Assembly: GCF_038397785.1 (NCBI RefSeq)
Contig: NZ_CP151642.1
Span: forward strand, 1,116,001-1,180,000
Source of the DNA: Salinibacterium sp. TMP30
Lineage (GTDB): Bacteria > Actinomycetota > Actinomycetes > Actinomycetales > Microbacteriaceae
Length of the DNA: 64,000 bases
Direction: 5' to 3'
Position 1 is the first letter of the stretch. Every line of letters starts with the position of its first letter. The notes beneath the pieces were generated by a model. That model ran no database searches and was not told the origin of the DNA. It saw only the letters and a list, made by a program, of their open reading frames with translations. Both the position numbers and the translations under genes were made by a program. Below, one piece after another: positions 1 through 64,000 of this stretch.

Positions 1-536
1 ACCACGGGCTCCGTGAACAATGGCACTGTCGTATGGCCGCCATCGCGAGAAAGATGTGGATCTGCTCGGTCTTCCGGATACGAGAACGTGATCGCCACGT
101 CCGCGGCCCCATCCCGCAACAATTGCAGCGCTTGGGGCGGCTCCGCCTCCACATAGTTCACCGTGAGGTTCGGATGCTGCTGCCGCAGTTGACGGATCAA
201 CGGTGGAACCAGCGTCGACGACGCGGTCGGAAAGGCTGCGATGCGGACCGTTCCACTGGAGAGGCCCGCCAATTCTGCGAGTTCGGCGCTCGCGGCATCC
301 ACCGCATTGAGCACGGTGACGGCATGACTGGCGAGGGCTCGGCCTGCTTCGGTGAGTCGCACCCCACGACCGGAGCGAACGACGAGAGCGAGGCCGATTC
401 TGGACTGTACTCGGGTGAGGTGCTGGCTGAGCGCAGGCTGACTGTAGCCCAGTGCGCGGGCGGCTTCGCTGATGGTGCCGTGTTCGGAAATGGCGCGAAC
501 GATGCGCAACGAGAGAAGGTCTGGAGTGGTATCCAT
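1..536 (-). CDS. LysR-family transcriptional regulator (3' end cut off by the window)
   Basis: About 178 residues are visible, starting at the ATG complementary to 534-536. The N-terminus is a typical LysR winged helix-turn-helix (residues about 5-62): it has the run ISEAARALGYSQPALSQ followed by LTRVQSRIGLALVVR. After that the periplasmic-binding-like effector domain begins (VRIAAFPTASSTLVPPLI). The stop codon lies outside the window, so length cannot be judged. It is transcribed divergently from the class V PLP enzyme at 618, the classical arrangement of a LysR regulator and its target, so control of that gene is a reasonable inference. The effector is unknown. Confidence 0.9.
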   Translation of the reverse strand, partial: MDTTPDLLSLRIVRAISEHGTISEAARALGYSQPALSQHLTRVQSRIGLALVVRSGRGVRLTEAGRALASHAVTVLNAVDAASAELAELAGLSSGTVRIAAFPTASSTLVPPLIRQLRQQHPNLTVNYVEAEPPQALQLLRDGAADVAITFSYPEDRADPHLSRDGGHTTVPLFTEPV

Positions 537-556
537 CGTTCAAGCATAACTAGAAG

Positions 557-577
557 TGATTGTTTATATCCCAATCA
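557..577. promoter_or_regulatory. LysR-type operator candidate (inverted repeat)
   Basis: TGATTG and CAATCA form a perfect 6-bp inverted repeat separated by 9 bases. It includes the ATTG-N9-CAAT pattern common in LysR recognition boxes and sits between the divergent starts of the LysR gene (536) and the class V PLP enzyme (618). Its position fits autoregulation plus control of the divergent gene; binding is inferred. Confidence 0.5.
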
Positions 578-617
578 TGCCCTTGTCGCATGAATGCCCT
601 GAGAGGACTATGGAGTC

Positions 618-1664
618 ATGACATCACCGGCCCTGACCCACGCGATCGAGAGCTTCGACAACCCGCGCGGGTACCTTTCGGCCGCCACGATGGGTTTACC
701 TCCGCGCGCCGCCGTCGCCGAGATGACAGAGAAGCTGCACCAGTGGGCGTCGGCCACCTGCAACCCGATGAACTACGGCGACATCGTGGAGCGCACCCGG
801 AGACACTACGCGCGACTCGTCGGCATCGAGCCCACCCGGGTAGCCATTGGCTCACAAACCTCGGTGATGGCGTCGCTCATTGCCTGCTCGCTTCCGGCCG
901 GTTCCGAAGTGCTCTGTGTCGAATCCGATTTCACTTCGATCATTTTCCCGTTCCTCCAACACCGCGATTTCGTCGTGCGCGCCGTGCCGCTCGCCGAACT
1001 CGCCGACTCCGTGCGCGAGAGCACTGCGCTTGTCGTGTTCTCGCTCATCCAATCGTGCAATGGGAAAGTCGCCGATGTTGAGGCGATCACTGCAGCGGCA
1101 TCCCGTCATGGAGCACGAACGCTGTGCGACATAACCCAGGCCGCCGGCGTCTACCCCGTGGATGCCACCCAGTTCGATGCGACCGTCTGCCACGCCTACA
1201 AGTGGTTGTGTTCGCCTCGCGGTGTTGCGTTTCTCACAATCTCCGAGGATTTTGCCCAGCACATCACTCCCGTTCAAGCCGGTTGGTATGCCGGTGAAGA
1301 CGTGTGGAGCAGCGTCTATGGCACCGACATGACGCTGGCGAAAGATGCCCGCCAGTTCGATGTCTCGCCCGCCTGGCAAGCGTGGGTGGGTGCTGAACAA
1401 TCCATCTCGATGTTTGCTGACCTCGACATTGCGGAGGTCTGGGAGCACTGCACCGGACTCGCGAACAAACTCTGTGACGAGCTCGGAATCGAACGGCAGA
1501 ATCAGGCCATTGTGACGTGGCCGGATGCGAGTGGTGCCGATCTAGCCAAGCTCACCGCCGCGGGAATCACCGCTTCGGGTCGCGCCGGACGACTGCGCGC
1601 CGCCTTCCATCTGTGGAATACAGAAGAGGACGTTGCCGCGGTTATCGCAGCACTGCGCGTCTAG
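618..1664 (+). CDS. Class V PLP-dependent aminotransferase/cysteine desulfurase-fold enzyme
   Basis: A 348-residue fold-type I PLP enzyme of the class V aminotransferase family (isopenicillin-N epimerase / kynureninase-like branch). The Schiff-base lysine is probably K195 in CHAYKWLCSPRG, and D171 in CDITQAAG is the residue expected to bind the PLP ring nitrogen. The N-terminal GYLSAATMGLPP stretch matches the substrate-loop region of this branch. A GAGAGGA purine run precedes the ATG. The divergent LysR gene suggests substrate-dependent control. Substrate cannot be read from sequence. A related enzyme of similar length lies at 52311 in the sugar-acid operon. Confidence 0.85.
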   Translation: MTSPALTHAIESFDNPRGYLSAATMGLPPRAAVAEMTEKLHQWASATCNPMNYGDIVERTRRHYARLVGIEPTRVAIGSQTSVMASLIACSLPAGSEVLCVESDFTSIIFPFLQHRDFVVRAVPLAELADSVRESTALVVFSLIQSCNGKVADVEAITAAASRHGARTLCDITQAAGVYPVDATQFDATVCHAYKWLCSPRGVAFLTISEDFAQHITPVQAGWYAGEDVWSSVYGTDMTLAKDARQFDVSPAWQAWVGAEQSISMFADLDIAEVWEHCTGLANKLCDELGIERQNQAIVTWPDASGADLAKLTAAGITASGRAGRLRAAFHLWNTEEDVAAVIAALRV

Positions 1665-1719
1665 CTAAACTGGACACCCGCCGACCGTGCATCCAGCTCG
1701 GCTGACTATTGGAGTTTCT

Positions 1720-3105
1720 GTGGCTACGCCTAACCCCCTCGACGCCGTTATCAACCTCGCCAAGCGCCGAGGATTCGTCTTCCAATCGGGAGAGATTTAC
1801 GGCGGTTCACGCTCCGCCTGGGACTACGGCCCGCTGGGCACCGCTCTCAAAGAGAACATCAAAAAGCAGTGGTGGCAGACCATCGTTCAGGGTCGCGACG
1901 ACGTCGTAGGCATTGACTCGGCCGTCATCCTTCCCCGCAAGGTGTGGGAGGCATCCGGGCACGTCGAGGTCTTCTCTGACCCGCTTGTGGAATCTCTGCA
2001 CACCCACAAGAGGTACCGCGCCGACCACCTTCTCGAAGCGTACGAAGAGAAGCACGGCCACCCGCCGGCCAACGGGCTTGCCGACATCCGTGACCCTGAC
2101 ACCGGTCAAGCCGGATCGTGGACCGAACCGCAAAACTTCTCAGGCCTGCTCAAGACGTTCCTCGGCCCCGTCGACAACGAAGAGGGCATGCACTATTTGC
2201 GCCCCGAGACTGCTCAGGGAATCTTCACCAACTTCGCCAACGTCATGGGCGCTGCACGCATGAAGCCGCCGTTCGGTATCGGACAGGTCGGTAAGTCGTT
2301 CCGTAACGAGATCACTCCCGGAAACTTCATTTTCCGCACCCGTGAGTTCGAGCAGATGGAGATGGAATTCTTTGTCGAGCCCGGCACGGATGAAGAGTGG
2401 CACCAGTACTGGATCGACGAGTCGATGAAGTGGTACACCGATCTCGGCATCAATCCCGAGAACCTGCGCTTCTACGAGCATCCAGACGAGAAGCTCTCGC
2501 ACTACTCCAAGCGCACAGTGGATGTTGAGTACCGTTTCCGCTTCGCCGGCAGCGAATGGGGTGAGCTGATGGGTATCGCCAACCGCACCGACTTCGACCT
2601 CCGTACACACTCCGAAGCATCGGGTGCGGACCTGTCGTACTTCGACCAGGCCAAGGATGAGCGCTGGACTCCCTTCGTAATCGAGCCCGCCTTTGGACTC
2701 ACCCGCGCGCTCATGGCGTTCCTCATTGACGCCTACGCCGAAGATGAGGCACCCAATGCCAAGGGCGGGGTCGACAAGCGCACCGTGCTGCGTCTCGACC
2801 GTCGTCTCTCGCCGGTGAAAGTTGCTGTTCTGCCGCTCTCGCGCAACGAACGCCTCTCGCCGCTGGCGCGCAGTGTTGCCGCTGACTTGCGCAAACACTG
2901 GAACGTGGACTTCGATGATGCGGGCGCAATCGGCCGTCGCTACCGTCGTCAAGACGAGATCGGCACGCCATTCTGCGTCACTATTGACTTCGATTCGCTC
3001 GACGACAATGCGGTGACGATTCGCGAGCGTGACTCGATGGAGCAGAAGCGTATACCTCTGGACGAACTGCGCGGCTACCTCGTGCAGGAGCTCATCGGCT
3101 GCTAA
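1720..3105 (+). CDS. glyS: Glycyl-tRNA synthetase, single-chain alpha2 type
   Basis: 461-residue class II synthetase charging tRNA-Gly. It starts with the family hallmark [19 protein letters not shown] and contains motif 2 ([23 protein letters not shown] split around residue 200) and motif 3 near [14 protein letters not shown], followed by a C-terminal anticodon-binding domain (about residues 360-461). I chose the GTG at 1720 because a GGAG lies 5 bases upstream and the protein then begins right before the conserved block; an in-frame ATG at 1687 would add 11 residues. This is the archaeal/eukaryotic-like form usual in actinobacteria, not the alpha2beta2 GlyQ/GlyS pair. Confidence 0.96.
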
Positions 3106-3111
3106 AAGCTT

Positions 3112-3148
3112 CGCGGGGCCCAAAGCAGATTTTGCCGAATGCCCCGCG
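3112..3148. terminator. glyS: Stem-loop after glyS (possible terminator)
   Basis: CGCGGGGC (3112-3119) and GCCCCGCG (3141-3148) form a perfect 8-bp stem with a 21-base loop, 6 bases after the glyS stop. There is no T-run after it, so it is only a candidate for a factor-dependent terminator or 3' end stabiliser. Confidence 0.35.
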
Positions 3149-3164
3149 CCCGTGGCGCGGCCTT

Positions 3165-3230
3165 CCAGCGCTCCCGCTGGCCCCAGCGCTCCCGCTGCGC
3201 CCAGCGTTCCTGTTGCCCAGCGTTCCCCTT
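3165..3230 (+). repeat. Imperfect GC-rich tandem repeat, four copies
   Basis: Four successive units begin with CCAGCG at 3165, 3183, 3201 and 3217 (spacings 18, 18 and 16 bases). The first two share CCAGCGCTCCCGCTG exactly; the third and fourth are CCAGCGTTCC variants. It lies in the 318-base gene-free stretch between glyS and the 3424 gene. No coding function is apparent. The rest of that stretch holds the post-glyS stem-loop, one copy of a 16-bp interspersed repeat (3313-3328), and nothing else recognisable. Confidence 0.7.
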
Positions 3231-3312
3231 TCCGCGGAAACTCAGGAGAACCGAGGGCGCGGCGCTTTCCGCCCCGCTGGCTACCGACAGGCGCTGCAGT
3301 GATCTCGCCAAT

Positions 3313-3328
3313 TTCCTGAATTTCCGAA
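3313..3328 (+). repeat. 16-bp interspersed repeat, copy 1
   Basis: TTCCTGAATTTCCGAA. The same 16-mer occurs exactly at 4365-4380 and, as its reverse complement, at 4285-4300, so three copies bracket the gene at 3424-4314. Confidence 0.85.
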
Positions 3329-3423
3329 GCTGGCGGCTACTCCACAGCTGCACCACCCGGGGTAACTCCACCGATCAATGCTGCTTCTCATCGGCCGCCA
3401 ACTTTCACCTCGATGCTCTTTGC

Positions 3424-4314
3424 ATGACGGACATTCAGGCACTAGTCAACGGGCTGGGCGGACTCGCGCAAAAACGCCAGCTTGTGGCTCGAGGTGCACG
3501 AGACTGCGACCTGACCCGGGCGGTCAGGGATGGGGCGGTGGCGAGAGCGCGCCAAGGCTGGTACACAACGGTGGACGTCTCGGCCCCGCGGGTGAGAGCA
3601 ATTCGCGTGGGCGGACGACTGACCGGGATATCCGCCATCAAGGATTGGGGTGGTTGGGTTCTTGGAGAGCACCCGCTTCACGTTTCGGTTCCGCAGAACG
3701 CGGCACGATTGCGCAATCAGTGGAACCGAAGGAAACCAATAGGAGCACGCCGCGGAGTACGTGTGTATTGGGATCCGCCATTCACCAGCGAGCGCGGATC
3801 AATCTGGCACGTCAGCGCGGCTGAGGCCCTTCGGAGAGTGGCAGTAGAAGAGGATCTTGAAACAGCGGTTGCGGCTATCGATTGGGCCTTATTCACTGGG
3901 CGGATTGACCAGTTCGACTTCGAAAAGTTGATACTAAGCCTGCCTCGACACAAACAATGGATCAGGTCCTGGGTGGATGGCAGGTGCGAAAGCCTTCCGG
4001 AAAGCCTCGCCCGCACGCGATTGAGGCTTGCTGGTCACACCGTTGAGATTCAGGTCGCCGTCGGGAGGAAGCGAATAGATATGGTCATTGACAATATTGT
4101 CGCACTCGAGATTAACGGGAAACAGTTCCATGCGCACACCTTCGAAGAAGACCATCTGAAAAGCATCGAAATCACGATCGTTGGTTTTCACGCGATGAGT
4201 GTGAGCGCAAATATGGTGTTCACTCAGTGGGAACTCTTTTCCCGAGCGGTCAGCGTGGCGCTGGGATCCCACGCCCCGCGCAACTTCGGAAATTCAGGAA
4301 TTCCGCCCGGATGA
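3424..4314 (+). CDS. AbiEi-antitoxin-like N-domain protein with a DUF559/Vsr-like C-terminus
   Basis: 296 residues from the ATG at 3424. Residues about 10-50 (LVARGARDCDLTRAVRDGAV, then RARQGWYTT) match the short winged-helix seen at the N-terminus of AbiEi-type antitoxins. The C-terminal third (RTRLRLAGHTVEIQVAVGRKRIDMVIDN, in pieces, then LEINGKQFH) looks like the PD-(D/E)XK/Vsr-like DUF559 endonuclease fold, with D and E-x-N-G-K as candidate metal and catalytic residues. Actinobacteria carry many such orphan proteins; no partner toxin gene lies next to it. It overlaps an inverted repeat copy at its 3' end. Function is unknown; nuclease or regulator are both possible. Confidence 0.75.
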   Translation: MTDIQALVNGLGGLAQKRQLVARGARDCDLTRAVRDGAVARARQGWYTTVDVSAPRVRAIRVGGRLTGISAIKDWGGWVLGEHPLHVSVPQNAARLRNQWNRRKPIGARRGVRVYWDPPFTSERGSIWHVSAAEALRRVAVEEDLETAVAAIDWALFTGRIDQFDFEKLILSLPRHKQWIRSWVDGRCESLPESLARTRLRLAGHTVEIQVAVGRKRIDMVIDNIVALEINGKQFHAHTFEEDHLKSIEITIVGFHAMSVSANMVFTQWELFSRAVSVALGSHAPRNFGNSGIPPG

Positions 4315-4380
4315 GGAGCGCCACTCCTGTGATAGCAAGTGCGCCCAGCCGCACTTGTCGGAGATTCCTGAATTTCCGAA
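4285..4380. repeat. Nested stem-loop built from two inverted 16-bp repeats
   Basis: TTCGGAAATTCAGGAA (4285-4300) and TTCCTGAATTTCCGAA (4365-4380) are exact inverted copies. Between them lie two more hairpins: AGGAG/CTCCT (4314-4318 with 4324-4328) and CAAGTGCG/CGCACTTG (4336-4343 with 4350-4357). The whole could fold as a three-way structured RNA or act as a REP/MITE-like DNA element. It begins inside the last codons of the 3424 gene and ends 54 bases before the next start. Confidence 0.65.
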
Positions 4381-4433
4381 TTTTCGGATGGAGCAACAGG
4401 GAATACCTCTAGCTGTCGGGTGTTGAGATCACA

Positions 4434-5102
4434 GTGAATAAAACTGCTGCAAACGCCAACGAACCCGTAAAAGTCGACATCTGGTCTGATGTTCAGTGCC
4501 CATGGTGCTACATCGGCAAGCGACGGTTCGAAGCTGCTATCGAAAGCTCGGGCATAGCCGTCGATATCGAGTACCACTCCTTTGAGCTCGCACCCGATAC
4601 TCCCGTCGAATACGAGGGCACCCCCATCCAGTTCCTGAGCGAACGCAAAGGGCTCCCGATGCCGCAGGTCGAAGAGATGCTTACCCGTGTAACCGACATC
4701 GCGACTAGCCTCGGACTCCACTATGACTACGAGCACATCCATCAGACCAACACGGTTAAGGCTCACGAACTTCTCCACTATGCCAAGGCCCACGGTCGTC
4801 AGCTTGAGATGAAAGAGCGCCTCCTTGAGGCTTACTTCGTGAAGACTGAGCACGTCGGGCGCATCGAGGATCTTGCTGATATTGCGGCATCCATTGGTTT
4901 CGATCGCGACGATGTGGTTCGCGTTCTCGAATCGAGCGAATACCTGCCCGCAGTCAAGGCAGACGTGGATCTTGCCATGCAATATGGCATTCAGGGTGTG
5001 CCATTTTTCGTGATTGACGGCAAATATGGAGTTTCGGGCGCGCAAGAAAGTGAAAGTTTCGCTAACGTTCTCTCACAGGTACTTACTGAAAGAGATGCGT
5101 AA
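4434..5102 (+). CDS. DsbA-family thiol-disulfide oxidoreductase, FrnE-like
   Basis: 222 residues. The thioredoxin-fold redox centre is C22-P-W-C25 (VQCPWCYIGKRRFE), with the FrnE/HCCA-isomerase hallmark helix after it and the cis-Pro region VPFFVIDGKYGVSGAQ near the C-terminus. No signal peptide is seen, so it acts in the cytoplasm. FrnE proteins are cytosolic disulfide isomerase-like enzymes linked to oxidative stress tolerance. The start is GTG with only a weak upstream purine run. A 49-aa gene follows 3 bases after the stop, so the two are probably cotranscribed. Confidence 0.9.
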   Translation: MNKTAANANEPVKVDIWSDVQCPWCYIGKRRFEAAIESSGIAVDIEYHSFELAPDTPVEYEGTPIQFLSERKGLPMPQVEEMLTRVTDIATSLGLHYDYEHIHQTNTVKAHELLHYAKAHGRQLEMKERLLEAYFVKTEHVGRIEDLADIAASIGFDRDDVVRVLESSEYLPAVKADVDLAMQYGIQGVPFFVIDGKYGVSGAQESESFANVLSQVLTERDA

Positions 5103-5105
5103 CCC

Positions 5106-5255
5106 ATGGACGCCGCAACCAAGCCAATCCCGACCCTAGCCCTACAGCAGATTGGCGACCCCAATGTTGGTGTCTGCGAGGGTGCCGCATGCATCGTTGA
5201 TGATCACCACTCTCAAGCCTTCGTCAACCGTCAGATCGACGAAGGACTCGTCTAG
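5106..5255 (+). CDS. Small conserved-looking protein of 49 residues
   Basis: ATG at 5106, stop TAG at 5253-5255. It begins MDAATKPIPTLALQQIGDPN and contains two cysteines five residues apart (VCEGAAC) in the middle. It sits 3 bases after the oxidoreductase stop codon, which suggests translational coupling. The CxxxxC pair next to a disulfide enzyme gene hints that it could be a redox partner or metal-binding peptide, but no family was recognised. It ends 17 bases before the convergent GH81 gene. Confidence 0.55.
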   Translation: MDAATKPIPTLALQQIGDPNVGVCEGAACIVDDHHSQAFVNRQIDEGLV

Positions 5256-5272
5256 CCGGCGATACTTCAGCG

Positions 5273-7303
5273 CTAGAGCTTGCTCATTATCCAGGCGAGC
5301 ATGTAGCTCCGACTGTTGCCATCGTCGATGCGGTCCTCGGTGAGGTTCGCACTCTCGTCAAGTGCAGCAGCCGCATCTTCTGAGCCGGCCAGAGCTGAGT
5401 ACATCAGCAGATAGTCGCCGAATAGTACGTCTGAGCCTTGTGGTGCAGCTTCGGAGAGGTTCGCACGCACTCGATCGGGGTCTATGCCGAGGTAACCGGC
5501 GACCGGGCTCATGGGCAGCACGAGAATTCCCAACATCGCGCTCGGCTCCGCACTGAACCACGTAGCGTAGTCGCGTTTTCCGCCCCAGTTCAGTGACGCA
5601 ACGGTGTGGCCGAATCCGTCGTAGACAGCGTCGCTTCTATCGAAGTTGGTCCAGTAGGCAAGGGCCGACTCTGCTTCTGCTGAGAGCATCCATTGTGCTT
5701 CTGTGGCGAGGTCTGGCTGGTTGCTTGCGGCAGCCCACAGCGCGAGCCCATTCCACGCGCTGACTGCTTCTGAACTGGATTCCTGATTATTACCGTCGGC
5801 AAACGGCGCTGTACCGCTCGCCCACGAGTGGCCCGCGTAGGCGTCGAAAACCCGACGCTCTGGAAAGTAGGTGTTGTCGCTCTGTGCTGCGATATCGGCC
5901 GCCAGAAGGTTCATCACAGGCGCCCACCGTGTTACGAGAGTGGGGTCGGCGGCGGCGAGCACTCCTGCGGTGTAGAGAAAGTATCCGTAGTGAAAGTGGT
6001 GGTCGTTGAACTGGTCTGACCCGAACGACGGGGCAAGTCCGACTATTCCGCGCGCCTGTTCGTCGTAGACGAAGCAGCGTTCGGTGCGGTTTGTGCACCC
6101 GTCAGGATCAGCCCACCCGTCCATGGCATTCACGAGCTGATCTGTGATGGTGGTTGCGAGATCATCGGCGCCGAGCTGACGTGCAATATCGAGCATGTTG
6201 GTCAGGCGGTACATCCACTTTCCGCCGTAGTAGGTGTCGGCGGGCGCTGGCAGAGTTGATGCGACATCGATTGTCAACTGCGCAACGAGTCGAAACTTGT
6301 TGTCGTCAGAAAATTGCGAAAGGTCAATCGATCCAGCAGGAGTGACCGTTGGTACCGACCAGGTCAGCTCTGTCCCGGCGCACGCCAGAAGCTGCCCGTA
6401 GACGCTCTTCCAACTGCTCGTTTCGCATACTGTGCTGGCTCCGAGTGATGCATACTGGTGTGGCATTGCTGCAACGATGGTGGGTGATCCGTCAGTGGTT
6501 TCGTAGGTGATGCTCGTTGTGGTTCTGTCGTTAGCAACCGAATAGTGGATGCTCGTGCTCATGATGGGCGACGCGGCGGCCGTCACGTAGTCAGCCAGGG
6601 AGCCCCCCGTTGAGACGGCAAACCAGGTCGCCACCTGACCTGGGGAGAGCGTCAGCACTGTTGTTGACGCAGCCATAGCCCCGTCGCTGACGAGTCCGTA
6701 TTCGGTGCCGTCGATCGTGATGGTCCACGCTCCGGTGCCAGCGGTCAGTGACTGCCCGAGATCTACGGTCACAGACTTCGTGGCGGTGAAACTCACGAAC
6801 GGTGATCCTTCGGCGATAACGGTAGTTCCGATCTCAATCCCATCAGCAGTATTTGCGATGGTGACTGAGGCCTCGTCGTAGGCGCTAACTGCATAGTCGT
6901 CCGCTCCGATGTCTGCAGTCAGTGCGCCAAAAAAGCCGCCAGCGATTACGTTGTCGTTGGTGACTATGGCAGGTACACCGAACGCGAACCCCTGCTCTGT
7001 CATCTGAAATGCCAACGGCAAGGGGAAGACCGGCAGGGGGTCGTCCCCGAACACCAGCCCGGAAAACCACTTGTTGGTGGGCGGGATGAGCCCGTCGGCC
7101 AGTCGAGCTGTGGGCAGGGCCGTGATGGTTCGCGCAGGCAGCGCTTCGATCAATGGTCCGACCGTGCTGTCTGGCAGTATTCCGGCCCCCACGGTACTCG
7201 GGGCAGGTGTCTGAGTCGTGCATCCGGTGACGACCGTGAGGGCCACCACCAGTGTGGAGACTGCAGGATAGGGGTAACGGCGAGCCACTCGACTACAGGC
7301 CAA
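5273..7303 (-). CDS. GH81 endo-beta-1,3-glucanase, lipoprotein
   Basis: 676 residues. The N-terminus has a lipoprotein signal with lipobox VVTGC (C28), so it is exported and membrane-anchored. Family 81 signatures are PPTNKWFSGLVFGD (74-87), FNDHHFHYGYFLYTAG (432-447) and GNNQESSSEAVSAWNGLALW (504-523), the last carrying the two glutamates proposed as catalytic in GH81. Such enzymes cut internal beta-1,3-glucosidic bonds. It overlaps the upstream adaptor gene by 11 bases and is third in an operon with a BcsA-like glycosyltransferase, so editing or release of a self-made beta-1,3-linked glucan is a better guess than nutrition. Confidence 0.9.
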   Translation of the reverse strand: MACSRVARRYPYPAVSTLVVALTVVTGCTTQTPAPSTVGAGILPDSTVGPLIEALPARTITALPTARLADGLIPPTNKWFSGLVFGDDPLPVFPLPLAFQMTEQGFAFGVPAIVTNDNVIAGGFFGALTADIGADDYAVSAYDEASVTIANTADGIEIGTTVIAEGSPFVSFTATKSVTVDLGQSLTAGTGAWTITIDGTEYGLVSDGAMAASTTVLTLSPGQVATWFAVSTGGSLADYVTAAASPIMSTSIHYSVANDRTTTSITYETTDGSPTIVAAMPHQYASLGASTVCETSSWKSVYGQLLACAGTELTWSVPTVTPAGSIDLSQFSDDNKFRLVAQLTIDVASTLPAPADTYYGGKWMYRLTNMLDIARQLGADDLATTITDQLVNAMDGWADPDGCTNRTERCFVYDEQARGIVGLAPSFGSDQFNDHHFHYGYFLYTAGVLAAADPTLVTRWAPVMNLLAADIAAQSDNTYFPERRVFDAYAGHSWASGTAPFADGNNQESSSEAVSAWNGLALWAAASNQPDLATEAQWMLSAEAESALAYWTNFDRSDAVYDGFGHTVASLNWGGKRDYATWFSAEPSAMLGILVLPMSPVAGYLGIDPDRVRANLSEAAPQGSDVLFGDYLLMYSALAGSEDAAAALDESANLTEDRIDDGNSRSYMLAWIMSKL

Positions 7304-8027
7304 TTTTTCTCAGGAAGTCAGAGAAACCGTCGAAAGCGCCCGCCAATATGCCATCGTCGCTCAGCTTTAGCGTTGCGGTCACCGGCGTACCGGCTTTCAC
7401 GAGACCGTTGTACGCGCCATCAGTAAGAGACGCGCTGTGTACTCGGATGGTGGTCTCCGCCTGGCCGTCCACGGTCTGAACGTCGATGGTCGACACCGAG
7501 CCCTCGATGCTTGCGCCATTCGGTAGGAGCAGTATGACGGGTGCTCCATCGCCGATGCGAGAGTAGTCACGCCCCGTTAGCTCGTATTGTGCCACGACAG
7601 ACAACGTACCTACCCTTTCGATAGTCGCGAGAACCTGACCCGCTTGAACGAACGAACCCGGTTGGGTCGTGACATCCCGCACGGTGCCAGGCACTGCGGC
7701 GGTAAGGGTGATGGTGCCATCCTCGGTAACGGTGTAGGCGACGGTCTCCGGCTTTAGAAGCCCTTCGGCGAGGTCAGCCTGCAGTGAGGGGCTTTGCAGT
7801 GTGAAGAGGACGTCGCCCTCACTCACTCGCTGGTCATCTGTCGTGATGAAGCTTTCAACGAGCGTGCCGCCGTAGTCGATGCCGACGGGATAACGTTCGG
7901 CCGCAATGGATGCTGAGACACTGGTGACCTGTGCTTGGCGCTGGGTAAAGATGACGGTCAGCCCGAGCACGAGCGCGAGTACTGCCACGAGTCCGATAAA
8001 TAGTTTGAGGTTACTGCGCCAGGTCAT
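7293..8027 (-). CDS. HlyD/membrane-fusion-type adaptor protein
   Basis: 244 residues: one N-terminal membrane helix (about 8-28), then a short extracellular part with two half-lipoyl-like segments (RVSEGDVLFTLQSPSL and PGTVRDVTTQPGSFVQAGQVLATI) and a beta-barrel region ending GTPVTATLKLSDDGI. There is no long coiled coil. In beta-glucan synthase loci of other bacteria a protein of this class partners a BcsA-like synthase. Here its ATG overlaps the stop of the glycosyltransferase gene by 4 bases (8024-8027), strong evidence for coupled translation and a shared complex. It could assist polymer export through the thick wall. Confidence 0.8.
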   Translation of the reverse strand: MTWRSNLKLFIGLVAVLALVLGLTVIFTQRQAQVTSVSASIAAERYPVGIDYGGTLVESFITTDDQRVSEGDVLFTLQSPSLQADLAEGLLKPETVAYTVTEDGTITLTAAVPGTVRDVTTQPGSFVQAGQVLATIERVGTLSVVAQYELTGRDYSRIGDGAPVILLLPNGASIEGSVSTIDVQTVDGQAETTIRVHSASLTDGAYNGLVKAGTPVTATLKLSDDGILAGAFDGFSDFLRKIGL

Positions 8028-9694
8028 GCTGTCGCTCCTGTCCTGGTGATTGGGCGCCGTGTCAGGCGGTGTGACCGGCTCAGCGAAACATGTTCACGCA
8101 TGGCGGCGGCGACGAAACTTCCCATGATGACGGTGTTAGTAACGTTCCACGCTGTCGCTAGTGTCAGAACCTCGTTGTCGATGTCTCTGAAGATTGCGAC
8201 AAACGAGGTGAGGAGCAGAAACACGAAAAACAGCACCTGAGGGATCATGAAATTGAAGGGTGAAGACATTTTCGATCGGTCACCCGTGGCGCTCCATGAC
8301 TGCTCCTTGCCGGTGAGCACATTGAGGAGTGCTGCGAGGTAGATGGGTGCAGAGACCGTAGCGAGCATCAGCGTTTCCCAACGGAATGAACCCATCGTGT
8401 AGAACGCAAGCACGATCTGGATGACGTAAAACCCTGCGTAGTAGAGCACCCAGGTCACAACGGTGGTCGATAGGTTCATCGGTCGCAGGTCGAAATAGAT
8501 TTCGAGCGCCGGCACCACCATGAGGAGGAGCGGGGAAATTCCGGTGAGGTAGAAGGAAGCTGTCACTAGGTACTGGAGGCGCTGGTCGAGCGTGAGTTTG
8601 CGTTTGCGGCTCAGCGGGTTGTGGTTGAACAGGATTTCAAAGCCGCCCGTTGCCCACCGCAATTGTTGTTTGGTGTACGACTCCACAGTGTCAGGCGCGT
8701 GTCCGACGGCGAGGGTCATCGGAATAAAAATGGTGTGCCATCCTCGCTCATGGAGCATGAGCGAGGTCCAGACATCTTCTGACTTGGAGTCGGTGTAGAT
8801 CCCGCCGACGTCATCGATTGCTGCACGTCGGAAGATGACGTTGGTGCCGACGCAGAAGGCCGCGTTAAATCTGTTGCGCCCGGGCTGGATAAACCTGTAG
8901 AAAATCGACTGCATGTAGCCAGCCCCGCGAGAGATGACGTTGTGCAGGTTTCCATAGGTCTGCGGCGTCTGAACGAAAGCAACCTCATCCCGAGAGAAGA
9001 ATGGGATCGTTTCGATGAGGAATTCGGGCGAAGGAACAAAGTCTGCGTCGAAGATAGCGAAGAAGTGGCCCTTGGTGAGGCTGAGGCCGTGGTTAACGTT
9101 GCCGGCTTTGGCCCCGCCCGAACTGAGCCTGCGTACGTAGCGCGCGCCGAGCTCGGCGGCCATCTCTCGAATTTCGTCGGAGCGCCCATCGTCAAGGACC
9201 CACGTAATGTGGGTCCCGCGCATCGCGAGTGCTGCGCTGACGGTTTTGCGGATGACGGGGGCGGGTTCGCCGTACGTGGTGATGAAGACATCGATGCTGG
9301 CCTCACTCTCGTCGAGGTACAAGTCCCAGCGAGATGGATCGTTGGTCAGGCCGTCACGCAAAATATCTCGATCGCGGAACAGCTTCGCTTTCGCGTCATG
9401 GAATGCGAAGTCTCGGGGGTCCTGTGAGGCAGAGAGGATCGTCCACATCGACAACAGCGCCTGCAGAATCAGGACGGTTTCGGCGATGATGACGAGCGTG
9501 TACGGCAGCCAATCTCCGCGGCTAACGGGGTTCAGGAGGAACGAGGCGTAGGCGAGGATGCCTAGGGTCGCGATCATCACCAAGATCACTAACGATGGCG
9601 ACTGCGCCTTTACAGGCTCTGTGTTTCGGGGTACTGGGGGCAGGTCGGGAACTGCTCTTGTGGTCGTGGGGAGTCGATTCTGCAGGGTCGTCAT
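8024..9694 (-). CDS. Cellulose-synthase-like family 2 glycosyltransferase (beta-glucan synthase candidate)
   Basis: 556 residues from the ATG complementary to 9692-9694, which has a GAAAGAAG purine run upstream. Two N-terminal membrane helices (about 33-52, 64-84) precede a cytosolic GT-A domain with all processive-GT motifs: VLDDG (D168/D169), FDADF (D216, D218), SEDVW (D307) and QQLRW (343-347). At least four C-terminal helices follow. BcsA, curdlan synthase and mixed-linkage glucan synthases share this plan. No PilZ domain is visible. Its operon mates, an HlyD-like adaptor and a beta-1,3-glucanase, suggest a beta-1,3 or mixed-linkage glucan rather than cellulose; the linkage cannot be read from sequence. 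Confidence 0.88.
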   Translation of the reverse strand: MTTLQNRLPTTTRAVPDLPPVPRNTEPVKAQSPSLVILVMIATLGILAYASFLLNPVSRGDWLPYTLVIIAETVLILQALLSMWTILSASQDPRDFAFHDAKAKLFRDRDILRDGLTNDPSRWDLYLDESEASIDVFITTYGEPAPVIRKTVSAALAMRGTHITWVLDDGRSDEIREMAAELGARYVRRLSSGGAKAGNVNHGLSLTKGHFFAIFDADFVPSPEFLIETIPFFSRDEVAFVQTPQTYGNLHNVISRGAGYMQSIFYRFIQPGRNRFNAAFCVGTNVIFRRAAIDDVGGIYTDSKSEDVWTSLMLHERGWHTIFIPMTLAVGHAPDTVESYTKQQLRWATGGFEILFNHNPLSRKRKLTLDQRLQYLVTASFYLTGISPLLLMVVPALEIYFDLRPMNLSTTVVTWVLYYAGFYVIQIVLAFYTMGSFRWETLMLATVSAPIYLAALLNVLTGKEQSWSATGDRSKMSSPFNFMIPQVLFFVFLLLTSFVAIFRDIDNEVLTLATAWNVTNTVIMGSFVAAAMREHVSLSRSHRLTRRPITRTGATA

Positions 9695-9960
9695 TCTGGC
9701 TTCTTTCGGAAGAAGTGCTAGGCGACGCAGCACGGCAGGAAGGCTCGCTGGACAGGGAACCGGATGCACGCGGGGTGACCAAATGCGACCGGGATGTCAT
9801 AGCAGCGTCGTTGACGTGCGTACAGGCAGGCGTCGCGACGGGGGAGTCACGGTGCCGAGAGGTGCGGGATTTCGGGTGGAGCGGGTAGAACTGCCCACGG
9901 TACGGCAGCTCGGCGTCCCCCAAAAGGGGTGGCCTAGCTAAAAGGCCACTGTTTACGAGC
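9695..9960 (-). promoter_or_regulatory. Long structured 5' leader of the glucan synthase operon
   Basis: About 290 bases separate the glycosyltransferase start from the next gene. Read on the minus strand the distal part carries three consecutive hairpins: AGGCC/GGCCT type (9931-9935 with 9943-9947), CCCC/GGGG (9918-9921 with 9926-9929) and CTGCC/GGCAG (9891-9895 with 9904-9908). A CCGAAATCCCGCACC segment follows. The run of stems so far upstream suggests a riboswitch-like leader; a c-di-AMP (ydaO-type) element is one possibility but I cannot confirm it. No convincing coding frame fills this stretch. Confidence 0.35.
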
Positions 9961-9987
9961 TATTAGCGTGTTTGTAACATTCGCTGG

Positions 9988-10428
9988 CTAGTCGACGAAA
10001 CCTCGGTTCGACCATTCAATAATCTCTGCTGTGGTGGCGTGAGGGGGAGCAGCCCGTGCCACTCTCGACGGCACCTGAGTAAGGAGCACAGTTGTGGGGC
10101 GATCCGGAAGAGAGGCATGATGCCCGTCACGAGCATTGAACCGTTTGTTTACGAGCGCTCCCAGAATGGCACCAACACCGAATCCGAGCGGAAGCAGCAG
10201 CAGGTACCCCGTCGGGTCTGTGTTCGCCGCCGTGCCAAGTGCTAGCGTCGCAGCCACGCCGACCGCAGCCCCGATTGTTATGGCAATCCACCAGCGCTGA
10301 AGTTGTGCATTGGCAGCATCCCAGGCTCGCTGAGCACGAAACTGCTCAAGTGCTTCATCACGTGGTACCAAGCTCACCCATGTGCGACCTTCGAAGCGGA
10401 AGACGTTCGGGTGGTCGTCGATTGCCAT
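9988..10428 (-). CDS. Membrane protein of unknown function with two helices
   Basis: 146 residues. An N-terminal soluble part (FRFEGRTWVSLVPRDEALEQF) is followed by two hydrophobic helices (about 47-66 and 75-93) with glycine/alanine-rich faces, and a soluble C-terminal tail ending in TTAEIIEWSNRGFVD. The start overlaps the stop of the ybaK-like gene by one base (TAATG on the minus strand), so the two are cotranscribed. No family was recognised; it may be an actinobacterial lineage-specific protein. Confidence 0.75.
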   Translation of the reverse strand: MAIDDHPNVFRFEGRTWVSLVPRDEALEQFRAQRAWDAANAQLQRWWIAITIGAAVGVAATLALGTAANTDPTGYLLLLPLGFGVGAILGALVNKRFNARDGHHASLPDRPTTVLLTQVPSRVARAAPPHATTAEIIEWSNRGFVD

Positions 10429-10907
10429 TAGTTGGTGGACCCTTCCATCGTGATGTCGGCGACGGTCGCATCGAGGCCGGTGACGAGGTCATCACTGTTT
10501 ACCCACACGGTATAGCCGTGGTCTCCTGATCCCATTGAGACTCGCTTGCCGGCGATGCGGTGGTCGGCGAACACGGGCCACGCTGTGCTGCTGCCGAGTG
10601 GGGTGATGGTGCCGCGCGCAAAACCGGTGGCTTCGAGGGCTAGGTCGGCTTCGGGCATCCGGAGCTTATTTACGCCGACGACAGCCCGCAGTTTCGACCA
10701 TGAGATCTGGCGGTCACCGGGCACGAGAGCAAAGAGGTAACTGCCGTCGCTGCGCTTGACGACGAGCGACTTCACGACCTCAGCGGGCGTTATGTCAAGG
10801 AGTTCGGCGGCGTGCTCGAGCGACGTTGCTGGCGGGCGTTCGACTATCTCGATCGGGATGCCACGGCGCGCGGCATCGTCGCGTACGCGGTTGGTTCCTG
10901 CCGTCAT
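10428..10907 (-). CDS. ybaK: YbaK/EbsC-family aminoacyl-tRNA deacylase
   Basis: 159 residues matching the YbaK/prolyl-tRNA editing domain, which hydrolyses mischarged tRNAs such as Cys-tRNA-Pro. Visible family features are AELLDITPAEVVKSLVVK with the conserved lysine, YLFALVPGDRQISWSKLRAVVG, and the TPLGSSTAWPVFAD and RVSMGSGDHGYTVWV strands near the C-terminus. It is divergent from the dus gene with 57 bases between the starts, so the two promoters overlap or lie back to back. Confidence 0.9.
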   Translation of the reverse strand: MTAGTNRVRDDAARRGIPIEIVERPPATSLEHAAELLDITPAEVVKSLVVKRSDGSYLFALVPGDRQISWSKLRAVVGVNKLRMPEADLALEATGFARGTITPLGSSTAWPVFADHRIAGKRVSMGSGDHGYTVWVNSDDLVTGLDATVADITMEGSTN

Positions 10908-10964
10908 TCGGGGCCTTCCGGGCTGTGCGGCGCCGGTTCAGTCGCGCCGTGGGACAATTGTTGT

Positions 10965-12131
10965 GTGACTATTCTTGCCCTTGCCGACCCGCGTGTCGCG
11001 CCACCGCTATCAATTGGGCGTCTAGAGCTCGACGTGCCGGTCGTTCTGGCGCCCATGGCGGGCATCACCAATACTGCTTTTCGCCGTCTCTGCCGGGAAT
11101 ACGGTGCCGGATTATATGTCAGCGAAATGATCACGAGTCGCGCGCTGGTTGAGCGCACGCCCGAAAGCATGCGACTCATCACGCACCACGAGTCGGAGAC
11201 GACGCGCAGCATCCAGCTCTATGGCGTCGATCCGAAGACGGTCTCTGAGGCTGTCACGATGCTGGTGGCTGAAGACCGCGCCGACCACATTGACTTGAAT
11301 TTCGGATGCCCGGTACCCAAAGTCACGCGCAAGGGTGGGGGAGCGGCGCTGCCGTGGAAGATTGATCTCTTCCGTGACATTGTCGAGGGTGCGGTGAGGG
11401 CTGCCGGCGATATCCCTTTGACTATCAAAATGCGCAAGGGTATCGACTCCGACCATTTGACCTATCTCGAGGCGGCACGGGTTGCGTCGGGAGCTGGCGT
11501 TGCCAGCATTGCGCTTCACGCACGCACGGCCGCAGAGTTCTACTCTGGCACTGCCGACTGGTCTGCCATCGAAAAACTCAAGAACACCATCACCGATACT
11601 CCGATCTTGGGCAACGGTGATATTTGGAGTGCCGCCGATGCGCTTCGCATGGTTGATGAGACCGGATGCGACGGTGTCGTTGTCGGTCGGGGGTGCCTCG
11701 GCCGGCCCTGGCTCTTCGGTGACCTCGCTGCGGCATTCCGTGGTGAAAGCGTCAAGGCGGAGCCGAGCCTCGGTCAGGTTGCGGCGGCCTTCAAGCGGCA
11801 CGCAGAGCTGCTCGTCGAATTCTTTGGCGAGGAAGACCGGGCGTGCCGCGACATCCGCAAGCATGTGGCGTGGTATTTCAAGGGCTATGCCGTTGGCGGT
11901 GAGCTTCGCGCCGCTATGGCTACAGTGCAGTCGCTGTCGCAGCTCGATGATTTGCTTGGCCAGCTGGACGGTAATCAGGAGTATCCGGGTGCTGATGCAG
12001 AGGGTCAGCGTGGTCGCGCCGGCACTCCCAAGAAGCCGTCGCTGCCCCAGGGTTGGCTGGATAGCCGCGAACTGCAGGAGACACACCGCAGCGAACTGAA
12101 TCAGGCTGAACTGAGCACCAGTGGAGGCTAA
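10965..12131 (+). CDS. dus: tRNA-dihydrouridine synthase (DusB/Nifr3 type)
   Basis: 388 residues, FMN-dependent reduction of uridines in tRNA D-loops. The TIM barrel begins APMAGITNTAFRRLCREYGAGL; the catalytic cysteine is in DLNFGCPVPKVTRKGGGAAL; the phosphate-binding end is GNGDIW and VVGRGCLGRPWLF. GTG at 10965 is chosen because upstream in-frame codons read into the divergent ybaK promoter. The C-terminal tail beyond about residue 350 is low in complexity. The gene overlaps dgt by 11 bases, so dus and dgt form an operon. Confidence 0.93.
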   Translation: MTILALADPRVAPPLSIGRLELDVPVVLAPMAGITNTAFRRLCREYGAGLYVSEMITSRALVERTPESMRLITHHESETTRSIQLYGVDPKTVSEAVTMLVAEDRADHIDLNFGCPVPKVTRKGGGAALPWKIDLFRDIVEGAVRAAGDIPLTIKMRKGIDSDHLTYLEAARVASGAGVASIALHARTAAEFYSGTADWSAIEKLKNTITDTPILGNGDIWSAADALRMVDETGCDGVVVGRGCLGRPWLFGDLAAAFRGESVKAEPSLGQVAAAFKRHAELLVEFFGEEDRACRDIRKHVAWYFKGYAVGGELRAAMATVQSLSQLDDLLGQLDGNQEYPGADAEGQRGRAGTPKKPSLPQGWLDSRELQETHRSELNQAELSTSGG

Positions 12132-13365
12132 GGGGTATACCGAAGCCGACGCCGAGCGTTGGCTTCCGGAGCAGCATTCGAGCCGACGCAGTGACTTTGC
12201 CCGTGATCGTGCTCGTGTGCTGCACTCGAGTGCCCTGCGCCGCCTCGCTGCCAAGACTCAAGTGTTGAGTCCCACAATGGGAACCGATTTTGCTCGTAAC
12301 CGACTGACGCATTCGCTTGAGGTCGCCCAAGTGGGCCGTGAGCTTGCCGATAGTTTGGGGCTCGACCCCGATGTGGTTGACACCGCGTGCCTTTCGCACG
12401 ACCTCGGGCATCCACCCTTCGGACACAACGGTGAACGCGCACTCAACGAGTGGGCTGCCGATATTGGCGGCTTTGAAGGCAACGCCCAGACACTGCGGTT
12501 GCTCACCCGGATTGAACCGAAAGTTTTTGGCCCGGATGGTGTGAGTTACGGCCTCAATCTCACTCGTGCCAGCTTGGATGCCAGTACCAAGTATCCGTGG
12601 CCGAGTGCGCAGGGCATTCCCGATCCGAGTGGTCGCAGCAAATACGGGTTCTTCGACGACGACACTGCGGCGTTTGAATGGTTGCGTGCCGGTGCTCCTG
12701 ACCGCCGGCGCTGCATCGAAGCACAAGTGATGGATCTGTCTGATGACATCGCATACTCCGTGCACGATTTCGAGGATGCGATTGTTGGCGATTTCATCGA
12801 TGTCACTGCGCTCGGTGCCCGGGTTAATCACGATGATCTGGTGAAGTCGATGTTCGAGTGGATCGGTGGCGAATTTTCCCACGACGAGCTGATCGCCGCT
12901 TTCGACCGCCTTGACCTGCTCGATCCGTGGATCGATCAGTGGGATGGCAGTCGTGCCGCCCATGGTCGGCTCAAGAACCTCACGAGTCAGCTGATCGGTC
13001 GTTTTGCCGGAGCAGCGGTTCAGGCAACACGCGAAGCGCATCCTACTGACGCCCTGGCCCGTTTCGGCGGAAGCCTCATTGTGCCTCACGACATTCAGGC
13101 AGAGATTGCGGTTCTCAAGGGCATCGTCGCCGCATTTGTGATGTCTATTAATGCGCGTCGACCGATCTATCAGCAGCAGCGCGACGTGCTCACTGAGCTC
13201 GCCGATGTTTTGCTGTGGACGGCACCGCGTAACCTCGATTCTGGTTTCAGGGCGGACTGGGATTTCGCCGAAACTGATCATCAGCGCAAGCGCGCCGTAG
13301 TAGATCAGGTGGCAAGCCTCACCGATCAGTCGGCGATGGCGTGGCATACACGCCTAGTTGGCTAG
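12121..13365 (+). CDS. dgt: Deoxyguanosinetriphosphate triphosphohydrolase-like protein
   Basis: 414-residue HD-domain dNTPase. The metal site reads H64 (RLTHSLEV), H93-D94 (CLSHDLGHPPFGHNGE) and a later D in MDLSDDIAYSVHDFEDA. Family members cleave dNTPs to nucleoside and triphosphate. It starts with GTG inside the end of dus and is followed 32 bases later by dnaG, an arrangement common in actinobacteria that ties dNTP pool control to replication priming. Confidence 0.93.
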   Translation: MEAKGYTEADAERWLPEQHSSRRSDFARDRARVLHSSALRRLAAKTQVLSPTMGTDFARNRLTHSLEVAQVGRELADSLGLDPDVVDTACLSHDLGHPPFGHNGERALNEWAADIGGFEGNAQTLRLLTRIEPKVFGPDGVSYGLNLTRASLDASTKYPWPSAQGIPDPSGRSKYGFFDDDTAAFEWLRAGAPDRRRCIEAQVMDLSDDIAYSVHDFEDAIVGDFIDVTALGARVNHDDLVKSMFEWIGGEFSHDELIAAFDRLDLLDPWIDQWDGSRAAHGRLKNLTSQLIGRFAGAAVQATREAHPTDALARFGGSLIVPHDIQAEIAVLKGIVAAFVMSINARRPIYQQQRDVLTELADVLLWTAPRNLDSGFRADWDFAETDHQRKRAVVDQVASLTDQSAMAWHTRLVG

Positions 13366-13397
13366 CGACACCGTGGGGTGAGCCTACAATTACGAAT

Positions 13398-15305
13398 GTG
13401 GCTGGCCTGATCCGAAGAAACGATATCGACGAGGTGCGTTCGCGCACTAACCTCGCCGATATTGTGGGCGACTATGTCGCTCTCAAGAGCGCGGGGTCGG
13501 GGTCCATGAAGGGCCTGTGTCCTTTCCACGAAGAGCGCAGCCCTAGCTTCCACGTGAGGCCCCAGGTTGGTTTTTATCACTGCTTCGGATGCGGTGAGGG
13601 CGGTGACGTCTTCACCTTCCTGCAGCGTATGGATCACGTCTCATTCTCCGAAGCTGTCGAGCGCCTGGCTGGCCGCATTAGCTATGAACTTCACTATGAG
13701 GATGGCGGCGCGGCAACCGATCACGGCAACCGTGCGCGCATCCTTGCCGCTAATCAGGCGGCATCTGACTTCTTTGTTGCCCAGTTGAGAACGCCTGAGG
13801 CAGAACTTGGGCGCAGTTTTTTGGGGGAGCGAGGTTTCGATCAGTCGGCTGCCGAGCGTTTCGGAATCGGTTTTGCTCCCCGCGGTGGCGCTCTCATGAA
13901 GCACTTGAACACACTCGGCTTTGCTTCCGATGAACTCGTCATCGCGGGGCTCATTGGCAAGGGCGAGCGTGGTGATTACTACGACCGATTCCGCGGCCGC
14001 CTGGTGTGGCCCATCCGCGATGTGACCGGTCAGACCTTGGGCTTTGGCGCGCGCCGATTGCTCGACGATGACAAAGGCCCCAAGTACCTCAACACCCCTG
14101 AGACTCCCGTTTATCACAAGAGCCAGGTGCTTTACGGCCTCGATCTCGCCAAGAAAGACATTTCTCGCAGCAAGCAAATCGTTGTTGTCGAGGGCTACAC
14201 GGATGTGATGGCCTGCCACCTTGCCGGCGTCACGACCGCCGTTGCTACCTGCGGAACGGCGTTCGGTGTTGACCATATCAAGATCGTTCGGCGGATGATC
14301 GGCGACTATGACAACGCCGACACCACCGCCACCGGCGAAGTGATTTTTACGTTCGACCCGGATGAGGCAGGTCAGAAGGCAGCAAACCGTGCGTTCGCCG
14401 AGGAGCATCGTTTTGCCGCGCAAACGTTCGTTGCGGTTGCTTCTGACGGTCTTGACCCCTGTGATTTGCGGCTCAAGAAGGGTGATGGCGCCGTTCGTCG
14501 TCTGGTGAGCACTCGTAAGCCGATGTTTGAGTTCAAGATTCGCCGCGAGTTGGCGGTGCACGACCTCGAGACTGTTGAGGGTCGGGTGGCCGCTCTGCGT
14601 GCCGCAGCACCGGTGGTTGCGGGTATCCGCGATCAGGCGCTCGGCATCGGTTACGTGCGCAGTGTTGCTGGTTGGCTCGGTATGGAACCCAGTGAGGTTC
14701 AGAGTGCGGTGTCGTCGGCCAGGCGCCAATCTCCGAGCGCTGCTCCCTCACGCGGTTCGTCGTCGCCTGGCGCTGGTTCGGGATCCGATTCTGGTCCGGG
14801 CGTTGCAGCCCCCGAGCCTCAGCACGAGCAGGGTCCCTCGATCATGGGCCTCAAGACCGATGCCACGACCCGACTCGAGCGCGACGCGCTGATGGCTGTG
14901 CTGCAGCATCCGGAGGTCGTCGGTGACGACCTGATCCGCAAGCTCACGCAGATAGCGTTTGCCGATAACACTCTCGCGGTGGTGCGTGATGCGATCGCGT
15001 CGCAGGTTGAGCGTGCGCTACTACCAGGGTGGGCATCGGCTGTTGCCGACGAAGTGCCTCAGTCGTTCTCTACGTTCGTCAAGCAACTGAGCGTTGCGCC
15101 GATTCCTGAGCGCGAAGACCGCATCCCGGTGTACTGCGTGCAAGTGACGACGGATCTGGTTGAGCGTGACCTGCTGCGTCAAAAACGTGAGCTTCTTGGG
15201 GTGCTGCAGCGCATGGATCGGGAGAGTGATCCCGCGCGCTATGTGCAGACTCAGCGTGATCTTATGGGGATCGAAGCAGAGCGTCGCGCTTTGCGCGACG
15301 ACTAA
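13398..15305 (+). CDS. dnaG: DNA primase
   Basis: 635 residues. The CHC2 zinc finger has C41-x2-H44 and C62-x2-C65 (CPFH, CFGC). The TOPRIM core shows VVEGYTDVMACH and FTFDPDEAGQKAANRAF, with the catalytic E and DxD. A glycine/serine/proline-rich linker (about residues 455-490) leads to the C-terminal helicase-binding domain. GTG at 13398 gives VAGLIRRNDIDEVR, which matches the usual start of actinobacterial primases; an upstream in-frame ATG would run into dgt and is less likely. Confidence 0.95.
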   Translation: MAGLIRRNDIDEVRSRTNLADIVGDYVALKSAGSGSMKGLCPFHEERSPSFHVRPQVGFYHCFGCGEGGDVFTFLQRMDHVSFSEAVERLAGRISYELHYEDGGAATDHGNRARILAANQAASDFFVAQLRTPEAELGRSFLGERGFDQSAAERFGIGFAPRGGALMKHLNTLGFASDELVIAGLIGKGERGDYYDRFRGRLVWPIRDVTGQTLGFGARRLLDDDKGPKYLNTPETPVYHKSQVLYGLDLAKKDISRSKQIVVVEGYTDVMACHLAGVTTAVATCGTAFGVDHIKIVRRMIGDYDNADTTATGEVIFTFDPDEAGQKAANRAFAEEHRFAAQTFVAVASDGLDPCDLRLKKGDGAVRRLVSTRKPMFEFKIRRELAVHDLETVEGRVAALRAAAPVVAGIRDQALGIGYVRSVAGWLGMEPSEVQSAVSSARRQSPSAAPSRGSSSPGAGSGSDSGPGVAAPEPQHEQGPSIMGLKTDATTRLERDALMAVLQHPEVVGDDLIRKLTQIAFADNTLAVVRDAIASQVERALLPGWASAVADEVPQSFSTFVKQLSVAPIPEREDRIPVYCVQVTTDLVERDLLRQKRELLGVLQRMDRESDPARYVQTQRDLMGIEAERRALRDD

Positions 15306-15358
15306 CTGTTTTACCCACTTGGTTGCGTTCGTGTAAATATCGTTCATTCGGGTACCAA

Positions 15359-15372
15359 CAACCTAGAGGTTG
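15359..15372. promoter_or_regulatory. Palindrome upstream of the peptide ABC operon
   Basis: CAACCT-AG-AGGTTG is a 14-bp palindrome 97 bases before the start of the solute-binding protein gene. It is a candidate operator. The rest of the 163-base gap after dnaG shows no terminator with a T-run. Confidence 0.3.
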
Positions 15373-15468
15373 CCGTTCACTTTGTGTTACTACTGAACAA
15401 TTAGCATGCGCGGTGCCCACAAACGCACCGTCGCATTTTCTGCACCAAACAGGAAGAGGTAGACGGAT

Positions 15469-17094
15469 ATGACATCCGCATCCAAGAGCAGCAAGCGAGT
15501 CCTTGCTGTAGTTGCTGGTTCGGCGGCGTTCGCGCTCGCTTTGACTGGCTGCCAAGCTGGAACAGATTCCGCCGGTGGCGGTTCTGATTCGCTTACCGTG
15601 GGCACGACTGACAAAGTCACGTTCCTCGACCCGGCCGGTTCGTACGACAATGGTTCTTTCGCACTCATGAACCAGGTTTTCCCGTTCCTGCTCAACTCCC
15701 CGCTCGGCACCTCCGATGTTGAACCTGACATCGCTGTTTCTGCCGAGTACACGAGCGACGACCAGTACACGGTTGTACTCAAAGACGGTCTCAAGTTCGC
15801 GAATGGTAACGACCTCACTTCCTCTGACGTGAAGTTCAGCTTCGACCGCCAGGTTGCAATCGCTGACGAGAACGGCCCGTCCGTGCTCCTCGGCAACATC
15901 GATAGCGTTGACGCTGTTGATGACACCACCGTGGTCTTCAACCTGAAGAACGGCAACGACCAGACGTTCGCTCAGATTCTGTCGAGCCCCGCAGCACCGA
16001 TCGTTGACGAAGAAGTATTCTCGGCCGATGCCGTTACTCCCGATGCTGACATCGTCGCGGGCAACGCCTTTGCTGGTCAGTACGTTATCGACAGCTACGA
16101 CTTCAACAACGTGGTGTCGTTCAAGGCCAACGCTGACTACCAGGGTGTTCTTGGTGCAGCAGCAACTGACACGATCCTGCTCAAGTACTACACCGATGCT
16201 TCAAACCTGAAGCTCGATGTTCAAGAGGGCAACATTGATGTCGCACACCGTAGTCTTTCGGCTACCGATGTTGCCGACCTCGAAGGCAATGACAAGGTCA
16301 ACGTTGTCGTAGGCCCCGGTGGAGAAATCCGCTATATCGTGTTCAACTTCGACACACAGCCCTTCGGCGCAAAGACTCCTGAGGCTGACGCCGCGAAGTC
16401 GCTCGCAGTTCGTGGAGCCGTTGCTGACCTCATCAACCGCCAGGAAATCTCTGACCAGGTCTACAAGGGCACCTACCTGCCGCTGTACTCCTACGTTCCT
16501 GATGGACTGACCGGCGCGACCGAGGTCCTCAAGGACCTTTACGGCGACGGAGAGGGTGGACCGAGTTCTGAAGCCGCGCAGAAGCGTCTCTCGGATGCGG
16601 GAGTTGCCACTCCGGTGAAGCTCAACCTGCAGTACAACCCTGACCACTACGGTGAGTCTTCGGGTGACGAGTACGCGCTGGTAAAGAGCCAGCTCGAGGC
16701 TGACGGAATCTTCGAGGTCAACCTGCAGTCGACTGAGTGGGTTACGTACGCTAAGGAGCGCACGGCAGACGCTTACCCCGCTTACCAGCTGGGTTGGTTC
16801 CCTGACTATTCCGACGCTGACAACTACCTGACTCCGTTCTTCGGCGACGGTAACTTCCTCGGCAATCACTATGCGGATGCTGAAGTCAACGATCTCATCG
16901 TTGCTCAGGCAACCGAGCTCGACCCTGCCAAGCGTGAGGGAATGATCCAGGACATCCAGGCGAAGGTTGCAGCTCAGCTGTCGACCGTTCCGTTCCTTCA
17001 GGGAGCGCAGATCGCTGTAACAGGCAAGGACGTTACCGGGGCTACGCTCGACGGTTCGTTCAAGTTCCGCTACGGCAGCTTGGCAAAAAACTAG
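15469..17094 (+). CDS. Peptide-type ABC transporter substrate-binding lipoprotein (family 5)
   Basis: 541 residues with a lipoprotein signal ending at lipobox ALTGC (C28) and the SBP_bac_5 fold (VEPDIAVSAEYTSDDQYTVVLKDGLKFANGNDLTSSDVKFSF in pieces around residue 85-125). Proteins of this family bind di/oligopeptides, nickel complexes or some sugars. An AGGAAGAGG purine run precedes the ATG. It is first in an operon with two permeases and two ATPase genes. Substrate cannot be told from sequence. Confidence 0.93.
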   Translation: MTSASKSSKRVLAVVAGSAAFALALTGCQAGTDSAGGGSDSLTVGTTDKVTFLDPAGSYDNGSFALMNQVFPFLLNSPLGTSDVEPDIAVSAEYTSDDQYTVVLKDGLKFANGNDLTSSDVKFSFDRQVAIADENGPSVLLGNIDSVDAVDDTTVVFNLKNGNDQTFAQILSSPAAPIVDEEVFSADAVTPDADIVAGNAFAGQYVIDSYDFNNVVSFKANADYQGVLGAAATDTILLKYYTDASNLKLDVQEGNIDVAHRSLSATDVADLEGNDKVNVVVGPGGEIRYIVFNFDTQPFGAKTPEADAAKSLAVRGAVADLINRQEISDQVYKGTYLPLYSYVPDGLTGATEVLKDLYGDGEGGPSSEAAQKRLSDAGVATPVKLNLQYNPDHYGESSGDEYALVKSQLEADGIFEVNLQSTEWVTYAKERTADAYPAYQLGWFPDYSDADNYLTPFFGDGNFLGNHYADAEVNDLIVAQATELDPAKREGMIQDIQAKVAAQLSTVPFLQGAQIAVTGKDVTGATLDGSFKFRYGSLAKN

Positions 17095-17139
17095 GGGTGA
17101 TTCGCTCCCGTTAGGCTTCCGTCTAGCGTAGTGATGAAT

Positions 17140-17174
17140 AGGAGGTGGCCCACACACACTGTGGGTCACCTCCT
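17140..17174 (+). promoter_or_regulatory. Strong intra-operon hairpin between binding-protein and permease genes
   Basis: AGGAGGTGGCCCAC pairs with GTGGGTCACCTCCT (14 pairs including one G-U) around a 7-base loop. No T-run follows. Placed between the binding protein and permease genes, it fits a 3' end stabiliser that raises expression of the binding protein relative to the membrane genes. The 5' arm contains an AGGAGG that is hidden in the stem. Confidence 0.7.
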
Positions 17175-17203
17175 CGTCCCCATTTTCTGCACGATAGGTA
17201 GGT

Positions 17204-18298
17204 ATGTCGCAGTCTGCTTCCGCCGTGATTGAACCGGCACCAACTCCAACGCCCACCCGGCGTTCCCGGGGGATCACAAATCCTCTTGTTCGTTTTCTTA
17301 TCGTCCGTTTCCTTCTCATTTTTCCGACCGTGTTCATCCTCGTAACGATGGTGTTCGTGCTGATGCGGTCGATCGGTGACCCGATCACGGCGGCGCTCGG
17401 TGGCCGTTTGACGGCAGCTCAATTGGCTGAACGTATTAGTTCGGCCGGTTACGACCGCCCGATTCTGGTTCAGTACTTCGAGTACCTTGGGCAGGTCTTC
17501 ACCGGCAATTTCGGTACGGCTATTACCGACGGTCGCCCGGTATCAGAGCTTCTTGTGACCTACGGAAGTGCCACGCTCGAACTTTCGCTGTACGCGATTC
17601 TGGTTGCTCTGGTGGTCGGTATTCCGCTGGGGATGGCCGCGGCTTACTTCCGTGACAAGTGGCCAGACGCGGTGCTGCGTGTTGCTGCGATCCTCGCGTA
17701 TGCCACTCCGGTCTTTTTCGCCGGGTTGTTGCTCAAGCTGGTATTCGCTGTGTGGCTCAAGGTGTTGCCGGTTGCCGGTCGTGCAACGCTGCGCACTGAG
17801 TTGGAGCTCAATGCCCTCGACAACAAGTCGGGCATCTACCTGATCGACGCAATCCGTTTGGGAAGCCCAGCAGCAATCGGAGACGTGCTTTCTCACGCAG
17901 TGCTCCCCGGCCTTGCACTCGGGCTGCTCACGGCGGGTATCTTCATGCGCCTAGTTCGCACCAACGTCATCGGGTCACTGTCGATGGACTATGTGGATTC
18001 TGCCCGTTCCCGTGGCGTTAGCGAGTTCCGTCTCGTTCGCAAGCACGCCTACAAGCCAGCGCTTATCCCGATCATTACGGTTATCGGTTTGCAGATCGCG
18101 CTCTTGCTTGGAGGTGCGGTGCTCACGGAAACCACGTTTGAGTGGAAGGGGCTCGGCTTCAAGCTTGTCGAGTATTTGGGCGCTCGTGACTTCGTTGCAG
18201 TGCAGGGCATCGTTGTGTTGCTCGCGGTGATCGTCGCTCTGACCAACTTCATCGTCGACATAATTGCGGCGATCATCGACCCGAGAGTGAGGTACTAA
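17204..18298 (+). CDS. ABC transporter permease, DppB type
   Basis: 364 residues. The first membrane helix lies at about residues 27-50 and five more follow after the extracellular loop, as in DppB/OppB. The cytoplasmic EAA-like loop is DSARSRGVSEFRLVRKHAYKPALIP, which contacts the ATPases. ATG preceded by a GATAGGTAGGT purine-containing stretch. It is followed 2 bases later by the DppC-type permease. Confidence 0.92.
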   Translation: MSQSASAVIEPAPTPTPTRRSRGITNPLVRFLIVRFLLIFPTVFILVTMVFVLMRSIGDPITAALGGRLTAAQLAERISSAGYDRPILVQYFEYLGQVFTGNFGTAITDGRPVSELLVTYGSATLELSLYAILVALVVGIPLGMAAAYFRDKWPDAVLRVAAILAYATPVFFAGLLLKLVFAVWLKVLPVAGRATLRTELELNALDNKSGIYLIDAIRLGSPAAIGDVLSHAVLPGLALGLLTAGIFMRLVRTNVIGSLSMDYVDSARSRGVSEFRLVRKHAYKPALIPIITVIGLQIALLLGGAVLTETTFEWKGLGFKLVEYLGARDFVAVQGIVVLLAVIVALTNFIVDIIAAIIDPRVRY

Positions 18299-18300
18299 TC

Positions 18301-19329
18301 ATGGCTACAACACCCTCACGGTTCGTGTCTATCTGGCGGCGTTTACCCGTCGTTCACCAAGTACGTCAAGCAGTTGGGCTGCAGCGCGGAATGCTTGTCG
18401 CCGGCCTTGTTCTGACGGGGATCTTCTTGCTCACGGCTTTATTTGCGCCTCTGCTCGCTCCTTATGGCTTCGCGCAGTTACGCGATGACGCTGGCACCTT
18501 TGGCGCACAGGTGCCTCCGGGCGGCGACCACATCCTGGGCACAACTGTCGGTGGCTATGACGTGCTGTCGCGGGTGATCTGGGGATCGCGCACAGCAGTG
18601 CTCGTAATCGTCGTTGCGGTTGCGCTGTCGATCTTTGCTGGCGTGCTTCTTGGGCTGGTCTCGGGCTACATCGGCAGTTGGATTGACCGCGTTCTGGTGG
18701 TCATCTCAGATGCTGTGTACGCATTCCCGACCCTGTTGCTCGCGATTGTTGCGGCGATCGCGATTAGCGGTGGTCGATCGAGTTTCTGGGGCGGCGTCTT
18801 TGCGGCGGCAATCTCGATCACGGTGGTCTACATTCCGCAGTATTTCCGGGTGATCCGTGCAGAGACGGTGCGAATCAAGTCGGAAGCGTATGTGGAGTCG
18901 GCGAAGGTTCTCGGGGCGAGCACTCCACGCATCATGTTCCGCCACGTGTTCCGCAACGCCACCCGCACCCTGCCGTTGATCTTCACTCTCAACAGTTCAG
19001 AAGCAATTCTGACGCTCGCGGGTCTGGGGTTCCTCGGTTTCGGTATCGAACCGTCTGCGGCAGCAGAGTGGGGTTACGATCTCAACAAGTCTATTTCGGA
19101 TGTCACGAGCGGTATCTGGTGGACGTCACTGTTCCCCGGTTTGGCTATCGTGCTCGTTGTGCTGGGAATCACTCTGGTGGGTGAGAGCCTCAATGACCTC
19201 GCTGATCCACGACTGCGCACTCGTCGTCGTGCTGACGCGTCGGCCCCGGTTCTCGAGACGTCAGCTCTCACCACGGTTGACCTTGATGGCGATGACACAC
19301 CGATCGATCCTGTGGAGGCTCGCTCATGA
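18301..19329 (+). CDS. ABC transporter permease, DppC type
   Basis: 342 residues with the N-terminal OppC-like helix (about 28-50), the HILGTT segment typical of DppC proteins and the coupling loop VESAKVLGASTPRIMFRHVFRNA. The tail after the last helix (about residues 305-342) is charged and low in complexity. The stop overlaps the ATPase start by 4 bases (ATGA). Confidence 0.92.
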   Translation: MATTPSRFVSIWRRLPVVHQVRQAVGLQRGMLVAGLVLTGIFLLTALFAPLLAPYGFAQLRDDAGTFGAQVPPGGDHILGTTVGGYDVLSRVIWGSRTAVLVIVVAVALSIFAGVLLGLVSGYIGSWIDRVLVVISDAVYAFPTLLLAIVAAIAISGGRSSFWGGVFAAAISITVVYIPQYFRVIRAETVRIKSEAYVESAKVLGASTPRIMFRHVFRNATRTLPLIFTLNSSEAILTLAGLGFLGFGIEPSAAAEWGYDLNKSISDVTSGIWWTSLFPGLAIVLVVLGITLVGESLNDLADPRLRTRRRADASAPVLETSALTTVDLDGDDTPIDPVEARS

Positions 19330-21005
19330 GCGACATTGTTGAAATCAAGAATCTCGAAGTAACATTCGCCACCGATGGTGGAGATGTAAAAGCCGTCGAC
19401 GATGTTTCGTTGACTCTCGCCCCTGGCGAGGTACTGGCGATCGTCGGCGAGAGTGGCAGCGGAAAGAGTGTCACAGCTAAGTCCGTTCTCGGTCTGCTGC
19501 CTGAAACAGCTGTCGCGCGTGGTGCAATCCTGCTCAATGGCAAAGACGTCATTGGGATGTCAGGAAAGCGGATGCGCGAATTGCGCGGTGTCGACGTCGC
19601 GATGGTGTTCCAAGAGCCGTCGCTTGCACTCAACCCGGTATTCACTGTTGGTTGGCAGATTGCCGAAGGATTGCGGGCCCACGGCAAGGTCAGTAAGAAG
19701 CAGGCGCGCGTCAAGGCGATCGAGATCTTGCGCAAGGTGGGTATTCCGGAGCCCCAGAAGCGAGTCGACTATTACCCCCACCAGTTCTCTGGTGGTCAGA
19801 AGCAGCGCGTTGTCATCGCGATGGCTCTTGTGCTTGAGCCTGAGTTGATTGTTGCCGACGAACCAACCACTGCACTGGATGTCACAGTGCAGGCTGAGAT
19901 TCTCGACCTGCTTCGCCGGTGCCGCGATGAGTTCGGTGCGGCGATCATCCTGATCACTCACAATATGGGTATCGTGGCCGATCTTTCTGACCGGGTGGCG
20001 GTGATGTATCAGGGCAAGCTGGTCGAAGAGGCTCCCGCTCAGCAGCTGTTCGATTCTGCGAAGCATCCGTACACCCAGAAGCTACTTGCTGCTGTTCCGC
20101 GCATTGGAACGGGTGCGGCGCGAGCCGCGGCTCGAGTCGTGGACCGTGAGGAAGCAGGAGGCGACACCAAGGTCGAGCCCGTCGTGGTGGCGAAGGATCT
20201 TGAGATCTCGTTCCCTGGTCGTTTCGGCCAGCAGCCCTTCCGCGCCGTCGATGGAGTAAGTTTCACTATTTCTCCCGGCGAAGTTCTTGGCCTTGTCGGT
20301 GAGAGTGGTTCGGGTAAGACCACAATCGGTCGTGCGATTGGCGGCCTTAACAAGATCACGGGCGGCTCGCTTCAGGTTCTTGGTCACGAGATGCTCGGAT
20401 TCAAAGAGCGCAAGTTCCGGCCCGTTCGTAGCGAAATCGGGTTCGTATTTCAGGATCCGGCATCCAGCTTCAATCCGCTGCTCACAATCGCCGAGTGCGT
20501 TGCGGAACCGCTCATCGTGCACGATCAGGCGCGGGACTCTAAGGATGCCCGTGGCCGAGTTGACGAACTGCTCGAAGCGGTGCAATTGCCCCGTGCATTC
20601 GGGGATCGTTACCCGCATGAGCTGAGCGGTGGCCAACGCCAGCGCGCAAGCCTCGCTCGTTCGCTCGCACTGCGGCCTCGACTGCTGATTGCCGATGAGC
20701 CGACCAGCGCGCTTGACGTATCTGTTCAGGCGAAGGTCCTTGAGCTATTCGCTGATCTGCAGCGCGACCTCGGATTCGCGGCGCTGTTCATCAGCCACGA
20801 TCTCGCGGTCGTTGATATGCTCTCGGACCGAATCGCGGTGCTCTACAAGGGGAAACTCGTTGAGGAGGGCGTCGGCTCTGACGTTCTCGGTAACCCTCAG
20901 CATCCTTACACGCAACGTCTGCTTGCTTCGCTCCCGGTGCCCGATCCGCGTGAGCAGGCTGAGCGTCGTGAAGCGCTGAGGTCGCTGACTGCCGTAGATT
21001 ATTGA
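19326..21005 (+). CDS. ABC transporter double ATP-binding protein (DppD-DppF fusion)
   Basis: 559 residues with two complete nucleotide-binding domains. N-half: Walker A GESGSGKS, signature FSGGQKQR, Walker [14 protein letters not shown]-loop ITHN. C-half: [33 protein letters not shown]. Each half ends with the HPYTQ oligopeptide-transporter C-domain. Two halves in one chain would already be enough for a complete transporter, which makes the third ATPase gene just downstream notable. Confidence 0.95.
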
Positions 21006-21006
21006 G

Positions 21007-21828
21007 GTGACTTCTTCTCAGCCGACAGTGAACGCGCGTGACCTGTCACTGCGCTACCCGTCGCGCAATCCAGAAACACGTTCGGTTGCCGTCAACGGGC
21101 TGAGTTTTGAGATTGCTGCAGGTGAAGTGCTGACCGTCGTGGGTGAGAGTGGCTCCGGTAAGAGCACCCTCGCTAAAGCCGTTGCACTTCAGGCTGAGAC
21201 GGGCGCGTATGGATCGCCGTTGTTTAGCGGCGGTGAGTTGAGCGTTCTGGGCACCGAGCTCCGATCAGTGAGTCGACGTAAGCGTGACCACCTGAGCCTG
21301 AAGGTCGGCTATTTGCCTCAAGACGCAGGTAACCATCTCAACGGGCGCCTCACTGTAGGGGAGAACATTGCCGAGCCGATCTTTGTGCGCGATCGCCGTT
21401 TCAATCAGCGTGAAGCGGCCGAAGCGGTAGCGACGCTCATCGACACGGTTCGGTTGCCGTTGGCCGTAATGAATCGCTATCCCTACGAGTTGAGTAAGGG
21501 GCAGCGTCAGCGAGTCGCGATCGCGCGGTCGATGATTCTTGAACCGCAACTGCTGGTCGCCGATGATCCAACCGCGGGAATCGATGTCAACGTGCGTGCG
21601 GCCATTCTCGATCTCATCGTCGATCTGCAGCGGGATCGAGCATTTTCGGCGCTCCTGGTCACCGCCGATCTGGCCGCTGTTCGCCGCATCTCCACCACCA
21701 TTGCCGTGATGCACCGGGGAATCCTGGTGGGTATCGGTGAACTTGATGATGTTCTTTCTGACCCGTGGCACCCCTACGTTCAGGGACTCGCACATTCGCT
21801 GGTGGAGCTGAGAAGTGAACAGCGCTAG
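21007..21828 (+). CDS. ABC transporter ATP-binding protein with degenerate catalytic motifs
   Basis: 273 residues. Walker A is intact (GESGSGKST, 46-54) and the Q-loop is present (Q105), but the signature is LSKGQ (162-166), the Walker B catalytic glutamate is an aspartate (LLVADDP, D187) and the H-loop histidine is an alanine (LLVTADLA, A220 where SHD or THD is expected). It could bind ATP but probably hydrolyses it poorly. It is separated by one base from the fused double ATPase. Possible roles are a regulatory subunit or a gene in decay; the intact frame argues against simple decay. Confidence 0.88.
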   Translation: MTSSQPTVNARDLSLRYPSRNPETRSVAVNGLSFEIAAGEVLTVVGESGSGKSTLAKAVALQAETGAYGSPLFSGGELSVLGTELRSVSRRKRDHLSLKVGYLPQDAGNHLNGRLTVGENIAEPIFVRDRRFNQREAAEAVATLIDTVRLPLAVMNRYPYELSKGQRQRVAIARSMILEPQLLVADDPTAGIDVNVRAAILDLIVDLQRDRAFSALLVTADLAAVRRISTTIAVMHRGILVGIGELDDVLSDPWHPYVQGLAHSLVELRSEQR

Positions 21829-22837
21829 TCGGACCGCGAACTCTAGTTCCACCTGGTTTGTCGGGGGATGGGGCCCTGACATGGAGGGCGAATCCGAAGG
21901 AATTTCGGTTATGCGCAGCCGAAGCGATGGGGCACTCGAACTGTCGCACCTAGCTGCAGAAGCGCCCTCGGCGTCCTTCATAGTCGTCGACGGTGACCGC
22001 GTGTACGCGACGCTGGAGGGCTCCGGCGAGGTAGTCACGTTCGACCGTGACGGCGAGGCGCTAACTAACCAGAGCACGGCATCCAGCGGGGGGCAGTATC
22101 CGTGCCACCTGACGGTAAAGGACTCTGTTGTCGTTGCTGCGAACTACGGCACCGGCACGCTTGGCGTGCTTGAGCGATCAGGAGAGCCATCAGCACTCGA
22201 ATACAGGTCGGCATCAGAGCCCACAGGCAGGGGACCGCGCCCCCAGCAGGACGGTCCGCACGCTCACTCCTCGCTGTTTGTCGACGACGAGACGCTGGTC
22301 GCCCTCGATCTCGGGGCCGACCGCATCCGAATCTTGCACTACAACGACTTCGCTCTGACCCCAGTGGATGAGGTGGCCCTGCCGGCAGGATTCGGGCCTC
22401 GAGATATTGTGGCTCGCCCCGGCAACCTTTTCTACGTTCTGGGAGAACTAGGGCTCGCCTTTCTCATCTTTGAGTGGCGCGACCGTGAACTGCACAAACT
22501 CTGCTCGATTGCCCTTCCGGGTGCTAGCGAAGGCGACCACGCGTCTGCGATTGCGATCTCCGCCGACGGTCGACATGCCTACGTCGGCCTTCGGCGCAGC
22601 AACCTCGTCGCCGTGCTCACCATTGCCGAAAACGGTCGCAGTGTTGCACCCCTCACAGCAGTGTCCTGTGAGGGCGATTGGCCACGTCACCTCGTGATGC
22701 ACGATGACGTACTGCACGTGAGCAACCAGTTCTCGAATACGATCGCCAGCTTCCGCATCGATGAGAACGGCATCCCGAAGCTGATTGCTCCGCCAACCAG
22801 GGTACTTTCGCCGACCTACCTGGCGCGAATCGTCTGA
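21815..22837 (+). CDS. Lactonase-family seven-bladed beta-propeller protein (6-phosphogluconolactonase-like)
   Basis: 340 residues of the YbhE/Pgl-type lactonase fold: repeated blades with VYATLEGSGEVVTF, the conserved GPRPQQDGPHAHSSLF (with the HxH pair), and GDWPRHLVMHDDVLHVSNQFSNT near the end, where PRH and NQ are family hallmarks. No signal peptide. The GTG start overlaps the ATPase stop by 14 bases. Whether it acts in the pentose phosphate pathway or on another lactone is not clear; the operon context is a peptide transporter. Confidence 0.85.
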   Translation: MNSASRTANSSSTWFVGGWGPDMEGESEGISVMRSRSDGALELSHLAAEAPSASFIVVDGDRVYATLEGSGEVVTFDRDGEALTNQSTASSGGQYPCHLTVKDSVVVAANYGTGTLGVLERSGEPSALEYRSASEPTGRGPRPQQDGPHAHSSLFVDDETLVALDLGADRIRILHYNDFALTPVDEVALPAGFGPRDIVARPGNLFYVLGELGLAFLIFEWRDRELHKLCSIALPGASEGDHASAIAISADGRHAYVGLRRSNLVAVLTIAENGRSVAPLTAVSCEGDWPRHLVMHDDVLHVSNQFSNTIASFRIDENGIPKLIAPPTRVLSPTYLARIV

Positions 22838-22841
22838 TGGT

Positions 22842-22870
22842 TTTAGAACTGCACAATCATTTGCTAATGT
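22842..22870 (+). promoter_or_regulatory. Promoter candidate for tRNA-Asn
   Basis: TTTAGA (22842-22847), a 17-base spacer, then TAATGT (22865-22870). The tRNA begins 19 bases after the -10 element. The fit to the sigma70-type consensus is fair and spacing is ideal. Confidence 0.45.
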
Positions 22871-22888
22871 AGACGAGTTGCACAGCGA

Positions 22889-22961
22889 TCCTCGATAGCT
22901 CAATTGGCAGAGCAATCGGCTGTTAACCGGTAGGTTCTTGGTTCGAGTCCAAGTCGAGGAG
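22889..22961 (+). tRNA. tRNA-Asn (anticodon GTT)
   Basis: 73 bases fold as a cloverleaf. Acceptor TCCTCGA pairs with TCGAGGA, the D-stem is GCTC/GAGC, the anticodon loop is CTGTTAA (anticodon at 22922-22924), and the T-arm is CTTGG-TTCGAGT-CCAAG. Discriminator is G. CCA is not encoded. It is followed at once by a perfect intrinsic terminator. Confidence 0.97.
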
Positions 22962-22970
22962 CTTCTGAAT

Positions 22971-22999
22971 CCCGGCCACTGAGGTGGCCGGGATTTTTT
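22971..22999 (+). terminator. Intrinsic terminator after tRNA-Asn
   Basis: CCCGGCCAC pairs perfectly with GTGGCCGGG around the loop TGAG, followed by ATTTTTT. This is the clearest rho-independent terminator in the window. Confidence 0.95.
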
Positions 23000-23115
23000 G
23001 CATTCTGGCGTGGTTCGTTGTCTCGCTCCGCAGGCGTCAACTACTCCGTAGGGAGTAGCGGGGTGTGCGCCGCAAAGCCGATGTGTGCGCGTCGACGGCC
23101 AACTAGCATCGGAGC

Positions 23116-24351
23116 ATGCCCTCATCCGATCAATCGTCTCGTTCTGCCAGTGCAATGGCTGACGCGATGATGAAGGGCCCTGGCTTTGGCTTTCCCGTCT
23201 CGCGACGGTCAGCCCTGCTGCGGCGGTGGCTGCCCGTAGTGGTTTCTTTGCTTGTGCAGGTGCCGATCACCGTGATCAGTGTTATTCGAGCCAACGACTT
23301 TGGCCTGCCGGGCGTCGCTCTTATCCTGCTCTCAGTTCTTGGCCCCGCTCTGTTGATTTGGGCGCGCGACTACCCAGGGCCGATCATTGCCAGCCTGTCG
23401 GCCCTGGGCGCCGCGGACTTCTTGCTCGGGTATTCCGAGATTTCGCCGCCGTATCTGGCGTTGGCATTTGCCATAGTGATCGCAGTTTCGCGTGGTGCGC
23501 GCACGTGGACCTGGATTTCGCTGATCGTCGTGTGGGAGGCGACACTGTTGGCCGCGTTGTTGGTTGGTATCGCACTCGAACCACCTCGCATCGTCGTGAC
23601 GACGCTCGGATTGCTGCTTGTTTTAGGATTCGCGGAATCCTATCGGCGTCGTGGTGAACACTTCGTGCAGTTTCAGCAGGCGTTTGCTGACCGCCGTGAA
23701 GCCGAATTGCGAGCCGAACGCGTTCGAATTGCCCGCGAGCTTCACGATGTTTTGGCGCACTCACTCAGCCAGATCAACGTTCAGGCGGGTGTGGGGCTTC
23801 ATCTTATGCACAAGCAGCCCGAGCAGGCAGAAGCAGCCCTCGCAAGCATCAAGAGCTCAAGTAAGGAAGCGCTCGATGAAGTGCGATCACTGTTGGGCAT
23901 GCTGCGCACCGAAGGCTCTGACGGTGCCACCGTCGATGACGATGCGGTCCCGCCGGTTCCCGAACCCGATCTTTCACGATTGACCAGCCTGGTCGACTCG
24001 GTGCGCTCTCAGGGGCTCGAAGTGTTGCTCGCGTGCGAGGTAACACCGGAGACACCCACCGCAGTGCAACTTGCTCTCTACCGAATCGTGCAAGAGTCAC
24101 TGACAAATATTGTTCGCCATGCCAAGGCAACCGCCGTCAGCGTGAGCGTTGGCTACGACGGCGGCGACTATCTCGTTACTATTGCCGACAACGGTGTGGG
24201 GTTTGATAACTCCGTCGACAACGAGGGGCGAGGCTTGTTAGGGATGCGCGAAAGAGCTGACCTCTTGGGCGGCACCCTCCACGTGGGCGAATCAACAGCG
24301 GGTGGCGCGCTCGTTACAGCGCGTATTCCGCGTCGACCGGCATCCACATGA
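23116..24351 (+). CDS. Two-component sensor histidine kinase (NarL-type, HisKA_3)
   Basis: 411 residues. Four or more hydrophobic helices fill residues 38-170, with no large extracellular loop, so it senses in or near the membrane. The dimerisation helix has RIARELHDVLAHSLSQI with phospho-acceptor H210. The ATPase domain shows N-box LYRIVQESLTNIVRHAKA and G-boxes ADNGVGF and GRGLLGMRERA. The start overlaps nothing upstream; the response regulator begins in its last codons (ATGA). The signal is unknown. Confidence 0.93.
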   Translation: MPSSDQSSRSASAMADAMMKGPGFGFPVSRRSALLRRWLPVVVSLLVQVPITVISVIRANDFGLPGVALILLSVLGPALLIWARDYPGPIIASLSALGAADFLLGYSEISPPYLALAFAIVIAVSRGARTWTWISLIVVWEATLLAALLVGIALEPPRIVVTTLGLLLVLGFAESYRRRGEHFVQFQQAFADRREAELRAERVRIARELHDVLAHSLSQINVQAGVGLHLMHKQPEQAEAALASIKSSSKEALDEVRSLLGMLRTEGSDGATVDDDAVPPVPEPDLSRLTSLVDSVRSQGLEVLLACEVTPETPTAVQLALYRIVQESLTNIVRHAKATAVSVSVGYDGGDYLVTIADNGVGFDNSVDNEGRGLLGMRERADLLGGTLHVGESTAGGALVTARIPRRPAST

Positions 24352-25013
24352 TTCGGGTTGTCGTCGCTGACGATCAGCAGCTGATTCGTGCGGGCTTCCG
24401 CAGTTTGCTCGACGCTGAAGATGACATTGAGGTCGTTGGCGAAGCTGCGACGGGCACCGATGTCATCGAGGTTGTGCGACGTGAGCGCCCCGACGTAGTG
24501 CTGATGGATATCCGGATGCCGGATGGCGACGGACTGTGGGCCACTGAACAAATTGCTACTTTCCCTGAACTTGCCGCGACTCGAATAGTGGTCGTCACGA
24601 CGTTCGAGGTCGACGAGTATGTCGCGCGTGCGATCAGGGCTGGCGCGAGTGGTTTCCTAGTGAAAGATACGGAACCGGTGGAGCTCATCCGAGCGGTGCG
24701 GGTCGTTGCTGCTGGCGACGCGCTGCTGAGCCCGGGAGTCACGAAGCGACTGCTCGCCAGATTCGCTGGTGGATCGTCCGTAGTGATCGACAACAGCATC
24801 CTCACCGCCATCACGACCCGCGAGCGCGAAGTTCTCGCCCTCGTTGGGCAGGGGCTCACGAACGCGGAGATCGGCGAGAAACTCTTCCTCAGCCCACTCA
24901 CTGCTAAGACGCACGTTTCGCGCATCATGGCGAAGCTCATGGCACGCGATCGCGTTCAATTGGTTGTGATCGCCTACGAAACCGGACTCGTTTCCTCAGG
25001 GCGCGCTGTGTGA
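24348..25013 (+). CDS. LuxR/NarL-family response regulator
   Basis: 221 residues. Receiver domain with acidic pair D8/D9, phospho-acceptor D54 (VLMDIRMPDGDG) and the conserved lysine in FLVKDTEP. A C-terminal LuxR helix-turn-helix runs from LTTREREVLALVGQGLTNAEIGEKL-type residues (about 155-215) to HVSRIMAKLMARDRVQLV. It overlaps the kinase gene by 4 bases and is clearly its partner. Targets are unknown; the decayed azlCD locus follows directly. Confidence 0.94.
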   Translation: MIRVVVADDQQLIRAGFRSLLDAEDDIEVVGEAATGTDVIEVVRRERPDVVLMDIRMPDGDGLWATEQIATFPELAATRIVVVTTFEVDEYVARAIRAGASGFLVKDTEPVELIRAVRVVAAGDALLSPGVTKRLLARFAGGSSVVIDNSILTAITTREREVLALVGQGLTNAEIGEKLFLSPLTAKTHVSRIMAKLMARDRVQLVVIAYETGLVSSGRAV

Positions 25014-25728
25014 CAGAGAATTGACGCACGCGTTCGCCTTAAATCTCTTCGGCCATTCGATCAAGTTTCGCGGTCGGTCTCGCCGTTGCCGCCTACGGAA
25101 TCTCATTCGGTGCGCTCTCGGTTGCCGCAGGGCTGGATGTCTGGCAAACCTGTGCATTGAGCCTGCTGGTGTTCTCTGGTGGGTCCCAATTTGCCCTGGT
25201 GGTGGTTCTCGCTCCCGGTGGAGTTGCCGTCGGCGGTAGCGACGGCACAGCCGACCCTTGCACGCCAACGCGCCGGATTTTGGTGGACGGGCCTCGTCAT
25301 CTACGTCGGGTGGAACCTCACCACGTTGATTGGAGCTCTAATTGGCGATCAGTTGGGCGATGTGAGGCAGTACGGTCTCGATGCGGCGGCTGCCGCAGCC
25401 TTACTCGGCCTGCGGCGGCCTCGCCTTTAAGCAACTGCAACCCATTGTTGTCGCTGTTGGCGCGGTCGCCGTTGCCGCTGCGCTGATGCCCGTTCTCCCT
25501 GCTGGCATCCCCGTGCTTGCGGCAGCGCGGCTCGCAAACCTACTGACCGTTGCGCTACTGTCGGCGCTGGTTGTCGTGCAGAGCTTTGGTTCGACACGAG
25601 GCTTCGAAGTGGATGCCCGGCTCCCGGCTGTGGTTGTGGCTGCGGTGCTGTTCGCACTCCGGGCGCCGTTCATCCTCGTGATTATCGCTGCGGCTCTCGT
25701 CGCGGCAGCGATTCGGGCCTTCCTCTAG
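25010..25728 (+). pseudogene. azlC: Broken azlC-azlD branched-chain amino acid exporter genes
   Basis: Pieces of AzlC appear in different frames. VGLAVAAYGISFGALS to SGGSQFALV is in one frame (25073 to about 25250). GFWWTGLVIYVGWNLTTLIG to YGLDAAAAAAL is in a second (about 25275-25415). KQLQPIVVAVGAVAVAAALMP to GIPVLAAA follows in a third. That frame then runs straight into the second half of AzlD (VALLSALVVVQ to RAPFILVIIAAALVAA), ending at 25728. The middle of AzlC (roughly 80 residues) and the first part of AzlD are missing. At least three frame changes and two deletions are needed. Intact AzlCD exports branched-chain amino acids. Confidence 0.85.
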
Positions 25729-26288
25729 GCGTCAAGTTGTTCTTCGGTGGGCAGCCAGGAGTTTCCTGGTTGACCCCAGCCTTGCTTGCGGATGGCCTTC
25801 GCCGCGGCTTTGGCATCGGGTTCACGAAGGCGGTCGGCATAGAGCACCCCGTCAAGGTGGTCATATTCGTGTTGGAAGATGCGGGCAAGCCAGCCGGATG
25901 CTTCGATTTCAAAAGGCTTCTGGTCGAGATCTACGGCTCGCAGGATGACGCGGTCGGCGCGTACCAGCCCGAATCGTTCGCCGGGAATGGAAAGGCACCC
26001 TTCTTCATCCGCCTCGCTCGGTTCATGGATGGGGGTGGGGGAGTGCCAGAGTTCTGGATTTATGGCGACTCCGTGCCAGTGAGTGTCGTCGTCGTCGGTC
26101 CAGTCGTAAACGAATATGCGTTGCGAAACACCGACCTGGGGTGCGGCAAGGCCGACCCCTGGCGCCTCATCCATCGTTTCGAACATGTCGCTAACCAGCG
26201 TGTTCAGAATGCGGTCGAAGGCCGTTACCGGATTCGCAGGAGTGTGGAGCACCGGATCGCCGGTGATAATGATGGGAAGTACGGCCAT
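25725..26288 (-). CDS. def: Peptide deformylase
   Basis: 187 residues with all three motifs: GVGLAAPQVG (44-53), EGCLSIPG with metal ligand C98, and HEYDHLDG with H140, E141 and H144. It removes the formyl group from new proteins. The C-terminal extension (about residues 160-187) is typical of actinobacterial type III-like forms. Its stop overlaps the end of the azlCD remnant by 4 bases on the opposite strand, and it is divergent from the membrane transporter at 26329. Confidence 0.95.
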   Translation of the reverse strand: MAVLPIIITGDPVLHTPANPVTAFDRILNTLVSDMFETMDEAPGVGLAAPQVGVSQRIFVYDWTDDDDTHWHGVAINPELWHSPTPIHEPSEADEEGCLSIPGERFGLVRADRVILRAVDLDQKPFEIEASGWLARIFQHEYDHLDGVLYADRLREPDAKAAAKAIRKQGWGQPGNSWLPTEEQLDA

Positions 26289-26328
26289 GTACTAAGAATA
26301 TCTCGCTTGAACCGAGTACATTTGACGG

Positions 26329-27270
26329 GTGCCACCGGAGATTTTTGACCTCACTGATCAGATCACTCTCACTCCGACCCAAGTTGTGGGAATACCGCTT
26401 GCACTCATCGGTGCCGTTCTGCTGTCGCTGGGTGCCCAATTTCAGCACCGTGGTGTCGCCCGCCTGGAGGAACATTACGGCGAGCAAGCACGATCTGGGC
26501 TGAACTTTGCCCAGCTTAAGGCGCTCCTTGCCCGGCCTTCGTGGGTTCTGGGCACGCTGTTTTTGGGGCTGGCGATTGTGTTTCAGCTCTCGAGCTTGGC
26601 AATTGCGCCCATCATGGTTGTTCAGCCACTCGGTGCCGTAGCTCTGGTCATGACGGCGATAATGAACGCCCGCATCACCAAGATCACGTTGGATGCCATT
26701 TCGATCCGCGCAATCGTGATGTGCGTTGGCGGTGTTGGTGTCTTTGTTGCGCTCGCAGCGGTGTTCGCGAAGTCGACGGTGATCACTCAGCGTGAGTTGT
26801 CGACGGTTCTGATTATTTTGGTGGCTGTCTTGGCGCTGTGGGTGACGCTGTTTATGATTTTTCGTAAGAATGCGTCGCCCGTGTTCTACATAATTGGCGC
26901 TGGAATGCTTTTCGGTTTTGTGGCGACGCTCGCAAAAGTTGTCATTGATCGCATCAAAACCATCATGATTTTGGGGTCCGGCATTGAGAGCACTGATCTT
27001 CTGACGGTGCTCTGCATTGTGGGACTTATCGCGGCATCCTTGCTGGGGTCTTATTTTGTGCAGACTGCGTATGCGTCGGGCCCACCCGATCTGGTGGTTG
27101 CCGGTCTCACCGTTGTTGATCCGCTTGTTGCGGTGACGGTGGGCATCATTGTGTTGGGTGAGGCATCGAATGCTCCACTGTGGGCAGTCATTGCATTTGT
27201 GATTACGGGTGCGGTCGCAATTTTTGGTGTCTTCTCGCTCTCGAAGCACCATCCTCAACTCAAGGGATAG
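26329..27270 (+). CDS. DMT-superfamily, NIPA-like membrane transporter
   Basis: 313 residues, GTG start. About nine hydrophobic helices are visible, beginning VVGIPLALIGAVLLSLGAQFQHRGVARLE and ending VIAFVITGAVAIFGVFSL. The arrangement and the ALGAVALVMTAIMNARI-type segments match the EamA/NIPA branch of the DMT superfamily, whose eukaryotic members move magnesium. The bacterial substrate is unknown. It is followed by a GT4 glycosyltransferase gene 129 bases on. Confidence 0.8.
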   Translation: MPPEIFDLTDQITLTPTQVVGIPLALIGAVLLSLGAQFQHRGVARLEEHYGEQARSGLNFAQLKALLARPSWVLGTLFLGLAIVFQLSSLAIAPIMVVQPLGAVALVMTAIMNARITKITLDAISIRAIVMCVGGVGVFVALAAVFAKSTVITQRELSTVLIILVAVLALWVTLFMIFRKNASPVFYIIGAGMLFGFVATLAKVVIDRIKTIMILGSGIESTDLLTVLCIVGLIAASLLGSYFVQTAYASGPPDLVVAGLTVVDPLVAVTVGIIVLGEASNAPLWAVIAFVITGAVAIFGVFSLSKHHPQLKG

Positions 27271-27399
27271 CTTTTCGGATGCTCGGCGGAGCAGATGCCG
27301 CACGAGGGTGTGGTGGGGTACGTTATTAGGTGCCGTTGACCTGACCGGGGTGTAAACGAGTTGGCTCGTGACGAAAAATTGTTAAGGAACTCTTCGACT

Positions 27400-28644
27400 G
27401 TGAATTCCGCTGTGAGACGCTCGCCCCACGAGGGCAAACCGCGACTTCGCATCCTCATTGGTGCTGACACGTTCTGGCCCCAAATTAATGGTGCCGCTAC
27501 GTTCATTGCTCGTCTAGCGGCCGGTTTGGCCGAGCGTGGCCACGACGTGCATATTGTTGCGCCGTCGTACTCCAACACGAAGCTCGGTCAGATGGTGGAG
27601 GAGCATGAGGGTCAAAAGATGACCCTGCACCGCCTCTACTCGTGGAAGTGGCCTGGCCACCCCTGGCTTCGATTTATGTTGCCGTGGCGCGTAAGACCCC
27701 ACTCGGTGATCATTCTTGACCAAGTGAAGCCCGATGTCATCCACTTTCAATCGCACATTGTGGTGGGGCGCGGTCTGACTATTGAGGGCAGCAAGCGCGG
27801 TATCCGATTGGTTGGCACTAACCATTTCATGCCGGAGAATTTGCTCGATCACGCGCGCGTCATCCCGAAGTTCATGCGCGATAAGGCCATCCGGATGGGG
27901 TGGGCTGCGGCTGGTCGTTCCTTTGCTCGTGCGGAGCGAGTGACCACTCCCACACGCCGCGCTGCTGACTATCTTGAAGAGAACACCGTGGTTCGCAATG
28001 TTATTGCGGTGTCGTGTGGCATTGATGCTGATGGCTACAACGGCAATCTTGATCCGAAGCCCGAGAACCTGATTGTGTTTTTGGGGCGTTTGGCTGAAGA
28101 GAAGCAAATCGACAAGTTGATTCGTGCTCTGGGGATCATGGATCCTGCGCTCGATGCCAAGTTGGAGATTGTGGGCGGGGGAGAGCTTGAGGGCAAACTC
28201 CGTGCTCTTGCGACGTCTTTGGGGCTTGAGGATCGTGTGACGCTTACTGGTTTTGTTGAGCAGGATGAGCTGCGTGACGCTCTCCAACGCGGCTCAGTAT
28301 TCGCCATGCCATCCATTGCGGAGTTGCAGAGCATTTCAACAATGGAGGCGATGGCTTCGGGTCTTCCTGTTGTTGCCGCCAATGCGATGGCGCTACCTCA
28401 CCTTGTTCACGACGGCGAGAACGGATTCCTGTTTGAACCTGGCAATGTCGAAGACTTGGCGGCGAAGCTCACCGCGGTGTTGACGATGCCAGCGGAGGAG
28501 ATTCTGAAGTTCAAGAAGGAAAGCTTAGCGATCGTCTCGGCCCACGACATCCAGCGCACGCTCGATACTTTCGAAAGCTTGTATCGCGGTGAACAGGTCA
28601 CCGACCCGGCCGCGTTAGGGAAAAAGAACGAGAGCGCCTCCTAA
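27400..28644 (+). CDS. Family 4 glycosyltransferase
   Basis: 414 residues from the GTG at 27400, which has AAGGA about 10 bases upstream (an in-frame TTG at 27361 is an alternative). GT-B fold: the N-half begins RILIGADTFWPQINGAATFI, the C-half has VFLGRLAEEKQIDKLI, and the E-x7-E donor motif is EAMASGLPVVAANAMALPHLV. It resembles PimB/MgtA-type mannosyl- or glucosyltransferases acting on lipids or glycans at the membrane. The exact acceptor is unknown. Confidence 0.9.
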   Translation: MNSAVRRSPHEGKPRLRILIGADTFWPQINGAATFIARLAAGLAERGHDVHIVAPSYSNTKLGQMVEEHEGQKMTLHRLYSWKWPGHPWLRFMLPWRVRPHSVIILDQVKPDVIHFQSHIVVGRGLTIEGSKRGIRLVGTNHFMPENLLDHARVIPKFMRDKAIRMGWAAAGRSFARAERVTTPTRRAADYLEENTVVRNVIAVSCGIDADGYNGNLDPKPENLIVFLGRLAEEKQIDKLIRALGIMDPALDAKLEIVGGGELEGKLRALATSLGLEDRVTLTGFVEQDELRDALQRGSVFAMPSIAELQSISTMEAMASGLPVVAANAMALPHLVHDGENGFLFEPGNVEDLAAKLTAVLTMPAEEILKFKKESLAIVSAHDIQRTLDTFESLYRGEQVTDPAALGKKNESAS

Positions 28645-28659
28645 TCGGAGACGCTCTCG
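28629..28659 (-). terminator. dps: Terminator hairpin for dps, possibly bidirectional
   Basis: CGAGAGCG (28629-28636) pairs with CGCTCTCG (28652-28659) and the inner CTCC/GGAG extends the stem past one mismatch. On the minus strand the stem is followed by TTCTTTTTCCC, a usable T-run, so it terminates dps. It also contains the stop codon of the convergent GT4 gene and may stop that transcript. Confidence 0.75.
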
Positions 28660-28702
28660 CGTGGCACAGCAATCGATTCGTTGTGCACGGCAGGCGTGGA
28701 GC

Positions 28703-29245
28703 CTACTTTTTTGTGGGGGTGCGGTTCTCGGCTGAGACCATCCAGGCGTACTGCTCGAGGCTTTCGATGATGGCGTGCAGCAGGTCTGCACTGGTGGGGT
28801 CTTCGTCGTCGATGGGGTCGTGAACGTCGCGGATGGTGGCGACGGTGCCCTCAAGGCGTTCCGTGAGCAGGTCGATGGTGTCTGTCGTGCTGATCTCGCC
28901 GGCGGGAAACTCGGGCAGCGTTGTAGTGGCCGCTACGGTGTCGCTGCGTCCGTCTGGTGTGGCGTGGAGTGCGCGCATCCGTTCGGCGATGGTGTCGCTG
29001 AAGCCACGCGCGGCGTCGATGATTTCGTCGAGTACGAGGTGGGTATCGCGAAAGTTCTTGCCGACAACATTCCAGTGCGCCTGCTTGCCTTGCAATTGCA
29101 GTTCGAGCAGGTCAACAAGCACTAGTTGCATTTTGTCGGAAAGCCCTTTCGAGGCGGTGAAGCCCTTCTCGGCATTCTGTTGACGAGTTTTGCGGGCCCC
29201 CGACTTGGCTGGACTTGTGGTCTGCGCTTTCTGTGAATCGGTCAT
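28703..29245 (-). CDS. dps: Dps-family ferritin-like DNA-protection protein
   Basis: 180 residues. The ferroxidase region reads QGKQAHWNVVGKNFRDTHLVLDEI, with H and D ligands typical of Dps. A lysine-rich N-terminal extension (about 30 residues: TSPAKSGARKTRQQNAEK) could bind DNA, and the C-terminus is short. Dps dodecamers oxidise and store iron with peroxide and coat DNA in starvation. It is convergent with the GT4 gene and shares its terminator. Confidence 0.93.
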   Translation of the reverse strand: MTDSQKAQTTSPAKSGARKTRQQNAEKGFTASKGLSDKMQLVLVDLLELQLQGKQAHWNVVGKNFRDTHLVLDEIIDAARGFSDTIAERMRALHATPDGRSDTVAATTTLPEFPAGEISTTDTIDLLTERLEGTVATIRDVHDPIDDEDPTSADLLHAIIESLEQYAWMVSAENRTPTKK

Positions 29246-29392
29246 AGCGCAAACCTACGAGCGTTGGATGAACGCTAGCTTCACGTTCTTTGTGAGGATG
29301 CCGTACAAGGGAGTGCCTTCGCACTATGTCTGAGCTAGCCTCGTTTCTAACTCTGTCTCATCATCTACGTCAGCTATCGCAAGGAGATTCTC

Positions 29393-29668
29393 ATGGGCCA
29401 GCGACTTCTGTTGATCGGTGCGTGGCTTCTTCCTGTCGCGATAGTCACCTTGGGTGTAAATGCTGGCGTCACGATGTGGATCTACATGGAGCCGCAAATG
29501 GATACCATCCCCACACCGGATGCCTACGGTGTGGCATTCTGGGCAGGCGTTGTTGCACTGCTGCTCAGTGTGCTCGTCGCCGTGGGAATCTCTATTCAGG
29601 TCGCGACCTCGCGCCATGCAACGGAAGCAGGCAGCGAAAGCACGAAGGTGCATCAGCTGGCTCGCTGA
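29393..29668 (+). CDS. Small membrane protein, two helices
   Basis: 91 residues with a strong AAGGAG seven bases before the ATG. Hydrophobic helices at about 6-30 and 48-70, separated by a short loop with the sequence MEPQMDTIPTPDAY. The tail is polar. No family recognised. It stands alone between dps and tRNA-Met. Confidence 0.7.
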   Translation: MGQRLLLIGAWLLPVAIVTLGVNAGVTMWIYMEPQMDTIPTPDAYGVAFWAGVVALLLSVLVAVGISIQVATSRHATEAGSESTKVHQLAR

Positions 29669-29756
29669 ACGACGCGCTCAATTCGCTGGATGACGTGTCA
29701 CCTAGCGTGCCCAATTTGCCGGTAACGTAGACACGCGTTCGCACTCGTGCGGACAC

Positions 29757-29830
29757 GGGGCGGTAGCTCAGCTGGTTAGAGCAAACGACTCATAATCGTT
29801 CGGTCACGGGTTCAAGTCCCGTCCGCCCTA
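29757..29830 (+). tRNA. tRNA-Met, elongator (anticodon CAT)
   Basis: 74 bases. Acceptor GGGGCGG pairs with CCGCCCT, giving a G1-U72 wobble; D-stem GCTC/GAGC; anticodon stem AACGA/TCGTT with loop CTCATAA (anticodon 29791-29793); T-arm ACGGG-TTCAAGT-CCCGT; discriminator A. The paired first position and the lack of three G-C pairs at the base of the anticodon stem exclude the initiator. A lysidine-modified tRNA-Ile2 also has CAT and cannot be fully excluded. Confidence 0.9.
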
Positions 29831-29962
29831 CTAGCTTGGTTTTCTCGTTGCAACTTCGTTCCGTTGTAAAGCGAAAACGCTGTCGGCCGCGCAGGCTTGT
29901 CCGCTTAACTTTTGGAACAAAGCTACTCGCGAAGGCCAACTGCCACTGGTATTGTTTCGCTC

Positions 29963-30712
29963 ATGATGGTCACCCACGCTCGTCGAAGTGTGTTGTTGGC
30001 CAAGGTTTCCCAATGCTTTTCCCAAGAAGTCCGCAACTTCGACTTAGAAGCACCCGTTCCCTCCGCAGCGTGGCCAACGATCAGCAGGCTTGTCGACCAT
30101 CTCGGCGGCATCTACCTGTGGGGGGCCGGCATTGCTTCAAGCGGTGAAACAGCCGATCGGAGACAGGTTCCCGCCGCGCCGGAAAAAGATCTCGTGGTGT
30201 GGTTCGACGAGTGTCGAAACACGCTGCTGGTGGCGCTCAACGAAGCTGACCCGGAACGTCCCTGCTGGACCTTGGTGAACTCCGCGGGGACCACGGCGTT
30301 CTGGACGCGCAGGATGTTGTTTGAAACCACAAAGCATCTGATTGACATCCGGGCCTCGGGGCAAGCAACGCTTGCGCCAGCGAGTGAGCTCGACGCAGCT
30401 ACATACGCGGACGGTATCGATGAGCTCTTGGAAGTGTTCCTGTCTCGATCCCGCAAGCACCTCGCCCCGCTACCCCGGCCTCTCGTGCTTTCAGCAATCG
30501 ACGTGGACCGGCAGTGGACTCTCAGCGAGGACTGGCAGCTGTTGGACAGCGCACCAGCCCAGTCAACTCGAGTCAGCGCACATTGCGAAGACCTTGCTCT
30601 CTTTGTGTGGGAACGCGCTGATCCTGCCCGCGCCCCTGAACGATTCTTGATTGAGGGGCCAATAGATGCGGTGAACGCATTCGCCGCATCACCGGTGCAC
30701 CCCTCAACCTAA
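29963..30712 (+). CDS. Mycothiol-dependent maleylpyruvate isomerase-like family protein
   Basis: 249 residues from the ATG at 29963 (a TTG 51 bases upstream is in frame). The first part (LEAPVPSAAWPTISRLVDHLGGIYLWG) is the DinB-like, mycothiol-associated N-domain with its metal histidine in LVDHLGG, and ETTKHLIDIRASG supplies the later histidine. The second part resembles the MDMPI C-terminal domain. Actinobacteria carry many such proteins acting in mycothiol-linked detoxification; the reaction here is unknown. Confidence 0.7.
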   Translation: MMVTHARRSVLLAKVSQCFSQEVRNFDLEAPVPSAAWPTISRLVDHLGGIYLWGAGIASSGETADRRQVPAAPEKDLVVWFDECRNTLLVALNEADPERPCWTLVNSAGTTAFWTRRMLFETTKHLIDIRASGQATLAPASELDAATYADGIDELLEVFLSRSRKHLAPLPRPLVLSAIDVDRQWTLSEDWQLLDSAPAQSTRVSAHCEDLALFVWERADPARAPERFLIEGPIDAVNAFAASPVHPST

Positions 30713-30894
30713 GACGCTGCGCGTTTTCATTCTCAGACCGCCACATTTTGCAGAGTTAGCCGCATTCGATTTGCCGGTGCGCGCCAGCCGCGGCAGCGAC
30801 CCAACAACTGTTCGCCACATCCGGAGTGCTATTCGGCTCGGTGAGGCGTATGGTCAAGCCACGCTCGACATCCACAAAAGAAAGTTGGTTCGTC

Positions 30895-31029
30895 ATGGCA
30901 GGGAAATCACCGCGCGGCGGAAGCGACAAAAAAGAAGCCAAGTTGTCGATCAAAGACAAACGGACCCAGAAGCGCGCAAAGACCGAAGAGGCCGGATTTT
31001 TGAAGCCCCGCAAGGGCAGCGCAAAGTAG
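30895..31029 (+). CDS. Small basic protein of 44 residues
   Basis: ATG at 30895. The protein (MAGKSPRGGSDKKEAKLSIK then KDKRTQKRAKTEEAGFLKPRKGSAK in outline) is about one third lysine plus arginine. A GAAAG purine run is upstream. I believe similar short basic proteins are common in Microbacteriaceae but cannot name a family. The 180 bases before it hold nothing recognisable. It converges on a PLDc_N-type gene. Confidence 0.6.
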   Translation: MAGKSPRGGSDKKEAKLSIKDKRTQKRAKTEEAGFLKPRKGSAK

Positions 31030-31044
31030 CGGCAGCGTCAGCAG

Positions 31045-31070
31045 GGTGCGCGATAACTTAGTTGCGCACC
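31045..31070. terminator. Possible bidirectional terminator stem
   Basis: GGTGCGC (31045-31051) pairs perfectly with GCGCACC (31064-31070) between two convergent small genes; no T-run on either side, and the stem includes the last codons of the minus-strand gene. Confidence 0.3.
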
Positions 31071-31246
31071 TTGCCGCGACCGAAGATCAGCCACAAAATC
31101 GATCCAATGATCGACAAGAAAAATGCCACCAAGATCCACACGAACTTGCCGAGTACGCCGTGGTTGGAGCTTTTGGCGATCGATACGACCGTGATGATGA
31201 AGATGATCAGGCCAACAATGCCAAAACTGAAGCTAATAGGTTCCAT
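31058..31246 (-). CDS. PLDc_N-domain small membrane protein
   Basis: 62 residues: two hydrophobic helices (about 7-26 and 34-55) ending in the pattern SILWLIFGRGKVRN. This is the layout of the phospholipase D N-terminal (PLDc_N) membrane hairpin, often found as a free-standing small protein in actinobacteria. No enzyme domain is attached. Role unknown. Confidence 0.75.
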   Translation of the reverse strand: MEPISFSFGIVGLIIFIITVVSIAKSSNHGVLGKFVWILVAFFLSIIGSILWLIFGRGKVRN

Positions 31247-31280
31247 GGTCTAAATCCTAACGGCGTGGCACTATCAAGTT

Positions 31281-32639
31281 ATGAGTTTGCTGGATGCCGC
31301 GTGGCAATCCCTCGGCGAAGATGCCGCAGCCCTCGCACTTGTGCGCGACCATGGCACCACGGTGCCGTTGACCGGCGTGCTTTCGTCGGGCCGTTTCGTT
31401 CACGACGCCATCGCCGCAGCTTCGTTTTCCGCCGCGCTACTTGCGGCACGCCGGGTCGGATGCGCGGTGCCTTCCGTTGAACTCGATCCCGCTAAGGTCG
31501 CCACCGCAGTGACGAGCGATAAGCACTTTCGCCTCGACGGCGAACCCGTCTCAGCGTGGGCAGAGCTCTCCGGGTTTTGGCCGTGCAGCGACGGCTGGGT
31601 GCGCACCCACGCCAACTACCCACACCACCGTCAGGCGCTGCTGAGCGCCCTCGGCTTGGCCGATGACACCAACGCTGACGAGTTCATGCGCGCCCTGCAC
31701 CCCAGGATCGCCGCTGACGTCGAGAGCCAGATCCTCGCCGCTGGGGGAGTTGCGACCGTAGTTCGCACGCCCGAGCAGTGGGCTGAGCATCCACAAGCCC
31801 AGCTCTTGGCAGAATTGCCGGTAGTCGAGTTAACAGCACTCAGTGACACCCAACCCGCTCAGCTCCCTGAAACAACGGTCGATGCTCCCCTCGCCGGTGT
31901 GCGCGTGCTCGACCTCACACGCGTCATTGCTGGCCCGGTCGCAGGGCGAACGCTTGCACTCTGGGGTGCTGACGTACTGCGCATTGACAGCCCGCGGCAT
32001 CCCGAAATCGGCTGGCAGCACCTCGATACCGGCGCTGGAAAACGCTCGGCGCTTCTCGACCTGGGTGACAACACCGATCGTGCCACCTTCGAAAACCTGC
32101 TTGAGACCGCGGATGTCGTACTCACCGCCTACCGCCCGGGCTCGTTAGATAAGTTCAGTCTTTCACCCGCGGCTCTCGCCGAGCGACGCCCGGGAGTTAT
32201 CGTGGGCCGCCTCAGCGCATGGGGAACAGTCGGACCGTTGGCTGAACGTCGTGGCTTCGACAGTATCGTGCAGGCTGCTACCGGTATTGCGGTGGCAGAG
32301 GGCGATGGTTCGGGTCGGCCCGGCGCTTTGCCCGCTCAAGCACTCGACCATGCGGCAGGGTATTTGTTGGCTGCCGGCGTCACGACGGCGGTGCGGAGAC
32401 GAGTCGATGCTGGCCATTCGTGGCTTGTGGAGGTGTCGCTTGCGCGCTTGGCGGCAGAGCTTTTGCAGCAGCGTCGACCGCGCCACCTACCGGCAGCGTC
32501 CGCAGGGTTTACGCCCACGGTTGCGACGCGCGACGGCGTGACGAGCGCGGTCTCGGCAGCTCACTACGATGGTGGACCTACTGCTTTTCTCGCCCCCGCC
32601 ATTGCGTGGGGTTCGAGCGAAGCGAAATGGCTTTCCTGA
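31281..32639 (+). CDS. Family III CoA-transferase (CaiB/BaiF)
   Basis: 452 residues. The C-half is a clear CaiB/BaiF domain: AGVRVLDLTRVIAGPVAGRTLALWGADVLRI in two pieces near residue 195, LSAWGTVGPLAERRGFDSIVQAATGIA with the probable catalytic aspartate in GFD, and LDHAAGYLLAAGV. The first 190 residues look like a degenerate second CoA-transferase half. Such enzymes swap CoA between acids; the pair of acids is unknown. It lies upstream of the DUF1684 gene. Confidence 0.88.
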   Translation: MSLLDAAWQSLGEDAAALALVRDHGTTVPLTGVLSSGRFVHDAIAAASFSAALLAARRVGCAVPSVELDPAKVATAVTSDKHFRLDGEPVSAWAELSGFWPCSDGWVRTHANYPHHRQALLSALGLADDTNADEFMRALHPRIAADVESQILAAGGVATVVRTPEQWAEHPQAQLLAELPVVELTALSDTQPAQLPETTVDAPLAGVRVLDLTRVIAGPVAGRTLALWGADVLRIDSPRHPEIGWQHLDTGAGKRSALLDLGDNTDRATFENLLETADVVLTAYRPGSLDKFSLSPAALAERRPGVIVGRLSAWGTVGPLAERRGFDSIVQAATGIAVAEGDGSGRPGALPAQALDHAAGYLLAAGVTTAVRRRVDAGHSWLVEVSLARLAAELLQQRRPRHLPAASAGFTPTVATRDGVTSAVSAAHYDGGPTAFLAPAIAWGSSEAKWLS

Positions 32640-32693
32640 AATAATCCCGTGTCGGCGGTGGTTGGCATCACCGACTTCAACAAGGATGGACTT

Positions 32694-33521
32694 ATGACTG
32701 ACACTGCCGCCCCTACGCTCACTCCCGAAGCTAAGCTCGCGCGTTTTCGCGAACGACGCGATCAGGCCGCTGTTCAACAAAACGGAAACCTTGCGCTGAC
32801 TAACACCCAGTGGGTTGATGCAGAGCAGACCATTTGGGGTGTTCCCGGCACGTGGGCACCGCACGAGGATGGCCTGACCGTAACGGCCACCGCCGATGAC
32901 TCAATCGTGGTTGATGGGGTGCTCGTTGAGGGCTCGGCCGTGGTGCGCAGTAAGAGCCATGAGGACCCTAGCGCAATCGTCTTCGGCGAGACCGTGACCG
33001 GGTTCGTGATTCAGGCGCCTGAAGGTAACCACGCTCTGCGGGTGTGGGACTCCAATTCTCCGGCCATCCAGGAATTTGGCACGATCGACGCCTACCCCTA
33101 CAACGCTGATTGGGTCATCACCGCAACGTTTACCCCCAACCCGGAGGGCACCACCCTCGGCTTCGAACACATCAAAGACAACGGTCAAGAACGCGAACAG
33201 CCGATCCCGGGCGACATCTCCTTTGAGAAGGATGGCGTTGACTACAGTCTCGCCGCGTTCAAGTCTGGCCGCGCTCTGCAGCTCGTATTTGCGGATGCTA
33301 CCAGTGGAGAAAACACCTACAGCGTTGGTCGGTTTCTCTTCGTCGCGCCCAACCCCGACGGCACCATCATTCTCGACTTCAACCTCGCGATCCTGCCGCC
33401 CTGCGCGTTCAGCTACAACTTCAACTGCCCCATGCCACCCAAGCAGAATCGTTTCTCGGTGGCGATCGAAGCCGGCGAGAAGAACGTGCTCAAGAAAGAC
33501 GGCTCACTGCTTCACGACTAG
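32694..33521 (+). CDS. DUF1684-family protein
   Basis: 275 residues from the ATG at 32694, which has an AAGGA at good spacing; an in-frame GTG at 32649 is less likely. The C-terminal half matches DUF1684: ITATFTPNPEG, then YSLAAFKSGRALQLVFADATSGENTY, GRFLFV, and the cysteine-bearing LPPCAFSYNFNCPMPP with three proline/cysteine-rich conserved turns. Function of the family is not known to me. Convergent with ramB. Confidence 0.85.
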   Translation: MTDTAAPTLTPEAKLARFRERRDQAAVQQNGNLALTNTQWVDAEQTIWGVPGTWAPHEDGLTVTATADDSIVVDGVLVEGSAVVRSKSHEDPSAIVFGETVTGFVIQAPEGNHALRVWDSNSPAIQEFGTIDAYPYNADWVITATFTPNPEGTTLGFEHIKDNGQEREQPIPGDISFEKDGVDYSLAAFKSGRALQLVFADATSGENTYSVGRFLFVAPNPDGTIILDFNLAILPPCAFSYNFNCPMPPKQNRFSVAIEAGEKNVLKKDGSLLHD

Positions 33522-33572
33522 CAGCGGTGCCGACGCGCCGCCGACGGATTGCGGGTCAGCGCAGAGAGTGCC

Positions 33573-35042
33573 CTAAGCGTTAGGCGAGTGCGCCTCCAAG
33601 AACTGGAACACCTCGGTGGAATCCACCCCCGGGTACATTCCCGTGGGCATGGCCGCGAGTAGAGAACTGTTGAGACGCGCGCTCGGGATCGAATGTTTCG
33701 CCCAGCGATCAGTGAGCTCCGTGGGGGCGCTGCGGCAGCATCCGTCGTCGGGGCACGTCGAGACCGCCCTGTTGGTGGTGTCGCGTCCGCGGAACCACTT
33801 CGCCGAGGCAAATGGTGTGCCGAGACTCACCGAGAAATCACCACGGTGATTCGACTGGATGCGCGACGTGCACCAATAGGTGCCTCCCGGCTTATCCGTG
33901 TACTGGTGGTACGGGCTGAAGCGGTCTTCGACGTCGAACACCTGGCGCGCACTCCACTTGCGGCAGACCGTCTGGCCCTCGATGGCTCCGAGAGCATCCG
34001 TCGGGAACGCGGCGCTGTCATTCTCGTACGCCTTAGAGATTGTGCCGCCCTCGTGCACCTTGAGGAAGTGCACGGGAATGCCCAGATGTTCGGTGGCGAG
34101 ATTCGTGAAGCGGTGCGCTGCGGTCTCGTACGGCACAGCAAACGCATCCCGTAGGTCTTCGACAGAGAGTTCGTGCTGTGCTTTGGCTGCCGTCAAAAAC
34201 TCGACCGCAGTCTTCTCAGGGACCATCAACGCGGCAGCCAGATAGTTCGTCTCCACGCGCTGCTGCAAGAACTCGGCATAGTCCGCCGGCTCACCGATGC
34301 CTAACACATGGCCCGCGAGAGCCTGCAGCAGCGTCGACCGCGGGTCGGTGCTCTCAGCCTGCGCCACCGGTAGATAAATGCGGCCATTGCGCAGATCCGT
34401 CACGCTGCGAGTGGATCCGGGCAGGTCGGGCACGTAGTGCAACGAAAACCCGAGATGCGAGGCGAGGTCGGAGGCCACCCGTTGGGAGAGTGGACCGCCA
34501 GCGTGGCCCACAGCATCCAATAGTTCTCGGGCAGTGGTTTCCAGTTCGGCAAAGTAGTTGTTGCGTTTGCGCATCATGCGGCGCAGTTCAGTATTCGCGC
34601 GTCGAGCTTCTTCAGGGGTGGCGGCGCGTTCTTTGTGCAGGCGTTGTAGCTCATCGTGCAGCCCGAGCACGGTTTCGATGGCTTCATCGCTCAGCGTCTT
34701 GCGTACGGGCAAATCGGGTAGTGCCAGTGCTGAATAGAGCGGGCCACGCTGCGCGCGCTCAAGGGCAATCTCTAAGGCGGCACGACGCGACGGCGGTTCG
34801 CGATTGAGTAAGTCGTCGACGCTCACATCAAAGATGCGCGCCAATTTTTGAAGTTCGCTGAGCTTCAGCTCACGCTTCCCGTTCTCTATCACCGATACCT
34901 GCGAGGCGGCGCGATTGAGCGCGGCACCGAGGTCATCGAGGGTAAGTCCGCGATCGTTGCGTAGTTGACGGATGCGGCGGCCAACAGTGAGGGAATCGAG
35001 CATGTCCTCATCGTCTGCCTGCGCGAGCGAGCGTGGGGTCAT
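33573..35042 (-). CDS. ramB: RamB-like XRE/ImmA-IrrE regulator of acetate and glyoxylate genes
   Basis: 489 residues from the ATG with GGAGG 8 bases upstream. An XRE helix-turn-helix covers about residues 20-75 (VGRRIRQLRNDRGLTLDDLG, SQVSVIENGKREL). A DUF955-type region follows (ETNYLAAALMVPEKTA) and the C-terminal ScfR/RamB domain has several cysteines (QTVCRKWSARQVF, GTYWCTSR, CPDDGCCR). In Corynebacterium glutamicum RamB controls aceA, aceB and acetate activation genes. It is divergent from aceA here, so direct control is a strong inference. Confidence 0.9.
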   Translation of the reverse strand: MTPRSLAQADDEDMLDSLTVGRRIRQLRNDRGLTLDDLGAALNRAASQVSVIENGKRELKLSELQKLARIFDVSVDDLLNREPPSRRAALEIALERAQRGPLYSALALPDLPVRKTLSDEAIETVLGLHDELQRLHKERAATPEEARRANTELRRMMRKRNNYFAELETTARELLDAVGHAGGPLSQRVASDLASHLGFSLHYVPDLPGSTRSVTDLRNGRIYLPVAQAESTDPRSTLLQALAGHVLGIGEPADYAEFLQQRVETNYLAAALMVPEKTAVEFLTAAKAQHELSVEDLRDAFAVPYETAAHRFTNLATEHLGIPVHFLKVHEGGTISKAYENDSAAFPTDALGAIEGQTVCRKWSARQVFDVEDRFSPYHQYTDKPGGTYWCTSRIQSNHRGDFSVSLGTPFASAKWFRGRDTTNRAVSTCPDDGCCRSAPTELTDRWAKHSIPSARLNSSLLAAMPTGMYPGVDSTEVFQFLEAHSPNA

Positions 35043-35064
35043 CGTTACGTCCTCCGTGACGGCC

Positions 35065-35099
35065 TTCTGCTGAAAAACAGAAGAATAACAATAATTCTG
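35065..35099. promoter_or_regulatory. Operator candidate between ramB and aceA
   Basis: Three half-sites alternate in orientation: TTCTG (35065-35069), CAGAA (35078-35082) and TTCTG (35095-35099), giving two overlapping inverted repeats in an AT-rich patch just upstream of ramB. This is a candidate binding region for RamB or another carbon regulator. The classical RamB consensus was not recognised. Confidence 0.4.
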
Positions 35100-35152
35100 C
35101 CCGAAAAACAGGTTAAGAACCAGTCTAAAGCCCCCAGAGTCGAAGAAACGCA

Positions 35153-35200
35153 GCACTGATGCACTGATGCACTGATGCACTGATGCACTGATGCACTGAC
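35153..35200 (+). repeat. Six copies of an 8-bp tandem repeat upstream of aceA
   Basis: GCACTGAT is repeated five times without change (35153-35192), and the sixth copy ends in C (GCACTGAC, 35193-35200). It lies between ramB and aceA, ending 10 bases before the aceA ribosome-binding site. Eight is not a multiple of three and the tract is not coding. Such tracts can gain or lose units by slippage. Confidence 0.95.
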
Positions 35201-35221
35201 GAACCGACCGAGGAGAACACC

Positions 35222-36523
35222 ATGACGAACAGCCGCCCAGGCGACCAGCTTCAGACCGCAGCCGAACTCGAAACCGAGTGGAAGACGGATGCCCGCTGGA
35301 ACGGTATCGACCGCGACTTCAGCGCCGAAGACGTCATCGCCCTCCGCGGAAGCGTCCGAGAAGACCACACCCTCGCACGTCGCGGAGCCGAGAACCTCTG
35401 GAACCTCATCCAACGTGACGACACAGAATGGGTTGCCGCGCTCGGCGCACTCACGGGCAATCAGGCGGTGCAGCAGGTTCGGGCAGGACTCGAAGCGATC
35501 TACCTGAGTGGATGGCAGGTTGCCGCCGACGCCAACCTCTCCGGTCAGACCTACCCCGACCAAAGCCTTTACCCGGTAAACAGTGTTCCTGCGGTGGTTC
35601 GCCGCATCAACAACGCACTCCTGCGGGCCGACCAGATCGAAACCGCGGAGTTCGGTGCACCCGCCACTGATTGGATGGCACCGATCGTCGCGGATGCTGA
35701 GGCCGGTTTTGGTGGGCCGCTCAACGCTTACGAACTTATGTCATCGATGATCGAGGCCGGAGCTGCCGGAGTTCACTGGGAAGACCAGCTCGCCTCAGAA
35801 AAGAAGTGTGGCCACATGGGCGGCAAAGTGCTGATCCCTACCGCTCAGCACGTTCGCACTCTCAATGCGGCACGACTTGCTGCCGACGTTGCTGGGGTTT
35901 CAAGCATCATCATCGCTCGCACCGACTCGCTCGCTGCCGACCTCATCACCAACGATGTGGATGACCGAGACAAGCCATTCCTCACCGGCGAGCGAACAAG
36001 TGATGGTTTCTATCGCACGACCCCGGGCATTGAGACCGTTCTCAGTCGCGGCCACGCCTACGCGCCCTACGCAGATCTGCTGTGGGTGGAGAGCGCAAAG
36101 CCAGACCTAGAGTTGGCACGGACCTTTGCGGAGAGCATCCACCAGGAGTTCCCGGGCAAGAAACTTGCCTACAACTGCTCGCCATCGTTCAACTGGAAGC
36201 GTCACCTCGACGATGCCCAGATCGCGACGTTCCAGCGCGAGCTTGCCGCAATGGGTTATGCCTTCCAGTTCATCACCCTCGCCGGATTCCACGCCCTTAA
36301 CCACTCGATGTACACCCTTGCCAAGGGCTACAGCGAGCGTCACATGAGTGCCTATGTGGAACTGCAAGAGGCAGAGTTCGCGTCAGAAAAAGACGGCTAC
36401 ACGGCAACGCGCCACCAGCGCGAGGTCGGAACGGGGTACTTCGATCGCATCGCGACCGCTCTCAACCCCACGAGCGAAACGCTCGCACTGGTCGGAAGCA
36501 CCGAAACCGCTCAGTTTCACTAA
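35222..36523 (+). CDS. aceA: Isocitrate lyase
   Basis: 433 residues, first enzyme of the glyoxylate shunt (isocitrate to glyoxylate plus succinate). The signature [14 protein letters not shown] (near residue 192) carries the catalytic cysteine; IIARTDS and [12 protein letters not shown] supply other active-site groups. An AGGAGA lies 5 bases before the ATG. ramB is divergent and aceB follows 58 bases downstream with its own AAGGA site. Confidence 0.97.
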
Positions 36524-36581
36524 ACCAGCCGAACCCATCCTCACGTCGCTTAACACACCAACAATTTTCTAAGGACATCTA

Positions 36582-38201
36582 ATGACTACTCGCAGAATGG
36601 AACCGATCGCTGAATCGCAGGACCGATTTAGTGAGATCCTCACACCGGAAGCGCTGCACTTTCTTACTCGACTGCACGACCAGTTCGCCGGGCGTCGGCA
36701 CGACCGCCTTGCAGCACGCATGGAGTCGCGCAAGCACATAACCAATGGCCGCAACCTGCGCTTTTTGCCCGAGACGGCAGCCATTCGTGAAGACCCCAGC
36801 TGGCGTGTTGCCGGTGCGGGCCCCGGCTTGCATGATCGTCGCGTTGAGATCACGGGTCCAACGGACCGCAAGATGACGATTAACGCCATGAACTCGGGTG
36901 CCAAGGTGTGGCTCGCCGATCAAGAGGACGCCACGAGCCCGACGTGGCAGAACGTAATCGGTGGGCAGGTCAACCTCCACGATGCGATCCGCCGACAGAT
37001 CGACTTCACGACTCCCGAGGGCAAAAGCTACGCGCTGGGGGAGGAAACTCCGACGATCGTGATGCGCCCACGAGGATGGCACCTGGTAGAAAAGCACCTG
37101 CGGTACACCGACCGTGCTGGGCTGCGCACACCGGCTTCCGGTTCGCTCGTTGATTTCGGGCTCTACATATTCCATAACGCGCACGAACTGATCGAGCGCG
37201 GCAGTGGTCCGTACTTCTACATCGCCAAAATTGAGAATCATCTTGAAGCGCGACTGTGGGATGACGTGTTCACGTTCGCAGAGAACGCCCTCAACATTCA
37301 GCACGGTACCATCCGCGCGACAGTGCTGATCGAGACTATTCCTGCTGCGTTCGAGATGGATGAGATCTTGTACGAGCTGCGGGAACACTGCGCTGGGCTC
37401 AATGCCGGCCGCTGGGATTACATCTTCTCGATCATTAAGAACTTCCGCGGGCGTGGAGCGAATTTCGTTCTTCCTGATCGTGCTGCCATTACCATGACAG
37501 TGCCGTTCATGCGGGCGTACACCGAGCTGCTGGTGGCAACCTGCCACAAGCGGGGAGCGCATGCCATTGGAGGCATGAGTGCGTTCATTCCGAACCGTCG
37601 GGACCCCGAGGTGACCGCTCGAGCGTTGGATGCGGTAACCCGGGACAAGCGCCGAGAAGCCACCGACGGCTTCGATGGCACCTGGGTTGCGCATCCCGAT
37701 CTCATCGACACAGCTCGTGCAGAGTTCGACGCAGTGTTAGGGGAGCGACCCAATCAGGTTGACCGTTTACGTGATGACGTGCACGTGACTGCGGAAGATC
37801 TGCTCAACTTGCGCATTGACGGTTCAGTGACGGATGCTGGAGTGCGGTCGAACGTCTCCATTGCCGTGCGCTACATCGAAAGCTGGTTGCGCGGTGTCGG
37901 AGCCGCAGCAATCGACAACCTCATGGAAGATGCGGCAACTGCCGAGATCAGCCGAAGCCAGCTGTGGCAGTGGATGCACCAGTGCGTTGTCACTGCTGAG
38001 GGTACGGCCATCACGCACCGTCGTATCGAGGCCGAGCTCGACGAGGTACTCGCCGGGGTTGTGCGCACTGACGGCGATCGTTTCGACGATGCTGCCGCAG
38101 TGTTCCGCGAAGTGACGCTCGAGGAGGAATTCCCCACATTCCTCACCCTGAGTGCTTACAGCAGCTATCTCGTTGAGCAACAGCAAGAAAACGCCGCCTG
38201 A
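36582..38201 (+). CDS. aceB: Malate synthase A
   Basis: 539 residues. Condenses glyoxylate and acetyl-CoA to malate. Visible family blocks are [34 protein letters not shown] in two pieces (about 85-120), the RPRGWHL segment, [15 protein letters not shown] with the metal-binding glutamate, GRWDYIFS with the aspartate, and the C-terminal [17 protein letters not shown] with the catalytic aspartate. The length fits the A isoform, not the 720-residue G form usual in mycobacteria. Confidence 0.97.
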
Positions 38202-38212
38202 CGACACTGCGG

Positions 38213-38269
38213 GCTAACCGGTCATAATGTTGGCGCTTGATCAGCGTCGATCAGGTGCCAGCGGTTAGC
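38213..38269 (+). terminator. Nested stem-loop after aceB
   Basis: Outer GCTAACCG (38213-38220)/CGGTTAGC (38262-38269), middle TGGC/GCCA (38231-38234 with 38257-38260) and inner TGATC/GATCA (38238-38242 with 38249-38253) stack on one axis. No T-run follows. Probably the 3' end of the aceA-aceB transcript. The remainder of the 163-base gap shows nothing. Confidence 0.45.
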
Positions 38270-38364
38270 TCGCAGCGTTATGCCACGGACCAGGACGCTG
38301 CGAACTACGACGCCACGAACCAATCCAGTGCGGCAGCGTCGGCGGTGCAGGGCAGACTAGTGAC

Positions 38365-40041
38365 GTGTTCATAGTCCTCTCTCGCGTTGGCGCCCAAGTG
38401 ATGGCAACGCGTGTGACCTCTGAGGGCGTCCATGTCTCGGAACACGCCGTGAACGGTCTGCCGCGGTTTGTCGCCGAACACGAGCCAGAGCATCCACGCT
38501 GGGTGTGGCACGATACCGCTGAGTGGTATCCCGAACTGCTGAGATCGCGGGTTCGAATTCAGCGCTGTTTTGACCTACGACTGTGCCACACGATTTTGCG
38601 CAACTCCGCGCTGAGTCAGTCTTCTGAGTTAGCCCAGTCCGAAGCTGGGGCGTGGGATGCGCTCGGATCGGGATTACTTTCGCCACTCGAGGGGCGGCCC
38701 ACCCCTGCCCACTCCACACTGTTCGATTTTGAGCAACCACACGTTCGCCCTGCGGTCGACCCTTTAGAGGTACTGGCCGAGTTTGAGCGTCAGCGGGTTG
38801 CACTGGCACAGTCTGCCGATTCCTCTCGCCTTGCGCGACTGCTCGCAGCGGAATCGGTTGGTGCCCTCATCGCTGCAGAGATGCGTTTCGCCGGTTTGCC
38901 GTGGAGCGTCACCGCACACGACGTGATCCTCACGGAGATGCTCGGTTCGCGACCGACGGTCGAGGGCGATCGACCGAGCAAACTCCAGTACCTGGCTGAG
39001 CAAATCCGCTCTCTCCTTGACGCCCCACAGCTCAACCCCGATTCGCCGAACGACCTACTCCGGGCCCTTAATGTGGCCGGAATTCAGACCAGCTCAACGC
39101 GTGCCTGGGAGCTAAAGCAACTGAAACATCCGGCAATCGAGCCACTGTTGGAATTCAAGAAACTGTCCCGCTTGCTTGCCGCTAACGGCTGGAACTGGCT
39201 CGACGCATGGGTGCATGATGGCCGGTTTCGCCCCGATTACGTTCCGGGTGGAGTGGTCACCGGGCGGTGGGCAACCAGCGGGGGAGGCGCACTTCAGCTA
39301 CCTCATCTGATTCGTGGTGCTGTGATTCCCGATTCAGGCTGGAAGTTAGTTGTAGCTGATGCGTCACAACTTGAGCCGCGCATTCTCGCCGCCATGTCTG
39401 CAGACCGAGGCATGGTTGAGGCTGGAGCATCTGGAGACCTCTACGAAGGAATCGTTGCCAGTGGCGCCGTTGAAACGCGTGCTCAAGCCAAGCTCGCAAT
39501 GCTGGGTGCGATGTATGGGGCAACAACCGGCGAGAGTGGCAGGCTCATGCCGAAGCTTGCTCGCGCCTACCCGCGGGCGATCCGGATGGTGGAGGATGCT
39601 GCGAGAGCGGGGGAGCGCGGAGAAGTTGTCTCCACCCAGCTTGGTCGAAGCTCACCACGAGGCGCCGACATAGGCACGTACGACGAGTCACTGACTCCGG
39701 CGCAGCGGTCCGCGGCGCGGGAGCGGGGCCGCTCGTGGGGCCGGTTCACCCGCAACTTCATTGTGCAGGGCACGGCGGCAGAGTGGGCATTGTGTTGGAT
39801 GGCAAGCATCCGGATTCGATTGGATGCATTCGCCGATGGCACGTGGTTCACCGACTCGGCACACCTCGTTTTCTTCCTGCACGATGAAGTGGTTATTCAT
39901 GCCCCGGTGGAATCCGCCGACGCCGTGGCTGCGCTCGTGGCTGAGGCTGCTCAAGAAGCTGGGCGCCTGTTGTTTGGTGCGCTGCCGGTAACGTTCCCGC
40001 TTACCCTCGCGGTGGTCGATCGCTACGACGCAGCCAAATAG
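38365..40041 (+). CDS. Bifunctional 3'-5' exonuclease/DNA polymerase (family A, no 5' nuclease)
   Basis: 558 residues, GTG start. The C-terminal polymerase has motif A as VVADASQLEPRILA, motif B as AKLAMLGAMYGATTGESG and motif C as FFLHDEVVIHA, so the catalytic aspartates are present though motif A differs from the usual DYSQIELR. The N-terminal part is a weak DnaQ-like exonuclease domain. Actinobacteria carry this as a second PolA-like enzyme. Its last 99 bases occur again at 53846-53944, marking a probable island insertion point. Confidence 0.92.
   Translation: MFIVLSRVGAQVMATRVTSEGVHVSEHAVNGLPRFVAEHEPEHPRWVWHDTAEWYPELLRSRVRIQRCFDLRLCHTILRNSALSQSSELAQSEAGAWDALGSGLLSPLEGRPTPAHSTLFDFEQPHVRPAVDPLEVLAEFERQRVALAQSADSSRLARLLAAESVGALIAAEMRFAGLPWSVTAHDVILTEMLGSRPTVEGDRPSKLQYLAEQIRSLLDAPQLNPDSPNDLLRALNVAGIQTSSTRAWELKQLKHPAIEPLLEFKKLSRLLAANGWNWLDAWVHDGRFRPDYVPGGVVTGRWATSGGGALQLPHLIRGAVIPDSGWKLVVADASQLEPRILAAMSADRGMVEAGASGDLYEGIVASGAVETRAQAKLAMLGAMYGATTGESGRLMPKLARAYPRAIRMVEDAARAGERGEVVSTQLGRSSPRGADIGTYDESLTPAQRSAARERGRSWGRFTRNFIVQGTAAEWALCWMASIRIRLDAFADGTWFTDSAHLVFFLHDEVVIHAPVESADAVAALVAEAAQEAGRLLFGALPVTFPLTLAVVDRYDAAK
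39943..40041 (+). repeat. Left copy of 99-bp direct repeat (polymerase 3' end)
   Basis: This is the last 33 codons, including the stop, of the DNA polymerase gene (EAAQEAGRLLFGALPVTF and on). It matches 53846-53944 without gaps, with 10 mismatches by my base-by-base alignment. Confidence 0.9.
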
Positions 40042-40134
40042 TGCCTTCTCGTGATGCCCAGTGTGCGATATTGCATCTTTGCTGGGTTCGCTTCGCATTT
40101 TAGGCTCCCATTTTCAATGCACAGAGTCGGCATG

Positions 40135-40920
40135 TCAGTCCCGAGACAGGAGGGCAGAGATCACTTCAGCTCCAGCGACATCCACTATTCGACGTGACGC
40201 CAGTTCGCTACGCAGCACATCCTGATCTACAATCGCGTCAACGATCGACTGATGTGACGCGACGACTCCGGCGGTGAGTTCGTGAGGGATGAGATTGAGT
40301 GCGTGCCTCACGCGCAATGCTGACTCGATTGGGCCTGCTAGCTGGCCAACAATCTGGTTGCCTCCGGCTTCGAGAAGTCCGCGATGGAATTCGACGTCAG
40401 CGTCCGTGAATGCATTCCAATCTGATCGCGCTACGGCAACTGCCATAGCGTCCACCGCAGTTTGGAGCTTGTGGAGATGAGCTGGCGTCGTCGCCCGTGC
40501 CGCGTGGCGGGCAGCAAGCGGCTCAATAGCGCCACGCAAATCAAGGAGTTCTCGGAGCTGTTTTGCGGATTCGATTCCTCCAGCCCGCCACCGGATGACA
40601 TCGGGGTCGAGCAAATCCCATTCACTGACCGGACGCACGCGGGTACCCGTGCGGGGCCTCGCAATTACAAGACCTTTCGACTGGAGTACTCGGAGGGCCT
40701 CCCGCACCAATGCTCTTGATGTTTTCGATTCAATAGCTATTGATTCCGGAACGAGCTGCGCACCTATCGGAATTCGTCCAGCACCAATCGCTTCGCCGAC
40801 TCCTTCAATCACTTGCCCGTGAAGGCCCCGAAACGACCGCAATACTGAACTGTTCGAATCGAGTTTCCGGTGGATGGTTCCATGCTCACCAACTTGCTGG
40901 CTTTCAATGAAAGGGATCAA
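40135..40920 (-). CDS. FadR/GntR regulator, DgoR-like
   Basis: 261 residues. Winged helix at about 40-105 with IESKTSRALVREALRVLQSKGLVIARPRTGTRV, then WDLLDPDVIRW, a segment also typical of the galactonate repressor DgoR. The C-terminal FCD domain has DVEFHRGLLEAGGN and ASHQSIVDAI with the D/H metal ligands that bind carboxylate effectors. It closes a six-gene minus-strand cluster for alpha-galactoside uptake and hydrolysis and probably responds to galactonate or a related sugar acid. Confidence 0.9.
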   Translation of the reverse strand: MIPFIESQQVGEHGTIHRKLDSNSSVLRSFRGLHGQVIEGVGEAIGAGRIPIGAQLVPESIAIESKTSRALVREALRVLQSKGLVIARPRTGTRVRPVSEWDLLDPDVIRWRAGGIESAKQLRELLDLRGAIEPLAARHAARATTPAHLHKLQTAVDAMAVAVARSDWNAFTDADVEFHRGLLEAGGNQIVGQLAGPIESALRVRHALNLIPHELTAGVVASHQSIVDAIVDQDVLRSELASRRIVDVAGAEVISALLSRD

Positions 40921-40996
40921 TGGTGCTCCGATATCTTCGCTGTTCAGTTGAGCCTAACAAGGCGGATACTACCTCGGGCTTGACCCCGCCACGTGA

Positions 40997-41899
40997 TCAC
41001 CCTTTGATCGCACCCGCGCTCAGCCCGGAAACGAAGGACTTCTGAGCGAATACGTAAAGGAGCACGATGGGAATCATCGAGAGTACTGATGCCGCAATCA
41101 GCAGGTGAGTCACGGGAATTGCTGGGAACGTGCGCAGAGAGTTAATGAACAGCGGGTATGTCTTTTCGTCTAGAAGATACGTCAACGGGAGCAGTAGTTG
41201 TGTCCAGCTTGAGAGGAAGAGCCAGATCATGAGTCCTGCGATACCTGGTCGCAGAATTGGCAATACGATCGAGCGAAAGGCTCGAATCTCTGAGGCGCCG
41301 TCAATTCTTGCGGCTTCGATGAGTTCGTCTGCGACAGCGGTTTGAATGAATTGCCGCATCCAGAAGATTCCGAACGCTGGGGCTAGCTGCGGCAGGATCA
41401 CCGCGAGGAGGGTATTGAGGAGGCCGAGATTGCTGATAATTACATAGTTTGTCGTCAAAGACACCATGAATGGAATCATCATGGAGGCCAAGACCAACTT
41501 GAACAAGACGTCCCTTCCTCGGAAGTGAAGCTTGGCGAAGGCGTAGCCCGCAAGAGTCGCTACATATGCGCCGACAACGGTCACCACGAGGGAGACGATC
41601 ATGCTGTTCCGGAATGACGGCCAGAACTCAGAATTAGCGAGTACTAGAGCGTAGTTCTCCCAGGTGAAGATGTCGGGGAATAGCTTCTGTTCGGCGTTAA
41701 GGATGTCTTCCTTCGGCACGAACGACGTACTGATCAGCCAGTAGATCGGGAACACCGTTAGGATTGCCCCCACCCAAAGCCACCCATTGTTCACAAGTGA
41801 AAGAATTCGACGTCGAAGTTTGTGCCGTGACCAACCAGGGGGAGTTGCGGTGGCGCGACGGGGCGTTTTGTCTTGTGCGATATGGCGGGTCTCAGTCAT
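40997..41899 (-). CDS. CUT1 sugar ABC transporter permease, MalG type
   Basis: 300 residues with six membrane helices after a basic N-terminus. The EAA coupling loop is EAARIDGASEIRAFRSIVLPILRPG. The C-terminal end FAQKSFVSGLSAGAIKG is typical of MalG-family permeases. The start overlaps the MalF-type gene by 8 bases. No ATPase is encoded nearby, so it must use a shared MsiK/UgpC-type ATPase elsewhere in the genome, as is normal in actinobacteria. Confidence 0.93.
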   Translation of the reverse strand: MTETRHIAQDKTPRRATATPPGWSRHKLRRRILSLVNNGWLWVGAILTVFPIYWLISTSFVPKEDILNAEQKLFPDIFTWENYALVLANSEFWPSFRNSMIVSLVVTVVGAYVATLAGYAFAKLHFRGRDVLFKLVLASMMIPFMVSLTTNYVIISNLGLLNTLLAVILPQLAPAFGIFWMRQFIQTAVADELIEAARIDGASEIRAFRSIVLPILRPGIAGLMIWLFLSSWTQLLLPLTYLLDEKTYPLFINSLRTFPAIPVTHLLIAASVLSMIPIVLLYVFAQKSFVSGLSAGAIKG

Positions 41900-42788
41900 T
41901 TCGAGTCACTCTCAGCTGGATGATCGTGATGATCAGAACGATGATCGCCACGGTGTAAGCAATTGCAGAGGCGTATCCCAAATTAAAGAACACAAACCCC
42001 TGCCTAAACATGTAGGTTCCGAGCATCAACCCCGCTTGGTTGGGCCCTGCCTCTGGCCCAAAAAGGACGTAAGGCTCGTCGAAGAGGTTGAACGTTCCGA
42101 TACTTGACATCACGGCGGTAAAAATCAGAGTGGGCTTAGACATGGGAACGACGATGTGCCAGAAGAGTTGCCACGCATTAACGCCATCCACTTTGGCGGA
42201 TTCGAGAACTTCTGTCGGAAGCGTTTGCAACGCAGCTAAGTGAATGGTCATGTTGTATCCCAGCCATCTCCAAATAATTACCACCGATAGCACCGGCAGA
42301 GCAACGTTCGGATCGTTCCTTAGGTCGATTGCGGGAAGTCCGATTGCCTGGAGAAAGATGTTCGGTAGTCCGAAGACAGGGTCAAGAAGTAGAAGAAAGA
42401 GGACACCAACGACGACGAGCGGGGGGAGCACTGGCAGGAAGAACAGTGTCCGAAGCAAGCTCTTTGCGCGTGTTGCCCTGAGGTTCAGTAGGTGCGCGAG
42501 GAGGAGCGCTCCAAAGCTGAGTATGGGTACGGTAACGATCCAGACGACCAATGTATGCCCGAGAGCAGAGAGAAAGTCTGCGTCGGCGAAAAGGGCGGCG
42601 TAGTTCGAGAGACCGACGAATTGACCGCCTGATGCTCCCTTCCAGTTTGTTAACGATATGCCAAACGAGCCGATCGTCGCGCCCAACTGGAAGACGAGGA
42701 AAACGAGCAAGAAGGGTGCGATGAAAAGATACCCAATTTTATGGGTTCGTGATCGGGCCCGCTTCGGGCGTATTGCAGTCGTCATCAT
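41892..42788 (-). CDS. CUT1 sugar ABC transporter permease, MalF type
   Basis: 298 residues, six helices, first at about 17-40 (IGYLFIAPFLLVFLVFQLG). The EAA-like loop is ESAKVDGVNAWQLFWHIVVPMSKP. It lies 96 bases after the binding-protein gene, separated by a strong hairpin, and overlaps the second permease. Confidence 0.93.
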   Translation of the reverse strand: MMTTAIRPKRARSRTHKIGYLFIAPFLLVFLVFQLGATIGSFGISLTNWKGASGGQFVGLSNYAALFADADFLSALGHTLVVWIVTVPILSFGALLLAHLLNLRATRAKSLLRTLFFLPVLPPLVVVGVLFLLLLDPVFGLPNIFLQAIGLPAIDLRNDPNVALPVLSVVIIWRWLGYNMTIHLAALQTLPTEVLESAKVDGVNAWQLFWHIVVPMSKPTLIFTAVMSSIGTFNLFDEPYVLFGPEAGPNQAGLMLGTYMFRQGFVFFNLGYASAIAYTVAIIVLIITIIQLRVTRND

Positions 42789-42829
42789 TGTCTTTCTTCT
42801 CTTCGGTTTCGAGAATCGTATAGTGGATA

Positions 42830-42869
42830 CCCAGCCGCGGTGCGGGTTCTGGCTCGCACCGCGGCTGGG
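42830..42869 (-). promoter_or_regulatory. Strong intra-operon hairpin between binding-protein and permease genes
   Basis: CCCAGCCGCGGTGCG (42830-42844) pairs perfectly over 15 bases with CGCACCGCGGCTGGG (42855-42869), loop of 10. No T-run. It stands between the sugar-binding protein stop and the MalF-type permease start and probably protects the binding-protein mRNA end or partly stops transcription. Confidence 0.75.
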
Positions 42870-42884
42870 CGCTCCGACTACTGC

Positions 42885-44282
42885 TTACTGAGCTTGCTTG
42901 GTCTCGTTCGCAACTGTCTCGAGGAGCGACGAAGAATCACCTTCGCCGGCCAGGAAGTCTCGAACATTCTGTTTGAACGAGCTTTCCAGCTGGTTTGTCT
43001 TGATGTTTTCGTTGAACTGCGGAGCTTCTCGTGCAGAATCAATCACGATTTGCAGGAACGGCTGACCACCGAAGTAGTCGTCTCCTGCAGTGAAGCGGGG
43101 GTCTTCCGCCGCGGGGAGGAATAGGTTCTCTACGAGGCCTCCTGTTTCGTAGTTTGTCCAGCGTGAATCGACGCGGAGTAGCCAGAACTCGAGGAATTTC
43201 CACGCGGCTTCCGGGTTCGTCGATTGGGCCGGGATTGCTAAACTGGTGCCGCCTCGAATCGCACCGCGCGTGCCGCCTTCATCGAATGCCGGGAGTGGCA
43301 TTACGCCCCATTTTCCTGACATGTCTGCGAGCGAGCCCTTGAGCCCAAACGAGACCGAAGCCTGCTGGAGGATCGTTGCGACCTCGTCATTCTCGAACGC
43401 AACCTTCTCGGCTTGCCCGGAAGCTACGTCATTGAGCGTGATGCCGGCTTCGCGGAACTCGCGAATCAAATCCAGCGCGCGTTCACCTTCGGGTGAAGCA
43501 AGCGCAGGTTCCCCGTCCTCGTTGAAGTACTGTCCTCCCTGCTCGTTCAGCATCATGTTGAAGTCACTCATTACGTGTCCAGCGATACCGTTGTCATTTG
43601 CGATAGGAAGAGACATGAGCATCTTGGTTTTACCACCGGACGCTTCATCGATCTTCTCGCCGGCGGCGATGTAGTCGTCCCAGGTTTCGATGGAGCTTGG
43701 GTCGATGCCGTATTCGTCGAACAAGTCTGTGCGATATACAAGCACTCCAGCATCAGCTTCCCACGGAACTGCCTGCTGGTTCCCCGCTGGTGTCGTAATT
43801 TTGTCCCATTTGAATTCGGGGAACGTATCCTTGTATGGAGCAAGGCACTCAGAGAGGTCGAGGAGTGGGAGGTCGTAGAAGCGGGGAGCGTCACGATCTT
43901 GAACCATTGACATATCGGGAGCGCCTGAGCCGCCCGCAAGCGAAGTGGCAAGTTTCGTGTGCGTATCACTGGTGTTAAAGTCAGTGAACTCCACGTTGAT
44001 GTTTGGGTAGATCTCGTGGAAGTCATCGAGTACTGCCTGTGGCACGATGTTGTACCAGCCCCAGAATTTCAGATCGGCGGTGATGCTTTCATCCTTGACA
44101 AGGTCGGCGACGCCTGTGGGGTCGGCGTTTTGGCTAGCGCAGAATTCCGCAGGAACTTGCGCGCTGCCATCGCCTCCCGATGCGGTGTTCGGACCGCCTT
44201 GGCCGACGCAGCCCGCTAGCCCGAGAGCCAGCACACTCGCGACGGCGACTGCCGTGGTTGTGCGTTGTGTTGCATTCTTCAT
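42885..44282 (-). CDS. Sugar ABC transporter substrate-binding lipoprotein (CUT1)
   Basis: 465 residues with lipobox GLAGC (C25). Family 1 binding-protein features: ITADLKFWGWYN near residue 70, LATSLAGGSGAPDMSMVQD, VPWEADAGVLVYRTDLFDEYGI, and IPAQSTNPEAAWKFLEFWL. The operon adds two permeases and two GH36-like enzymes, so an alpha-galactoside is the likely ligand. An AAGGAGATG site precedes the ATG. Confidence 0.93.
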   Translation of the reverse strand: MKNATQRTTTAVAVASVLALGLAGCVGQGGPNTASGGDGSAQVPAEFCASQNADPTGVADLVKDESITADLKFWGWYNIVPQAVLDDFHEIYPNINVEFTDFNTSDTHTKLATSLAGGSGAPDMSMVQDRDAPRFYDLPLLDLSECLAPYKDTFPEFKWDKITTPAGNQQAVPWEADAGVLVYRTDLFDEYGIDPSSIETWDDYIAAGEKIDEASGGKTKMLMSLPIANDNGIAGHVMSDFNMMLNEQGGQYFNEDGEPALASPEGERALDLIREFREAGITLNDVASGQAEKVAFENDEVATILQQASVSFGLKGSLADMSGKWGVMPLPAFDEGGTRGAIRGGTSLAIPAQSTNPEAAWKFLEFWLLRVDSRWTNYETGGLVENLFLPAAEDPRFTAGDDYFGGQPFLQIVIDSAREAPQFNENIKTNQLESSFKQNVRDFLAGEGDSSSLLETVANETKQAQ

Positions 44283-44330
44283 CGATTCATCTCCTTGGTG
44301 TGTATATCTGTGTGCGGTTGGTTTTTGAAC

Positions 44331-45710
44331 TCATGGGTAATGGCTGAATAAGTCGTCATTGCCCAGCGTGGTTGGCGTTGCTGGTTGAAGTAGTGAGCGG
44401 GTGCGATTCAACCCCCACCGGTCGAGGTCTCTCAAGCGATCGCTAGATATTCGAACGCCGCTGAACTTTTCGACAATATTCGCCCAATCATCGCGACGTT
44501 CGATTCCCGGTCGAACCATAAAACAGTCAGGATCGTTTACCCAAAAGCGGCCATGGGTAAAGGCGCGACCTGCCGTCGACACGGCCGCGGATCGCAACCC
44601 GGGCCGCGAAAGATCATTGCCCGCGGCCGCCCACGTTAGATCGACGTCCGGCGCAACTCGCATCGTGTCGAATAAGCCGATGGATGGAAACATCGGTGCT
44701 CCGCAGCCTTGTAGATATGAACTTCCGATGTTTGAGCGGATCCGCTGAACAGCTTCACGGTATGCGGTGATCGGATTGATTTCTTGGTCATATCTGATCC
44801 CAGGAAGCGCACCCGCGAACATAAAGTCGACCATGAAGTACTGTGCGCCGTAACTGTGCCATGCGGTGAATACCCTCGCGAGGTAATCTTGCGCCCCTGG
44901 ATGGGTTGTATCGAGTGCATAACAGTCCTGACCCCAATTGTGTAGAGCGACTACAGGGGAGCCGTCAGGGTTGCGAACGGTCCATTCTGGATGCTGCTCA
45001 AAAATACGGCTGTGCGCCCCTACGATCAGTGGTGCTATCCAGAGACCGGCAATGCGGTTGCGGTCGAGCACTGAACCGACTAGTGATTCTAACGACCCGA
45101 ATTCGCTTGAAGTCTCCAACCAATCACCGATGCCCGCTTGGAAGGCATCGTCGAGACGAACAACTCCAACGTCGAGGTCGAGATCATCCATCGCATCCAG
45201 ATTCTCGTGGACATCGGCTTGAGTGAGGCGAGTGAAGTATTGATACCAGCTTGCCCAAATTGATGGAATTTCACGAAGTTTTGGCCGTTCCGTTCGCTCG
45301 AGATAGCTCTCAGCGAAGGACGGGAGCGAATTGCCGAATCCACCCGAAAAGTTCTGAATCTCGACAGCCCCGTCTGATTCGACGACTATGTTGTTGTCTT
45401 GCACCGTCGCCCGAATTGTCGGAACCTCGGTTCGTCCATCGATCGCACCGAAGACTGTCACAGGGCCCGAATCATCAGTTTCGATCGCGAGTAGTCCGTC
45501 GCCTTGGAACCCCGCAAGTGGTTTAGGGCGGTTTGCACGGTAGCCGCTTACTGCTCTCGCCGGGGTAGAGGCTCGAAAGCTGAGATCGTTGATCGAGTAC
45601 GCCGTTGACGGCGTCCATGATTGCCAACCGAACTCGTATACGCGAGCGGTCCTGACATCGATCGGGATTTCAGCAATGGTCGCGAACTTCGCGCATCGTT
45701 CTGTGCTCAT
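44331..45710 (-). CDS. GH36-type alpha-galactosidase-like glycosidase, first paralogue
   Basis: 459 residues, no signal peptide, so it hydrolyses imported substrate. GH36/clan D landmarks: SWYQYF (155-160), DDAFQAGIGDW (187-197), LWIAPLIVG, HPEW, the nucleophile segment MVDFMFAG with D295, GCGAPMFPS, and MRVAPD with acid/base D355. It is shorter than classical 700-residue GH36 enzymes and lacks most of their N-terminal domain. The start overlaps the upstream paralogue by 4 bases. Confidence 0.88.
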   Translation of the reverse strand: MSTERCAKFATIAEIPIDVRTARVYEFGWQSWTPSTAYSINDLSFRASTPARAVSGYRANRPKPLAGFQGDGLLAIETDDSGPVTVFGAIDGRTEVPTIRATVQDNNIVVESDGAVEIQNFSGGFGNSLPSFAESYLERTERPKLREIPSIWASWYQYFTRLTQADVHENLDAMDDLDLDVGVVRLDDAFQAGIGDWLETSSEFGSLESLVGSVLDRNRIAGLWIAPLIVGAHSRIFEQHPEWTVRNPDGSPVVALHNWGQDCYALDTTHPGAQDYLARVFTAWHSYGAQYFMVDFMFAGALPGIRYDQEINPITAYREAVQRIRSNIGSSYLQGCGAPMFPSIGLFDTMRVAPDVDLTWAAAGNDLSRPGLRSAAVSTAGRAFTHGRFWVNDPDCFMVRPGIERRDDWANIVEKFSGVRISSDRLRDLDRWGLNRTRSLLQPATPTTLGNDDLFSHYP

Positions 45711-47074
45711 CGAATGCTTTCCTCCGAGCTGATTAGCGGCGCGCCGGTCGAAGTCACAAGCAGTTCACGGGTGACACGCATTCCCCAGTCATCGAGTGCG
45801 GCGATTCGATCACTGGATGCGCGAACACCGGAGAATTCTGCGATGTGGGATGCCCACTGCTCGCGGTGTTCAACCCCTGGTCGAACGATCAGGCAATCGG
45901 GATCGTTGTGCCAGAATCTGCCGTGCATGAACGCCCGAGAGCGTCCTGACAAGATTGCTCCGCTCTGAGATGGCTGGCTGATATCGCCGCTTGAGTGTGT
46001 AAAGCGTGTATCGATATCACAGCTCACGCGCATTCCGTCGAACAACCCGACACTGGGTAGTAGTGGTGCTCCGCAGCCTAGAAGTGTGGCGTCGCTACCG
46101 ACTGCCTCTCGAATTGTTGAAACGGCGAGTTGGTAATGCTCGTACTCGTTGATCTGCTGGTGGCGTTGGCCCGGGAGCAGTCCAGCGAAGAGGAAGTCGA
46201 GTTTGAAATAGTCAAAACCGTGTCCTCGCCAAGTCTGGAAAACATCTACGAGATAGCTCTTGGCTCCCGGGTGGCTCACGTCGAGCGAAAATAGATCCTG
46301 ATCCCAGTTGTTGCCTGCCCAAACCAATTCGCCCTCACCGTCGTGGAGCAACCATTCAGGATGCTTCTCGAAAAGTTCAGAGCGTGCTCCAACCCAGAAT
46401 GGGGCGATCCAGACTCCTGCGCGTCGGTTGGACGCGTGGATCCGTTTGACAAGATCGGGGAGCGAAGAGAAGCGACTCGAAAGCGTCGTCCAATCGCCAA
46501 TCTCTTTCTGAAACGCGTCGTCGACGCCTATGACTTCGATCGGCAGATTGTGGGCATCGATAGCATCAATGTTTTCGTACATGTCAGACTCGGTGAGCTC
46601 TGTGAAGTATTGGTACCACGGGCACCAAACGGTGGGGTATTCTGCCGCGAAAGAAACAGCGAGCTTGGCTGCGAGTTGATCCGCCCAGCGTGCCAGAGCC
46701 GACTCTAGGCTTCCGCCTTTTTGGTCCACATTATGTTCAACTTCGCCGTCTGCTGTTACGACGAGTGCGCCAGCTTCCACTTCAAGACGAATGCTTGGGC
46801 AGTTCACACGTGGATCCGGTGCGGAAAAAATGTGGTGCTCTCCATGCACGGTCAACGCCAACAAGCCTTCTCCCTGAAATCCCGACGCCGGCCCGGGACG
46901 GTCAGGGCGGAAGGTCGTCATCTGCCAGAGACTTTGTGTCGGCCGAGGCGAGGTTTGGTCGGCAGTATAGAAACCCGACGGGCTGAAAGACGACCATCCG
47001 TTCTCGAACACCACGGCGTCTCGAGGGTCGGCAGCGAAGACCGCAACGTTGTTGAAATGGGGCGAGAAAGCCAC
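45707..47074 (-). CDS. GH36-type alpha-galactosidase-like glycosidase, second paralogue
   Basis: 455 residues from the GTG complementary to 47072-47074, chosen because TTGGAG lies 6 bases upstream and the N-terminus then lines up with its neighbour; the open frame extends to 47191. Same landmarks: PWYQYF, DDAFQKEIGDW, VWIAPFWVG, KLDFLFAG with nucleophile D293, GCGAPLLPS and MRVSCD with acid/base D353. The two paralogues clearly diverged, so they may split substrates or linkages. First gene of the minus-strand operon. Confidence 0.88.
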   Translation of the reverse strand: MAFSPHFNNVAVFAADPRDAVVFENGWSSFSPSGFYTADQTSPRPTQSLWQMTTFRPDRPGPASGFQGEGLLALTVHGEHHIFSAPDPRVNCPSIRLEVEAGALVVTADGEVEHNVDQKGGSLESALARWADQLAAKLAVSFAAEYPTVWCPWYQYFTELTESDMYENIDAIDAHNLPIEVIGVDDAFQKEIGDWTTLSSRFSSLPDLVKRIHASNRRAGVWIAPFWVGARSELFEKHPEWLLHDGEGELVWAGNNWDQDLFSLDVSHPGAKSYLVDVFQTWRGHGFDYFKLDFLFAGLLPGQRHQQINEYEHYQLAVSTIREAVGSDATLLGCGAPLLPSVGLFDGMRVSCDIDTRFTHSSGDISQPSQSGAILSGRSRAFMHGRFWHNDPDCLIVRPGVEHREQWASHIAEFSGVRASSDRIAALDDWGMRVTRELLVTSTGAPLISSEESIR

Positions 47075-47110
47075 TGACTGCTCCAAACATTTGTATCGAC
47101 ACTGATCCAG

Positions 47111-47135
47111 CAATAGTTTTACAGTATTACTATTG
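47111..47135. promoter_or_regulatory. Operator candidate in the divergent promoter region
   Basis: CAATAGT (47111-47117) and ACTATTG (47129-47135) form a perfect 7-bp inverted repeat with 11 bases between. A second, weaker site with AATAGT follows at 47195-47210. The 178-base AT-rich spacer separates the alpha-galactosidase operon from the divergent sugar-acid operon. The likely ligand is the DgoR-like regulator at 40135. Confidence 0.55.
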
Positions 47136-47252
47136 AGCCGGCAAGTGCCAGACCGCATTGTTATAAAAGCAAATTTTTTGTATCGAGCCAAGGTAATAGT
47201 AAGTTTATTGAACTACGCATTGAATACTCATTGATGCAACGAAAGGGCCTCC

Positions 47253-48071
47253 ATGAAATCGGCGCCAACCTACTGGGATGGACGTGCTGTACTCATAACC
47301 GGCGCGTCAAGAGGAATCGGCAGAGCGACTGCGCTCTGGTTTGCTGAGCGCGGCGCGCACGTTATCGTGCACGGTCGCGACCACAACGCAGTCACCGAAG
47401 TATGCTCCGAGATTTCTGCAGCTGGGGGTCGTTCCAGCTCTGTGCTTGGTGACCTTCGTAGTAGCAGCACTTGCGAACAAGTGATTGAATCCGCGGCGCA
47501 ACTTGCCGGTCAACTGGATGTGCTGGTCAACAACGCAGGGGCAAACGTATTCCGTGGCGTGCTAGACGCGACTATTGAAGATTGGGACGACTGCCTCAAC
47601 CTTGACCTGAGAGCGGTGTGGTTGTGCTCTAAAACTGCTGCGCGGGTTATGCGTCCAGGTTCGTCGATCATCAATATCACTTCGAACCACGCAACTTCGA
47701 CGCTGGCCGGTGTGTTCCCTTACAACGTCGCGAAGGCGGGTGCGAACGCTCTCACCCAGTCACTCGCAATTGAATTGGCAGATCAGGGCATTCGTGTCGT
47801 TGCGATCGCTCCTGGGTATGTAGACACCCCTATAAATGACACCTACTTTGCTTCGTTTCCTAACCCAAGTGCAGCTCGCCGAGCGGCGGAGAAGCTACAC
47901 ATCGTGAACCGACTGGCAAACCCGACCGAGATAGCAGCCGCAATCGAGTTCTTCGCAGATACCAGCCGCAGCGGTTTTACGACAGGAAATGTCGTCACAA
48001 TCGATGGCGGTAGATCGGCGCTGCTGCAAGATCCCGGTCTTGCTTTTGCTGAAAACGGTGATGAAAAATGA
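47253..48071 (+). CDS. Short-chain dehydrogenase, candidate galactose dehydrogenase
   Basis: 272 residues. Cofactor motif TGASRGIG (17-24), NNAG (93-96) and catalytic S144, Y157 and K161 (S-x12-Y-x3-K). The C-terminal NVVTIDGG strand is typical. Position at the head of a dehydratase-kinase-aldolase operon suggests oxidation of galactose (or a related aldose) to the lactone. GAAAGGG precedes the ATG; the stop overlaps the dehydratase start by 4 bases. Confidence 0.9.
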   Translation: MKSAPTYWDGRAVLITGASRGIGRATALWFAERGAHVIVHGRDHNAVTEVCSEISAAGGRSSSVLGDLRSSSTCEQVIESAAQLAGQLDVLVNNAGANVFRGVLDATIEDWDDCLNLDLRAVWLCSKTAARVMRPGSSIINITSNHATSTLAGVFPYNVAKAGANALTQSLAIELADQGIRVVAIAPGYVDTPINDTYFASFPNPSAARRAAEKLHIVNRLANPTEIAAAIEFFADTSRSGFTTGNVVTIDGGRSALLQDPGLAFAENGDEK

Positions 48072-49825
48072 TCTCGTCTGCACCTAGCAAGGGCGCTACG
48101 AACCTTGGATCCACAGGAAGCCGCAGCGGCGAATGGTTCGGCGATGGTGGTAAGTCGGGTTTTATCGCCCGTCATCATATGAGGCAAATGGGCCTTTCAG
48201 GGCGAGCATTCGATGGGCGCCCTGTCATCGGTATCGCGAACACATGGTCGGAACTGACGCCGTGCAATGCCCATTTACGGACATTGGCTGACTCAGTGAG
48301 GCGGGGTATCCAACAAGCTGGCGGACTTGCCCTTGAGTTCCCGGTGCTGTCACTCGGCGAACCTTTCATGCGACCCTCCACCATGATGTTCCGCAACCTC
48401 ATGGCGATGGAACTCGAAGAGCTCGTGCGTGCAAATCCACTTGACGGCGTTGTTGCACTAACCGGGTGCGATAAAACGACTCCCGCAGCCTTGATGGGTC
48501 TTGCAAGCGTCAATCTTCCGGCAATAATGATGACCGGTGGCCCCATGCTCAACGGTCGCTTTCGAGGTCGAACGGTTGGCTCCGGAACGGACATCTGGCG
48601 CATGACCGAGGGATTGCGAACCGGCGAGGTCACTGAGGCAGAATTCACAGAGTTTGAGAGCTGCCTAAACCGCTCAGCAGGGCATTGCATGACGATGGGT
48701 ACGGCTTCGACGATGGCGAGCATCACGGAGGCTCTTGGAATGCAACTACCTGGTGCCGCCGCACTGCCTGCTGTTGACTCTCGCCGCATGGTGCTTGCAG
48801 AAGAGACTGGTGCGAGAGCCGTTCACTTGGCGCGGGAGGGTGTGCGTCCGTCTGACATCATGTCGCGCGCGGCAGTAGAGAATGCCATCGTGGTGAACAC
48901 TGCGATTGGTGGCTCAACTAACGCGATTGTGCATCTGCTGGCAATCGCGGGTCGACTCAACGTGGACCTCACGCTCGATGAGATCGATCGAATTGGGCGC
49001 ACAGTGCCGCTTCTTGCTGATGTTATGCCGAGTGGCCAGTTTCTCATGGAGGAATTCGCGTATGCAGGCGGCGTTCCCGCACTGATGAAACAACTTGGCG
49101 ACAGGCTCCATCGGGAAGTCTTGACTGTTACGGGGCAGTCGTTGGGAGAAAACATTGCGACTGCGCGAGTAGACGACTCGAGAGTGATCAGAAGCGTAGA
49201 TGATCCGGTGCAGCCAGCAGGCTCTGGAACGGCAGTTGTTCGAGGAAACTTGGCACCGCACGGGGCTGTAATCAAGGTGAGCGCAGCCGAACCTCGACTC
49301 CTTACACACTCCGGACCTGCGGTGGTGTTTGACACGCTTGAGGAATACCAAGCAGTCGTTGACGATGAAGACCTCGACATCACCGCAGACTCGGTGCTAA
49401 TCGTGCGCGGCTGCGGACCACGCGGGTATCCGGGAATGCCAGAAGTCGGAAATTTCCCGTTGCCGAAAAAGCTCTTAAATCAGGGCGTGCGTGACATGGT
49501 TCGGATATCTGACGCGCGAATGAGCGGTACCGCATTCGGCGCGTGCGTTCTGCATGTAGCACCGGAATCAGCTGTAGGCGGGCCGCTCGCCCTAGTGCGA
49601 ACCGGCGACATCGTTTCCCTTGATGTCGCGAACCGACGGCTAGAGATGCTGGTGTCCGACACCGAGCTCGCTGCTAGGCGTATTGCGCTCCCGCCTCAGC
49701 CCCAAAGTGCAGTTCGCGGGTGGTCCGCTCTTTACCAGCGTCATGTAATGCAGGCCGACACCGGAGCTGACCTCGATTTCTTGGTCGGATCGAGCGGCGA
49801 TACACCAGGAAGGTCACCATTCTGA
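48068..49825 (+). CDS. IlvD/Edd-family sugar-acid dehydratase
   Basis: 585 residues. Iron-sulfur cysteines are C66 (TPCNAHL), C134 (TGCDKT) and C207 (GHCMTMGTAS). The N-terminal GEWFGDGGKSGFIARHHMRQ stretch belongs to the pentonate/hexonate dehydratase branch rather than biosynthetic IlvD. It would dehydrate galactonate to 2-keto-3-deoxygalactonate. It overlaps both neighbours by 1-4 bases, so translation is coupled. Confidence 0.9.
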   Translation: MISSAPSKGATNLGSTGSRSGEWFGDGGKSGFIARHHMRQMGLSGRAFDGRPVIGIANTWSELTPCNAHLRTLADSVRRGIQQAGGLALEFPVLSLGEPFMRPSTMMFRNLMAMELEELVRANPLDGVVALTGCDKTTPAALMGLASVNLPAIMMTGGPMLNGRFRGRTVGSGTDIWRMTEGLRTGEVTEAEFTEFESCLNRSAGHCMTMGTASTMASITEALGMQLPGAAALPAVDSRRMVLAEETGARAVHLAREGVRPSDIMSRAAVENAIVVNTAIGGSTNAIVHLLAIAGRLNVDLTLDEIDRIGRTVPLLADVMPSGQFLMEEFAYAGGVPALMKQLGDRLHREVLTVTGQSLGENIATARVDDSRVIRSVDDPVQPAGSGTAVVRGNLAPHGAVIKVSAAEPRLLTHSGPAVVFDTLEEYQAVVDDEDLDITADSVLIVRGCGPRGYPGMPEVGNFPLPKKLLNQGVRDMVRISDARMSGTAFGACVLHVAPESAVGGPLALVRTGDIVSLDVANRRLEMLVSDTELAARRIALPPQPQSAVRGWSALYQRHVMQADTGADLDFLVGSSGDTPGRSPF

Positions 49826-50754
49826 TGCCCGTTGTGAGCGAACAGATCCGGGGCATCTGTCCTGTTATTGAGACACCGTTCTCTGAAGATGGCAGTGTTG
49901 ATTTTGAGAGCTTTGAACGTCTGATTGACCATCTCATCTCTGCCGGAGTCCGGCAGGTTATGTTCCCTGGGTTCGCATCCGAATTTCACAAGCTCAATGA
50001 TGAGGAACGAAATGCCCTAACGCGAACCATTCTTCGAAAGTTTCATGACGTTCCAGACTGTAGAGTCGTAATTTCTGTGCCCGACCATGCCACGATGCTC
50101 GCGGTGCGCAATGCTCGTGCGGCAGTAGATGCCGGGGCAGATCTGATTAACATTCTCCCGCCGTACTTTCTTGGGCCGAGCGCATCCTCCGTTCGGCAGC
50201 ACATTGACGCGATACTCGACGCGATCTCGCCAACTCCTGCAATCGTTCAATACGCACCGGAGCAGACAGGTACTTCACTCGACGCGCAAGTTTTCGCGAC
50301 GATAGCGACCAAACGCCCCAATCTTGTGCAAGTGAAGGTGGAGTCAACCCCACCCGGACAGCTGATCTCATCGCTTTCGGCGCTAAACCCACCTCTCGGA
50401 TCTGTTGTGGGGTATGCGGGCGTACAAATGATCGATGCGTTGCGGCGAGGAGCTGAAGGGGTGCAACCCGGATGCTCCTTCGTCGAGATTTATCTCCGCA
50501 TATGGAGCCTTTGGGAAAGTGGGGCCGAAGAGTCGGCGATTGCTCTCCACGGCCGTCTTTTACCCTACATCTCCTACTGGATGCAGAGCGTCGAACTTAT
50601 CATTCGGGCAGAGAAGCGGATATCGATGCTTCGCGGTCTCATCGCTACCGACCATTGCCGAGCACCGGCCCGCGAGCTTGATCAGCAGGAGGAAATGATG
50701 ATCGACCGCTTCATTTCAGAGTTCAACGATGTGTTCGAGAGCAACCATGACTGA
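49825..50754 (+). CDS. DapA/NanA-family class I aldolase or dehydratase
   Basis: 309 residues, TIM barrel. Schiff-base lysine K171 (LVQVKVESTPPG) and the supporting tyrosine Y143 (IVQYAPEQTGT) are present. The usual GTTGE loop is replaced by PGFASEF, which points away from DHDPS toward 2-keto-3-deoxy-sugar-acid aldolases or dehydratases. Having this enzyme beside a kinase and KDPG-type aldolase implies a second, non-phosphorylative branch or a different substrate. Confidence 0.85.
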   Translation: MPVVSEQIRGICPVIETPFSEDGSVDFESFERLIDHLISAGVRQVMFPGFASEFHKLNDEERNALTRTILRKFHDVPDCRVVISVPDHATMLAVRNARAAVDAGADLINILPPYFLGPSASSVRQHIDAILDAISPTPAIVQYAPEQTGTSLDAQVFATIATKRPNLVQVKVESTPPGQLISSLSALNPPLGSVVGYAGVQMIDALRRGAEGVQPGCSFVEIYLRIWSLWESGAEESAIALHGRLLPYISYWMQSVELIIRAEKRISMLRGLIATDHCRAPARELDQQEEMMIDRFISEFNDVFESNHD

Positions 50755-51712
50755 GGTTGTTTGTATCGGTGAAACCATGGGCCAGTTTGTCCCCGCCGAA
50801 TCAGGCTTTCGGTCCGCTACAAGTTTTCTTCTCAATCACGCGGGTGCTGAGTCGAACACTGCCATTGCTCTCACACGCCTAGGCTTTGACGTTGAGTGGG
50901 TGAGTCGACTCGGGATCGATGTTATTGGTGATCGAATTCTTGATTCCTTGAGGAGCGAGGGAGTCGGTGTGAGCGGAGTAAGTCGCGACGCTGGACTTCA
51001 CACTGGCATTTTTCTGAAGGATCCATCCCAGTCCGACCGGCAGGTGACCTACTATAGAACCAACTCGGCTGCCTCTCAGATTTCGTTGCTTGACATTGAC
51101 CGAGCGCTCGATATGCGACCGAGACTCATACATCTGACCGGCATCACCCCTGCACTGTCGATCAGTTGTGATCAAGCTGTAACGTACGCAATCGAGCAGT
51201 GCCAACGCCGCGGCATACTCAGTAGTTTCGACGTGAACTATCGACCCCAACTCTGGTCTAACCAACCGCTTGCAGCTCGGCGCCTCGCCGAGCTCGCGTC
51301 GGCGAGTGACATTGTTTTCATCGGTCAGGACGAAGCCAACGAATTGTGGGGTGCTCGCGTCCCTGCAGACATCACTGCAGTAATCGGTGATACCGCCACC
51401 TTAATTGTCAAGGACGGCGCCCGACAGGCTGTTTCGATCTCAGCTAATCAAATGGTTGCAGTGCCAGCGCTCCGTGTCCGCGTTATTGAATCGGTCGGCG
51501 CTGGTGATTCGTTCGCTGCAGGGTGGTTAGCAGGTCTCCTGCGGGGGTACCCTCCCGCAATGTGCCTTCGTCTTGGCCATCTTGCTGCGCGGCAAGCGTT
51601 GGAATCGATCACCGATCAAGGCGAAGCCGCGAGCTTTGAGTTCATCCTCGACGAAGCCCAAAAAGAGCCCAATTGGGCGAACCACAACACTGCCGATGAG
51701 GAGCACCACTAA
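50747..51712 (+). CDS. PfkB-family 2-keto-3-deoxy-sugar-acid kinase
   Basis: 321 residues from the ATG at 50747, overlapping the upstream stop by 8 bases; an in-frame start at 50729 is possible. Family signatures are GETMGQFVP and GGAESNTAIALTRLG-like NHAGAESNTAIA at the N-terminus, and the anion-hole motif VGAGDSFAAGW with catalytic D254. DVNYRPQLW is typical of KDG kinases. It would phosphorylate 2-keto-3-deoxygalactonate. Confidence 0.88.
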   Translation: MTEVVCIGETMGQFVPAESGFRSATSFLLNHAGAESNTAIALTRLGFDVEWVSRLGIDVIGDRILDSLRSEGVGVSGVSRDAGLHTGIFLKDPSQSDRQVTYYRTNSAASQISLLDIDRALDMRPRLIHLTGITPALSISCDQAVTYAIEQCQRRGILSSFDVNYRPQLWSNQPLAARRLAELASASDIVFIGQDEANELWGARVPADITAVIGDTATLIVKDGARQAVSISANQMVAVPALRVRVIESVGAGDSFAAGWLAGLLRGYPPAMCLRLGHLAARQALESITDQGEAASFEFILDEAQKEPNWANHNTADEEHH

Positions 51713-51714
51713 TC

Positions 51715-52314
51715 ATGCTGACCGCAGCTCAGAGTAATGATTTCTTTAGTTCGGCCTTCACGGTATCACGAGCGATGGCCATCCTCCGAGGGTTCACCCC
51801 TGAGCGTACGTCTGAGCTTGCGAGCGCTGCATGGACCGCAGGATTCCACCTCGTGGAGGTCCCGCTGCAGGGACCTTTGTCAGCGAGAGCTTTGCAAGGA
51901 GTGTCAAACAGTGGAACCGGCGTGATTGGTGCAGGCAGCATTCTTTCGACCGACCTCGTCGATCAGGCCGCGCGTCTGGGAGCAGTGTTCACCGTTTCCC
52001 CGGGGTTCGACGAAAAAGTCGCTGCATACAGCCTCAGTGTCGGGCTTCCCCATCTTCCTGGTGTCGCGACGCCGACTGAAGTGCAGCGGGCGATGTCGGC
52101 GGGATTTACTTGGTTGAAGGCCTTTCCGGCAGCGGTCCTTGGTCACGAGTGGTTTTCCGCGATGCTTGGCCCATTTCCTGACGTCCGATTGGTCGCGACG
52201 GGCGGCGTAACTTCGGAAAACTTTGAGCAACTCCTAGATGCTGGGGCTTCAGCGGTCTCATTCGGAACCTCGTTCACGTCAATGGAAACTAGTGCTCTGG
52301 AGAGGCTTCAGTGA
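51715..52314 (+). CDS. KDPG/KDPGal-type class I aldolase (Eda family)
   Basis: 199 residues. Active site: R25 (AILRG), E48 (LVEVPL) and Schiff-base K135 (TWLKAFPAAVLG); LPGVATPTEV is the conserved loop. It splits the phosphorylated keto-deoxy acid to pyruvate and glyceraldehyde 3-phosphate. Two bases after the kinase stop; its own stop overlaps the next start by 4 bases. Confidence 0.92.
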   Translation: MLTAAQSNDFFSSAFTVSRAMAILRGFTPERTSELASAAWTAGFHLVEVPLQGPLSARALQGVSNSGTGVIGAGSILSTDLVDQAARLGAVFTVSPGFDEKVAAYSLSVGLPHLPGVATPTEVQRAMSAGFTWLKAFPAAVLGHEWFSAMLGPFPDVRLVATGGVTSENFEQLLDAGASAVSFGTSFTSMETSALERLQ

Positions 52315-53432
52315 GTCGAGATGAGCGACTTCGAACTTACCGAGCGGAGTTTTGCGAAGACGAACGCTATTTCAACTTTGCAAGCTATGGCCCCTCCTCG
52401 GCTAAAGCTCTCGACGCTTCACGGCAAATTTCACTGCTCGCAGCCACCGGCGCTGCCGGCTCGCTCAGCACCATCGTCGACCAGTATGAGGGCGCGCGTG
52501 CCGCATTTGCCAAGATCTGCAACTTTTCATTGGAGAATGTTGCACTCGTGCCCAGCACTTCGCACGCACTCCAGCAGATGGCACTTGGTCTCCATGGTGA
52601 ACAGGTTGTCGTTGGAGCTGGAGAGTTCCCAGCTAACCTTTATCCTTGGTGGCACGCGGACGAAATCGGCGTGCTACGAGCTCGCACGCTCTCGAAGTCT
52701 GTCAGGATGACGCCGGATACGGTGGCTTCCGCGTTGCACGCAGATGACACAGTTCTCGCTGTGAGCGCGGTCGACTACGGCACCGGCTATCGAGCTGATC
52801 TCGCTGGACTCAGAGAGGCAATTGGTCCCGACAGGCTCCTCGTAGTAGACGCTATACAGGCATTTGGCGTTGCCGCGATGGACTGGAAATGCGCAGATAT
52901 CGTTATTTCGGGCGGACAGAAGTGGGTGCGTTCAGGGTGGGGTATCGGAGCGATCGCGCTTTCCGAGCGTGCCCTCAGCAGGGTCCACGACACCACTTCG
53001 AGCTGGGCGGGTTATGCCCCTTCCCCTGAGCCAGGCGGTCGCGGAGCTTCCTTGCCGGGAGCGTCGCGGCTTGCTGTCACGAATCTCTCACCGACGGCCG
53101 CAGCAGCGTTCCGCGCGGCGCTTGACCTTATCGCGGAGGTCGGAGTGACAACGCTCGAGGAGTCGATCGCTGACGCTGTAGACCAACTCATCGCGCGCAT
53201 TACCGAACTGAACATCCGGATCCTTTCGCCGACAACGAGAAGTGAACGAGCAGGAATCGTGGTCATTGAGGTCCCTCAACCACTGACGTCAGCGGTGCGC
53301 GCTGCGCTTGACACCGATGGATACTCCTACAGTTGGCACGAGCCCAATAGGCTGCGCATCTCAGTTCACGCGACTACTCTTCCAAAGGCGATTGACGATA
53401 TCGGCGAGTGCCTCGAGAATGTCTTGGCTTGA
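52311..53432 (+). CDS. Class V PLP-dependent enzyme in the sugar-acid operon
   Basis: 373 residues, GTG start overlapping the aldolase stop. PLP residues are K204 (SGGQKWVRSGWG) and D180 (VVDAIQAFG). The N-terminal YFNFASYGPSS resembles the LSAATMGLPP segment of the enzyme at 618, so they belong to one branch. A PLP enzyme is not part of the standard De Ley-Doudoroff route; it could act on an amino-sugar acid, cleave a C-S bond of a thio-sugar, or make an amino acid from the pathway's keto acid. No assignment is secure. Confidence 0.85.
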   Translation: MSRDERLRTYRAEFCEDERYFNFASYGPSSAKALDASRQISLLAATGAAGSLSTIVDQYEGARAAFAKICNFSLENVALVPSTSHALQQMALGLHGEQVVVGAGEFPANLYPWWHADEIGVLRARTLSKSVRMTPDTVASALHADDTVLAVSAVDYGTGYRADLAGLREAIGPDRLLVVDAIQAFGVAAMDWKCADIVISGGQKWVRSGWGIGAIALSERALSRVHDTTSSWAGYAPSPEPGGRGASLPGASRLAVTNLSPTAAAAFRAALDLIAEVGVTTLEESIADAVDQLIARITELNIRILSPTTRSERAGIVVIEVPQPLTSAVRAALDTDGYSYSWHEPNRLRISVHATTLPKAIDDIGECLENVLA

Positions 53433-53642
53433 CTCCAAGTTTCCGCCGTCATGTGACTTTTATGATCAGTTTGACTGCAGCGACGGATAGCCTTATTCAT
53501 GGAGCCGACGGCTAACCAGCAATGCGGCCTCAGCGCAGTATGCGAAGCGTATTTTACCGTGAAACGTCTCAAGATGAGGCTCAATCGCGAATAGGTTGGC
53601 ATCGGTACACGGTGTAAGAAATTCGGTTGACTGAGCGCAACA

Positions 53643-53837
53643 TTGCTCCGCCTAGCACTTGTCTTTGCCAAATTTCAGGTCGCCGTTGGAGCATCTTCTC
53701 TGACACAGGCGGCTGATGATGCCACTCGTATTGTCTCGTCGAATGGATTTCGCTCAAGCGCGATTGTTACAGGCAAGCCCATGAATCTCGATGTGCAGGT
53801 ATCTCAGAAATTAGCCTCATCTTGTTTTCACGTCTGA
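53643..53837 (+). other. Open frame of 64 codons, possible gene remnant
   Basis: The frame reads ADDATRIVSSNGFRSSAIVTGK followed by PMNLDVQVSQKLASS and looks protein-like in its second half, but no start with a ribosome site or family match was found. It occupies the otherwise gene-free stretch 53433-53974 at the right end of the island. The rest of that stretch holds only the duplicated polymerase end. It may be the tail of a gene cut off during insertion. Confidence 0.3.
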
Positions 53838-53845
53838 ACAACCAA

Positions 53846-53944
53846 GAGGCTGTGCAAGAAGCAGGACGACTGCTGTTTGGTGCGCTGCCGGTGACGTTCG
53901 CGCTTACCGTCGCGGTGGTCGATCGCTACGACGCAGCCAGATAG
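53846..53944 (+). repeat. Right copy of 99-bp direct repeat (displaced polymerase 3' end)
   Basis: Encodes EAVQEAGRLLFGALPVTF and on to RYDAAR then TAG, the same as the end of the DNA polymerase at 38365 except for a few conservative changes; most mismatches are at third codon positions. Upstream similarity stops abruptly at 53846. This is a second polymerase end, not chance similarity. Confidence 0.9.
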
Positions 53945-53974
53945 TTGTGGGCAGCGCTGGCGAAATATTACGAA

Positions 53975-54688
53975 TCAGGTAATGCGTGTCACTTGGGGCG
54001 TGAGCGTGAGTTGCACCAATTCAGCGGCGCTAGTCAGCCGATACTCACCGTCATCTTTTTTGGTCATATTCCCGGGTAGGGCATCCCAAGGAACACTTCG
54101 GTGTTCGACAAAACCATCGATGCGCATTCCGTGGTTGAGGAGCGCAGTTATTGTCTCGCCGATTCCGTGATCCCATCCATGGCTAAAGGTCGAGGCGAAG
54201 TCGTGATCAGTCTCAACGTAGGTGCCCGGCTCGTCCCACACCAGAGCATCCTTTGCTCAAAGCAGGGGTACCTCACCACGATCTTGTCGCGGTTTGCGTC
54301 ATCGGGACCACGGAGCATCGGATGCCCCTCACTGATGAAAACTCTTCCGCCGACACGAAGGAATCTGGCTACGGTTTCGGCCCACTGGTCGATGCCCGGC
54401 AAGGGATCGCGCTTCTGCGAGTGTCATCGATGCGAAATCGAGACCCGTCATTGGTACACCAAGGCGCTCCAGCGAAATCGTGTCGGTACCGATGTGGCAT
54501 TGCGAATGGATGCGGCGCATCCCAGAGATGTCTCCCCGCAGTGGAACATCAAATCGCACAACATCGCTGAGAAAGCGTGGATCGGCGACAAATCTCTCGA
54601 TCGCATAGTCCGGGAATTTCGCATGCACACCAGCGCGCACATCCGAATTGGCAAGGTTCGCGGTGACGTACTCAGAAACACCGGTCAT
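53975..54688 (-). pseudogene. SAM-dependent methyltransferase, frameshifted
   Basis: Three pieces in order on the minus strand make up a class I methyltransferase. The first (54688 to about 54400) reads MTGVSEYVTANLANSDVR to LERLGVPMTGLDFASMTLAEARSLAG, motif I. The second (about 54400-54245) is in a shifted frame: IDQWAETVARFLRVGGRVFI, motif post-III. The third is shifted again: DEPGTYVETDHDFASTFSHG to the stop. About 40-50 residues around motif II are missing. The start overlaps padR by 4 bases (ATGA), so they were an operon. Confidence 0.8.
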
Positions 54689-55335
54689 GGCAGTTGCGCT
54701 TCTTCCGGGTGAGAATCGGATGAGGGTCGCCCACGTTTGGGTTTCGTGGTGTTCAGGGGGAACGCGGATGCACGGCCCTCCGCCTGCGCTCGGTGCAGTG
54801 ACGCGTCAACGTGGTCGAGCCAGCGCAGCTCAGCTTCTGCGTGGGCCTGCATTGAATCAGTGACCAGTTCTTGTGCAAAGTCCGCCGAATCTGCGGCCTC
54901 CGCCCGCGATGCTGCGCTCAGTGTGAGGGCATCGAGCGCGCCGAGCGTTGCTTGCCGTTGTCGCTCGATCACGTGGTGCGCGTCTACCCCGGGAAGGGTC
55001 ACCGCCAAGGCAATTTTTAGCGCCAATTCGTCGCGGCCAACCGAATAACGTTCCAGCGGTGAAAAGAGCCACTGATCGGACTCGTGTTGGCCCGCATCCG
55101 TCACTGCGTAGTACGTGTGCGGGGTTGAGGTCGCATCGACGTCAGCTCCGCCGTCCCCGTTGCCTACGGACTTTTTGACGAGCTTGTCGCGCACCAATCG
55201 ATCGAGCGTGTTGTAGACCTGGCCGACATTGAGTGGCCACGTTGATCCTGTCCGTCGATCGAATTCTGCACGAAGTTGATACCCATAGCAGGGTCCTTGC
55301 GCCAGAATCGCAAGCAAACTATGGCGGATCGACAT
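54685..55335 (-). CDS. PadR-family transcriptional regulator
   Basis: 216 residues from the ATG complementary to 55333-55335, with GGAAGG 6 bases upstream. PadR winged helix at 1-90: SLLAILAQGPCYGYQLRAEF, WPLNVGQVYNTLDRLVRDKLV, HTYYAVTDAG. The C-terminal part (about 100-185) is a Vir-like helical dimerisation region. PadR proteins usually repress a neighbouring gene in response to small molecules; here the coupled gene is a decayed methyltransferase. Glutaminase is divergent. Confidence 0.9.
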   Translation of the reverse strand: MSIRHSLLAILAQGPCYGYQLRAEFDRRTGSTWPLNVGQVYNTLDRLVRDKLVKKSVGNGDGGADVDATSTPHTYYAVTDAGQHESDQWLFSPLERYSVGRDELALKIALAVTLPGVDAHHVIERQRQATLGALDALTLSAASRAEAADSADFAQELVTDSMQAHAEAELRWLDHVDASLHRAQAEGRASAFPLNTTKPKRGRPSSDSHPEEAQLP

Positions 55336-55454
55336 GTCAGACCTTCCGGGTAGAGGTGCCTTCCGACCGAGTATATGCATATTGGGTATGCTCGGCGCGG
55401 AGTAGTCGCTGCTCGCGCACCCACAGCCGTAGGCCATCACTGGAGGAGAGTCTC

Positions 55455-56384
55455 GTGGACGTTGAAAAGATTTTGGAAGACACCTATCAGGCTGTGCGCC
55501 CGCTCATCGGTTCGGGTGCCGTTGCGGAGTACATCCCACGACTTGCCGCCGTAAATCCAGATCAGTTCGGAATGGCTGTTGTGATGAATGACGGCAGGGA
55601 GTTTCAGGTCGGCGACAGTTCAGTGCCGTTCTCGGTTCAGAGTATGTCCAAGGTTCTGTCACTCGTGATGGTTCTCGCCGACCACGGCGAGGACATTTGG
55701 CAGCGAGTGGGGCGCGAACCATCGGGTGCTGCGTTCAATTCACTCACTCAACTGGAGTATTCACGAGGGATCCCGCGTAATCCTTTTGTGAATGCGGGAG
55801 CCCTCGTTGTGACTGATCAACTGCTCACTACTAAACGCCAGACTTCAGAGGTTCCGTTCGCACAGAACCCGATTCTCGATTTCGTCAGGAAGGAATCGGG
55901 CAACCCAGCGATCGACCTCGATCCTCTCGTCGCGCGTTCTGAGGCTGAGCATTCCGATCGAAATGCGGCAATTGCGCACCTTCTCTCGAGCTTTGGAAAC
56001 CTTCAGAATCCGGTCGATGAAGTGCTTGAGCAGTATTTCGAGCAGTGCGCGATCTCAATGAACTGTCGGGATGTTGCTGCAGCGGTTTCGTTTCTGGCCC
56101 GCGGGGGTATTCGCCAGGACGGAACACAATTGCTCAGCCTCAGTCAGGTAAAACGTGTGAACTCTGTGATGCTCACCTCAGGTTTCTATGATGCGGCGGG
56201 GGAGTTTGCCTACCGTGTTGGACTCCCGGGGAAGAGCGGTGTTGGTGGTGGAATCCTTGCGATTGTTCCTGGGCACTGCTCGATTTGTGTGTGGGCTCCC
56301 GGCCTCAACGCGTCGGGAAACTCGCTTGTGGGGGTAGCCGCTCTTGATGAATTCACCACCAGAACCGGCTGGTCGATCTTCTAG
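55455..56384 (+). CDS. glsA: Glutaminase
   Basis: 309 residues, the usual length for the bacterial serine-dependent glutaminase family (glutamine to glutamate plus ammonia). The catalytic S-x-x-K is S63-M-S-K66 (FSVQSMSK); other marks are NPFVNAGAL, RNAAIAHLLSSFGN and GKSGVGGGILAIVPG. GTG at 55455 has a perfect GGAGGAG upstream, so the longer open frame is not used. Confidence 0.95.
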   Translation: MDVEKILEDTYQAVRPLIGSGAVAEYIPRLAAVNPDQFGMAVVMNDGREFQVGDSSVPFSVQSMSKVLSLVMVLADHGEDIWQRVGREPSGAAFNSLTQLEYSRGIPRNPFVNAGALVVTDQLLTTKRQTSEVPFAQNPILDFVRKESGNPAIDLDPLVARSEAEHSDRNAAIAHLLSSFGNLQNPVDEVLEQYFEQCAISMNCRDVAAAVSFLARGGIRQDGTQLLSLSQVKRVNSVMLTSGFYDAAGEFAYRVGLPGKSGVGGGILAIVPGHCSICVWAPGLNASGNSLVGVAALDEFTTRTGWSIF

Positions 56385-56397
56385 CGATTTGCCAGAC

Positions 56398-57258
56398 ATG
56401 ATCCAGCTGGCGCACAATATGTCTCCTCTATGGCTCGTTGCGCGAGACGATCTGGACTGTTCGCCTCCGATTTCACTCTCTTCGCCCCGTGACCGCATAC
56501 TCGGGTTCGTGAATGACGTTCTAATACCGCAGCCAGCAGCACAGCCAGCACCCGACTCGATCAACGATCGCGAGTTTCTTCTGACGTCGTCGTCAGGGAG
56601 CGCAGTCTCCGCGGCGTCGCCGACTCGATTTCGTTATCACCAGGATGGTCAGCAGATCTGGGGTGAGTACTTCGGGGACACGGTGATGCTCGGGCGTTTC
56701 GTGGGGAAACGTGATGGAGAGGCTATTTCGATCCGTTTCGCGCATCGACCGCTCTCGGGCGCAGATGTGGTGCTCGGTGAAGCTCACAGCACTATTCAGT
56801 GGAACGCGAGTGGCGAACTCGAGCTATATGAGACTTTTGAGAAAGATGGCCAATCACAAGTTAGCGTCTGCACCGAAGTGGAGCGGCTCGGAGTGTGGCC
56901 CGAACTCGATCCGACAGCTCGAAGCACGCCTCGACTAGATGGCACGACCTTTGTGTTGGAAGAGTCCACGGCGAGCACAGTGAGCGCGGAGCCAACACAG
57001 TTTGAGTTCGATGAGAATTTGGGCGTTGTGTGGGGCTTCTACTACGGCGATACCGTCACTGCGGGGCACTGCGTTGGACGGTACCGCGACGGTGTTCTCG
57101 ACGAGTACTTCGTTCATCACGTCATCGCGAGCGACGCGACTTTGCTTGGTGACAGCAGCACAACGTTGGCTCGTCGTGAAGACGGGCGTCTGGAACTGAT
57201 CGAAGAATTCGTTCTCGACGGCATTCCCGGTAAAAGCGTGTGTGTGCAGGTGGTCTAG
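56398..57258 (+). CDS. Protein with two tandem copies of a small beta-domain (so-called N-acetylglutamate synthase-like)
   Basis: 286 residues; start uncertain (an in-frame ATG at 56344 overlaps glsA). Two units of about 110 residues share the pattern F-x-Y/F-x-x-D/E-x-x-x-x-W-G-x-Y-x-G-D-T-V: TRFRYHQDGQQIWGEYFGDTV and TQFEFDENLGVVWGFYYGDTV. Each continues with GRFVGKRDG or GHCVGRYRDG and ends SVCTEV or SVCVQV. Single-unit homologues are often labelled N-acetylglutamate synthase without good evidence. I consider the function unknown; the duplication is clear. Confidence 0.75.
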   Translation: MIQLAHNMSPLWLVARDDLDCSPPISLSSPRDRILGFVNDVLIPQPAAQPAPDSINDREFLLTSSSGSAVSAASPTRFRYHQDGQQIWGEYFGDTVMLGRFVGKRDGEAISIRFAHRPLSGADVVLGEAHSTIQWNASGELELYETFEKDGQSQVSVCTEVERLGVWPELDPTARSTPRLDGTTFVLEESTASTVSAEPTQFEFDENLGVVWGFYYGDTVTAGHCVGRYRDGVLDEYFVHHVIASDATLLGDSSTTLARREDGRLELIEEFVLDGIPGKSVCVQVV

Positions 57259-57319
57259 GGTGCGGTCGGGGCCGCGGCTACGGCATCCGCAGCGCTCAGA
57301 CGTGTAATCGACGTCACCG

Positions 57320-57907
57320 CTAACCGTTAAGTCCAGCACGATTCGGGTCGGCACGGGTAAACCTGGTGAGCCCCAGCTGAGCGGGTTCCTGTTCTCGTTC
57401 GGGCAAATCGAGGGGGAGCAGGTACGGCCGCTGGAACACTTCATCCAACACCAGCACGGTTTCTAGAGATTTCACTTCGGGAAGCACTGAGAGCACGCCG
57501 ACGATGAAGTCGTGGATAGCGCCGACTTCGTGGCTGCGAATCAAAAGCATCGCATCGTGCTCACCCGTTGTGATGCGGCACGACTCGATTTCGGTCATTT
57601 TGGTAATACGATCGCGGAAACTTGCCCAGGTCTGCGGATGTACTGACAAAAAGACGAGAGCGCAAATGCCGAGTCCAGCTTTGGCGGGATCGATTTGGGC
57701 GCTAAAGCCGGTGATCACGCCATCCGACATGAGTTGTTCTACTCGCGTATAGACGTTTGCGCGTGAGACGTTCACCCGATCAGCGAGCGCTGACATTGAT
57801 ATTCGTCCGTTATAGCGGAGCTCGCTCAATATCTTCAGGTTGATCTCATCCAATACGGGCTGAGATTGTCCAGACGCAGACGATGCGCCGGTTGCTTTGC
57901 TAGACAT
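57320..57907 (-). CDS. Lrp/AsnC-family transcriptional regulator
   Basis: 195 residues from the ATG complementary to 57905-57907. Helix-turn-helix at about 20-70 (DEINLKILSELRYNGRISMSALADRVNVSRANVYTRVEQL in parts) and a RAM effector domain (GICALVFLSVHP, ESCRITTGEHDAMLLIRSH). It is divergent from a complete peptide ABC transporter operon with 133 bases between, so it likely regulates peptide or amino acid uptake. Confidence 0.92.
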   Translation of the reverse strand: MSSKATGASSASGQSQPVLDEINLKILSELRYNGRISMSALADRVNVSRANVYTRVEQLMSDGVITGFSAQIDPAKAGLGICALVFLSVHPQTWASFRDRITKMTEIESCRITTGEHDAMLLIRSHEVGAIHDFIVGVLSVLPEVKSLETVLVLDEVFQRPYLLPLDLPEREQEPAQLGLTRFTRADPNRAGLNG

Positions 57908-58040
57908 ATTGTACGAAGTCTCCCTCAACTTTGACCCAAGGTCTGAACTATGATGCCTTTGATTGGACAGACTAGCGGCATTTATGCCAATCTCAAGAAA
58001 AGCCGTCCAGCGGCTGTTCCATAACCACAAGGAGTTCGTT

Positions 58041-59603
58041 TTGCGTACACAGTTCCGCTATGTAGCGGCAGCATTCGGATTGACTGCGTCACTGGCACTC
58101 GCCGGTTGTGCCGCAGCAGCACCCGAAGCAACCGACAGCATCGTTATCGATACTGCCTTCACGCTCGAGACCAGCGACCCCGGTCGCAACTACGTTCCCA
58201 CCGGATACATGGTGTCAAAGGCTCTCTACGAGACTCTGCTGGACTTCGCAGGGTCAGATGAGTCCACTCCGGTGCCCGGACTCGCAACCTTCACGCAGAA
58301 CGATGACGCGACGGTCTTCACCTTCACGCTCGAAGATGGCCGCGTCTTCTCCGACGGATCTGCGATCACCGCTGACGACGTTGTGTTCTCCCTCAACCGC
58401 GTTGCCGGTATGACCGAGAGCAAAGCGAACTTCTTGATGGGTGGCATCACCGTCACGAAAATCGACGACATGACGGTCGAATTGAGCACCGAGACGCCTT
58501 CGCTCAAGCTTCCCGCCCTCATGACTAACCCGTCGCTGGCAATCCTCAACTCGAAGCTCGTCATCGAGAATGGCGGCACCACCGACGATTCTGACGCTGC
58601 AGAAGAGTTCTTGAACTCCACTTCTGCAGGATCGGGACCGTACATCCTCGACCGGATCAACTTCGAGTCGCAGGTAGTGCTCACCGAAAACGAGAACTAC
58701 AACGGCGATGAAGACATCGACTTCACTCGCGTTGTCATCCGCAACGTCTCTGAAGCAGCAACTCAGAAGATCAACCTTGAGGGCAACGACTCTCAGATCG
58801 CCGTCGACCTCAGCGGCGACCAGGTTGCAGGACTCAGCGAGGGAATCAACGTCTTCTCGACTCCATCCGCACAGACGATCTTCCTGCTGATCAACCAAAA
58901 CTCTGAAGTGAGCAGCGTCACGTCTAACCCCGACTTTGCTAATGCAGTTCGTTACGCACTTGATTACCCGGGGTTGCTTGAACTTGCCGGTGCAGGCTCC
59001 GCGCAGGCTACTGGAGTCATCCCGCCGTCATTCCTCGGCGCGCTCGCTGACGGCGTTGAGCAGGATCTCGATGCTGCAGCTGCATCGCTCGAGGCATCGG
59101 GCTACAACGGTGAGAGCATCACCCTTGAGTACCCGAATGACTACCCGGTTGGTGGCGTGAGCTTCACACCCCTTGCCGAGCGCATCCAGTCGCAGCTTGC
59201 CGATGCAGGCATCACCATCGAGCTCGCTCCGGCGCCGTTCACTACCCAGATCGATCGCTACGTTACTGGTGCGGAAGCATTCAGCATCTGGTTCTGGGGC
59301 CCCGACTACGCCGACTCCGCCAACTTCCTTCCCTTCGCGGCAGGACAGAAGGTAGGACTTCGCGCAGGCTGGACCGCTGAGCAGGACTCGGATGTTGTAA
59401 ACCTTGCCGCGGCAGCAGAAAACGCAACGAACGTCGACGAACGCGAAACAGCCTTCAGCAACTTCGCTGAGGCTCTGCAGAAGCGCGGACCCTTTGTTCC
59501 GCTGATCGTTCCAGGATCTAACATTGCTACGGCTGACTACATCTCCGGAGTTGCCTACAACTCCACCTGGACGATGGACATCGCCGAACTGCAAGCTAAG
59601 TAG
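58041..59603 (+). CDS. Peptide ABC transporter substrate-binding lipoprotein (family 5)
   Basis: 520 residues. TTG at 58041 is chosen because AAGGAG lies 6 bases upstream and the signal peptide then has normal length with lipobox ALAGC (C23). SBP_bac_5 marks: YETLLDFAGSDESTPVPGLA, DGRVFSDGSAITADDVVFSL, YVTGAEAFSIWFWGPDYAD. First gene of a five-gene transporter operon under the divergent AsnC-type regulator. Confidence 0.93.
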   Translation: MRTQFRYVAAAFGLTASLALAGCAAAAPEATDSIVIDTAFTLETSDPGRNYVPTGYMVSKALYETLLDFAGSDESTPVPGLATFTQNDDATVFTFTLEDGRVFSDGSAITADDVVFSLNRVAGMTESKANFLMGGITVTKIDDMTVELSTETPSLKLPALMTNPSLAILNSKLVIENGGTTDDSDAAEEFLNSTSAGSGPYILDRINFESQVVLTENENYNGDEDIDFTRVVIRNVSEAATQKINLEGNDSQIAVDLSGDQVAGLSEGINVFSTPSAQTIFLLINQNSEVSSVTSNPDFANAVRYALDYPGLLELAGAGSAQATGVIPPSFLGALADGVEQDLDAAAASLEASGYNGESITLEYPNDYPVGGVSFTPLAERIQSQLADAGITIELAPAPFTTQIDRYVTGAEAFSIWFWGPDYADSANFLPFAAGQKVGLRAGWTAEQDSDVVNLAAAAENATNVDERETAFSNFAEALQKRGPFVPLIVPGSNIATADYISGVAYNSTWTMDIAELQAK

Positions 59604-59618
59604 AAAGAAACCTTTAGC

Positions 59619-60680
59619 GTGGGAAACACACCCCGCGCGACCCGCAAGTACCCGGCCAGCTCACCTCTGGTCGGGTACGTGCTTCGTCGCCTCGGAACCT
59701 CAGTCCTGCTCCTCTTCGGAGTCACCATCGTCACGTTCGCCCTCGCGAACCTCGTGCCAGGTGACCCCATCGCGGCAGCGCTTGGTGAAGGGGCGGCGAG
59801 CAACCCCGCGACCGTCGCGGCCTACATCCAGGAACGTGGCCTCGATCAGCCGCTTCCGGTTCAGTACGCCAACTACATCGGTGGGCTGTTCCAAGGCGAC
59901 ATGGGCGTATCTCTGCGCACAGCTCAGCCCGTGGCATCCGACCTCGCAAAAGCAGTGCCAGCGACGGTCGAAATTGCTTTACTTGCGATCGTGGTCAGCC
60001 TCGGCGTCGGCGTTGCGCTTGGCTCGCTCGCGGCCTACCGGCGCGGCAAGATCAGTGATCAGCTCGTACGTGTTCTTTCCCTTATCGGACTCAGTATTCC
60101 GACTTTTTGGATGGCGCTGGTCAGCTTCAATTTCTTTTTCCTCCAATTGCGCATCGCGCCGGGTGCGGGGAGGCTCTCGCCGGTTCTCCCTCCGCCACCT
60201 ACCGTGACCGGTTTCTACACGGTCGACTCTCTGTTGGCAGGCCAGTGGGTGACCTTCACCGATGCGCTGGCTCATCTCATGCTTCCCGTGTTCGTTCTCT
60301 CGCTGTTCACCATTGGCCTATTGACCCGATTCGTGCGCACCTCGGTTCTTGAAGTGTTGGATGCCGACTACGTTCGTTCAGGACGCGCCAAGGGACTTAG
60401 TTCCCGGCGATTGCTTTTCGGGTATGTGCTGCGCGGTGCATCGTTGCCCATCCTCACGATCGTCGGCTTAGCTTTCGGAACGCTCCTGTCGGGAACTGTG
60501 CTCGTCGAAGCAGTCTTCGCCTGGCCCGGCCTCGGAAGTTACGCCTACAACTCTGCAACGAGTCTTGACCTCCCGGGTGTCATGGGCGTGGGACTCGTCG
60601 TCGGCGTCGTCTACTTGACCATCAACTTCGCCGTCGACCTGCTTTACGGTGTACTCGACCCGAGGGTGAGGCTCGCATGA
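59619..60680 (+). CDS. Peptide ABC transporter permease, DppB type
   Basis: 353 residues, GTG start. First helix at about 29-48 (LLLFGVTIVTFALANLVPGDP, the DppB hallmark PGDP), five more helices, and coupling loop VRSGRAKGLSSRRLLFGYVLRGA. Overlaps the next gene by 4 bases. Confidence 0.93.
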   Translation: MGNTPRATRKYPASSPLVGYVLRRLGTSVLLLFGVTIVTFALANLVPGDPIAAALGEGAASNPATVAAYIQERGLDQPLPVQYANYIGGLFQGDMGVSLRTAQPVASDLAKAVPATVEIALLAIVVSLGVGVALGSLAAYRRGKISDQLVRVLSLIGLSIPTFWMALVSFNFFFLQLRIAPGAGRLSPVLPPPPTVTGFYTVDSLLAGQWVTFTDALAHLMLPVFVLSLFTIGLLTRFVRTSVLEVLDADYVRSGRAKGLSSRRLLFGYVLRGASLPILTIVGLAFGTLLSGTVLVEAVFAWPGLGSYAYNSATSLDLPGVMGVGLVVGVVYLTINFAVDLLYGVLDPRVRLA

Positions 60681-61531
60681 GAAAGCGTTGGCTGAAGATT
60701 CCGGCTGCTTGGATAACACCGCTTGGCGTTATTGGCGCCGTTATTGCGGTGACGTGGGTCGGCATTGCCTTCACTGCACGTTTATGGGTGCCATTCGATC
60801 CGCTTGCTCAGGACTTGCCCCGGCTGCAGGCTCCCGGCATCGACACCCTGATGGGCACGGATGCTCTCGGCCGCGACATTTTCTCGCGCCTCATGGCCGG
60901 AGCAGGGGTCACGATCCCGCTAGCTCTGATGCTCGTGCTCATGTCGCTCGTAGTCGGAACGCTGATCGGTGCGATCGCTGGTTACTTCGGCAAGTGGGTC
61001 GACGAACTTCTTATGCGGCTAACTGACCTGGTCATGGCATTTCCGACAGTGATCCTCGCGATGGTCGTTGCAGCAGCTCTTGGTCCGTCCTTGTTCAATG
61101 CGGTAATTGCGGCATTCGTTGTGTCGTGGCCGCAGTATGCGCGAATGACCCGGAGTATCGTTCTTGGTCTTCGCACCCAGAACTACGTGATGGCCGGCCG
61201 ACTGATGGGCTTCTCACCGGTTAAGACGCTGCGTGTCGATATCGCGCCGAACGTTGTCGGCCCGATCTTGGTGCTCGCAAGCCTCGATGTGGGTACGGCG
61301 ATCCTCTTGCTCTCGGGACTCTCGTTCCTTGGGCTTGGTGCGCAACCGCCGACGCCAGAGTGGGGGTCCATGATTTCCGCGGCTATCCAAAACTTCGATA
61401 GCTGGTGGATCGGTCTATTCCCAGGTTTGGCCATCCTCACGGTCGTGATGGCCTTCAACTTCGTCGGGGACTCACTGCGCGACATCTTCGACCCCACCTC
61501 ACAGGTATCACGAGCGGCGGCACGGTCATGA
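60677..61531 (+). CDS. Peptide ABC transporter permease, DppC type
   Basis: 284 residues, six helices. GTDALGRDIFSRLMAGAG is the DppC signature before helix 2; the coupling loop is VMAGRLMGFSPVKTLRVDIAPN. Overlaps the ATPase start by 4 bases (ATGA). Confidence 0.93.
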   Translation: MRKRWLKIPAAWITPLGVIGAVIAVTWVGIAFTARLWVPFDPLAQDLPRLQAPGIDTLMGTDALGRDIFSRLMAGAGVTIPLALMLVLMSLVVGTLIGAIAGYFGKWVDELLMRLTDLVMAFPTVILAMVVAAALGPSLFNAVIAAFVVSWPQYARMTRSIVLGLRTQNYVMAGRLMGFSPVKTLRVDIAPNVVGPILVLASLDVGTAILLLSGLSFLGLGAQPPTPEWGSMISAAIQNFDSWWIGLFPGLAILTVVMAFNFVGDSLRDIFDPTSQVSRAAARS

Positions 61532-62382
61532 GCGACGTAACGACACCACAATCTGCGGATGCCGCACTCACTGCCGGCGCTCCGATGCTGACCATCGACG
61601 ATCTCACCATCGGTATCGGCTCCCGCAACAACGTCAAAGCCATCGTCAAGGGCGTCAGCCTTGCGCTCACCCCTGGACGCGTCCAAGGCCTCGCAGGGGA
61701 GTCTGGGTCGGGCAAGACGGTGACTTCGTTGGCGATCCTGGGTCTACTTCCGCACAATGCGATCGTTGGCGGCTCGATTCGACTCGGAGAGACGGAACTT
61801 GTCGGTCTGCCAAGGCGCCAACTGAATGACATCCGTGGTCGTCGAATTGCCATGATCTTTCAGGATCCCTCGTCGAGTTTGCATCCGCAGTTGACGGTGG
61901 GCACGCAGTTGACCGATCATGTCAAGCGCCATATGAAGCTGTCAACGAAGCAGGCGCGAGTTCATGCAGTTGCGCTTCTCGATCGGGTTCGCGTTCCGAA
62001 TCCTGAGGAAGCGTTGGCGAGATACCCGCATCAGTTTTCTGGTGGTCAGCGTCAACGAATCTCTATCGCCATTGCGCTCGCGTGCGATCCAGTCGTGTTG
62101 CTTGCGGACGAACCAACGACAGCGCTGGATGTGACGGTTCAGGCGGGCATTTTGCACTTGTTGCGCGACCTCGTGGATGAGCGTCAGCTTGCCGTGCTCC
62201 TCGTTACGCACGATCTGGGGGTCATGAGCGCAATTGCTGATGACATCGCGGTGATGCGTCACGGTGAAGTGGTCGAATCGAACTCTCGTGACGAAGTTTT
62301 CACCAACCCGCAGCACCCTTATACGCGGGAATTGCTCTCGTCGCTTCCGGGCGCAGCGGGCTTTGAGGAGGCAACGGAATGA
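61528..62382 (+). CDS. Peptide ABC transporter ATP-binding protein, DppD type
   Basis: 284 residues from the ATG at 61528. Walker [10 protein letters not shown]-loop IFQDPSSSLHPQ, signature FSGGQRQR, Walker [14 protein letters not shown]-loop VTHD, and the terminal HPYTREL of the oligopeptide family. All catalytic residues are intact, unlike the 21007 ATPase. Overlaps the next start by 4 bases. Confidence 0.94.
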   Translation: MSDVTTPQSADAALTAGAPMLTIDDLTIGIGSRNNVKAIVKGVSLALTPGRVQGLAGESGSGKTVTSLAILGLLPHNAIVGGSIRLGETELVGLPRRQLNDIRGRRIAMIFQDPSSSLHPQLTVGTQLTDHVKRHMKLSTKQARVHAVALLDRVRVPNPEEALARYPHQFSGGQRQRISIAIALACDPVVLLADEPTTALDVTVQAGILHLLRDLVDERQLAVLLVTHDLGVMSAIADDIAVMRHGEVVESNSRDEVFTNPQHPYTRELLSSLPGAAGFEEATE

Positions 62383-63221
62383 GCGAGCTGCTTGAGGTCT
62401 CTGACCTCGTAATTGAGTATCACGGTGCGAGCGTTGTGCGCGCCGTCGATGAGGTCTCGCTGACGATTGCGCCGGGCGAGGTGCTGGCGTTGGTCGGTGA
62501 AAGCGGCTGTGGCAAGTCGAGTCTTGCCCGTGCCGTTGTTGGTATGGAGAAGCCGCGAGCTGGTTCAGTCAGCTACCGCGGTGCGAACGTTCCACTTCTG
62601 GGCGTGCGGCGCCGCAAGCCGAACTTCACGTCGATCCAGATGGTGTTTCAAGACCCGAACTCGTCGCTCAACCCTCGCATTCGTGTCGGGCAACAAATTT
62701 CTGAAGGCATTCGCACCGCAGTGGAGCGTGGTGATGAAGGCTCCGTTCCGGAGGAGTGGCTTGAGCGGGTGGGACTACCCACAGAAATGGTCTCTCGCTA
62801 CGCCCACGAGTTGTCTGGTGGGCAACGGCAGCGTGTCGCGATAGCCCGTGCACTTGCTGCCCGCCCTGATCTGTTGGTTGCTGATGAACCGATCTCTGCT
62901 CTGGATGCTTCGAGTCAGGCATCGGTCGCCAATATGATGCGCAGGCTCGCCTTCGATGCCGGGGCCGGCTTGCTCTTCATCTCACACGATCTGGCGATTG
63001 TGCGCCTCATCGCCGACCGCACCGTCGTGATGTATCGCGGAAGAATCGTGGAATCTGGGGTATCGGACCGTATCTGGAATGATCCCATTCACCCGTATAC
63101 TCGCGCCCTGATCTCGGCTATTCCGGAGCCTGATGGAAAGGGCAACCTTCCTGCGGCGCCCGCGGCCGACGCTCCAGAGGAGTGGCGCAGCAGCATCCCA
63201 GAGGCATTGGATCGTGTTTAG
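62379..63221 (+). CDS. Peptide ABC transporter ATP-binding protein, DppF type
   Basis: 280 residues. Walker [30 protein letters not shown], Walker B LLVADEPISALD, H-loop ISHD, terminal HPYTRALI. Last gene of the operon; 87 bases without features separate it from the convergent oxidoreductase. Confidence 0.94.
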   Translation: MSELLEVSDLVIEYHGASVVRAVDEVSLTIAPGEVLALVGESGCGKSSLARAVVGMEKPRAGSVSYRGANVPLLGVRRRKPNFTSIQMVFQDPNSSLNPRIRVGQQISEGIRTAVERGDEGSVPEEWLERVGLPTEMVSRYAHELSGGQRQRVAIARALAARPDLLVADEPISALDASSQASVANMMRRLAFDAGAGLLFISHDLAIVRLIADRTVVMYRGRIVESGVSDRIWNDPIHPYTRALISAIPEPDGKGNLPAAPAADAPEEWRSSIPEALDRV

Positions 63222-63308
63222 CGCGCCCTCAGTTGCACAAATATAGCTGCATGCCGCCGCGCTCGGGTCGAAGGTCGTGACGCACTCTCCGCACGACGCA
63301 CAGCGATG

Positions 63309-64000
63309 TCAGGCGCCGATCGCGAGATTCGGGATGTCTCTTATGCCGAACTCATGGATCAGCGCTGAGCGTGCAGCATAAAAGCCGCACAGGCCATGCA
63401 CTGCTGGACCAGGCGGAGTCGACGACGATGCAAGGTAGATTCCCTTCGTGGGAGTGCGCCAGGGATCGGTCGAGATCACAGGTCGCTTGATGAGTTGCGC
63501 GATAGTCACAGCGCCCGCAGAGAAGTCTCCCCCAACGTAATTCGGGTTGTATCGCTCAAGATCCATCGCGGTCATGTGACGTGAATCGAGGATCAGGTCG
63601 CGGAAGCCCGGCGCGAAGCGCTCGATCTGCGCAACGATCGCCTCGGTCATGTCGACGGTTGAGCCGTGGGGAACGTGAGCGTAGGCCCACAGCACGTGCT
63701 GACCTTGGGGAGCCCGGCTCGGGTCGAAGACTGTCGGTTGCGACACGAGCACATATGGAGATTCGGGGTGGATTCCGTTCGCAACCTGCGCTTCGGAATG
63801 GGCGATTTCTTCGCGTGACCCACCGAGATGGATGGTACTCGCACTGCGTACCTCGGGATTGGTCCACGGAACGGGTCCTGAGAGCGCGAAGTCGATCTTC
63901 GCGGCTGCGTTTCCGTATCGAAAACGACGTAACGCTCTGCGGTAGCGCATCGGGAGGTGATCGCCGGCGATGCGATCGAGGGCACGGGCCGAGACATCGA
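63309..64000 (-). CDS. FAD-dependent oxidoreductase, phytoene-desaturase-like (5' end outside the window)
   Basis: About 230 C-terminal residues are visible, the frame entering from the window edge as DVSARALDRIAGDHLPMRYRRAL. The pattern KIDFALSGPVPWTN, HVLWAYAHVPHGST and the FAD-binding end GIYLASSSTPPGPAVHGLCGFYAAR matches CrtI/NAD(P)-FAD amine-oxidase-like proteins of actinobacteria. The dinucleotide-binding N-terminus is missing only because the window ends. Substrate unknown. Confidence 0.85.
   Translation of the reverse strand, partial: DVSARALDRIAGDHLPMRYRRALRRFRYGNAAAKIDFALSGPVPWTNPEVRSASTIHLGGSREEIAHSEAQVANGIHPESPYVLVSQPTVFDPSRAPQGQHVLWAYAHVPHGSTVDMTEAIVAQIERFAPGFRDLILDSRHMTAMDLERYNPNYVGGDFSAGAVTIAQLIKRPVISTDPWRTPTKGIYLASSSTPPGPAVHGLCGFYAARSALIHEFGIRDIPNLAIGA

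Follow-up and report, generated by a model that had tools for sequence, protein, structure and literature searches.

A conserved synthase, HlyD adaptor and GH81 glucanase operon of actinobacteria as a candidate beta-1,3-glucan system

That a synthase operon may carry its own polymer-specific hydrolase is exemplified by the bcs operon, in which this role falls to the GH8 enzyme BcsZ. A pairing of synthase and adaptor is found in the rhizobial bgsBA operon for mixed-linkage glucan, whose BgsB protein has been described as HlyD-like (PMC9495663), and a Pseudomonas protein known as Orphan/NdvB, in which a BcsA-like GT2 is fused to a GH17 enzyme, has been proposed to be a cyclic beta-1,3-glucan synthase (PMC10237404). 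The locus considered here lies in a window of 64,000 nucleotides from Salinibacterium sp. TMP30 (the window being the whole stretch of DNA analysed) and consists of three genes on the minus strand at positions 9694-5273, in the order GT2 synthase, HlyD adaptor and GH81 glucanase:

8024..9694, minus strand: BcsA-like GT2 synthase, 556 aa (P0003), from Pfam/NCBIfam domains, motifs and model
7293..8027, minus strand: HlyD-type adaptor, 244 aa (P0002), from Pfam HlyD_3 and AlphaFold model
5273..7303, minus strand: putative GH81 endo-beta-1,3-glucanase, activity assigned from its family, 676 aa (P0001), from Pfam GH81C
8024..8027, minus strand: GT2/HlyD overlap of 4 bases, a length found unchanged in 76 of 82 operons
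7293..7303, minus strand: HlyD/GH81 overlap of 11 bases, holding if the TTG start is used

Layout and conservation of the three genes

The gene-to-gene overlaps of 4 and 11 bases described in an initial annotation of this DNA are borne out by the coordinates, although the second depends on the start codon of the GH81 gene, which is uncertain, since a GTG at 7288 in place of the TTG would leave a short gap instead. The GT2 gene is read from an ATG at 9694, with an upstream GTG at 9769 as a possible alternative, and the 4-base overlap suggests that translation of GT2 and HlyD is coupled. The trio stands alone, since its neighbours, encoding a DsbA-like protein, a YbaK-type deacylase, Dus, an HD-domain protein and a primase (Pfam/NCBIfam), are housekeeping genes. 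Promoter and terminator scans at the operon gave no signal above chance, and no fourth gene was found to be conserved next to the trio other than among related families.

When 200 genomes of the family were searched with the HlyD protein, 26 strong matches were obtained in 24 genomes, every one of them (26/26) accompanied by GT2 and GH81. A scan of named genomes with the GT2 alignment likewise found GT2, HlyD and GH81 in this order at 78 of 80 loci (the best 80 of 517 relatives), the two incomplete loci being contigs that end after HlyD. These best 80 loci include Salinibacterium, Cryobacterium, Frigoribacterium, Curtobacterium, Cellulomonas, Cellulosimicrobium, Oerskovia, Sanguibacter, Demequina, Isoptericola, Microlunatus and others. 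Of two genera in the family containing Cellulomonas flavigena, one has the operon GT2 in 10 of 18 genomes and the other in 52 of 82, and among 396 genomes sampled across the phylum none besides gave a match above 42% identity. We can conclude that the trio is a conserved unit, and the joint conservation on which the initial annotation had made its proposal depend is indeed what the actinobacterial genomes show. Since the arrangement recurs in several actinobacterial families and the GT2/HlyD overlap is kept at 4 bases in nearly all operons, it lies far beyond chance.

The glucanase in particular is a built-in component, as had been suggested. An order-wide GH81 tree has two deep clades, of which clade A holds mostly larger stand-alone enzymes (the members checked have no GT2 or HlyD in the flanks examined) and clade B is almost purely operonic, with 42 of 43 rows in operons once wide flanks are read. 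Fifteen clade B enzymes looked stand-alone on flanks of 1.5 kb, a reading that was rejected since wider flanks show 14 of the 15 to be operonic, and this leaves one enzyme without partners, in a single genome (L240). Furthermore, pairwise distances of GT2, HlyD and GH81 correlate with r 0.80-0.88 against a permuted maximum of about 0.10, a correlation to which shared species history contributes. It could be argued that GH81 is a scavenger of foreign beta-1,3-glucans that has merely hitchhiked into the operon, stand-alone GH81 enzymes being present in many genomes of the order and the L240 enzyme lacking partners within clade B itself. The stand-alone enzymes however belong to the other deep clade, while the operonic ones track GT2 and HlyD and are predicted to be membrane-targeted, and we regard scavenging as highly improbable.

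The synthase, the adaptor and the glucanase

Pfam assigns the window synthase to GT2 families, and the motifs of a processive synthase are found as D135, DDG168-170, DAD216-218, SED305-307 and QQLRW343-347, the columns of D, DDG, DAD, SED and QQxRW being invariant in 79 of 79 aligned operons; a WxxTG motif resembling the gating loop is likewise kept at 467-471. The structural model (28 sequences, pLDDT 75) has two N-terminal transmembrane helices, a cytosolic GT domain and a C-terminal transmembrane bundle, and its best match in the PDB is BcsA (9fnn; Z 29.5, rmsd 3.0, 460 residues), which is also the closest PDB relative by sequence. The Pfam scan found neither PilZ nor any other C-terminal domain, and the model ends about 10 residues past the last helix, so that the description of the enzyme as BcsA-like and devoid of PilZ holds on both points. 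Since PilZ is missing and the score against the NCBIfam CelA equivalog is 247.9 bits, below the cut-off of 699.1, the enzyme is by its sequence best classified as a BcsA-like synthase that is not a BcsA. A quick tree agrees in placing the operon GT2s in a fully supported clade of their own, apart from BcsA, CrdS-like proteins and BgsA. Assigning a product from this tree was tried and rejected, since the operon GT2s do not fall in the CrdS/BgsA clade and the product is therefore not inherited by orthology. The catalytic-base motif reads SED in place of TED, as it does in CrdS-like proteins but not in the BcsA, BgsA and PgaC sequences compared; this may be a weak hint at the product, and a weak one only, since relatives, probably of Streptomyces type, with no product assigned carry SED as well.

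The lack of PilZ or another C-terminal domain in the synthase furthermore suggests that the operon is probably controlled at the level of transcription. No c-di-GMP domain was found in the operon, whereas a second BcsA-like synthase of the window genome does have PilZ and adjoins the only GGDEF protein of that genome (PAS-GGDEF-EAL), and the genome therefore appears to keep a c-di-GMP-type, cellulose-like system apart from the operon. This bears on the notion that the product of the operon is cellulose or some other beta-1,4-glucan and that GH81 serves some other purpose, which would accord with the fold and the sequence of GT2 being nearest to BcsA within the PDB. Such a product is nonetheless improbable in view of the low CelA score (248 against 699), the lack of both PilZ and BcsB, the separate PilZ synthase beside the GGDEF protein, and the fixation of a beta-1,3-specific enzyme in the operon across families.

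The second protein matches HlyD_3 in Pfam (40.5 bits against a cut-off of 22.2, E 4.9e-10), and its AlphaFold model (pLDDT 83.8) shows one N-terminal transmembrane helix, a barrel-sandwich (lipoyl) domain and a beta-barrel domain, in agreement with the one-helix HlyD-type adaptor that had been proposed. The model lacks the alpha-helical hairpin, which is the element that reaches an outer-membrane partner, and its structural matches in the PDB include ZneB, MacA, MexA and BesA. The small membrane partner expected of such loci is thus present, but it is not new, since BgsB is HlyD-like (PMC9495663) and the gene in crdA position of a crdASC-like locus is of the HlyD family.

The third protein matches GH81C in Pfam (193 bits against a cut-off of 25.6, E 1e-56), while the GH81 N-terminal domain scores 21.7 bits, just under its cut-off of 25.6. 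Its PDB relatives by sequence are 6fop (E 4e-63) and BH0236, residues D434, E508 and E512 are unchanged in all 79 aligned operons, and Pfam found no carbohydrate binding module in the window enzyme. With a lipobox VTGC and C28, the window GH81 is a predicted lipoprotein, as the initial annotation had stated. This prediction extends to 59 of the 82 operon enzymes, and the remaining 23, all from Cellulomonas or Actinotalea, have a hydrophobic N-terminal helix that may act either as anchor or as signal peptide, so that all operon GH81s are predicted to be membrane-targeted. Endo-beta-1,3-glucanase is the sole activity reported for GH81; the characterised PsLam81A does not cleave barley glucan or cellulose, and for other members only minor activity on barley glucan has been noted (PMC9609564). 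The window enzyme is therefore a presumed endo-beta-1,3-glucanase.

Proposed function and the nature of the product

Taken as a whole the operon likely works as a beta-glucan system. In the reading we prefer, to which we give a probability of about two in three, it is a self-contained system that makes beta-1,3-glucan, curdlan-type or otherwise rich in beta-1,3 linkages, at the membrane and trims it outside. This estimate holds for beta-1,3-glucan made in whatever amount, and it overlaps with the case discussed below in which bulk curdlan is made by another enzyme, so that the likelihoods given to the various readings are not meant to sum to one. GT2 would polymerise what is probably UDP-glucose in the cytosol and, as fold and motifs suggest, thread the chain through its own transmembrane channel as BcsA does. 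The hairpin-free HlyD protein, anchored by its one helix, would sit on the outer face and guide or stabilise the emerging chain, a role suggested by its pairing with synthases in bgsBA and crdASC-like loci and by the HlyD fold. The tethered GH81 could then cut emerging or tangled beta-1,3-glucan, much as BcsZ does for cellulose, and its cutting may set the chain length, release the polymer or permit later recycling as laminari-oligosaccharides.

The beta-1,3 linkage itself is deduced from the glucanase. The initial annotation had left the choice between beta-1,3- and 1,3/1,4-glucan, and the former is favoured and the latter made less likely by the specificity of GH81 for beta-1,3 linkages and the inactivity of PsLam81A on barley glucan (PMC9609564). 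A mixed-linkage product like that of the rhizobial bgsBA operon, of which GH81 would cut just the 1,3-rich stretches, does find support in BgsA being the nearest BLAST match with a known product (37% over 288 aa, E 1.5e-55) and in BgsA being likewise PilZ-free and paired with an HlyD protein (PMC9495663). Besides the enzyme specificities just given, which include minor barley-glucan activity in some GH81s, it is however opposed by the TED motif and the C-terminal c-di-GMP-binding region of BgsA, both absent from the operon GT2, and by the tree, in which BgsA groups with CrdS-like proteins and BcsA and not with the operon clade. We therefore consider it unlikely.

The genus Cellulomonas offers a comparison with phenotype, since C. 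flavigena is a curdlan producer. The operon is present in all three genomes that we attribute to C. flavigena, C. fimi and C. gilvus, and the positions of its GT2 genes fit, as a probable identification, Cfla_3154, Celf_3456 and Celgi_1506, for which 35-39% identity to curdlan synthase has been given (PMC3544764). Candidate GT2s are listed in this paper, on the C. fimi genome, which also calls the reuse of curdlan by C. flavigena unclear (PMC3544764). In the literature we found no paper showing a curdlan-making gene in a Gram-positive. As a tentative extension of the preferred reading, the operon may be the one by which Gram-positive actinobacteria make curdlan-type beta-1,3-glucan, the tethered GH81 both shaping and recycling the polymer. 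The operon is found, however, also in C. gelida (L119), a species reported not to produce curdlan (PMC3035266), where it may be silent, yield little polymer or not encode the bulk curdlan synthase. A second BcsA-like GT2 (Cfla_2615-like) is furthermore present in C. flavigena, C. fimi and C. gilvus and missing from C. gelida (G518), and it is conceivable, if somewhat doubtful, that this enzyme makes the bulk curdlan of Cellulomonas, the operon being responsible for a beta-1,3-glucan that is minor, cell-bound or oligomeric. The distribution of the two genes relative to curdlan production is as this would predict, and a built-in glucanase would oppose the accumulation of polymer. On the other hand, only a handful of species have been phenotyped, the absence of curdlan was probably tested in limited conditions, and the second GT2 has a TED motif and adjoins STAS and SpoIIE genes, with no recognised export or glucanase partner.

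The operon is a precise three-gene candidate for the synthesis and reuse of curdlan in C. flavigena. If the curdlan-type assignment is true, it supplies the missing genes for both processes in this species and predicts cryptic beta-1,3-glucan production in Cryobacterium, Curtobacterium, Frigoribacterium, Demequina, Salinibacterium and others.

Comparison with known systems

The bgsBA operons of Sinorhizobium meliloti and Rhizobium etli resemble the present operon in having a PilZ-free BcsA-like GT2 gene that overlaps that of an HlyD-family partner. They differ in that the HlyD gene comes first and encodes 410 aa, in that the GT2 is of 664 aa with a C-terminal c-di-GMP-binding domain where the window GT2 has a short tail, in the GT2 clade, and in that no GH81-like hydrolase gene adjoins them in L180 or L183. 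Compared by profile, the two HlyD partners match weakly, with 61% probability across 116 columns, and BLAST finds no similarity. The curdlan locus of Agrobacterium, crdASC, was compared by way of a locus on a pAt plasmid (L182), called crdASC-like from gene order and size and not from comparison with Atu3055-3057, which likewise combines a GT2, an HlyD-family protein and a third exported protein, and its synthase shares the SED motif. Its first gene, of 1455 bp, fits crdA, which is 1458 bp long (PMC10819609). In L182, however, the CrdA-like protein of 484 aa precedes CrdS, the operon GT2 falls outside the CrdS-like clade, and the CrdC-like third protein has no similarity to GH81; a kinship of the two was considered and rejected, as the CrdC-like protein has no Pfam match and only a weak match to an endo-beta-1,2-glucanase (E 0.006).

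With the bcs cellulose operon (BcsA, BcsB, BcsZ) the locus shares a GT2 with its own channel, predicted here to be processive as well, and a hydrolase encoded in the operon, but it lacks PilZ and BcsB, has GH81 in place of GH8 and scores under the CelA cut-off. Orphan/NdvB is similar in that its BcsA-like GT2 is coupled with a glycosidase that acts on beta-1,3 linkages outside the membrane, but there the two are fused and the glycosidase is of GH17, whereas the operon encodes its enzymes separately, uses GH81 and adds an HlyD protein. The stand-alone GH81 enzymes of the same order have the same family and catalytic core but belong to the other deep clade, are mostly larger and have neither GT2 nor HlyD in the flanks examined.

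Since its GT2 clade is separate, the operon is on present sequence comparisons placed in neither bgsBA nor crdASC. A search of the literature on GH81 with HlyD, curdlan and actinobacteria, covering mostly papers outside subscription, found no description of the trio. The pairing of a synthase with an HlyD protein is already known from bgsBA and the crdASC-like locus, and the novelty lies in GH81 as a third member, in a synthase clade of its own and in the wide occurrence among Gram-positives. The operon shows a compact synthase-adaptor-hydrolase design without c-di-GMP domains in several actinobacterial families.

Further GT2 synthases

G000:C1, about 138249-142554 (L202:10250-14555): second BcsA-like synthase of the Salinibacterium sp. 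TMP30 genome, with adjoining PAS-GGDEF-EAL gene
L237:8177-12897: second GT2 in G516, presumed C. flavigena

The second BcsA-like synthase of the TMP30 genome is a protein of 760 aa with a PilZ domain at its C-terminus. The adjoining gene encodes a PAS-GGDEF-EAL protein, the only GGDEF protein of this genome, and the pair is likely to be a cellulose-type system under c-di-GMP control. The second GT2 of G516 lies close to STAS-domain and MASE1-PAS-SpoIIE genes, and its type is found in 24 of 82 genomes of that genus.

Copies and neighbours of the operon

Window 9988-10428, minus strand: ORF of 146 aa upstream of the operon

This ORF, for which no family match was found, has hydrophobic stretches. 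Two complete GT2-HlyD-GH81 operons stand in tandem in L258 (G242:C1:1612000-1625000), and in four Cellulomonas loci (L095, L109, L117 and L118) an extra large GH81 of about 1130-1250 aa follows immediately downstream; that of L095, the only one placed on the tree, falls in the stand-alone clade.

The GH81 reading frame of Naasia aerilata (L110:9733-12437) and a GT2 reading frame in G546 (C1:360115-361664) are each in two pieces, possibly as broken copies or through sequencing errors. A clade-B GH81 on a long branch (L240, G283:C5:322000-333000) has neither GT2 nor HlyD close by and may have lost its partner genes.

The CrdC-like protein of a curdlan-type locus

L182:5764-7044: CrdC-like protein, 426 aa, with apparent signal peptide

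This protein of the crdASC-like Agrobacterium locus had no match in Pfam. It weakly resembles an endo-beta-1,2-glucanase, a hint that its fold is glycosidase-like.
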